A stretch of DNA of 37,771 nt from an uncultured Bacilli bacterium (GTDB lineage Bacteria; Bacillota_I; Bacilli_A; RF39; UBA660). This document shows positions 1-37,771 of this stretch, piece after piece (within the stretch, counting starts at the first letter, position 1; each line of letters opens with the position of its first letter). Below the pieces are notes generated by a model. It did not search any database, had not been told where the DNA came from, and saw nothing but the letters and a program-made list of their open reading frames with translations. The stretch covers positions 1 through 37,771 of the forward strand of contig CANRFG010000010.1 of the NCBI GenBank assembly GCA_947629815.1. The letters are read 5' to 3'. Made by a program: the position numbers and the translations under genes.

Positions 1-44
1 AAAAATCTCTCAATTCAGCTTAAATACTGAGTTTGAGAGATTTT
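1..44. terminator. Inverted repeat, probable intrinsic terminator
   Basis: AAAATCTCTCAA...TTGAGAGATTTT stem with inner TTCAG/CTGAG pairing, followed by GCTTTTT. Confidence 0.6.
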
Positions 45-289
45 GCTTTTTAAAAAGTGTTTAAGTTGAGATTATAATATGTTTTAAATGATTAGTCAAA
101 TTAATATGTAATTAAAAATATTTTATAAAAAACTTATTCTTATATATGCTTCTAGTATAAACTAAAATCAAAATTTTTTCAAAATTTATAACTTTGATAT
201 AAAAAAAGATACCAGTAAAATATCTTTTATTGAGAATATAAGTGGCAATTATTATAAGACACATTATTATTTAATCAAAACAAATAATA

Positions 290-1240
290 TTAATTTTTGA
301 AATCATATCTAATTTTATTGATACCATTAAATTCAGTATCCCATTGATACGAATATGGGCTAATATTTTGAAATATTAACTTATCTCCTTTTTTTAATCT
401 TCTTGATTTAGTTTCTAAATAAATATCTGTTTCGCAACATGAGCAACCATAGAAAATAGTATCTACAAGTTCTTTTTTCTCTGATTCATGATATATAGGG
501 TAAGCCCATCTTTGGTTTGCCATTTTAGAAAAATTCAAAGTAACAGTTTGACTTATTTTATTATCCCTTACATCTATCACTTCACAAAATAATTTTCCAC
601 AATTTTTAAAAAGAAAATCACCTGCTTCAACAATAATATCAATATCTGTTGGTATAATGCTACGCATTTTTTTTAAATATTCAATACCACTTTTAAAACT
701 CAAATCCTCTAAATGTCCTCCAATATCAATACATTTTAAATTTGGAAAAGAAGATATAATTTTTTTTATTTCATCTAATATATCATTACATTTTTCACTA
801 TTTTTATGATCGGAATTATGCAAATGAATATAAGTCAACTCTTCTTTTACAGAATTACTTAGTATAGTATAATCTTCACCAAACCTGCTTTTATCAAACT
901 TTTCATTTCCATTTAAATTAATTCTTAATCCCTTACCTTTTAAATAAGAGCTCAAGTTATTTGCTACAATTTTTATATTTTTATAATTAATAGATTCTAA
1001 TTCATATGACATTGGACTGCTACAACTCAAAAAGTGTCCATTCAAATATTTTTTTATTATATTATACTCATTTATATTTGATATATCAAAACCATATTCA
1101 TATTTTGAAACAAGCTCTAAAATTTTCTCATTATTACAACACTTTACAGGAAAAATGAATTTAATATCTGGAACTTTAGTTATTAATTCTTTTAAATTCT
1201 GTTCAAATTTTTTTAAATCAAATTCTACATAAGCACTCAT
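290..1240 (-). CDS. Short alanine-racemase-fold PLP-dependent decarboxylase (carboxynorspermidine/diaminopimelate/ornithine decarboxylase-like)
   Basis: N-terminal PVKCC (PLP Lys), GLRINLN...KSRFGED, HLHNSD, IDIGGH, EAGDFLF and FYGCSCCETDIY match group IV decarboxylase landmarks. Confidence 0.7.
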   Translation of the reverse strand: MSAYVEFDLKKFEQNLKELITKVPDIKFIFPVKCCNNEKILELVSKYEYGFDISNINEYNIIKKYLNGHFLSCSSPMSYELESINYKNIKIVANNLSSYLKGKGLRINLNGNEKFDKSRFGEDYTILSNSVKEELTYIHLHNSDHKNSEKCNDILDEIKKIISSFPNLKCIDIGGHLEDLSFKSGIEYLKKMRSIIPTDIDIIVEAGDFLFKNCGKLFCEVIDVRDNKISQTVTLNFSKMANQRWAYPIYHESEKKELVDTIFYGCSCCETDIYLETKSRRLKKGDKLIFQNISPYSYQWDTEFNGINKIRYDFKN

Positions 1241-1244
1241 AAAG

Positions 1245-2090
1245 CTACTCCATATATTTTGCTACTTCTTTTTTCTCATCCTCACTATATGATAAATCTC
1301 TATGTTCATTATCATATATATCTATCCCATCTTTTAAATAAACATCATCTGTATTAATTACAATAGCGTCCTCTACATTATAACCTAACATTTCTACAGC
1401 TTCGTTTATTTCATCTGCTGTTGGGCCTTCAATTTCTACATATGGATTTAACATAGGCCATTTATCAATAACAATTTCTGTATTTTTATAATCATATGCA
1501 ATCCTCATCTTTATTTGATGTCTTGCAAAAAAGTACCCTAGATCCTCTAAAAATGCTTTCCCTGTTTCAATATCAGGAACATTAAACTCCAATTCTTCAA
1601 CAGCATCTAGTTCATATTCCCCTTTACTATCAACAATTTTTTTAATTGTAATAGTTGTTTCATCACCTGTTTGTCTTAATCTTATCCATTTGCTGAAATT
1701 ATCTTCCGTTTTTTTCATCAATTTTATTAATTTTTCAGATAGTAATTTATTATAATCACAATTGCTACTATTAATATAATCTAATATGTCATCACAGCCT
1801 AAAACATCATTTATAGTTTTAATATCTTCTTTATCAAAGCATGGTTTTATCTCTTTAATCAATTTTAAAAAGCCTCTATTATCATGATTATTTATCATTT
1901 CTTCAATATATTTCTTGTAAAAACCATCCACAGTTAATAAATCATATGTATAAACATCTTGTATATATTTTCCTTTTGGTTCTATTCCTTTTTCATGTAA
2001 TATGCTTTTAATTTTCATTACATCAACATTTAATAATTTAATTTCTCTTTCAATTTGTCCCATAATTATTTCCTCCTCTTTATATTTCAT
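1245..2090 (-). CDS. CYTH-domain protein (triphosphate tunnel metalloenzyme; class IV adenylate cyclase-like)
   Basis: N-terminal EREIKL (ExExK-type), WIRLRQTGDETTITIKK, VEELEF, IVIDKWPMLNPYVEIEGP. Confidence 0.75.
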   Translation of the reverse strand: MKYKEEEIIMGQIEREIKLLNVDVMKIKSILHEKGIEPKGKYIQDVYTYDLLTVDGFYKKYIEEMINNHDNRGFLKLIKEIKPCFDKEDIKTINDVLGCDDILDYINSSNCDYNKLLSEKLIKLMKKTEDNFSKWIRLRQTGDETTITIKKIVDSKGEYELDAVEELEFNVPDIETGKAFLEDLGYFFARHQIKMRIAYDYKNTEIVIDKWPMLNPYVEIEGPTADEINEAVEMLGYNVEDAIVINTDDVYLKDGIDIYDNEHRDLSYSEDEKKEVAKYME

Positions 2091-2207
2091 ATTATATCAC
2101 ACTTTTAACAATTATTATTAATTCCACTATTCAAATTAAACTTTTTTATTCAATTAGAAAACATATATAAAAAATATTATTCAATATATATTTTTATTCA
2201 TTTATTT

Positions 2208-2217
2208 TTGGTATAAT
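2208..2217 (+). promoter_or_regulatory. Probable extended -10 promoter element (TGG-TATAAT) for the deaminase gene
   Basis: TTTTTGGTATAATGTGATATGGAGG immediately upstream of ATG at 2237. Confidence 0.55.
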
Positions 2218-2236
2218 GTGATATGGAGGAATTTAT

Positions 2237-2605
2237 ATGAGCTTTGAAGAACTTTTAAAAATTGCAAAAAAATCATCAAAAGAAATAGCCCTAAATAGCA
2301 AATCATCATATGGTAAAGTAGCTGTTGCATGTATCACAAGCAAAAACAATATATATACCGGATTATGTTTAAAAACAACTTGTAATGTAGGTTTTTGTGC
2401 CGAGACAGCAGCTATTGCAAAAATGTTAGATAATAATGATACAAAAATAACAAAACTAGTAGCGGTTTGTAATGGCAATGAAATTATATCACCATGTGGA
2501 AAATGCCGAGAGCAAATCTACCAATTAAATCATGATAATTTAGATTGTGAGATACTATTATCTGATAAAATTGTAAAATTAAAAGAGTTGCTCCCAGAGA
2601 TTTAG
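2237..2605 (+). CDS. Cytidine deaminase-like / blasticidin-S deaminase-like zinc deaminase
   Basis: CAETAAIAKM and SPCGKCREQI zinc-binding motifs, C-terminal LKELLP; RBS GGAGG upstream. Confidence 0.82.
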   Translation: MSFEELLKIAKKSSKEIALNSKSSYGKVAVACITSKNNIYTGLCLKTTCNVGFCAETAAIAKMLDNNDTKITKLVAVCNGNEIISPCGKCREQIYQLNHDNLDCEILLSDKIVKLKELLPEI

Positions 2606-2608
2606 TTT

Positions 2609-3265
2609 TTATTTAATTACAAATATACGATATGGAAATGGTCTAAAATATTTTTTAAAATCAAATAGGATTTGATATTTTCTTAAAAAATGGCATGACT
2701 TTTCTTCAACAATTGTACCACCTGCTTTTTTTATTATATCTCTCCAAAATTTAATACTCTTAAATCTTTCGTCTCCATACATTGCTTCATCGTCGTTAAA
2801 ATATTTGGTCGGTATTCCAACAATAACAGTTTCTGCAATACATAATTGTTTTTTTATTGTTAAAATTATATCATTGTCAGAAAAATGTTCTAAAACTCCG
2901 TTACTGAATGAAACATCAAATTCTTTTTCTTTAAAATTAAGTTCTAAAATTGAATCTTGTTTAAATTTTGGTTTATTTTTTGCTCCATATTCTTTTGATA
3001 TTTTTTTTGACAATCCAAGTATTTCCTTATCAATATCTATTGCGATTACATCATAATCCAATGAGGCTAAATAAGTTGATAATATTCCAGTTCCACACCC
3101 TGATTCAATAATTTTTCTATTTGGGGAATATTTTTTTATCAAATTTATTAAATTTTTTTTTGTAATTATTTTATCATTTACATAATTTAACATTGTTCCT
3201 TTTTCATTAATTTCACTCAAATATATTTCATACCAAGATTTCTTTTTCACTTCAATCAACTCCAC
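2609..3265 (-). CDS. Class I SAM-dependent methyltransferase
   Basis: Motif I IIESGCGTGILSTYLA, VIAIDID, FDVSFSNGVLEHFSD. Confidence 0.8.
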   Translation of the reverse strand: MELIEVKKKSWYEIYLSEINEKGTMLNYVNDKIITKKNLINLIKKYSPNRKIIESGCGTGILSTYLASLDYDVIAIDIDKEILGLSKKISKEYGAKNKPKFKQDSILELNFKEKEFDVSFSNGVLEHFSDNDIILTIKKQLCIAETVIVGIPTKYFNDDEAMYGDERFKSIKFWRDIIKKAGGTIVEEKSCHFLRKYQILFDFKKYFRPFPYRIFVIK

Positions 3266-4037
3266 CTAAATATTTTTTTAGCGAATCATTTAATGCATTA
3301 CCAACAACTTTATCTTTTCCATTTTCAGTAATAACAATATCGGCATTTGCTAAAATTAATATATATTTTTTTTCCATATCTTTTTCTATTCTAGTATCGA
3401 TTTGTTTTATATTTGAATTACTTTTTATATATTTTATTATTGACTCATATTTATCCATATCTATATCGAATAAATCTTTATTTTTTTTTGCTAATTCTCT
3501 TAAAGGCATAAATTTAAAAATTCTCCAACTATGTATCCTATAATTATTTAAAAATTCAACCATTTCAGAAAAAGTATCAGCGTTATTTTTACATATAACA
3601 CTATTAATTCTAATTTTTACATTATAATCCTTGTATGTTATATAGTCTAATATATCCTTTATTTCAGCATAATGTTCCTTTCCTCTACCTAAACTATCAT
3701 TTATATCATTATTTACTGAATCAATAGATAAAGTTATACTATCAACATATTTATATATCTTATCAATTTTATCATGTGTTAATAATTTTCCATTAGTTAT
3801 TATATTATTTTTTATACCATATTCATAAGATTTTTCCAATAATTTTTCTATATCTTTTACTAAAAGTGCCTCTCCACCAGTCCATGTAATACTAGTTACT
3901 CCTGAATTCTTTAAATTTTCTAATATTATTATTTGTTCTTTTGTTGTTAAATCTTTGATATTTAAAAATCTATGGCAATACTTACATGCTTGGTTACATC
4001 CAGCTGTAATATTCCAACATATTTCTTTTTCAATCAT
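3252..4037 (-). CDS. Radical SAM protein, viperin/MoaA-like
   Basis: CNQACKYC (CxxxCxxC), WTGGEALL, ITNGKLL, LSIDS, LGRGKEHY, KIRINSVICKNN, WRIFKFMPL, KKYILILANADIVITENGK. Confidence 0.85.
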   Translation of the reverse strand: MIEKEICWNITAGCNQACKYCHRFLNIKDLTTKEQIIILENLKNSGVTSITWTGGEALLVKDIEKLLEKSYEYGIKNNIITNGKLLTHDKIDKIYKYVDSITLSIDSVNNDINDSLGRGKEHYAEIKDILDYITYKDYNVKIRINSVICKNNADTFSEMVEFLNNYRIHSWRIFKFMPLRELAKKNKDLFDIDMDKYESIIKYIKSNSNIKQIDTRIEKDMEKKYILILANADIVITENGKDKVVGNALNDSLKKYLGGVD

Positions 4038-4744
4038 TTTATTCTCCTTGCAAGTAAATAACCAAATCTATGAAAGTGATCTTTTGTGCAATCAACATGT
4101 GCCCCTTCAAATGATGGACTATGATTTTCTCTGAATGAAATAATTTCCCAATCTGAATTAAAATAATTTATTATCTCATTTTTTCTATAAAACTTTTCTC
4201 TTGGAAAATTTATTTCATCTTTTTCATCTATTGCCATCATATAATCAATATATAAATATCCATCTTTACTAACAATATCTTGTAACTTAATTGTCTTATC
4301 TTTTAATGAAAAATCCTTGTTCGCACTATAATGTAAAGAACAACTTGTAAAAACAACATTATATTTTTTATCAGGAACATTCCTATAAAAATCTCTTTTT
4401 TCAATTGTGGCATATTTAGTAAGGTTTTCTTTTTCTAATCGGTCAATAATTCCATAAACTCTTTTACTTTCTAATTTATAAATTTTAGAAACAAAATTGG
4501 GTTTATAATCATATTTTACCTTTTTATACACTATTGGAAAATCCTTATAACCACCATACAATGCAATATCATCAATATCATATCCTGTTACCTTAATTTT
4601 TTTTCTTGCAAATGGCATTAAAAATTTTCCATCTGAACACCCAACAATACATGCTGAAAAATTAGTTCCCCATTTTTCTTTTGCTAGATTTATCAATTTA
4701 TATAATCTGGTTGGTGGTTTCCCCCAAATACTTTTTGTCTTCAT
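4034..4744 (-). CDS. Probable class I SAM-dependent methyltransferase
   Basis: ACIVGCSDGKFLMPFARK...VTGYDID, YNVVFTSCSLHYS, DGYLYIDYM. Confidence 0.65.
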   Translation of the reverse strand: MKTKSIWGKPPTRLYKLINLAKEKWGTNFSACIVGCSDGKFLMPFARKKIKVTGYDIDDIALYGGYKDFPIVYKKVKYDYKPNFVSKIYKLESKRVYGIIDRLEKENLTKYATIEKRDFYRNVPDKKYNVVFTSCSLHYSANKDFSLKDKTIKLQDIVSKDGYLYIDYMMAIDEKDEINFPREKFYRKNEIINYFNSDWEIISFRENHSPSFEGAHVDCTKDHFHRFGYLLARRIK

Positions 4745-4745
4745 A

Positions 4746-6827
4746 TTATTCCTTTCCTTCTAAAATGTTACATTCATAGGAATTTTTCCAATATGAATAG
4801 TTTTTTAATCTGCTATAATAATTTTTTTGTTTAAAACATTCAATATATATATTTAAGTCGTTTATTGTCTCATTAGATACTACATATCTAAATTTTGTAG
4901 TTGATGCCAATTTTACTTTTGAATAATCATTTAAAATAGGTTCTTTATTAAGAATATATCTATAATCATCATTGCAATATATTTCAAAATCTAAATTTTT
5001 GTCTTCATTTTTTATCTCTTTTAATTTAGATTGATTATTAATGCAATTTTTACATCCAAATAAATGTCCAAAGCAATTTCTAGTATAAACTAAAGGTAAT
5101 CTACCTGCTATTATTGCTTGATTGCTAGTATCATTAAATATTAGTTTATTTCTCTCATATGATAATTCTGGTGATAATGTAAATTCTTCTATTCCATTAT
5201 CTATTAAATATTTTAATGATTTCTTATTCCATACATAAACGGTATAATCAATTAATTTTTTCTTGAATCTCATATTTTTGCATAAATAAATTTGTGAAAA
5301 TCTAGTAAACATAATTTCTTTATTTTCTAAAAATTTTAGATATTCACCTAACTTTTCACTTTTCCAGTTAAACAATGGTAATTTATAAATTATTCTATCA
5401 CTATATTTATCAACTATTTTTTTTATTTCTTTTAATTTTTTCACAGTCTCTATATCATATATTATCTTTATAAACGGATCATCAATAAATTCTTCTACAA
5501 CATTTTCCTTTTTTGTTTCTAAATACATTCTGCTAATTGACATATTACTAGATGAAATATCATTATTATTTGTTTTACAATCATTAATAATATAATTAAA
5601 TAATTCATTATATGTATTCTTATTAATAAATATTTTCTGAGGATTATGTCTTTTATACTTAATTTTATATATATTTATACTTGGATTTATTTTTTCAATA
5701 TTATAAATAAATTTATTTAAATCGAATTCTACTAGACTTTTTTCTTCACCATAAAATGTATTACCATCTCCTTTATAATTCATATACAGAATTTCTTGTA
5801 CTACATTTTTATCACTTATTTGTAAGTCTATACATAAATTCTTTTTATTTATAATATAAGGTTTTTTTAATTCGGTAAAAATATACATTACATTTTCATT
5901 CGTATAATCAGTAGAAAATTCAATAGGCTTATCATCTTTATATAATACGCAAATGTCATCATTATTAATATTTTCTAAATCCATTGCTTTCATAAATGGT
6001 TTAGTTCTTGAATTAATATCTTCATATAAACCATTATTTTTTATATTAACTCCAAATAAATATCCATTATTTTGTTTTGACCTTATTCCATTATTAATTT
6101 GGTTAAGAATTTGCTTAATTTCTTTGGGGTTTCTTCTTCTCCCCTCCAATTTTAGACAATCAATACCATCTAATTTACTTATCAAATTAATACAATCCAT
6201 ATCTGGAACATATAAGTAATTGCCCTTTTTATTATTAATTGAATAAATGTCTCGGCATGTAATAATACACTTACCTCTATTTCCACCTCCACCATTTATT
6301 AAAGTTCCAAAAAAACATAATCCTGAAAAACTTAGGCATTGTGAGCCCCATATAAAACACTCTGTCTCTATGTCAGTATTTTTTTTCATTTTATCCAATT
6401 CTTCTAATGTAAGCTCTCTTGATAGAATTGCTCTTTTACCATTTAATGTTTTTATAAATTCTATATCATCCAGATTATGAATTCCAAATTGTGTAGAAAA
6501 ATGTAATGGGACTTGTGGAAAATCTTTATAAAGTTCATTAATTAATCCAATATCTGTTACAATAAAAGCATCTGGTAATTTATTATTTTTTAAAAAATTT
6601 ATTACTTCAGAAATTTCTTCATCTAACATTAAAACATTTAATGTCAAATAAAATTTAATGCCATTTTTATGTAATTCATCAATTAAATAATTATATTCAT
6701 CTGTTGTGAAATTAATTGCTTTATTTCTGGCATTCCACTTCTTTAAACCACCATATACGGCGTTTGCCTTCTCATCAATAGCAACCTTTATATGTTCAAG
6801 ATTACTTGCTGGGCTTAATATTTCCAT
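4746..6827 (-). CDS. U32-family protein (collagenase-like 'peptidase U32'; putative Fe-S enzyme of RlhA/UbiU type)
   Basis: N-term MEILSPASNLEHIKVAIDEKANAVYGGL; ECFIWGSQCLSFSGLCFF...GNRGKCIITCRD; C-terminal SPEL...RLPLVYTRNCFGHLFGCKNC. Confidence 0.82.
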   Translation of the reverse strand: MEILSPASNLEHIKVAIDEKANAVYGGLKKWNARNKAINFTTDEYNYLIDELHKNGIKFYLTLNVLMLDEEISEVINFLKNNKLPDAFIVTDIGLINELYKDFPQVPLHFSTQFGIHNLDDIEFIKTLNGKRAILSRELTLEELDKMKKNTDIETECFIWGSQCLSFSGLCFFGTLINGGGGNRGKCIITCRDIYSINNKKGNYLYVPDMDCINLISKLDGIDCLKLEGRRRNPKEIKQILNQINNGIRSKQNNGYLFGVNIKNNGLYEDINSRTKPFMKAMDLENINNDDICVLYKDDKPIEFSTDYTNENVMYIFTELKKPYIINKKNLCIDLQISDKNVVQEILYMNYKGDGNTFYGEEKSLVEFDLNKFIYNIEKINPSINIYKIKYKRHNPQKIFINKNTYNELFNYIINDCKTNNNDISSSNMSISRMYLETKKENVVEEFIDDPFIKIIYDIETVKKLKEIKKIVDKYSDRIIYKLPLFNWKSEKLGEYLKFLENKEIMFTRFSQIYLCKNMRFKKKLIDYTVYVWNKKSLKYLIDNGIEEFTLSPELSYERNKLIFNDTSNQAIIAGRLPLVYTRNCFGHLFGCKNCINNQSKLKEIKNEDKNLDFEIYCNDDYRYILNKEPILNDYSKVKLASTTKFRYVVSNETINDLNIYIECFKQKNYYSRLKNYSYWKNSYECNILEGKE

Positions 6828-6837
6828 AATAATTCCT

Positions 6838-7380
6838 TTATTTTGTTTTTTTCAAAACTGGATCTTTATCTTGTGTTTGTTCTTCTTCTAGCTCGTTTTG
6901 CTTTGATTTAATTTCAATATTAAAAATATTATTTTGTACCTTGTAACTTGATTTTTCGCCGACTTTCTTATGGTAAATTGCTGCTCCAAGTGGGCTGTTG
7001 ATAGAGATTTCTCGAATTTCTTTTGAAAAATCTGGATTAGTACCAACAAGCTTAAATGTATTTGTCTCTGTATCATTTTCAGAAAAAATTGTTTCTACAA
7101 CTACTATGTCACCAATATCTACCAATTCTTCATCCCCAAAATTTTCTACAATTTCTATATTTTCTATTTTTTGCTTCATTTTTGCAATTTCTGCCATTAA
7201 AGTTCTTTCTTTTGCTTCTGTTTGATATAATGTTGGATTATCATGCCAATTATCACCTTGGTATATTGCATCTGTTCCTTTATACAACCTTACTGCAGAT
7301 AGTTCCTTCTCTTTCTTTTCTAATTCTTTTAAATAATCCTCATATCCTTTTTTATTTAATTTTAACTTTTCTTCATTCAT
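6838..7380 (-). CDS. GreA/GreB-family transcript cleavage factor-like protein
   Basis: Coiled-coil N-terminus with GDNWHDNPTLYQTEAKE tip; C-terminal VDIGDIVVVE...EISINSPLGAAIYHKKVGEKSSYKV (Gre C-domain). Confidence 0.72.
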   Translation of the reverse strand: MNEEKLKLNKKGYEDYLKELEKKEKELSAVRLYKGTDAIYQGDNWHDNPTLYQTEAKERTLMAEIAKMKQKIENIEIVENFGDEELVDIGDIVVVETIFSENDTETNTFKLVGTNPDFSKEIREISINSPLGAAIYHKKVGEKSSYKVQNNIFNIEIKSKQNELEEEQTQDKDPVLKKTK

Positions 7381-7450
7381 CTTAATTCCTTCTTTCTTTT
7401 TTATATAAATATATTAATATTATAACCTTTTAAAATTAAATTGTCTAAAT

Positions 7451-8056
7451 TTACTTTTTTATTAGTCTTTTATTATTTTGCTTTATTTCCAAGATTGTTG
7501 TATCAACTATTTTATTAACTTCATCTAAGCTCTTATCATCAGTATCTATAAGAACATATGGCAAATTAAATTTTTTTAAAAAGTAAATCATTTTATTATA
7601 ACCATCATCTAATTTATCCATATCATATAAATCCGGATCATTAGGATTTCTTTTTTTCATTCTATCAATTCTAGTTTCCGGCTTAGCGTAAAGCAATATT
7701 GTTAAATCTGGAACTCCAGAGCATTTTATTAATGCATCAAATATCGGTTCACTATCTAAATCTCCATTCCAATAATAGTTTGAAACTAAATGTCTATCAA
7801 TAACTACATCTTCATTTTTAAACATTCTAGCAGCATATATATTTCCTAAACTAAAATACCAAGATTTAATCATATTATCATTAATATCATACATTTTAGT
7901 TGCTACCTTCATTAAATCATTATATTGATTATCAGATCCATCTGAGTAAAAATAATGCAATGGTTTTTCTATAAATTTAAAATTAAATCTATCTCTTATA
8001 TGCTTTGACACTTCTGTTTTTCCTACTCCATCCATACCCTCAACTGCAATTATCAT
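7451..8056 (-). CDS. Thymidylate kinase-like (deoxy)nucleoside monophosphate kinase
   Basis: N-terminal IIAVEGMDGVGKTEVSKHI P-loop, VVIDRHLVSNYYW DR motif, LTILLYAKPETRIDRMKKR. Confidence 0.8.
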   Translation of the reverse strand: MIIAVEGMDGVGKTEVSKHIRDRFNFKFIEKPLHYFYSDGSDNQYNDLMKVATKMYDINDNMIKSWYFSLGNIYAARMFKNEDVVIDRHLVSNYYWNGDLDSEPIFDALIKCSGVPDLTILLYAKPETRIDRMKKRNPNDPDLYDMDKLDDGYNKMIYFLKKFNLPYVLIDTDDKSLDEVNKIVDTTILEIKQNNKRLIKK

Positions 8057-8062
8057 GTTATA

Positions 8063-8922
8063 TCACCCCTTTTTCAAATAGTATTTTATTCCCTCAGAAA
8101 CTCCTGAATGATTATTGTCATTTGTGGTAACATACCCTGCCAGTTATTTCACATCAAAAATACCATTATTCATACAAACACAATTTCTAAACATTTTAAA
8201 CATATTTATATCATTTTCTCCATCACCTATTACTAGTACTTCATCTAACGGAATTTGTAATTTCTCTGCCAAATCATGTATTCCAATCGCCTTTGTATTA
8301 TTATGTTTTCCTATTTCTATATAGTTAATTGTTTTATTTAAAATGTATTCATATAAATTAGTATTATATTCAGTAATGAATAAATTATATTTCTCTAATA
8401 TGTTTTTTAAACTTTTTAAATGATTTTCAAGACTATTTTCTGAAACAATTACAATTTTAGTAAATGTATTACAATTTATATATTCTTCTAGATTTTTAAT
8501 TAAATAGCAATTATTTTTCAAATCATCACTATAATTTTCATTTAGTAAATGGTGCTTTAAATTGAAATAATTCATTTCTTCTGAAACTTCGCAAAATTCT
8601 TGATTTAAATGTATGTATAAATTGTTAGCTTTACAATAATTATAAATTTCTAAAACTGCTTCTATTTTTAAAAAAGAAATTTTTAATGATATATTATTTT
8701 TTATATCTAATGACTGCCATTACTAAATATCCCATAGTCACAGTTTATTTGATTACTAATATATTTTGTCGAAGAAAATTCTCTTGCTGTTGCCAAAACA
8801 ATCTTAATATTTTTTAATTTTGCAAGTTTAATTGCATCAATGTTTTCTAATGTAATTGTATTATCATCACTCAATAGCGTGCCACCTATGTCAATTGCAA
8901 TTAATGATATTTTAGATTCCAT
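8063..8922 (-). pseudogene. Degenerate Cof/HAD-family phosphatase
   Basis: N-terminal fragment (8707-8922) continues after a frameshift near 8713 into an open frame reaching GDGENDINM, then an in-frame TAA after IFDVK followed in frame by LAGYVTTNDNNHSGVSEGIKYYLKKG*. Confidence 0.8.
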
Positions 8923-9029
8923 TTATATTTTTCCTTTCCTGATAAATATTTTATCATAAATTGCTTAATTTCAAATTATATTATATTCATATATTTATAA
9001 CTTTTGGTTATATATTATAATAAAAAAAA

Positions 9030-9917
9030 TTATTTTTTTATATAATTTTTTATAAAAAATCTTGCGAGGTTACTTAAATAGTCATCAAAATATAGCAAAT
9101 TTAATTCAAGTCTTGGTAAATTATACTGTGTTCTAAGTTCACTTAAATCACCATTTTTTAATTCTTTTTCAACTGCTTTTTTTACTACATATCCTGATCC
9201 TATACCTTTTTTTACAGAACTTATTATTAAGTCAGTTGTTTCAACCTCCAATATTACATTAAGTTTTATATTATACTTTTCAAGTTCTTTTTCTAAATTT
9301 TTTCTTATTGAACTTCTTTCGTATGGCATTATGTATTTATGAGATGCAAATTCATAATTCTTATTTTGAGCAGAAGTTATTAAACATGTTTCAAAAGAAG
9401 TTAAAGGTTCACATTTCATTTCATTGTTTACAATTGTTATCGGGGAACTATCAATTATAAAGTCAATTTTATGCTCCTCCAAATTTTTTATTAATTCGCT
9501 TGTACTACCATTTATAATTCTAAAAAGTACATTTGGATGGTCATCCCTATATTCTTCTATAAACTTTAAAAGATAAAATGAAGCAATATGTGCAGGAGCA
9601 CCGATTATAATTAATCCCTTATCCATATTCTTATTATCTTTTATTACTTTTTCTCCTGCAAGTAAATAATTATATGATTTATCAATATATTTTAATAACT
9701 CCTTACCATCATTGGTTAATACTAATCCATTTGAATTTCTATAAAACAATTTTGTATCTAGTAATTCTTCCAATTTTTTTATTTGCTTACTTATTGCAGG
9801 TTGTGAAATACATAATCGACTAGATGCTTCGACAAATGATTTTGATTTAGAGCAAATATAAAAAATTCTATATAAGTTTAGATTTATATCTGAAATCATA
9901 TTATCACCTCTTATCAA
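9030..9917 (-). CDS. LysR-family transcriptional regulator
   Basis: N-terminal HTH NLYRIFYICSKSKSFVEASSRLCISQPAISKQIKKLEELLDTKLFYR plus substrate-binding-like C-domain. Confidence 0.92.
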   Translation of the reverse strand: MIRGDNMISDINLNLYRIFYICSKSKSFVEASSRLCISQPAISKQIKKLEELLDTKLFYRNSNGLVLTNDGKELLKYIDKSYNYLLAGEKVIKDNKNMDKGLIIIGAPAHIASFYLLKFIEEYRDDHPNVLFRIINGSTSELIKNLEEHKIDFIIDSSPITIVNNEMKCEPLTSFETCLITSAQNKNYEFASHKYIMPYERSSIRKNLEKELEKYNIKLNVILEVETTDLIISSVKKGIGSGYVVKKAVEKELKNGDLSELRTQYNLPRLELNLLYFDDYLSNLARFFIKNYIKK

Positions 9918-10010
9918 ATTATTTTATAATTATTAGTTATAATAGTCAAGCACTATATAACTTTATTCGTTCATAAGTTTTCTTAAATTCATAAATAAAT
10001 TATAGAAATA

Positions 10011-10511
10011 TTATTTATACTCTCTATAAATTATATTTTCTATTTTATCATTGAAAATAGAATCATTATCATATATCTTTTCTTTTAAGTAATCGAGATT
10101 AATTTTAATATCATTTAATTCATTTATAGGTATCCATTCAAATGTAGATTTTCCATCATTTTCTTCATCCAACGAATTATATTTTACATTTTTATCATAT
10201 CCATATTTGGATTCATCTATATTAGTTATATAGTAAAAACCTATTTCATGATAATTCGATTTTGGGAATTTAATAAAACTTTCACAAATATATTTTAATT
10301 TTAAGTCTTCTTTAATACCTAATTCTTCTTCAAGTTCTCTTTCAATAGCGGTTTTAGTATCTTCATTAATTTCTAATCTTCCTCCCGGAAACATATAAAA
10401 ATCATATTTTTCTTGTTTCTGTAAAAAAATCTTACTAAAATCTTTATTAAATATAATTGCACCAACTCTAACTCCAAATCTCAAATTTTCATTTTTTATA
10501 GTTATTATCAT
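10011..10511 (-). CDS. NUDIX hydrolase
   Basis: Nudix box GGRLEINEDTKTAIERELEEELGI. Confidence 0.9.
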   Translation of the reverse strand: MIITIKNENLRFGVRVGAIIFNKDFSKIFLQKQEKYDFYMFPGGRLEINEDTKTAIERELEEELGIKEDLKLKYICESFIKFPKSNYHEIGFYYITNIDESKYGYDKNVKYNSLDEENDGKSTFEWIPINELNDIKINLDYLKEKIYDNDSIFNDKIENIIYREYK

Positions 10512-10571
10512 AGAATTACCTCCTAATAAATTTTTTCATAATTGACTAATTTTTATTGATGGCTAATAATA

Positions 10572-11060
10572 CTAATTATCTAAAAAATCTAAGCAATATT
10601 TATAAAATTCTTCATGACTTTTTGAAAATTTTCCTTGATTAATTAAATTTTCTATTTCATCTCTTGTTACCCAATCAACACTATCAACTTCTTCTTTTTG
10701 AATGACAATATCTTTTAAATCAATATCTTTCTTCATATAATATAAATCAACAAAGTCATCATTAGTTTTAATTGTTTTAAATAATGTTAACTCATTTTGT
10801 TTAACAATTTGACCTAACTCTTCCTGTATTTCTGTAACTATTCCTTCTAAACTACTTTCTCCTGATTTTGGATGTCCTCCTGTTGTTGCCCATTTTCCAT
10901 CTTTTTCTAAAACTCGTTTTTGTAAAAGAAATTTACCATCAGAATTCTCAATAAATACTACTACAGTAATATAATATCTTCCACTTGGTACATTTTCACC
11001 TTTTCTAATAGTTTCATTTGTCAAAATTTTTTTTGAATTATATAAATCTCTTAATTCCAT
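10572..11060 (-). CDS. NUDIX hydrolase
   Basis: Nudix box GGHPKSGESSLEGIVTEIQEELGQ. Confidence 0.9.
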   Translation of the reverse strand: MELRDLYNSKKILTNETIRKGENVPSGRYYITVVVFIENSDGKFLLQKRVLEKDGKWATTGGHPKSGESSLEGIVTEIQEELGQIVKQNELTLFKTIKTNDDFVDLYYMKKDIDLKDIVIQKEEVDSVDWVTRDEIENLINQGKFSKSHEEFYKYCLDFLDN

Positions 11061-11236
11061 AATTTATTCTCCTTTCTTAATAAGATATTAAAATTATTAT
11101 AATTTATATTAATTAAATATCATTCAAATCTATAATATAACTGCTACTATAACCTGTTTTAGTTTTATAATTTTTTAATAATTTTAATCATATGTAATTT
11201 TAGGAAATTCATGCTCAACAAAATACATTTTTAAAT

Positions 11237-11926
11237 TCACTTTTGTTCCTTAGGTTCGAACGTTAAAACATTTCCAAATTTTTCTAATTTATTTGATTTT
11301 CTATTATATATCATAGCGCCATCATCAAAAATTGCATAAACATTTTTCTTTTTTTCATTTGCCACATCTTGAAGTTTTTTTAAATACTTTCTATTTTTTG
11401 TTGAATGTACATCAAAATAAAAAGGGTCATTTAATATTCCAATACCATCATAAAAAGCAAAATATTTATAAAAATTATTTTTAGCAGTTATAAAATATCT
11501 CTTTAATTGTAATTCAGCGCCTGCACTAAACCCTATAATTATCCCTTTATAATATTTTAGCGTATATAGTATTTCAGTTTCTTGAGTTATTTTACTATAT
11601 AACATTTCAGGATTACCTCCGGTAATAATTATAATATTACTCTCATCAATAATTTTCTTAAAATTAGGAATACTTTTTTTATCATAACAATTTAATATAG
11701 AAATATTACTTTCTTCTATTCCCAATTCTAACAAAGAACCAACATATTTATTATATCTTCTACCATTTATTTCGAACCATTCCTCGTTAAATTTTTTATA
11801 GTCAAGTTCTGTTGGAAATGCCCATGAAATAATAACTGCCTTATAATTTTTCTTGACAATTTTTTTTAACTTATCATTTACTAATTTCATTCCTTTTTCA
11901 TATTCACTTAATAACACACTATACAT
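11237..11926 (-). CDS. Peptidase E-like (S51) family protein
   Basis: IIITGGNPEMLY and IIGFSAGAELQL nucleophile elbow; overall length and layout of S51 proteins. Confidence 0.72.
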   Translation of the reverse strand: MYSVLLSEYEKGMKLVNDKLKKIVKKNYKAVIISWAFPTELDYKKFNEEWFEINGRRYNKYVGSLLELGIEESNISILNCYDKKSIPNFKKIIDESNIIIITGGNPEMLYSKITQETEILYTLKYYKGIIIGFSAGAELQLKRYFITAKNNFYKYFAFYDGIGILNDPFYFDVHSTKNRKYLKKLQDVANEKKKNVYAIFDDGAMIYNRKSNKLEKFGNVLTFEPKEQK

Positions 11927-11960
11927 TTTTTCACCTCTAAAAATGAATACTTATGTAAAA

Positions 11961-13433
11961 TTATCCATTATTAAATTCCTTTATCTTCTTCTTTGCATAA
12001 CTTGTATGTGCTTTTTCAATCCAATCTTCTCTTGGCCCAAAAGACAACTCATCTGTTATGATTCTAACTCTATCTTTATTTTTCAAAACATAATCTATTG
12101 GAGCATATTCATCATTAATAAATACCCCTATCATTTTATTTCCTATATTACTATCTATCTTATAAGCAAAATCAATTGGAGTAGAACCTTTTGGTAATTC
12201 AATTATATCTCCTTTTGTAGTATATACATATACTTTATCAGAAAACAATTCATTTTTAACTTGATTTACAAATTGTTGATTATCTCCAAACATTGAATCC
12301 ATTTCTACTAAAGATTCGAAAAATTGATATTTAGTTTTTAAAGCTTCTTGCATGCTTTCCCTTGCATTATCCTTATTTATATTCCAATAAGCTGTAAGTC
12401 CAAAAGAAGCTACCATATCCATATCAAAAGTTCTTATTTGAGTTTGTACCAATCTATCATCAGGTCCAAAAACAGTAGTATGAAGACTTCTATACATATT
12501 AGTTTTAGGATTACATATATAATCCTTAAATTTATTATTTATTGGATGATATTGTTTATGTATTATACCTAAAGTTATATAACAATTATCTATTTCATCT
12601 ACCATAATCTTTAATGAATGTAAATCATGTATATCAGATATTTTATGTCCTTCATTTAATCTTTTATATATTCCATATATATTTTTTGTTCTTATTTTAA
12701 TTTCATTTGGAATATTTTTATTGGTTAACAAATATTGAATTTTTAAAAGCATTTCATTTAAACACTTACTACTTTCTTCTTCAATAATCATTTTTACTTC
12801 TTCAATTGCTTTATATTTTTCTGGTTTTAAATATTTTAAAGATAAATCTTCTAATTCACTTTTTATTCTATAAGCACCTATATAATAAGCAAGCGGAACA
12901 AAAATTTCCATAGTTTCAATAGAATTTTCCTTTTGTTTAAATTCACTTTTAAATTGTAATGTTCTCATATTATGTAATCTATCTGCAAGTTTTATTATTA
13001 TTATTCTAACATCTTCTGTAATTCCTGTAATTATTTTCCTTGTATTTGCTAAATTTTGCTCCTCCTTTGTTGAAAAATTCATTTTTGATAATTTTGTAAC
13101 ACCATCTACTAAATTTGCAATACTTTGATTAAAATCGTGCGCAATATCTTCTTTAGTTATATTTGTATCTTCCAAAGTATCATGTAAAAGTCCTGCACAA
13201 ATAGTATCACAATCTGCATGTAACTCTGTTAATATATATGCAACATTAAGTGGATGAATTATATATGGTTCTCCACTTTGTCTAATTTGACCTTCGTGAA
13301 GTATATTTGCATATTCATATGCTTTTTTTATAATATTTATTTCATCGATGTTATATTTATCAAGTTTTGTTACTAAATTTTCTATAGTTATATTATTAAT
13401 AAATACCACCTCACTACAAAAAAAGACAAACAT
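11961..13433 (-). CDS. RelA/SpoT homolog (HD hydrolase - synthetase - TGS), lacking C-terminal ACT region
   Basis: HDTLEDT HD motif, KFKDYICNPKTNMYRSLHTTVFGP, QTQIRT, TGS VYVYTTKGDIIELPKGSTPIDFAYKI. The ORF-track ATG at 13433 lacks an SD; possible ATT start at 13400. Confidence 0.9.
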   Translation of the reverse strand: MFVFFCSEVVFINNITIENLVTKLDKYNIDEINIIKKAYEYANILHEGQIRQSGEPYIIHPLNVAYILTELHADCDTICAGLLHDTLEDTNITKEDIAHDFNQSIANLVDGVTKLSKMNFSTKEEQNLANTRKIITGITEDVRIIIIKLADRLHNMRTLQFKSEFKQKENSIETMEIFVPLAYYIGAYRIKSELEDLSLKYLKPEKYKAIEEVKMIIEEESSKCLNEMLLKIQYLLTNKNIPNEIKIRTKNIYGIYKRLNEGHKISDIHDLHSLKIMVDEIDNCYITLGIIHKQYHPINNKFKDYICNPKTNMYRSLHTTVFGPDDRLVQTQIRTFDMDMVASFGLTAYWNINKDNARESMQEALKTKYQFFESLVEMDSMFGDNQQFVNQVKNELFSDKVYVYTTKGDIIELPKGSTPIDFAYKIDSNIGNKMIGVFINDEYAPIDYVLKNKDRVRIITDELSFGPREDWIEKAHTSYAKKKIKEFNNG

Positions 13434-13638
13434 AAAAAGTTTTACATCTGTCTTACTTTATTAAAGTTTTTACAAAACAAAAATTAAATTCAACATATTT
13501 TAAAATAAACAAATTATGTTCCATAAAAACCACTCCCTCAACAATGATTAAATGTATTATAATCTTGATTTATATAAAAGTCAATATATTTAATTATTAG
13601 TTATTGCATTAGAAGAAAATTTATGATATATTATACAA

Positions 13639-14208
13639 GTGTTTTTTGAAGGAGAAGAAGTAAACATGAAAGAAAAAACAACTTTATTAGACCAAGCTGG
13701 TTATAATGAACTTATAAAAAATATTGAGGCTACAAAGCAAGAATTAAATAGGATTCGTCTAGAACGTAATGAGGCACTACAAAATAGTGATAGACAAGGT
13801 TGGGGTTCAACCGACTTACAAGATATTACAAGAAAAGAAGAAATACTTTTATCTGCGCTAAGACGCAAAATGGAAATTTTAGACAATTTTGAGATTATCG
13901 AAAAGCATAATAAAGATGGCATAGTTGATATTGGTGATACCATATGTACAGAATTAATCTATCAAGGTGAAGAACATGAAAGCTTAACTTTCAAATTAGT
14001 AGCATCTGAAGCTCGTTTTGACTCTGAAATAAAAGAAATTTCTATAAATAGTCCTCTTGGTAATTCAGTATTTGGAAAATATATTGGCGAAGAAACATCA
14101 TACTCTGTTAATGGAATGAATGTTTTGGTTTTAATAAAAGAAAAACTTGAAATAGAAAATGAACAAGTTTTTACAAAAAGTTTAAGTATTAGAAAAACTA
14201 TTGAATAA
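13639..14208 (+). CDS. GreA/GreB-family-like protein (second paralog); likely start ATG at 13666
   Basis: N-terminal coiled coil plus VDIGDTICTE...EISINSPLGNSVFGKYIGEETSYSV, same C-domain signature as 6838-7380; SD GGAG before ATG 13666. Confidence 0.68.
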   Translation: MFFEGEEVNMKEKTTLLDQAGYNELIKNIEATKQELNRIRLERNEALQNSDRQGWGSTDLQDITRKEEILLSALRRKMEILDNFEIIEKHNKDGIVDIGDTICTELIYQGEEHESLTFKLVASEARFDSEIKEISINSPLGNSVFGKYIGEETSYSVNGMNVLVLIKEKLEIENEQVFTKSLSIRKTIE

Positions 14209-14216
14209 TAGTTTTT
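14193..14216 (+). terminator. Intrinsic terminator of Gre-like gene
   Basis: AAAAACTATT-GAAT-AATAGTTTTT followed by ATTTTTTTA. Confidence 0.75.
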
Positions 14217-15183
14217 ATTTTTTTACTAAAATTAGACCATCTTTATATTTTGTATCACAATTTCTTATACCTGTAGGTACTAATACAACTTGTGAATCTA
14301 CTAAATCACTATACTTAACTACTGAATTAAAAAATAAATAAGAATTTCTTTTTATTTTAAGTTCACAATTGAATACATATGAAAGCGCAAGTAAAGAATC
14401 TTCTTTTAATAAATTTTTTAAATTATCAATTAATTGTTGTAAATAATTATAATCCCAATTTTCACCATATGAAAGATATAAATAATCGATAATATTCGAT
14501 AAAAATATAAAATCATATTTACAATTAAAGTTGCTTGATAAATCAAACAAATCAACATTTTTAAAAGTAATATTTGATTTTAATAAATTATTTTTTAAAA
14601 TATTATAGTCTTCCTTTGTTAATAAATAATTATTATTTAATTTATATCTATTATAATTTCCATTTGATGAAGTTAACATATTTATTAAATTAGCTGGATA
14701 TAAAATTCCTTTTTGTTGTCTATAATTATAATCAATTACTTCTTTCCAATATTTTCTATATTTTTCTTCCATAAATGGTAATAAATCATATAAAAGTTGT
14801 GAGATTTCTTCTAGTGAAATTATATTTTCATCATTTCCAATTATTTTATTCATAAATGTTTCAAAATCTTTATAATCATATTTTAATATAGTTGCTACTC
14901 TAAATCCAAAAACATAATATTCTGTCAATGAATTTATATCAAAAGTATCTATTTTATTAATACCATTATGAATTAAATTAAAAGCATGGTCCCCACTAGA
15001 TAATACTGTTAGTGCATTATCTTTTTGTTTAAAATCAATGTGTTGCATATATTCATTTATATTTTCATTTGTTAAAAAATAAAATTTTTGATAATTTTTA
15101 TTAAAAGAGGGATTAATATATATTTTCCCATGAAAAAGTTGTAAATCTATCATTCTTTTAGTTTCAGTTAAAGCTTCTTCCAT
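14215..15183 (-). CDS. DUF3419/BtaA-like SAM-dependent protein
   Basis: ALTVLSSGDHAFNLIHNGINKIDTFDINSLTEYYVFGFRVATIL; later YDFIFLSNIIDYL. Confidence 0.55.
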   Translation of the reverse strand: MEEALTETKRMIDLQLFHGKIYINPSFNKNYQKFYFLTNENINEYMQHIDFKQKDNALTVLSSGDHAFNLIHNGINKIDTFDINSLTEYYVFGFRVATILKYDYKDFETFMNKIIGNDENIISLEEISQLLYDLLPFMEEKYRKYWKEVIDYNYRQQKGILYPANLINMLTSSNGNYNRYKLNNNYLLTKEDYNILKNNLLKSNITFKNVDLFDLSSNFNCKYDFIFLSNIIDYLYLSYGENWDYNYLQQLIDNLKNLLKEDSLLALSYVFNCELKIKRNSYLFFNSVVKYSDLVDSQVVLVPTGIRNCDTKYKDGLILVKK

Positions 15184-15195
15184 AATATTATAACC

Positions 15196-15480
15196 TTAAT
15201 TAATTTCCTTTATTAATTCTTGAATTAATTGTAATCCAATTTTTTTATCTTCTATATCTTTTATATCTATTAATTTTATTTTATCATTAATTTTTTCATA
15301 AAGAGAATAATATATATTTAATTGTTTTTTTTCATTTAATTTACCATCAGTATAAACTATAAAATCTTTATTAGTATCATCATCGTGATATGTAGCAATT
15401 ACTTCACAAATTATTTTATTTCCTTGTTTATCTATTATTTCAAATTGCATTCTTTTCATTATATCAATCCTATTTTTCAA
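15196..15480 (-). CDS. DUF1292-like protein
   Basis: FEIIDKQGNKIICEVIATYHDDDTNKDFIVYTDG. Confidence 0.65.
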   Translation of the reverse strand: MKNRIDIMKRMQFEIIDKQGNKIICEVIATYHDDDTNKDFIVYTDGKLNEKKQLNIYYSLYEKINDKIKLIDIKDIEDKKIGLQLIQELIKEIN

Positions 15481-15718
15481 TAATTAAAATTTTGTTAGCT
15501 TGTTTTTCTTCCATTTTTGCTTGGTGTTCACTAGCAGTTACACCAAACCATGATGCTTTTTTCTCAAATATATCGTAAAAAGGACAAGGTTGTTTAGTAT
15601 GGTCTATACTCTCATCATAAACAACTGCTACAATTCCAGCTATACCATACATAGCTAGTAAAGATGCCCCACAAAATGCAATAACATTGTTTTTATTTAT
15701 TTTTTTATTATTTTTCAT
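15470..15718 (-). CDS. Small membrane-anchored hypothetical protein
   Basis: Single N-terminal TM segment NVIAFCGASLLAMYGIAGIVAVVY; overlaps next gene by 11 nt. Confidence 0.5.
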   Translation of the reverse strand: MKNNKKINKNNVIAFCGASLLAMYGIAGIVAVVYDESIDHTKQPCPFYDIFEKKASWFGVTASEHQAKMEEKQANKILIIEK

Positions 15719-15782
15719 GAAATCACCCTCTTATAAATTTCTAGCATATACTAACATAGTTTTTATAATAAGTCAAACAAAA

Positions 15783-15797
15783 AGGCACATAGTGCCT
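15783..15797 (-). terminator. Intrinsic terminator of GGDEF gene
   Basis: Minus strand AGGCAC-TAT-GTGCCTTTTTG. Confidence 0.7.
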
Positions 15798-17838
15798 AAT
15801 TATTTGCTTCTTCTTTATTATTTCTCATATCTATTGTTGCTTCGTTTATAGCGTCATCAACTGATTTAATTGCATCTGTTATCATACTATAACCTATAGC
15901 TGCTCCAAACTTATGAGATAAATCTTTAAAATCTTTATTTAATTTCTTTATGTAAGAAACAACCTGTTTTTCATCATAAGAAACTAAATATATTAAAAAT
16001 TCATTACCATTTGTTCTAATAATATCAGTATTTGGCATTTGGTCTTTAATTAATATATTTGCAGCTTCTCCTATGATTTTATCTCCTTCTTCATGACCAT
16101 AATTATCATTAATATAAGCAATATTGTTTAAGTCTATTATTATTATGGCTTGAGGATAAATTCCACTACTATCCCATTTTTCTAGGTTATCGTTCAAATA
16201 GTTTCTATTTTTTAATGAAGTTAACATATCAATATATCTTAATTTATCTTCTTTAGTAAATACTTTTTCTTTTCTTTTAATACTATTTTTTATTTTTAAA
16301 ATAACAAATACTATTAAGCATATAGCTATTAAAGAAGCTAAACCTACTAAAATATATTTAATAATAATTGGAACATATTTAACGCTTAATAAATCGTTAT
16401 ATCCTATATTAACAAGTTTATAAGTTGGTACTACTTTTAAATAATCATTTAAAACATTTATAAATGTTTTGTTATCTGTATTATTTACTCTATATGAATA
16501 GTCAGAATTCATATCATAAGTATAAATATTTTTAAATTTTAACTTATTTTTAGAAACATAGTAATTGTAGTTTTCACTATCTAAAACTATTATATCCATA
16601 TTATCTGCATTTTTTATTACATCATCAACAGTAGAATACACTTTAACATTTATACCTATATCATCTAATTCTTTAGATAAAGCACTGTTTTGTAATGTTA
16701 TTACTTGCTCCCCTATTAAAGAATATATAGAATCTATATTTATTGATTTATTTGTAAGTACTACTGCTTGTTCATTATAATTAAGTGTAACTACAGAATT
16801 ATCTGATTGATAATCACTATTACTATAAGTATCGAAGAATATATCTATTTGATTATTATCAAAAGCTTTCTTTAAATCTTGATATGAATTGTATTTTTTA
16901 TAAACAATTTCTAATCCAAATGTATTAGCGAAATTATCGATTACACTTTTGTTCATACCCATTAAAGTGCCATCTACTGTTAAATCATAAGGTGCGTTTT
17001 CAACAAATCCATAAGTATATCTTTTACCTTTAAAATCTGCTTTTGCTTTTTCATCTACATTAGTATAATTAAGTAAATTACTAGATAAATATTCATCATA
17101 TTTTTGTTCTATATTATTACTTTTCCATTTATTGAAATATTTAGAAAGTATTTCATTTAATTTATCAACATTTCCTAAGTCTAAAACATAATCATCTGTT
17201 AAATCAGTTAAGTTATATGATATATATAATTTTTCATTAGATAATATTTCTTCTAAATTTATAAGTCTTGAAACTATAATAGAATCTATTTCGCTTTCAT
17301 CAGCTAATAATTTAGCTATCATATCTTCTACTGTTTCATATTCAACAAATGTTACATTATCACAAATTGATAAGTATTTTTCTACTCTTTTTTTATCTGA
17401 TTTTAATACACCTATTTTAATGTCTTTTATTTCATTTAAGTTACTATAAGATTTTTCTTTATTAGAAACTAATATTTTATTATCTCTATATAGTAATAAT
17501 TGATTTTCACCTTGTTTTTCAACAAGTTTAAATGAATAATCTGTTTTTGGTTCACTACCTATTTGATAAGCAATATTGTTAAAAGTAATTGTTGTATCAT
17601 TTTTTAAACTATTTAAAAAGTCAAAAATTAAACCTACACCATTATCACTTATCGTTGAAACTCCTGTAAATATAGACAAATCTACTTTGTTATTTTTATT
17701 ATTTTCTATCCATTGTTTATCTAACAATGAAAGTGTTGTTTGTTCATCTTCATTATTAAGGAAATAAAACAAACCAAAACTTAATAATCCTATTATAATT
17801 ACTACAATAGGTATTATAATTATTTTTTTATTTTTCAT
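15796..17838 (-). CDS. Membrane protein with tandem periplasmic solute-binding-like (SBP_bac_3) domains and degenerate GGDEF domain
   Basis: N-terminal TM, KRYTYGFVENAPYDLTVDGTLMGMNKSVIDNFANTFGLEIVYKKY, C-terminal TM then LTSLKNRNYLND...DLNNIAYINDNYGHEEGDKII...RTNGNEFLIYL. Confidence 0.82.
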   Translation of the reverse strand: MKNKKIIIIPIVVIIIGLLSFGLFYFLNNEDEQTTLSLLDKQWIENNKNNKVDLSIFTGVSTISDNGVGLIFDFLNSLKNDTTITFNNIAYQIGSEPKTDYSFKLVEKQGENQLLLYRDNKILVSNKEKSYSNLNEIKDIKIGVLKSDKKRVEKYLSICDNVTFVEYETVEDMIAKLLADESEIDSIIVSRLINLEEILSNEKLYISYNLTDLTDDYVLDLGNVDKLNEILSKYFNKWKSNNIEQKYDEYLSSNLLNYTNVDEKAKADFKGKRYTYGFVENAPYDLTVDGTLMGMNKSVIDNFANTFGLEIVYKKYNSYQDLKKAFDNNQIDIFFDTYSNSDYQSDNSVVTLNYNEQAVVLTNKSINIDSIYSLIGEQVITLQNSALSKELDDIGINVKVYSTVDDVIKNADNMDIIVLDSENYNYYVSKNKLKFKNIYTYDMNSDYSYRVNNTDNKTFINVLNDYLKVVPTYKLVNIGYNDLLSVKYVPIIIKYILVGLASLIAICLIVFVILKIKNSIKRKEKVFTKEDKLRYIDMLTSLKNRNYLNDNLEKWDSSGIYPQAIIIIDLNNIAYINDNYGHEEGDKIIGEAANILIKDQMPNTDIIRTNGNEFLIYLVSYDEKQVVSYIKKLNKDFKDLSHKFGAAIGYSMITDAIKSVDDAINEATIDMRNNKEEANN

Positions 17839-18301
17839 CGCTAACTACCTTCCCTACCCAATTAAATTCTTCATCATTAACAGATTTAGAACCAATTACA
17901 GGATATTTATCACTTTCTTCTTGTCCATCATCTATAAGTATTTGAAAATCATAAAATTTCTTTTGTTCATCAGAAAATTTGTCCAAAATGGTTGGCGCAA
18001 CCTTCTCTACTTTAGTAGGGTCAGTTCCTTTTTCAACAGTTACAATGAAATAACATATTTTACCTGATAAATCATATTTAGAATTAGTAACTCCTTCTAC
18101 TTCTTTGAATATACCATTTACTTCTTCAATTGTTTTTTCTGATATAGGTACATTCTCTATTCCATCTAATCTATTTCCATATTTTGAATTCTTATATCCT
18201 GAAAATAGAAAAACATATAAAGAAATTCCTGTTATTGCTAAAACTATTAAAATTATCAAAATTGTTATTAAAATATTTTTATTTCTTTTTATAAATTTCA
18301 T
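17828..18301 (-). CDS. Membrane-anchored hypothetical protein
   Basis: N-terminal TM helix; 11-nt overlap with downstream sensor gene. Confidence 0.5.
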   Translation of the reverse strand: MKFIKRNKNILITILIILIVLAITGISLYVFLFSGYKNSKYGNRLDGIENVPISEKTIEEVNGIFKEVEGVTNSKYDLSGKICYFIVTVEKGTDPTKVEKVAPTILDKFSDEQKKFYDFQILIDDGQEESDKYPVIGSKSVNDEEFNWVGKVVSDEK

Positions 18302-18356
18302 AAGTTCACTCCATTCGTATCAATTATACTATATTTTAAAGTATTAATCAAATCAA

Positions 18357-18386
18357 AAAAACAGAATTATTTATTATCTGTTTTTT
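18357..18386 (-). terminator. Intrinsic terminator after ytxH-like gene
   Basis: Minus strand AACAGA...TCTGTTTTTTTG. Confidence 0.6.
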
Positions 18387-18798
18387 CTAATTTATTAAGT
18401 ATTTCTTTTGTAACTTCGATTGTTTTTTCTTTTATTGATGTTGCTGTTTTTTCTAATACAGGTGTACCTTTTTCTATAGCATATTCTACTAATTCTTGAG
18501 CTTTTTCTTGTATTTTTTTAGCTTTTGTTTTCGCGATTTTTAAAACTTTTTCTTTATCTAAGTCAGATAATTCTTCTTTAATTTCAGTTATTTTCTTTTC
18601 TATGTTTTCTTTTACTTCTTCTTTATCTACTTCTTTTAGTTTATCTATCATTTCATCGAATTTTGCTTTAAGTTCTTTTCTTGTTTCACTGCCTTTTTTA
18701 GGTGCGAATAAAACTCCAAGTCCTACACCTACACCAATTCCAGCTAAAAATTTACCAAAACCTTTTTTCTTTTTGTTTTCTTTTTTACTCATAATCAT
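18367..18798 (-). CDS. YtxH-domain protein
   Basis: GFGKFLAGIGVGVGLGVLFAPKKGSETRKELKAK. Confidence 0.8.
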   Translation of the reverse strand: MIMSKKENKKKKGFGKFLAGIGVGVGLGVLFAPKKGSETRKELKAKFDEMIDKLKEVDKEEVKENIEKKITEIKEELSDLDKEKVLKIAKTKAKKIQEKAQELVEYAIEKGTPVLEKTATSIKEKTIEVTKEILNKLEKTDNK

Positions 18799-19063
18799 CT
18801 TCCTTTTCTTTTTTACTCTTAAACATTTTAGAAATTAAACTACCTACACCACTTACTACTTTATCTGCCATTGAACTTATTGCATCGGTAGTTCTATCAA
18901 CTATTTCAAAAACACCATTTACTTTTTCCATTTTAGTATTTAAGTCATCAATAGTTCTATCTATTTTATTTAGTGTTTTAAAAAGTCTTATTATGAATAC
19001 TATTAAAACTATTACTAGTATACTCAAAAGAATATATAATATGATTGGTAGAATTTCACCCAT
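18785..19063 (-). CDS. DUF948/YtxG-like membrane protein
   Basis: N-terminal TM followed by amphipathic LNKIDRTIDDLNTKMEKV...; adjacent to YtxH. Confidence 0.55.
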   Translation of the reverse strand: MGEILPIILYILLSILVIVLIVFIIRLFKTLNKIDRTIDDLNTKMEKVNGVFEIVDRTTDAISSMADKVVSGVGSLISKMFKSKKEKEDDYE

Positions 19064-19878
19064 TATTCTTTGTCACCCTTTTCATACATTGAATCAATTA
19101 AGTCAAATAAGTCACTATCTGATATGTTTTCATCTTTAGTTTGCTCATCATCTTCATAACTATTCAAAATATCATCAGATAAATCAAAGTCATCTTCTAA
19201 TGTTGATTCTTTTTCTTCATCTTCTATAACTTTATCCTCAAAATCATCATTGTATTTTTTTTCTGGTTCTTCTTTTCCTATTTCTGCATCGTCAAAGCTT
19301 AATTCTTCTTTTTCTGGCTCTTCTTCATCTACTAATAAATCATCAAGTAATTCTTTCTTTTCATGAAGTGGTGCTTCTTCTTTTCCAAAAAGTGTTGTTT
19401 CAATATCGTCTTCTAATGTACCATAAGCTTTTTTTCTAACTTCATCAATAGTTGGTTCATGATTTTCATAATAAACTGTTGTTGGTATAACTTTTTTTGT
19501 TTCGATATCATCAACTTTATAGTTTTTATCTAATATACCATATACAGGTGATATTATTGGTGATGGTTTGAATGTTTTTGGCTTTTGTTCATCGATTTGT
19601 TTTTTAGTTTTATACTTATCTTTAAATGATTCTTTTTCTTCAGCATGTTGAGGTTTTTCTACTTTTGGTTTTTCTAAAACATCAAAATCTTTATCATCAA
19701 AAAATATTGGAGCTGGTTTTTCTTCTTTAACAGGCATTATAGGCTCTTCTACTTCTTGTAAAGGTTCTTCTACCTCTGGTGCATTTATTTCAACATGCAT
19801 TACTTCTTTTTTTATTACAGGTCCTTCTTCTTCTACATCTTCTGTAAACATATTTTTAATTTTGTCGACTAATTTCAT
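19063..19878 (-). CDS. Highly acidic low-complexity hypothetical protein
   Basis: Glu/Asp/Lys-rich composition; 4-nt overlap with upstream lipoprotein gene. Confidence 0.5.
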   Translation of the reverse strand: MKLVDKIKNMFTEDVEEEGPVIKKEVMHVEINAPEVEEPLQEVEEPIMPVKEEKPAPIFFDDKDFDVLEKPKVEKPQHAEEKESFKDKYKTKKQIDEQKPKTFKPSPIISPVYGILDKNYKVDDIETKKVIPTTVYYENHEPTIDEVRKKAYGTLEDDIETTLFGKEEAPLHEKKELLDDLLVDEEEPEKEELSFDDAEIGKEEPEKKYNDDFEDKVIEDEEKESTLEDDFDLSDDILNSYEDDEQTKDENISDSDLFDLIDSMYEKGDKE

Positions 19879-20585
19879 AATCCACCTTCCTTATCATTCT
19901 CTACTGTTTCTTTAGATTCATCTTCTTTATTTTCTGTTTCTTCTGATTCTTCGTTTTCTTCTTGCTCTGATTGTTCTATCTCCACATCTTCTTCATCATA
20001 AATTGGGAAGAAGTTTTCACCTCCTGTATTAGGCTCAAATAATGTATATTTTTCTTCTTTATTTTTAAAGTAATCATCATCAAGCATTATTTTTATTACA
20101 TTATCGTTATATTTAATTGTGGATAGTATATATGATGAATTTAATACAGCATCATTGATTTCATCTTTTTCAACTAATACTTCTATTCTTGCATAATTGT
20201 AAACAAATTTTATTAAATATTTATTCTCTACTTGTGTAATAAGTATATAACCTTTTTTATCACCACGATCTATCTCTTTAAAGTAATATGAACCATTACC
20301 ATTAACTTTTTCTACATCTTTTTTATAGTAATAACTTACTACATCAATATATAAATAATAGTAGTTACCATTTGAATAAAGTGTATCATTATATTCTGTT
20401 GTATTTATATATGTAACCCCTCTGGGAATATAATATTTATAACCTTTTCCAACTTGATTATACAAAGTATTTTCTTTGGATAATACTACATTTATTATAT
20501 TATCAGTATTATCAGTATCTATCCTAACAATAGTACACCCACTTACTAATAATATAACAATAAGTAGTAAAGCTTTTTTTAACAT
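19875..20585 (-). CDS. Predicted lipoprotein
   Basis: Signal peptide and lipobox LLIVILLVSGC. Confidence 0.65.
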   Translation of the reverse strand: MLKKALLLIVILLVSGCTIVRIDTDNTDNIINVVLSKENTLYNQVGKGYKYYIPRGVTYINTTEYNDTLYSNGNYYYLYIDVVSYYYKKDVEKVNGNGSYYFKEIDRGDKKGYILITQVENKYLIKFVYNYARIEVLVEKDEINDAVLNSSYILSTIKYNDNVIKIMLDDDYFKNKEEKYTLFEPNTGGENFFPIYDEEDVEIEQSEQEENEESEETENKEDESKETVENDKEGGL

Positions 20586-20735
20586 GATTCACCTACTTAC
20601 CTAAATTATATCAAATATTTATTTATTTTGATATATAAATTTAATTTTTATGTAAACTATTCGTCCAGTTAAATTATAACACTTACTTATTAAATTGTAA
20701 ATGTATGCAAAAATAATATTTAATAGGATATAAAT

Positions 20736-20762
20736 AAAAAAAGAAAAAATTAATTTTCTTTA
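20736..20762 (-). terminator. Intrinsic terminator of leuS
   Basis: Minus strand AAAGAAAA-TTAA-TTTTTTCTTT then T-run. Confidence 0.65.
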
Positions 20763-20781
20763 GTTCTAAGTATAAAAATCT

Positions 20782-23202
20782 TTACATTTTTACAACTATA
20801 TTAACAAGTTTTTTAGGAACTACAATTATTTTAATTATTTCTTTTTCTTCTATATATTTTTTTACATTGTCAATGTTAGTCGCTAAAGACTTCATTTCGT
20901 CTTCACTAGTATTTGTATCAATTACTATTTTTCCTCTAACTTTTCCATTTACTTGTACTACTAACTCAAATTGTTCATCTACAATCTTATTTTCATCATA
21001 AGTTGGAAAACTAGATTTAAATAACATATCTCCTAAATTATATTTTTCATTTAACTCTTCAGTTATATGAGGTGCGATTGGATTAAGCAAATGTAATAAA
21101 ATTCTATAATCTTTATTAGAAATACTTTCTAATTTTTCAAGTTCATTAAGTAAAATCATTAAAGCTGATACAGCTGTATTATATTTAATACTTAATAAAT
21201 CTTCTGATACTTTTTTTATTGTTTGATTAATTAAAACTTCTGTTTCTTTAGAGTATTCATTTTTACCATTTAATTTAGTACCTAATCTATATACTCTATC
21301 TAGAAATTTCTTACAACCTTTTAAACCATTCTCACTCCAAGCAGCATCTTTTTCATAGTCACCTATAAACATCTCATAAGTACGCAATGCATCAGCACCA
21401 TATTCTTTTACAATATCATCAGGATTAACTACATTTCCTTTTGATTTGCTCATTTTTTCTCCATTTTCGCCTAATATCATACCATGACTTACACGAGTCC
21501 AAATCATTTCTTTATTAGGAACTAATCCTATATTATATAAGAATTGTACCCAAAATCTTGCATATAAAAGATGACGAGCAGTATGTTCCATACCACCATT
21601 ATACCAATCTACTTTATTCCAATATTTCATAGATTCCATGCTTGCAAATGCCTTATCATTATGTGGATCCATAAATCTTAGGAAATACCAACTAGAGCCT
21701 GCCCAATTAGGCATCGTATCAGTTTCTCTTTTTGCTTTTCCATTACATTTTGGACAAGTTGTATTTACCCAATCTGTTATTTTTGCAAGTGGACTTTCTC
21801 CATTATCTGTTGGTTCATATTCTGCAACATCTGGTAAAAGTAATGGTAAATCTTTTTCTTCCATAGGAACCCAACCACATTTTTCACAATATATCATAGG
21901 TATTGGTTCTCCCCAAAATCTTTGTCTTGAAAATATCCAATCCCTCATTTTATAGTTATTAACTACTCTTCCTATTCCTTTTTCTACTAACATATCTGTT
22001 ATAGCTTTTTTTGCTTCTATAACGCTTAGTCCACTAAATTCTTCTGAATTTATAAGTTTAGCATCTTTATTTTCTAAATAATCATATTTTTCATATGCTT
22101 TTTCTTTTGAATCTCCACCTGTAATTACTTCGATTATCTCCAAATTATGTTCTTTTGCATATTCATAGTCCCTCTCATCATGAGCAGGTACTGCCATAAC
22201 AGCACCTGTACCATAATCTCCAAGTACAAAATCTCCTAAATATATTGGAACTTCTTTTCCATTTACAGGATTATATGCTTTGATACCTTTTACTTCTACA
22301 CCTGTTTTTCCTTTATTAAGTTCTGTTCTATCCATATTAGATTTTTTACTTGTTTCTTCTATATAAGCAAGTACTTCTTCTTTATTTTCAACTCTTGGCA
22401 TCAATTGTTTAATAAGTTTTCCATCTGGTGCGATTACGAAAAAAGTAATTCCATAAATAGTTTCTATACATGTTGTAAATATTGAAAACTTACCTCCACC
22501 TGATATTTCAATATCAACTTCTACACCTGTTGATTTCCCTATCCAATTTATTTGACCTAGTTTTACTTTATCTGCAAAATTAGTATCGTCTAATCCTTTA
22601 AGTAAATCTTCTGCATAATCACTCATTCTAAGCATCCATTGTGATTTCTCTTTTTGTACTACTGTTTCTCCACATCTTTCACAAACTCCACCTGCTGCAT
22701 CTTCATTTGATAATACTGTTTTACAATTTGGACACCAATTTACAGGTATAGTATCTTTATATGCCATACCATGTTTATAAAATTGTAAAAATTGCCATTG
22801 TGTCCACTTATAGTATTCTGGGTCTGTTGTTGAAAATTCTCTAGACCAATCAAATGAGAAACCTAATGATTTCATTTGACCTTTAAATGTTGCGATATTT
22901 TCTTTTACTGCATCTTTAGGATGTATATGATTTTTTATAGCATATTGTTCTGCAGGCGCTCCAAAGGCATCCCAACCCATTGGGTATAATACATTATATC
23001 CTTGCATTCTTTTTATACGAGCGATTGCATCTTGAGCAGTATAACTTCTAACATGACCTACATGTAATCCTGCTCCTGATGGATATGGGAATTCTACTAA
23101 TATGTAATATGGTTTTTTAGTTTTATCATTATCAACTTTAAAACTATTATTGTCTTCCCAATATTTTTGCCATTTTTTTTCTATTTGTGTAAAATTATAC
23201 AT
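20782..23202 (-). CDS. leuS: Leucyl-tRNA synthetase
   Basis: HVGHVRSYT, MGWDAFGAPAEQYAI, WNKVDWYNGGMEHTARHLLYARFW, KMSKSKGNVV; T-box leader upstream. Confidence 0.97.
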   Translation of the reverse strand: MYNFTQIEKKWQKYWEDNNSFKVDNDKTKKPYYILVEFPYPSGAGLHVGHVRSYTAQDAIARIKRMQGYNVLYPMGWDAFGAPAEQYAIKNHIHPKDAVKENIATFKGQMKSLGFSFDWSREFSTTDPEYYKWTQWQFLQFYKHGMAYKDTIPVNWCPNCKTVLSNEDAAGGVCERCGETVVQKEKSQWMLRMSDYAEDLLKGLDDTNFADKVKLGQINWIGKSTGVEVDIEISGGGKFSIFTTCIETIYGITFFVIAPDGKLIKQLMPRVENKEEVLAYIEETSKKSNMDRTELNKGKTGVEVKGIKAYNPVNGKEVPIYLGDFVLGDYGTGAVMAVPAHDERDYEYAKEHNLEIIEVITGGDSKEKAYEKYDYLENKDAKLINSEEFSGLSVIEAKKAITDMLVEKGIGRVVNNYKMRDWIFSRQRFWGEPIPMIYCEKCGWVPMEEKDLPLLLPDVAEYEPTDNGESPLAKITDWVNTTCPKCNGKAKRETDTMPNWAGSSWYFLRFMDPHNDKAFASMESMKYWNKVDWYNGGMEHTARHLLYARFWVQFLYNIGLVPNKEMIWTRVSHGMILGENGEKMSKSKGNVVNPDDIVKEYGADALRTYEMFIGDYEKDAAWSENGLKGCKKFLDRVYRLGTKLNGKNEYSKETEVLINQTIKKVSEDLLSIKYNTAVSALMILLNELEKLESISNKDYRILLHLLNPIAPHITEELNEKYNLGDMLFKSSFPTYDENKIVDEQFELVVQVNGKVRGKIVIDTNTSEDEMKSLATNIDNVKKYIEEKEIIKIIVVPKKLVNIVVKM

Positions 23203-23560
23203 TTTTCTTTCCTTCTTTCTTCTTGTATATATTTCCTAATATTGAATAAGAAATAAGCATTAATGGTATTAATGTAACAAAACCAATTAATATTTTTAAA
23301 TAGTAATTTTTTGTTAATTCTGTAGCTACTAAAGTAAGAGAAATGAAACTACTATTAGCAAGCGCTATAGAATTCGCAAAAGCTTTTGCATTTAACTTAC
23401 TAGTATCTAATTTATATCTGTATATAAAATATTTTGCTTGTGTTGTATCAAAAAATTTTTTTATTTTCTTTTTATTAAATATAACTGTTACTAGATACAG
23501 CACATAAATTAATAAAAAACAACCTAATCCTAAAAATAGTAATTTCATAAAAACCTCCAA
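23195..23560 (-). CDS. Small membrane protein between T-box leader and leuS
   Basis: Two to three TM segments; 8-nt overlap with leuS; SD GGAGG directly after T-box terminator. Confidence 0.65.
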   Translation of the reverse strand: MEVFMKLLFLGLGCFLLIYVLYLVTVIFNKKKIKKFFDTTQAKYFIYRYKLDTSKLNAKAFANSIALANSSFISLTLVATELTKNYYLKILIGFVTLIPLMLISYSILGNIYKKKEGKKNV

Positions 23561-23766
23561 AAAAAATATTATAAATTTAAGGACGAATTATCCGCGGTAC
23601 CACCTTAATTCATAATATTTTATGCACTCTTTTTTTAACGCAAAATTACGGCCTAAGCAACTTGGAAAGCAAGTTCATAAATATTTACTTAAAGTTTTCA
23701 CCATACCACTTTTTCTCTAAAAAGTATTTATTTATTACTACTCTTTCTTCAATGTCTTTTAAAATT
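23561..23766 (-). promoter_or_regulatory. T-box leader (probable tRNA-Leu sensor)
   Basis: Minus strand AAGGTGGTACCGCGGATAATTCGTCC (T-box sequence, + coords 23581-23606), upstream AGAGTA and GGTGAAAAC elements, candidate specifier CTT at 23671-23673, terminator stem AATATTATGAATTAAGG/CCTTAAATTTATAATATT + T-run. Confidence 0.93.
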
Positions 23767-23772
23767 AAATAT

Positions 23773-23801
23773 ATTATATTACATTTGTTCGACATATTCA
23801 A
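23773..23801 (-). promoter_or_regulatory. SigA-type promoter for T-box/leuS transcript
   Basis: TTGAAT-17-TATAAT on minus strand. Confidence 0.65.
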
Positions 23802-26181
23802 GCAATTTTAAAAATAATTGTATAAATTTTTTTTCTATTCCTATATTAGCTAATTTTCTTATAGCTATTCTCTTTTTCTTTATAGGTAATTTACCAAATA
23901 ATATTTCATCTATTTTATCTTTTTTTACTGTTTCTATTGGTAAATCTGAGATAATTTCCTCAATATCTTCATTTATTATTCTTACTGGGTCTGATTCAAT
24001 ATCTTTTCCTTTGCAATTAATTGTTAATTGTTTTCCAATAGTAGGCACATTTTTAACTTCAACAATAAAGTCTGGACCATCTGTATATGTATTACAATTT
24101 ATTTTTTCATCATTTAAATATGTAATTACATCATCTGCTTGTTTTGTATTCCTAAATCTAAATTTATAGTTTCTAGTTTGAGGCACAATTCCACTTTTAC
24201 CTTCTATTGCTTTTATTATTATTGTATAATTATTTGGCATGTAATTATAATCTATCATTGTCATTAAGTAATAATCTTTTAAATATAAATTACTTACACC
24301 ATCGTCTTCATATAAGTTAAATGTATTTGACCTACCTGGGAATATATGTATTTCCATGTCTATTGGGGGTGTTGTATCATTTATATTTTTATTTGTTCCA
24401 AGTGGTATGATAGCGCCTTGCCTTGCGAAAACAGGATAATCATTATCTTTAAAGAATGAAACATATTTTCTGTTACCTAAGAATTTTTTACCTGATACAA
24501 AATCATACCATGTACCTGCTGGTATATAAAATTTATGAATAACTCTACTCATTATGTAGTCTTTTGATGTTGTGATTGGTGAAATAAATAATTGACTACC
24601 AAAATAATATTCATTTCTATATAATGGGTCATCATACATTTGTGGAACTGTATAATAAAGTGGAGTTATCAAAGGTACACCAAATTTAGAATTTGAATAT
24701 GCTTCACTATATAAATATGGTATTAATTTATGTCTTAATTTTAAATATTCTTTAGTTATTTCATATGTTTTTATACTCCAACGCCAAGGTTCCCTTTTAT
24801 AATATTTACTAGAATCTGCTCCAAATTTTAGTATTGGACTAAAAGTACCTAATTGAACATATCTAATATATAACTCATTATCTTCTATTCCTTCACTATA
24901 TCCACCTATGTCATGACACCACCAAGATACTCCCATGTTAGTAGCGTTTACATTATGAAATGATAAGGCTCTAAGTGTATCCCAACTTACTTTTGTTTTT
25001 CCAGAATATAAAACAGGATATCTATGCGCTGCAACTAATGAATTATGCGCAATAAGAAATGGTCTTCTTCTATAATCTCTTCTCATGTCAAGGAACTGGT
25101 AATGTTTTAATGTATTTAATTTTGAAATATTATCTTTATCAAAGTAATCTATCCAATAAAAATCAACACCATAACTATCTAATTTATGTACTAATAATTT
25201 AAAATAAGCATCCACACATCTTGGATTTAATACATCAAATGGTATTCTTCCATTTTTATCTTCTTGTAAATATCTTTTTAATTCTTGATAATTTTCTTCA
25301 ATTGAATAAATTCCATATAATGGATTTATACTTAATCCAAGTCTTATACCCATCGAATGTAAATAATTTATTGTTCCACTAAAATCATTAAATTTACTAG
25401 TATCTGGAGTAAAACCTGAGTTTATTTTTTCATCTACATTCAAGTGCCAATCTTTATTTAAAACAACAATTGAAAGTGGTATATCATGGTCATAAAATTT
25501 ATTTATTATTTTTCTTAAACTCTTATCATCATATGCATAATTTCTATACCACCAGTTTCCTAGTGCATATCTTGGAATAAGACTAGGATAACCTGTTAGT
25601 TTATAATAATCTATTAAACATGATGGGAAATCTTTACCATATGCAAACAAATATAAATCTATACCACTATTTTCTCTTAAAATTAAAACGCCTTCTTCAT
25701 CAAATACTTTGGTTTTTGAATCATCTATTGTTGCAAATCCATCTAGTGAATATAAACTTTTTTTTAATTTAGAATTTGTAGTATCATATGCAAGTTCTGT
25801 TGTTGGGGCACCATAATTTCTAACTTCTGGCATTCCATAATACCATGTTTTATTTGTACCTAAAATATCTACTTTTAAATTAGAATCTGCAAACAATTTA
25901 CCTGAACCAAATGGTCTTTCCATTTTATATGACAATCTAAAATAATTTGTAGAAATAACCAATGTATCATCAAGTATAACTTTTTTAAAATCTACTTTAT
26001 CAAAATTCCTATTTATTACAAGTTCTGTACTTCTATCCTCAAACATTGCATTTTCGCTATATTCAAGTCTTACTAAATGTTCTGATAATATAGTAATTCT
26101 AAATTTATTACCAGAAATTACATTTTCAGGTCTTGCTTTGGAATTATTACTTAATTTAAATTGTTCCCCTAATTTATACAT
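23779..26181 (-). CDS. Glycoside hydrolase family 31 (alpha-glucosidase/xylosidase-like)
   Basis: VDFYWIDYFDKD, WWCHDIGGY...ELYIRYVQLGTFSPILKFGADSS, YYFGSQLFISPIT. Confidence 0.92.
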   Translation of the reverse strand: MYKLGEQFKLSNNSKARPENVISGNKFRITILSEHLVRLEYSENAMFEDRSTELVINRNFDKVDFKKVILDDTLVISTNYFRLSYKMERPFGSGKLFADSNLKVDILGTNKTWYYGMPEVRNYGAPTTELAYDTTNSKLKKSLYSLDGFATIDDSKTKVFDEEGVLILRENSGIDLYLFAYGKDFPSCLIDYYKLTGYPSLIPRYALGNWWYRNYAYDDKSLRKIINKFYDHDIPLSIVVLNKDWHLNVDEKINSGFTPDTSKFNDFSGTINYLHSMGIRLGLSINPLYGIYSIEENYQELKRYLQEDKNGRIPFDVLNPRCVDAYFKLLVHKLDSYGVDFYWIDYFDKDNISKLNTLKHYQFLDMRRDYRRRPFLIAHNSLVAAHRYPVLYSGKTKVSWDTLRALSFHNVNATNMGVSWWCHDIGGYSEGIEDNELYIRYVQLGTFSPILKFGADSSKYYKREPWRWSIKTYEITKEYLKLRHKLIPYLYSEAYSNSKFGVPLITPLYYTVPQMYDDPLYRNEYYFGSQLFISPITTSKDYIMSRVIHKFYIPAGTWYDFVSGKKFLGNRKYVSFFKDNDYPVFARQGAIIPLGTNKNINDTTPPIDMEIHIFPGRSNTFNLYEDDGVSNLYLKDYYLMTMIDYNYMPNNYTIIIKAIEGKSGIVPQTRNYKFRFRNTKQADDVITYLNDEKINCNTYTDGPDFIVEVKNVPTIGKQLTINCKGKDIESDPVRIINEDIEEIISDLPIETVKKDKIDEILFGKLPIKKKRIAIRKLANIGIEKKFIQLFLKLLEYVEQM

Positions 26182-26190
26182 TTTATCACC

Positions 26191-27606
26191 TTATATTTCT
26201 TCTATTTTAACAAAGTTTGTATGTTTTACTTCTTTAAATGGATAGCCTCCTGTTATTACTATTTTATCTTTTTCTTCAAGTTGAAATTGCAAAGTAGCAA
26301 TTTTTTTTGATTTATTTAACATTGAATCCAAGTCTTTAAATTCGTTTACAATAACTGGTACAATTCCAAAATTAAGTGAAAGTGATTTTGCTGTATTTGA
26401 ATCATTAGTTATAGCAAGTATTGGACAACTTGGTCTAAATCTACTTATTTTTCTAGCAGTATATCCACTTATAGTAGGTGCGACTATTAACTTACATTTT
26501 AATCTACATGACAACATCGCAACGCTATATGAAATTTCTCCTGTTATATCTTGTTTTTCTGTTCTTGCAGCTTTATCGAGTAATCCTAAATAATCAATTC
26601 CTTCTTCAGCAGAAACTATTATTTTTTCTACCATATCTAATGTTTCTATTGGATATTTACCTATTGTAGTTTCACCAGATAACATAACTGCATCTACACC
26701 ATCTAATACAGCATTAGCTATATCGGATACTTCTGCTCTAGTTGGTCTCATATTTTCTTCCATTGTGGATATTAATTCTGCTGCGACTATACTTATTTTA
26801 CCAGCTATATGACATTTACTTATAACAGATTTTTGTATCCTTGGAATTCTTTCCATAGGTATTTCAACTCCTAAATCTGTCCTTGCTATCATAATTCCAT
26901 CACTAACTTTTATTATTTCATCTATTTCTTCTACTGAACTTTCTCTTTCAATTTTTGCTATTATACCCATATGGTCATTTCCAAGTTCAATTAGCATATC
27001 ATTAACTTCTAATATGTCTTCTGATGATGACACATATGAAACCGCTAAAAAATCTGCATTTTTTTTATGTGCATATAGTATATCTTCTTTATCTTTTTCA
27101 CTTAAGAAAGGAATATCTAATTTAATTCCAACAACATGTATATCACTATTTGAATTTATAATTCCACCTTTTACTACTCTACATTTTAAATATAGTTCTT
27201 CTTTTTCTTCTACTATTAATTCAACTAATCCATCATTTATAGTTATTGTGTTTTCTACTTTTACTTTTTCTACAAAATTTTCATAGTTTACTGAAAATTT
27301 AGTTTCATCGCCCAATATATTTTCTTTATATATTCTAACTATGGTATCTTCTTTAAAATATGCCTTATCTTCTAAAATTTGCCCTACTCTTATATCTGGA
27401 CCATTCGTATCTAATATTATAGATACATTAGTTTTTAATTCTTTATTTACTTCTTCAACCATGTTAAAAACATTATCACAAAAAGAATAATTGGCTTGTC
27501 TCATGTTTATTCTTATAGCATCGCAACCTTTTTGAATAAGCTCTTTTATTTTTTCTTTTGAATTTGTTGCCTCACCAATTGTAGCAATTATCTTTGTTTT
27601 ACCCAT
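26191..27606 (-). CDS. pyk: Pyruvate kinase (diverged active-site motifs)
   Basis: KTKIIATIG, DTNGPDIRVG, AKIERESSVEEIDEI, RTDLGVEIP, RPTRAEVSDIANAVLDGVDAVMLSGETTIGKYP. Confidence 0.88.
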   Translation of the reverse strand: MGKTKIIATIGEATNSKEKIKELIQKGCDAIRINMRQANYSFCDNVFNMVEEVNKELKTNVSIILDTNGPDIRVGQILEDKAYFKEDTIVRIYKENILGDETKFSVNYENFVEKVKVENTITINDGLVELIVEEKEELYLKCRVVKGGIINSNSDIHVVGIKLDIPFLSEKDKEDILYAHKKNADFLAVSYVSSSEDILEVNDMLIELGNDHMGIIAKIERESSVEEIDEIIKVSDGIMIARTDLGVEIPMERIPRIQKSVISKCHIAGKISIVAAELISTMEENMRPTRAEVSDIANAVLDGVDAVMLSGETTIGKYPIETLDMVEKIIVSAEEGIDYLGLLDKAARTEKQDITGEISYSVAMLSCRLKCKLIVAPTISGYTARKISRFRPSCPILAITNDSNTAKSLSLNFGIVPVIVNEFKDLDSMLNKSKKIATLQFQLEEKDKIVITGGYPFKEVKHTNFVKIEEI

Positions 27607-27703
27607 AATATCACTAACCTTACCCTATTCTTTTAGTATTATATCATAAACACACTATAAAAATATAGTTTTTAATAAATAAAATTTGAAATTTTTACTT
27701 AAA

Positions 27704-27727
27704 AAAAAGGAAATTATTTTCCTTTTC
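27704..27727 (-). terminator. Intrinsic terminator
   Basis: Minus strand AAAGGAAAATAATTTCCTTTTTTTT. Confidence 0.65.
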
Positions 27728-28064
27728 TACTATGTTCTTCTTGTTGTCTTTCATATAACATTTGTGTGACTTCCCTTGATTTAGCGCGTTTTTTTAAATA
27801 TTCTTGTTGATTCATATAATGTGAATTTTCAATATCATTTTTTTGAAAAATTGTATGTAATAAAACCAACTTATATAGTTTATTAAATCTTCCTTCAATA
27901 TCTTTTGTATTATCAACTGAATGTATAAATCTTCTAATTTGCCTCTCACTATATTCTACATCTTTTGATATTTCTGAAATAGGTTTCATTTCACCATCTT
28001 TCATAGAAACATAATAATCTATCATTGTATTTATAAATTTTTTAGAAAATTCTAAATTTTCCAT
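27714..28064 (-). CDS. Hypothetical protein with putative HTH
   Basis: Open frame with HTH-like ISEISKDVEYSERQIRRFI segment; divergent from 28220 gene. Confidence 0.5.
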   Translation of the reverse strand: MENLEFSKKFINTMIDYYVSMKDGEMKPISEISKDVEYSERQIRRFIHSVDNTKDIEGRFNKLYKLVLLHTIFQKNDIENSHYMNQQEYLKKRAKSREVTQMLYERQQEEHSRKGK

Positions 28065-28170
28065 AATAATTAAACTCCTTTTCTGAATACAAATTTATTA
28101 TACTTTTACATAATTGTCAATATTTTTGACGAAATAATACATTTATTTACATTCCTAATTATTGTTTTTG

Positions 28171-28199
28171 TTGAAAAATTTTTATACATAAGTTATACT
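28171..28199 (+). promoter_or_regulatory. SigA-type promoter
   Basis: TTGAAA-17-TATACT upstream of AGGAGG and ATG 28220. Confidence 0.75.
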
Positions 28200-28219
28200 T
28201 AAGTTAGGAGGAAATTAAA

Positions 28220-28588
28220 ATGGATCAAAGACAAATATATGAAGCATTAGAAGATGTAGAAAAATTGCGTAATAAAGTAAATAGCCTAGAGCAAGAGAAT
28301 AGACGTCTTGAACAAACTCTTGAAAATGTTACTGGTGACATAAAAGCAGCGTACGAAATTATTGGTGCGCTAAAAAATAAAATTGAATGGTTAGAAAGAG
28401 AACAAGTCAAATCAAACCTTCGATTTGCTACAATTGATCCAAGTTTAGATCCAACTACTAGACAAAATGCACATGATGAACTTGGTAAAATATTGGAAAG
28501 AGAAGCACGCTTAGCAGAACTAGACAGGCCTGCTGTAAGACCTCAGGAGAATAATGAAGACCCTGAACTTAGTACATTTATTAAATAA
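28220..28588 (+). CDS. Small coiled-coil protein A
   Basis: Heptad-rich N-terminus; SLDPTTRQNAHDELGKIL; own promoter, SD and terminator. Confidence 0.75.
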   Translation: MDQRQIYEALEDVEKLRNKVNSLEQENRRLEQTLENVTGDIKAAYEIIGALKNKIEWLEREQVKSNLRFATIDPSLDPTTRQNAHDELGKILEREARLAELDRPAVRPQENNEDPELSTFIK

Positions 28589-28607
28589 GAGAAACCCTCT
28601 TATTTTT
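28585..28607 (+). terminator. Intrinsic terminator
   Basis: ATAAGAG-AAACC-CTCTTATTTTTAT. Confidence 0.75.
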
Positions 28608-28622
28608 ATATAATTAATTTAA

Positions 28623-28651
28623 TTGACAAAATTATTTAGTTGATATATATT
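28623..28651 (+). promoter_or_regulatory. SigA-type promoter
   Basis: TTGACA-17-TATATT. Confidence 0.8.
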
Positions 28652-28670
28652 GAGTATGGAGGGATTTAAT

Positions 28671-28904
28671 ATGAATAATGAAGTTTTTGATGCAACTTTT
28701 AAAAATGTATTTGAAAAAATACGTATTATAGCAGGTATAATAGATAAACAAAATGAAAAAATAGATAATTTAGAAAAAAAAGTACATATATTAGAACTTA
28801 AAAATATTATAAATGATCAATCATTAGATATGAACACAAGACAAGATGCTCAAAATGAACTTGCTAGTCTTTTAAACAAAGAACAAAATAAGAAATCAAA
28901 ATAA
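28671..28904 (+). CDS. Small coiled-coil protein B (paralog of A); start corrected from 28650 to ATG 28671
   Basis: SLDMNTRQDAQNELASLL matches protein A; SD GGAGGG before 28671; TTG 28650 lies inside the -10 box. Confidence 0.72.
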   Translation: MNNEVFDATFKNVFEKIRIIAGIIDKQNEKIDNLEKKVHILELKNIINDQSLDMNTRQDAQNELASLLNKEQNKKSK

Positions 28905-28929
28905 AAGAGGAACTAATCCTCTTATTTTT
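28903..28929 (+). terminator. Intrinsic terminator
   Basis: AAGAGGA-ACTAA-TCCTCTTATTTTTAT. Confidence 0.78.
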
Positions 28930-28944
28930 ATGTATATAATTAAT

Positions 28945-29403
28945 TTATTTACTTTTAGTTGAATTTTGAATTAAGTTTTCATTACTTCTTGTACTAGCTA
29001 ATATTATAACTTGATTATACATTTCTTTATCTATTTTTTCTAATCTTACCATTAAATCACGATATACAATCCAATAATTTGTATTTGTTATATTTGATAT
29101 TTCTTCTAATGTTTTTCCACTTATATAAAGTTTAGCGCATGTTAAAACTCTTTTTTTAACATCAGCATCATTAATAGTTTTTGGCTTATTTTCGTTTAAT
29201 TTGTTATCAATTTCATCAGTTAAATTGTTATTTTTTTTATATCTATTAATATAATCTGATACAGTAGCATTACTTATTTTAAAAAAATTATTACTGAAAT
29301 ACTCTGCTATCTTCCTAGTTGATACACCAGGATTATTAATAAAATATTCCCCTATTAAATTTATTCTTTCTTCTCTTTCTTCATCTGTAAAATTAGCAGC
29401 CAT
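28945..29403 (-). CDS. SpoIIID-like / HTH DNA-binding protein
   Basis: GVSTRKIAEYFSN...ISNATVSDYINRY and KTLEEISNITNTNYWIVYRDLMVRLEKIDKEMYNQV resemble SpoIIID-type HTH. Confidence 0.5.
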   Translation of the reverse strand: MAANFTDEEREERINLIGEYFINNPGVSTRKIAEYFSNNFFKISNATVSDYINRYKKNNNLTDEIDNKLNENKPKTINDADVKKRVLTCAKLYISGKTLEEISNITNTNYWIVYRDLMVRLEKIDKEMYNQVIILASTRSNENLIQNSTKSK

Positions 29404-31203
29404 TTACTCATCCTCCATTGATAATACTGATAAAAATGCTTCTTGTGGTATTTCTACACTACCTACCATTTTCATTCTTTTTTTACCTTCTTTTTGTTTT
29501 TCTAGCAATTTTCTTTTTCTTGAAACATCTCCTCCATAACATTTCGCTAAAACATCTTTTCTAACTGCTTTTACTGTTTCACGAGCAATTGCTTTATTTC
29601 CAATACAAGCTTGAATTGGTACTTCAAATTGTTGTCTTGGGATTAATTTTTTTAAATTTTCAGTTATAACTTTTCCTCTTTTATAAGCAAAATCTTTATG
29701 AACTATTATACTTAATGCATCTATTGCTTCACCATTTAATAATATATCCATTTTAACTAAATCACTGCTTTTATATCCAATTAATTCATAATCAAATGAA
29801 GCATATCCTTTAGTCGCACTTTTTAATTTGTCAAAAAAGTCATAAACTATTTCAGATAAAGGTATATCATAATGAATATTTACTCTCATTTCATCTAAAT
29901 ATTCCATAGATACATAACTTCCTCTTTTATCTTGACACAATTCCATAATTGGTCCTATATACTCACTAGGTACAAATATATTTGTTCTTATATAAGGTTC
30001 TTTTATATCTTTTATTTTTACTTTATCTGGCATTTTAACAGGACTATCTACTTTTATAATACTTCCATCTGTTAATTCAACTTCATATATAACTGAAGGT
30101 GAAGTTGCGATTAAATCTATTTTAAATTCTCTTTCTATTCTTTCTTCTATTATTTCCATATGTAAAAGTCCTAAAAAACCACATCTAAATCCAAATCCTA
30201 GTGCCTTAGATGTTTCTGGTTCAAATTCTAAAGCTGCATCATTTAATTTTAATTTTTCTAATGCATCTCTTAAATCAGGATATTTTGAAGATTCGATTGG
30301 ATATATTCCACAAAATACCATTGGTTTCATAGGTTTATAGCCTTTTAAAGCTTCTGAAACAGGATTATTATCTAAAGTTATAGTATCTCCTACTTTTACA
30401 TCACTTATACTTTTCATACTTGCGCATATTGTACCTACTTCCCCTGCAACAAGTTCATTTACTTTTTTTTCATATGGAGTATGTACGCAAAGTTCAACTA
30501 CATCATATGAAGCATTAGTTGATAACATTCTTATTTTATCTCCTACTTTTAGTTTACCATCAACTACTCTTATAGATGTAATTATTCCTCTGTATGCATC
30601 ATAACAACTATCGAATATTAGTGCTTTTAATTTATCATTTTTATTGCCAATAGGAGCTGGTATTTTTTTTATTATTGTTTCTACTAATTCTTTAATTCCT
30701 GTTCCATTTTTCGCACTCGTAAGTATTATCTCATCTTTATCAAATCCAAATGTATCTACAAGCTCTTTTGTTACTCTTTCTATATCAGCATTTGGTAAGT
30801 CTATTTTATTTATAACAGGTATTATTGTAAGATTATTTTCTAAGGCTAAATAAAGGTTTGCCAAAGTTTGTGCTTCTATTCCTTGCGCTGCATCTACTAC
30901 TAATATTGCGCCTTCACAAGCCGCTAAACTTCTACTTACTTCATATGAGAAATCTACATGACCTGGTGTATCTATCAAATGTAAATAATATGTTTCGTTA
31001 TTCATTTCGTATTTCAACTGAACAGCATTTAACTTAATAGTTATTCCACGCTCTCTTTCAAGTTCCATATTATCTAATAATTGTTCTTGTTTTTCTCTTT
31101 CAGTTATTGCGCCTGTAATTTCTAGTATTCTATCTGCTAAAGTACTTTTACCATGATCAATATGAGCAATTATAGAAAAATTTCTTATATTTTCTTGTTT
31201 CAT
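29404..31203 (-). CDS. lepA: Elongation factor 4
   Basis: [74 protein letters not shown]-like C-term. Confidence 0.97.
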
Positions 31204-31250
31204 GTTTTCACCTTCTTTTTATTTAATGTTAAATTTAATATAAAAGTCCA

Positions 31251-31271
31251 CCTAGTTAATAGGTGGAGAAA
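31251..31271 (-). terminator. Intrinsic terminator after GtrA gene
   Basis: Minus strand TCCACCTATTAACTAGGTGGA followed by CTTTTATATT. Confidence 0.6.
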
Positions 31272-31289
31272 CATTTATAGTATAAATGT

Positions 31290-31706
31290 TTATTTACTTT
31301 TAAATACAAATAATTTACTAAATACATAATTTAATACTATTACTATAACTTGATTTATTACTTTTGCAATCATATCGTCCATTTTTATAAGTTCAACAAA
31401 TACATACATAAGAAGTACATCTATTATTAGTGATAGTAATCTGTATTTAACAAATTGATAAACTTGTATTAATACTTGTTTTTTATCTTTTTCTTTATCT
31501 TTAAATACAAATAATTTATTAGTTACATATGCAAAAGCGACTGATATAATCCAAGAAATAACATTGCTTATTAAATAATTTATTCCAAATATTTTAGCAA
31601 ATATAAAGTACGCTACTATTGAAACTAAAGTAGTTAAAACTCCTACTATTAAGTAATTTACTATTTCTTCGTATTTTTTATATAATTTCATGCACTTATT
31701 TATCAT
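31290..31706 (-). CDS. GtrA-family membrane protein
   Basis: Four TM segments, YLIVGVLTTLVSIVAYFIFAKIFG...NKLFVFKDKEK. Confidence 0.88.
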   Translation of the reverse strand: MINKCMKLYKKYEEIVNYLIVGVLTTLVSIVAYFIFAKIFGINYLISNVISWIISVAFAYVTNKLFVFKDKEKDKKQVLIQVYQFVKYRLLSLIIDVLLMYVFVELIKMDDMIAKVINQVIVIVLNYVFSKLFVFKSK

Positions 31707-32637
31707 TGTCTTTTTCTGTTTCCTTTACTAAATATATAGGTCTTTTCTTAATTTCTAAATACGCTTTTGATATATACTGACCAATTATTCCTAAACAAAA
31801 TAATTGTATACCACTTACAAAGAAAATAATACATATCATACTTGGCCAACCTGCAACAGGATCTCCTACTACTAATGTTTTTATAATTATAACTACTATC
31901 ATTATAAATGAAATTAAACAAAATATTATTCCAATTATAGAAGATATAGCTAAAGGAGCAGTTGAGAAAGCAATTATACTTTCAAGTGAATAACCAAATA
32001 ATTTCCAAAATGACCATTTTGTAGTTCCTGCAACTCTTTCTACATTTTCATATTCTAACCATTTTGTTTCATATCCTACCCAACTAAATATTCCTTTTGA
32101 AAATCTATTGTATTCTTTTAGTTCAAGTATAGAATCAACCATTTGTCTTGTCATTAATCTAAAATCTCTTGCGCCATCTACAATTTCAGTTTTAGAAATT
32201 TTATTTATTAGTTTATAGTAACAACGAGCAAAGAAACTTCTTATTTTTGGTTCTCCTTTTCTTGTTACTCTTCTTGTTGCGACGCAATCATAATTATCAT
32301 TTTTTATATAATTGTACATATCTGGTATTAATGAAGGAGGGTCTTGTAAATCAACATCCATTATAGCTACATAATCTCCAACTGATGCTTCAAGTCCTGC
32401 AAGCATTGCAGCTTCTTTACCAAAATTTCTTGAAAATGATACATATCTAACTCTTTTATCTTTTTTAGAAAGTTCACGAGCTACTTGCAAAGTTTTGTCT
32501 TTTGAACCATCATTTACAAATATAAACTCAAATTCTACTTTTTTCATTTGTTCTGCTATTTTAGTTATTTCTTTATAAAATATTGGCATTGCTTCTTCTT
32601 CGTTATAGCAAGGAACAACTATAGATATTTTTTCCAT
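31696..32637 (-). CDS. Family 2 glycosyltransferase (DPM1/GtrB-like) with C-terminal TM helices
   Basis: ISIVVPCYNEEEAMPIFYKEI, FVNDGSKDKT, MDVDLQDPPSLI, GARDFRLM. Confidence 0.92.
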   Translation of the reverse strand: MEKISIVVPCYNEEEAMPIFYKEITKIAEQMKKVEFEFIFVNDGSKDKTLQVARELSKKDKRVRYVSFSRNFGKEAAMLAGLEASVGDYVAIMDVDLQDPPSLIPDMYNYIKNDNYDCVATRRVTRKGEPKIRSFFARCYYKLINKISKTEIVDGARDFRLMTRQMVDSILELKEYNRFSKGIFSWVGYETKWLEYENVERVAGTTKWSFWKLFGYSLESIIAFSTAPLAISSIIGIIFCLISFIMIVVIIIKTLVVGDPVAGWPSMICIIFFVSGIQLFCLGIIGQYISKAYLEIKKRPIYLVKETEKDNDK

Positions 32638-32665
32638 AAAACCACCAATTTAATTATACAATATA

Positions 32666-32700
32666 CAAAAAAAGAAAGCAAATTAATTTTCTTTACTTTT
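32666..32700 (-). terminator. Intrinsic terminator of ger operon
   Basis: Minus strand AAAGAAAATTAATTTGCTTTCTTTTTTT. Confidence 0.6.
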
Positions 32701-33765
32701 TTTCATTCTATCTATTTTGATTTTAATTGAAATTAGTATAATAATAAACAACAATAAATACTTAAAATATATTGCTATATTATAAACATAGGCATTATAT
32801 AAAGTTGTATTTTTAAATACTACATTAGATGCAAGAAGAATTAAAAATGTTATTATATATACTATTAATTTGTTATTATTTTTTTTAATTGTGTTTGTCA
32901 TAAAATATACTGATAAGCTTATATTTATAATTAAACAAAATATCCATTGTATAACTATTATATTTTCTATTCTATCTAGGAAATTAAATATATTTATTCT
33001 TTTTAATGCTATATATTCTGGATATAAATATATTTTTGTTAAATCTATTCCTAAATTTCCTATTATTAAAATTACTGTTAAAAATATTAGTATCATGGAT
33101 ATTATATATCCAACAGTTACATAAGCATTTATTTTTTTATTGTCTACTAATGTATTTTTAGGAACAATTAAAAAAAGTATAGTAGGCATAATATTAAGCA
33201 TTAATATATATATACTACCTTTAATAGGTGGCTGTATTCCAAATTCTAAAAATGGTTTTATATTTGATAATTCAAAATTATTTAATAGTCCTATACCTCC
33301 TATTAAAAACGATATTAAACTTATAATTAATAATATAAAAGATGTTCTACTTATTACTTCTATTCCTTTTACATTTATATATATTATTACGAATACAAAC
33401 ATTAATCCAATAAATAGTATTGGTGTTTCTGATAGAAATTGTGAACTTATAAACCCTATTAAATCATAAAATAAACTAACACTTGTTATAAATATTATTA
33501 TCGCTATTAAATAATTTATTATAGTGCCAAAAGTTTTACCAAATAATTTTTTGTTTTTTTCTGGTAAAGGTAAATCTGGTTCATAATTAAATATGTATAA
33601 AAATAAGAACATTAATGAAAATCCTATAACAGCAGATATTATTACACCAATCCAAGCATCTACACCTGATGATTTTACTAATGTATAAAAACCTTTTCCA
33701 AATGTAGCAGATATTATTACCATAATTATCATACTTGTAAGTTGTAATGAATTAATTTTCTTCAT
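32683..33765 (-). CDS. GerAB-family spore germination permease
   Basis: Ten-TM-type hydrophobic profile; position next to GerAC and GerAA; I(N/S)SLQLTSMIIMVIISATFG N-terminus. Confidence 0.85.
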   Translation of the reverse strand: MKKINSLQLTSMIIMVIISATFGKGFYTLVKSSGVDAWIGVIISAVIGFSLMFLFLYIFNYEPDLPLPEKNKKLFGKTFGTIINYLIAIIIFITSVSLFYDLIGFISSQFLSETPILFIGLMFVFVIIYINVKGIEVISRTSFILLIISLISFLIGGIGLLNNFELSNIKPFLEFGIQPPIKGSIYILMLNIMPTILFLIVPKNTLVDNKKINAYVTVGYIISMILIFLTVILIIGNLGIDLTKIYLYPEYIALKRINIFNFLDRIENIIVIQWIFCLIINISLSVYFMTNTIKKNNNKLIVYIITFLILLASNVVFKNTTLYNAYVYNIAIYFKYLLLFIIILISIKIKIDRMKKSKEN

Positions 33766-34939
33766 CTGGTATCACCGTTATAATATTTCCCTTTCCTTTA
33801 AGCGTAAAATCTACTTTTGTATCTATTTGTAAATTTTCTAGGTTTTTACTATACCATTCATCTTTTATTGTTTTATAATATTTAGGATTTGATTTATATA
33901 TTGTATCTGCAAATCCAAATATATCTGTTTTATATTCATTTATAGTTTTATTTAAAACAGAATTTATATTTTGTTTTATTTTTTCTTCTGTTTTCTTTTC
34001 TATTTCTTGTATAACTTTTATATCATTTAAATCATAATCACAATCTATTTCTTTTATATTACCATTTCCATTTACTTTTATTTTCATTTGTAGTTTATCT
34101 TGAATTGGACTTATATCTACTTTAGGCTTCATGAGTTCTATTGTTATATATTTATTTTTTCCACATTCTATATTTACTAATGTATCTTTAACTTTTTTAT
34201 TTACGAGATTTGCTGACATGCTTTCATCTTCTGTTAAATATCCTACTAATTTATCTTTTTTAAATACCGCTAATCCTTGTAAAACTACTTTTGCATCTGA
34301 TGAAACATCTTTTAGTGATTCTGTATTTTCTCCTTTATCTACGCTTCCTACTACTTTAACTGTACTCATAACTATATCTTGTCTATCATTAAGGTATGTT
34401 TTTACTTGATATTCAAATGTGTTATTTTCACTAACACCTAAATACTTTGAGTCTGATGATATACTATCTACTATATTTTTTGAACTTATTGTTTCAAGAG
34501 GAGTTAAAATTTTTAAAACATCTTCTGCTTTACTTTCTTTAGCAACTATTATTTGTGATTGTTTTCTTGCTTCTGGATTTCTCATAAAGAAATCAAATAT
34601 TTGTGATATTCCTTCTTTAGCTAAATCTTCACCAATTACTATTAATTGTAAATGATTTATATATAATCTTCTAGGGGATTCTAAAACTATTTTTCTAAGT
34701 GCTTCTTGTATTGTTTCTCCTTTTGTTTCATATGTTATAAATTTTGATTGTTCTCCTGTACTATTAGTATCACTTCCAACTTTTTGTGTATTTACTACTT
34801 GTATTGTAAGCAAGTAATTATCATCTTTTTTATCTATTCCTATGGCTGTTGTTATTGATAAACTATTTATTTCTCTATAGTTATAACACCCAGTAAATAA
34901 AAATATAACAAGTAAAACAAGTATTTTATTCTTCATCAT
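33752..34939 (-). CDS. Ger(x)C-family spore germination lipoprotein
   Basis: Lipobox VIFLFTGC, YREINSLSITTAIGIDK, ESPRRLYINHLQLIVIGEDLAKEGISQIFDFFMRNPEAR. Confidence 0.93.
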   Translation of the reverse strand: MMKNKILVLLVIFLFTGCYNYREINSLSITTAIGIDKKDDNYLLTIQVVNTQKVGSDTNSTGEQSKFITYETKGETIQEALRKIVLESPRRLYINHLQLIVIGEDLAKEGISQIFDFFMRNPEARKQSQIIVAKESKAEDVLKILTPLETISSKNIVDSISSDSKYLGVSENNTFEYQVKTYLNDRQDIVMSTVKVVGSVDKGENTESLKDVSSDAKVVLQGLAVFKKDKLVGYLTEDESMSANLVNKKVKDTLVNIECGKNKYITIELMKPKVDISPIQDKLQMKIKVNGNGNIKEIDCDYDLNDIKVIQEIEKKTEEKIKQNINSVLNKTINEYKTDIFGFADTIYKSNPKYYKTIKDEWYSKNLENLQIDTKVDFTLKGKGNIITVIPDEEN

Positions 34940-36389
34940 CAGTGCTCCTTTGCTTTATTGTATTATTGGATAAGTATTCTGGTCTTCTTGTTAATAATTT
35001 TGCTGGAAGTTTTATTAAACTATTTTTTAATCCACTTAAATTTATTGGTACTAAAGGCATTAAGTAAGGTTTACCAAATGATTCTATACTACATATTCTT
35101 ATTATAAATATTATAAATACTACTACTACACCTATCATTCCCATAAATACTGCTCCTACCATAAATAATAGTCTATATATTCTAAGTGTATTTATAAATT
35201 CAAGTTCTGTAAATGGCAAGGAACTGATAGATGTTATAGCGACTATAATTATCATTATCTGTGATACTATTCCTGCATTTACTGCTGCATCTCCAAGTAT
35301 AAGTGCTCCAACTATAGATAAAGCACTTCCTGTTGTCGTAGGTGTTCTTAAATCACTTTCTCTTAATATTTCAAATGATATTATCAACATAAGTGCTTCT
35401 ACAAAGGCAGGAAATGGTACACCATCTCTTTGAACTGCAAAACTTACTAGTAAATCGGTTGGTATCATTTCTTGATTATATGTTACTAATGATATATATA
35501 TGGCTGGTGTCATTATTGATATCATAAAGGCAAGGAACTTTAATATTCTTGTAAATGATACATTTGTATCTTTTCCATATTCATCTTCCATTGTTTTAAA
35601 GAAGTCTTGTAGTAAAGCAGGAATTATTATTACATATGGGCTGTTATCTACAACTATTGCGATTTTACCTTGTAATAATGCATCTGATACTACATCTGGT
35701 CTTTCTGTTGTTTGTGCTGTTGGAAATTTTACTTTTTCATCTACTATTAAATTTTTTATAACACCACTATTTATAACACCTGAAATATTTATTTTTGATA
35801 GTCTTTTTTTTACTTCGTTTACTAAGTCTTCTTTAACTATCCCATTTATGTATAATATTCCTATACTTGTATCTGTATATTTTCCTATATTCATTTTGTC
35901 TATCCATAAGTCGTTTGTTTTTATTCTTTTTTTTATAAGTCCTAAATTAGTTTGTATATCTTCAACAAATGAGTCTTTTGCTCCTCTTACTGTATCTTCT
36001 GTTGTTGATGGGGAAATTGACCTATTTAAGTTTGCTTTTGTTTCTAACGCTATTGCTTTTGTTTCATTTTCTATTAGTAATATTGTAAAACCTTTATGTA
36101 AATAAAAGCATAAATCTTGGTAATCTTCAATTTCTGTTACTTTAAAGTTTGATATACTATTTTTTATTTTTCCATATAAACCTAAACCTGTAATTGATTT
36201 TATTTTATTTAAACTTCTTATTACAAAGTCGCTTATTTTATCACTAGAGGTTAAAGGTTCATTGTATATTATATATATTTTCTTTCTACCTATATATTTT
36301 TCTCTATATATAATATCATCTGAGTCTTTAGTATCTTTTTTTAATTTTCTAACTATTTCTTCTATATTGTTTAGCATATAAATCACCAA
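34926..36389 (-). CDS. GerA-family spore germination protein
   Basis: PTAQTTERPDVVSDALLQGKIAIVVDNSPYVIIIPALLQDFF, TRILKFLAFMISIMTPAIYISLVTYNQEMIPTDLL, PFPAFVEALMLIISFEILRESDLRTP. Confidence 0.95.
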   Translation of the reverse strand: MVIYMLNNIEEIVRKLKKDTKDSDDIIYREKYIGRKKIYIIYNEPLTSSDKISDFVIRSLNKIKSITGLGLYGKIKNSISNFKVTEIEDYQDLCFYLHKGFTILLIENETKAIALETKANLNRSISPSTTEDTVRGAKDSFVEDIQTNLGLIKKRIKTNDLWIDKMNIGKYTDTSIGILYINGIVKEDLVNEVKKRLSKINISGVINSGVIKNLIVDEKVKFPTAQTTERPDVVSDALLQGKIAIVVDNSPYVIIIPALLQDFFKTMEDEYGKDTNVSFTRILKFLAFMISIMTPAIYISLVTYNQEMIPTDLLVSFAVQRDGVPFPAFVEALMLIISFEILRESDLRTPTTTGSALSIVGALILGDAAVNAGIVSQIMIIIVAITSISSLPFTELEFINTLRIYRLLFMVGAVFMGMIGVVVVFIIFIIRICSIESFGKPYLMPLVPINLSGLKNSLIKLPAKLLTRRPEYLSNNTIKQRSTDDEE

Positions 36390-36416
36390 TTCCTAATACT
36401 ATTATGGAAAAAAGTT

Positions 36417-36444
36417 AAAAAAAAATTACATTTATTGTAATTTT
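36417..36444 (-). terminator. Hairpin upstream of ger operon
   Basis: Minus strand AAAATTACAATAAATGTAATTTTTTTTT. Confidence 0.5.
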
Positions 36445-36461
36445 AAGTTTATATAAAAGAA

Positions 36462-36484
36462 AAAACTATCAAATTGATAGTTTT
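36462..36484 (-). terminator. Intrinsic terminator of pilin gene 1
   Basis: AAAACTATCAA-A-TTGATAGTTTT, T-run on minus strand. Confidence 0.75.
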
Positions 36485-36489
36485 AAATG

Positions 36490-36855
36490 TTATTTACCAT
36501 TAACTAAAGTTGCTTTACCATCCTCATAATTAAATTTTTTGTCTTTGTTATAACTTGATACTGTACAGCCTTCTAATTTAACTTTATTATTTTCTGTTGT
36601 CTTAGTAGTACAATTAACTTGCGCTCCTGAATAGTCTGGTGTTACCTTTGTGATATCCACATCTTCACCTGCCATAAGTTCAATATAATATGAAGATTCT
36701 AATGCTTTTGCATATCCTTCTACTGAACGTTTTGCTGCTTCTAATCTTGCATTATCTACTACATTCATTATTATTGGTGTTGCGATTAATGCAATGATCG
36801 CTAAAATTACGATAACAGCTAATAATTCTACTAATGTAAATCCTTTCTTGTTCAT
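36490..36855 (-). CDS. Type IV pilin/pseudopilin-like protein
   Basis: MNKKGFTLVELLAVIVILAIIALIATPIIMNVV prepilin signal and hydrophobic helix. Confidence 0.9.
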   Translation of the reverse strand: MNKKGFTLVELLAVIVILAIIALIATPIIMNVVDNARLEAAKRSVEGYAKALESSYYIELMAGEDVDITKVTPDYSGAQVNCTTKTTENNKVKLEGCTVSSYNKDKKFNYEDGKATLVNGK

Positions 36856-36919
36856 TATTTATCACCTACCTCTACTATATATAGTCTAACACAACTTATT
36901 ATTTTTAGTCAATAATTTA
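36853..36919. repeat. 67-bp direct repeat copy 1 (pilin promoter/5' UTR)
   Basis: Identical to 37374-37440. Confidence 0.92.
36883..36912 (-). promoter_or_regulatory. Candidate promoter of pilin gene 1 (identical copy at 37404-37433 for pilin gene 2)
   Basis: Minus strand TTGACT-18-TAGACT. Confidence 0.55.
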
Positions 36920-36956
36920 CCACTTAATAATATAAAACATATGTAAACTATGAAAA

Positions 36957-36977
36957 AAGCTATCAAATTGATAGCTT
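36957..36977 (-). terminator. Intrinsic terminator of pilin gene 2
   Basis: AAGCTATCAA-A-TTGATAGCTT then T-run on minus strand. Confidence 0.75.
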
Positions 36978-36989
36978 ATACTAGTTAAA

Positions 36990-37376
36990 TTATGCACCAG
37001 CTCCAGCGGCAGTTTTATCTGCTTTACCATCTTTATAATCAAAAGTTGTTTTACTATCATATCCAGATACTGTACATTTTGATAATTCAATTTTGTTGTT
37101 TACAACTTTTATTCCATCTCCATTATTTCCACATGTAACTCTTGCTCCTGAATAATCTGCAGTAACAGTCTTAATATCTACATCTTGTCCAGACATAAGT
37201 TGAATATAATATGAAGATTCTAATGCTTTTGCATATCCTTCTACTGAACGTTTTGCTGCTTCTAATCTTGCATTATTTACAACATTCATTATTATTGGTG
37301 TTGCGATTAATGCAATGATAGCTAAAATTACGATAACAGCTAGTAACTCTACTAATGTAAATCCTTTCTTATTCAT
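36990..37376 (-). CDS. Type IV pilin/pseudopilin-like protein (tandem paralog)
   Basis: MNKKGFTLVELLAVIVILAIIALIATPIIMNVV; near-identical N-terminal half to 36490-36855. Confidence 0.9.
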   Translation of the reverse strand: MNKKGFTLVELLAVIVILAIIALIATPIIMNVVNNARLEAAKRSVEGYAKALESSYYIQLMSGQDVDIKTVTADYSGARVTCGNNGDGIKVVNNKIELSKCTVSGYDSKTTFDYKDGKADKTAAGAGA

Positions 37377-37440
37377 TATTTATCACCTACCTCTACTATA
37401 TATAGTCTAACACAACTTATTATTTTTAGTCAATAATTTA
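37374..37440. repeat. 67-bp direct repeat copy 2 (pilin promoter/5' UTR)
   Basis: Identical to 36853-36919. Confidence 0.92.
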
Positions 37441-37449
37441 ATATGAATC

Positions 37450-37478
37450 AAAAAATAAAAAAGTGAAAAATTTCACTT
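37450..37478 (-). terminator. Intrinsic terminator
   Basis: Minus strand AAGTGAAATTTTTCACTTTTTTATTTTTT. Confidence 0.7.
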
Positions 37479-37501
37479 AATAATATATAAAAAAACATAT
37501 T

Positions 37502-37771
37502 TTATTTTAATATTTCATTAATGTCATCTATACTTATATTTGTATATTTTGATATTGTATTACAATCTAATCCCTGTTTTAACATATTTTCTATTATGTT
37601 TTTCCTATCTTTTAAGGCGCCTATTTTTTCTCCTCTTTGAAGGCCCATCTTTTCTCCTTCTTCTTTTCCTAACTTAGTTGCATATTCTATTTGAGCATCC
37701 TTTACCATTTTCTCTTGTTTTTCTGCATCATATAATCCTAATATTTTCTCTTCTTCTAATAATCTTGTCAT
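37502..37771 (-). CDS. C-terminal part of Rpn/PD-(D/E)XK-type recombination-promoting nuclease (putative transposase) family protein; runs off window
   Basis: C-terminal KLGKEEGEKMGLQRGEKIGALKDRKNIIENMLKQGLDCNTISKYTNISIDDINEIL tail typical of the family; 5' end outside window. Confidence 0.5.
   Translation of the reverse strand: MTRLLEEEKILGLYDAEKQEKMVKDAQIEYATKLGKEEGEKMGLQRGEKIGALKDRKNIIENMLKQGLDCNTISKYTNISIDDINEILK

Follow-up and report, generated by a model that had tools for sequence, protein, structure and literature searches.

A rare, probably mobile bacterial gene cluster linking a viperin-like radical SAM protein to U32, methyltransferase, CYTH and Gre-like proteins

What might a nucleotide kinase, a Gre-like factor, a U32 protein, a radical SAM enzyme and methyltransferases, encoded side by side, make together? 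The genes that raise this question lie in a stretch of 37,771 nucleotides from an uncultured, small gut-type Bacilli bacterium, here called the window, which is a whole contig and in which one flank is missing. Six minus-strand ORFs (8056-7451, 7380-6838, 6827-4746, 4744-4034, 4037-3252 and 3265-2609) are separated, in that order, by gaps of 70, 10 and 1 nt and then overlap by 4 and 14 nt. The ORF listing of the window reproduced exactly the coordinates, gaps and overlaps of the original prediction, and family matches back the function it had named for each of the six. The features of the cluster are as follows.

7451..8056, minus strand: NMP kinase (NMPK), thymidylate-kinase/dNK-like, from family matches and its P-loop, DRH motif and lid Arg residues
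6838..7380, minus strand: Gre-like protein with an altered coiled-coil tip, GDNWHDN, from a family match and alignment
4746..6827, minus strand: U32 protein with two barrels, from a PF01136 match and conserved Cys sets
4034..4744, minus strand: MT1, a class I SAM methyltransferase with a TehB/OvoM-like fold, the best marker of the cluster
3252..4037, minus strand: viperin-like radical SAM protein (rSAM) with CxxxCxxC and a viperin fold, in an apparent sister clade of viperins
2609..3265, minus strand: MT2, a second SAM methyltransferase with a GTG start, from a family match
2237..2605, plus (opposite) strand: cytidine-deaminase-like gene, only in the window and G178
1245..2063, minus strand: CYTH protein keeping ExExK and the triphosphate-tunnel residues, a core member (an alternative start at 2090 is possible)
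290..1240, minus strand: PLP decarboxylase-like gene, related to Orn/DAP/carboxynorspermidine decarboxylases, only in the window and G178
8066..8930 (approximate), minus strand: Cof-type HAD phosphatase, broken here and intact in relatives
9030..9917, minus strand: LysR-type regulator, at an equivalent position in other Bacilli clusters

The operon as originally drawn thus holds for its six genes but was too narrow at its boundaries, since the CYTH gene is part of the core. The LysR and HAD genes are also cluster members, as are, in the window and one relative, the cytidine-deaminase-like and PLP decarboxylase genes; in the window the HAD gene has a frame change near 8710 and a stop at 8144. 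Of the two methyltransferases expected, MT1 belongs to the core, whereas MT2 occurs in some relatives only, being confined to Bacilli loci and the variant locus L128.

NMPK, Gre-like, two-barrel U32, MT1 and rSAM genes were found together, mostly in the same order, in Bacilli, Clostridia and Alphaproteobacteria, with 30-75% identity between the proteins of these loci, so that the conserved linkage spans three classes in two phyla. The recurring core in these loci is NMPK-U32-MT1-rSAM-CYTH plus a Gre-like gene. Protein distances across loci are correlated between MT1 and rSAM (r = 0.98) and among NMPK, U32, MT1 and rSAM generally (r 0.77-0.98), those of CYTH agreeing less with the other core proteins (r 0.40-0.55), and in one locus (L039, 8001-9491) MT1 and rSAM are fused. 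The linkage far exceeds chance expectation: gene order is near-identical in three classes, and protein distances are correlated. The proposal that the six genes form one unit had turned on whether they co-occur outside this genome; they do, and the recurring linkage and correlated distances bear it out.

Occurrence is sporadic, at 3/193, 3/201, 1/43 and 1/297 genomes in four orders, and in the alphaproteobacterial genomes MT1 and rSAM are confined to the identical 3 of 201 (probability by chance about 7e-7). Recombinases or conjugation-type genes adjoin several loci, and the cluster is probably a rare, mobile cassette that has spread horizontally. Carriage by phages or viruses was considered and rejected: MT1 had no match in phage records or viral contigs, rSAM had none in viral contigs, and the U32 matches in phage records were weak and partial.

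The rSAM protein has the CxxxCxxC motif with C14, C18 and C21 invariant. Its best family is prokaryotic viperin (133.1 bits, the next family scoring 89), although it falls below the curated cut-off of NCBIfam NF038283 (180 bits), against which true pVips of the phylum score 215-231 bits. The top PDB matches of its predicted structure (pLDDT 91) are viperins, including CTP- and UTP-bound forms, with TM 0.79-0.87. In a tree with long branches and few rows, the cluster rSAM proteins fall outside the clade of mouse viperin and pVips with 99/97 support. Arg replaces the viperin Lys in two motifs and the C-terminus is shorter; judged from sequence, the reaction may differ from that of viperin, because of these changes and the score under the cut-off. 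Among the anti-phage systems of PADLOC, only partial matches were obtained, pVip-like and VakA-like. The VakA (viperin-associated kinase) match is to the NMP kinase (E 2e-11), in which the P-loop GMDGVGKT, DRH motif and lid Arg residues are conserved and which passes the Pfam Thymidylate_kin cut-off (50.6 vs 27 bits) but misses that of dTMP kinase TIGR00041 (39.3 vs 83 bits). The CYTH protein is nearest to triphosphate tunnel enzymes, and class IV adenylate cyclases are among its relatives; E5, E7, R128, R130, K141, E157, E159, E210 and E212 are invariant, and position 9 is Lys or Arg.

The U32 protein matches PF01136 at 142 bits against a cut-off of 22.4, and its best match is TrhP at 138 bits, far under the TrhP cut-off (NF011996, 534). 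Barrel 1 has invariant Cys residues spaced CX6CX15CX3C (C164, C171, C187 and C191) together with E156, the motif CX6CX15CX3/4C being taken from PMC6747719, with further comparison to PMC6599085; C585, C592, C595 and C618 form a second conserved set. The genome of the window carries further U32 proteins besides this one. Chorismate synthase was absent from all ten genomes tested, nine of them carriers, and present in 14 of 14 controls, and the tested carriers are therefore not expected to make prephenate. RNA-acting U32 enzymes of known function require prephenate, and we judge prephenate-dependent RNA hydroxylation of the TrhP kind unlikely here. To our knowledge, the substrates of U32 enzymes of known function are RNA or quinones and not free nucleotides. 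MT1 has a fold like those of small-molecule and natural-product methyltransferases (TehB/OvoM). Distant MT1 homologues at 25-37% identity in the same family were set apart as a separate subfamily, their neighbours being ordinary (ftsW, mraY, dnaK and replication genes).

The cluster Gre protein exceeds the cut-off for the Gre C-terminal domain (37.4 vs 26.9 bits) and misses the curated GreA score (51.4 vs 145 bits). Every genome examined has one housekeeping GreA, with the tip GDLSEN; rSAM carriers add one or two Gre-like genes, all within the cluster, and nearly all extra copies have the tip GDxWHDN, in which WHDN is invariant. No extra Gre gene was found in G001, G002 or G570/G571, the last of which have U32 and MT1 and lack rSAM. 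The Gre gene was rejected as an exclusive marker of the cluster, since WHDN-Gre also occurs alone: about 15 of 241 genomes of the order have such a gene elsewhere than in the cluster. In L120 a lone WHDN-Gre directly adjoins a Ham1/ITPase gene, and in L129 one adjoins a NUDIX gene, neighbours that speak for the nucleotide explanation given next.

The explanation we rate best, with somewhat less than even confidence, is a mobile modified-nucleotide pathway whose Gre-like proteins guard the host RNA polymerase. Of the three options in the original prediction, a modified nucleotide is thus the best supported and stepwise modification of RNA is not upheld; the nucleotide pathway is favoured because nucleotides or RNA polymerase are the business of the kinase, viperin fold, CYTH protein and Gre-like protein alike. 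What we observed is the conserved linkage, the sporadic distribution, a viperin fold, intact motifs and Gre paralogues added strictly in rSAM carriers; the product, step order, Gre activity and target we infer as follows. The kinase would phosphorylate an NMP towards the triphosphate, rSAM would alter the ribose of the triphosphate by radical chemistry, and the two-barrel U32 protein would carry out a hydroxylation or another oxidation independently of O2. MT1, with MT2 where present, would carry out small-molecule methylation, and CYTH would trim or rearrange the triphosphate. Incorporation of the product into RNA would make RNA polymerase stop or stall; by cleaving the blocked 3' end, the cluster Gre-like protein would allow the host polymerase to recover. 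There are published precedents: a nucleoside antibiotic, once incorporated, arrests RNA polymerase, and GreA relieves this arrest at single sites (PMC6821320), while the ddhC of viperin is excised from RNA by a viral exonuclease (PMC9415739). Several points weigh against this explanation: the low viperin score and altered sequence of rSAM, the WHDN-Gre genes found elsewhere than in the cluster, the looser fit of the CYTH distances, the action of U32 enzymes of known function on RNA or quinones, and a cluster in which neither an exporter nor a killing part is evident.

How such a nucleotide would be used divides the possibilities further. It is possible, though doubtful, that the cluster is a new kind of conflict or antibiotic system, in which the viperin-like and U32 proteins make a transcription-poisoning nucleotide and a specialised Gre selectively rescues the RNA polymerase of the producer. 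An anti-phage system, a sub-case of the best explanation in which the nucleotide blocks phage RNA polymerase and Gre spares the host, is rather unlikely in our view: the viperin fold and the adjacent NMP kinase, both features of known prokaryotic viperins, the sporadic distribution across phyla, the nearby mobility genes and a cluster without an exporter fit it, but most loci have no other defence genes adjoining, the LysR regulator suggests metabolic control and the prokaryotic viperin cut-off is missed. In locus L036, AbiE and a restriction-like gene adjoin the U32-MT1 pair, which would favour defence, but rSAM is absent there. We give an equally limited chance to a released nucleoside-type antimicrobial or signalling product, for which NMPK-CYTH-Gre-MT2 would serve as a shared chassis, with U32-MT1-rSAM as an exchangeable tailoring block. 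In L128, NMPK, CYTH, MT2 and two WHDN-Gre genes flank AdoMet decarboxylase and branched-polyamine synthase genes that replace U32-MT1-rSAM, which fits this reading, as do the add-on MBL, NUDIX, HAD and second rSAM genes of some clusters, a DAHP synthase (over its cut-off) inside the cluster of one genome without the shikimate pathway, and the natural-product-like fold of MT1. A distant Streptomyces MT1 homologue, which by our sequence reading adjoins thymidylate-synthase-like, B12-type rSAM and HAD genes, points the same way, but its identity is 23%; against a released product, no transporter or export gene was recognised in any cluster.

Two further readings give the product or the substrate another role. 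ppGpp acts on RNA polymerase together with DksA, and on that model a modified or cyclised nucleotide could be an alarmone acting on the polymerase with the Gre-like secondary-channel protein. The relationship of CYTH to class IV adenylate cyclases and triphosphate tunnel enzymes is in keeping with this, as are a Gre tip that is altered rather than lost and, in several loci, an MBL protein resembling cyclic-nucleotide phosphodiesterases, RNase Z and Apyc1; with that MBL gene missing from the window and half of the loci, and tailoring enzymes too numerous for a messenger, we find an alarmone improbable. Modification of tRNA or rRNA, with U32 hydroxylating and rSAM and the methyltransferases elaborating the base, draws on the best match of U32 to TrhP and its retention of Glu and Cys residues essential there, but the score lies far below the TrhP cut-off, the genome already has other U32 proteins, and kinase, CYTH and Gre fit nowhere in such a pathway. 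With the small-molecule fold of MT1 and the absence of chorismate synthase from tested carriers also against it, the stepwise RNA modification first suggested has little likelihood. That the genes are chance neighbours with unrelated roles is barely credible: each comes from a large family, but linkage in three classes and two phyla, the identical phyletic pattern, the correlated distances and the fusion refute it.

If the preferred reading, a modified-nucleotide pathway with a guarding Gre, is correct, viperin chemistry would extend to more complex nucleotides through its link to an oxygen-independent U32 enzyme, to methyltransferases and a triphosphate enzyme, and to a Gre paralogue of its own. 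The cluster would also offer a testable account of how a producing cell spares its RNA polymerase. The cluster is also a natural case of U32 and DAHP synthase enzymes working in genomes without the shikimate pathway.

Literature searches for the whole gene set, made in open-licence papers, found nothing. Nucleoside-antibiotic clusters, like the present one, combine radical SAM, methyltransferase, HAD, kinase and deaminase genes, but the present cluster has no exporter, and none of those met in the open-licence literature searched has its gene set. Like TrhP, RlhA and UbiU-UbiV, the cluster U32 protein has PF01136 and CX6CX15CX3C, and it keeps the Glu and Cys positions shown to be essential in TrhP; it differs in forming its own subfamily, in its second Cys-bearing barrel, in its linkage to nucleotide enzymes and in the missing source of prephenate. 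The CYTH protein shares ExExK and the conserved Arg, Lys and Glu tunnel residues with triphosphate tunnel metalloenzymes and class IV adenylate cyclase, but most members have an insert of about 80 residues and the cyaB cut-off is missed. With GreA and GreB the cluster Gre shares the Gre C-terminal domain and coiled-coil length, whereas GDLSEN is changed to GDxWHDN, the protein is additional to the housekeeping GreA, and it scores below GreA cut-offs. Viperins are single-enzyme (plus kinase) producers of chain-terminating nucleotides. The cluster resembles prokaryotic viperins (pVip/SAND) in its viperin fold, CxxxCxxC, GRG region, NMP-kinase neighbour and sporadic spread; its rSAM differs in scoring below NF038283, in its apparently separate clade, in the Lys-to-Arg changes and shorter C-terminus, and in always being accompanied by U32, MT1, CYTH and Gre-like genes.

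The window is the entire contig C10 of a 1.14-Mb draft genome. All six minus-strand ORFs of the operon placed at 2609-8056 by the original prediction were found in the ORF listing of the window at precisely the predicted coordinates, and Pfam, NCBIfam and PADLOC gave these assignments:

7451-8056, minus strand, thymidylate-kinase/dNK-like protein (NMP kinase, NMPK)
6838-7380, minus strand, Gre C-terminal domain protein
4746-6827, minus strand, two-barrel U32 protein
4034-4744, minus strand, class I methyltransferase (MT1), weak match
3252-4037, minus strand, radical SAM protein (rSAM), best family prokaryotic viperin
2609-3265, minus strand, methyltransferase (MT2)

The limits of that operon were too narrow. 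Comparison of loci shows that a CYTH gene just beyond them is a core member, because it accompanies these genes, in nearly the same order, in other Bacilli, Clostridia and Alphaproteobacteria. CYTH retains the ExExK motif and tunnel residues, and its closest resemblance is to triphosphate tunnel enzymes. The relatives of the window's genome are uncultured Bacilli. In the loci compared from Bacilli (L024/L032, L025/L034, L031, L033, L035 and L123), the order is Gre, LysR, HAD, NMPK, U32, MT1, rSAM, MT2, CYTH; MT2 occurs in most but not all, HAD had no match in L031, and the window's own HAD gene is broken (stop at 8144, frame change near 8710). Some carry extras, namely MBL and Gre after NMPK, DAHP synthase after U32, or a second rSAM after rSAM. 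This second gene, of SPASM type, directly follows the viperin-like gene in L035 (9481-10395), L123 (15639-16526) and L038 (from 8403). The clostridial L038 reads NMPK, Gre, CYTH, LysR, U32, MT1, rSAM, second rSAM. Among alphaproteobacterial loci, L039 reads NMPK, U32, an MT1-rSAM fusion in a single ORF, CYTH, a methyltransferase gene and Gre, and L040 reads NMPK, U32, MT1, rSAM, CYTH, MBL, Gre and an APH-like kinase; L041, which ends inside U32 at a contig end, and L082, where MBL had no match, resemble L040.

A search of 193 genomes from the window's own order found MT1 proper in three; a separate search added one further carrier (G1138), and three other orders had carriers in 3/201, 1/43 and 1/297 genomes. 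MT1 and rSAM fall in the same three of 201 alphaproteobacterial genomes (chance about 7e-7), and NMPK, U32, MT1 and rSAM show strongly correlated protein distances (r 0.77-0.98), with those of CYTH following the others less closely (0.40-0.55). No cluster was seen in the genus's two other genomes, where a U32 search gave paralogues only and an MT1 search covered G001. Neither phage records nor viral contigs gave a match to MT1. By our reading of the sequence, L024, L031 and L035 have recombinase or conjugation-type genes nearby, and L040 has an integrase-type gene; the cluster's spread would most naturally be explained by horizontal transfer. A cytidine-deaminase-like gene and a PLP decarboxylase are common only to the window and G178 (L024/L032), whose CYTH belongs to another subtype: it is 31-34% identical to the CYTH proteins of the other Bacilli, which share 56-67% identity with one another, a pattern as though this block had been exchanged.

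Reduced forms, L036 (188-8136) and L037, hold a GFO/IDH/MocA oxidoreductase, U32, NUDIX and MT1 without rSAM, and in L036 AbiEi/AbiEii and a restriction-like gene follow. A distant MT1 homologue (23% identity) on a plasmid of Streptomyces sp. NBC_01591 (L042, about 10967-15490) has thymidylate-synthase-like, B12-type radical SAM and HAD genes as neighbours, in what may be a cluster for nucleoside biosynthesis.

The prokaryotic viperin family is matched by 9/9 cluster rSAM members, and the first matches to the predicted structure of the window's protein (pLDDT 91) are viperins, CTP- and UTP-bound forms among them (TM 0.79-0.87). At 133 bits, the window's protein stays below the family cut-off of 180, whereas true prokaryotic viperins from the same phylum score 215-231. 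In alignment, the cluster proteins have a shorter C-terminus and mostly read (R/K/T)IN(S/T/V) in place of the KINS motif of viperins and (W/V)R(I/L)F in place of W/YK(I/V); a tree of few sequences places the two in separate groups with good support, though on long branches. We therefore call the protein viperin-like, not a viperin.

The CX6CX15CX3C motif (C164, C171, C187, C191), widespread among U32 proteins (PMC6747719), is retained in the cluster U32 protein, whose Glu156, Cys164 and Cys171 match in spacing essential residues of TrhP (PMC6599085). The protein also has a second conserved cysteine set towards its C-terminus (C585, C592, C595, C618) and so likely carries two Fe-S clusters. MT1 has a fold resembling the small-molecule methyltransferases TehB and OvoM, which counts weakly against an RNA substrate. 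TrhP and RlhA require prephenate. Chorismate synthase was found in 0/10 genomes, nine of them carriers, with controls positive in 14/14. DAHP synthase lies between U32 and MT1 in three clusters, all in Bacilli (L035, 7199-8011, above the family cut-off; L024, 7830-8690; L034, 7031-7785, split into two ORFs), and chorismate synthase was not found in their genomes. Either an unusual metabolite would replace prephenate, or DAHP synthase would perform different chemistry here. Additional U32 proteins, probably of RlhA and TrhP type, are encoded on contigs C3 and C12 of the window's genome, although chorismate synthase was not found in that genome.

One ordinary GreA is present in 14/14 genomes examined, and every aligned copy has the coiled-coil tip GDLSEN. 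Where the rSAM cluster is present, the genome encodes one or two additional Gre-like proteins, within the cluster or next to it on the same contig; none was found in G001 or G002, which lack the cluster, or in G570 or G571, which have U32-NUDIX-MT1 without rSAM. The additional copies have an invariant WHDN tip (GDxWHDN), except the window's second copy (13639-14208, plus strand), which has a degenerate tip, RQGW-GSTDL, without WHDN and adjoins a RelA/SpoT gene. About 15 genomes of the order have a WHDN-Gre without the cluster; in two of these it lies directly beside another gene of note, a Ham1/ITPase gene in L120 (1877-3034) and a NUDIX gene in L129 (8397-9378). A variant in G148 (L128, 8028-12813) combines two WHDN-Gre genes, NMPK, CYTH and MT2 with AdoMet decarboxylase and the branched-polyamine synthase BpsA where U32-MT1-rSAM would stand. 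Because L128 pairs kinase, CYTH and Gre with other enzymes, these three may be a common chassis whose tailoring enzymes are exchangeable.

The most economical reading, in which we infer all of the chemistry, is a modified nucleotide with Gre self-protection: the product would block RNA polymerase once incorporated, and the altered Gre protein would protect the producer. Arrest by a single incorporated oxazinomycin residue is relieved by GreA (PMC6821320); viperin's ddhC is taken out of RNA by exonuclease (PMC9415739). Such a nucleotide might serve an anti-phage, antimicrobial or signalling purpose; the AbiE genes adjoining L036 and the lack of an evident exporter tip the balance slightly to an intracellular role.

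We found no description of the gene set in the open-licence literature searched, and there is a realistic chance that the cluster is a new kind of system. Its parts belong to known families; the gene combination, the apparent sister clade to viperins and the dedicated Gre paralogues appear to be new.
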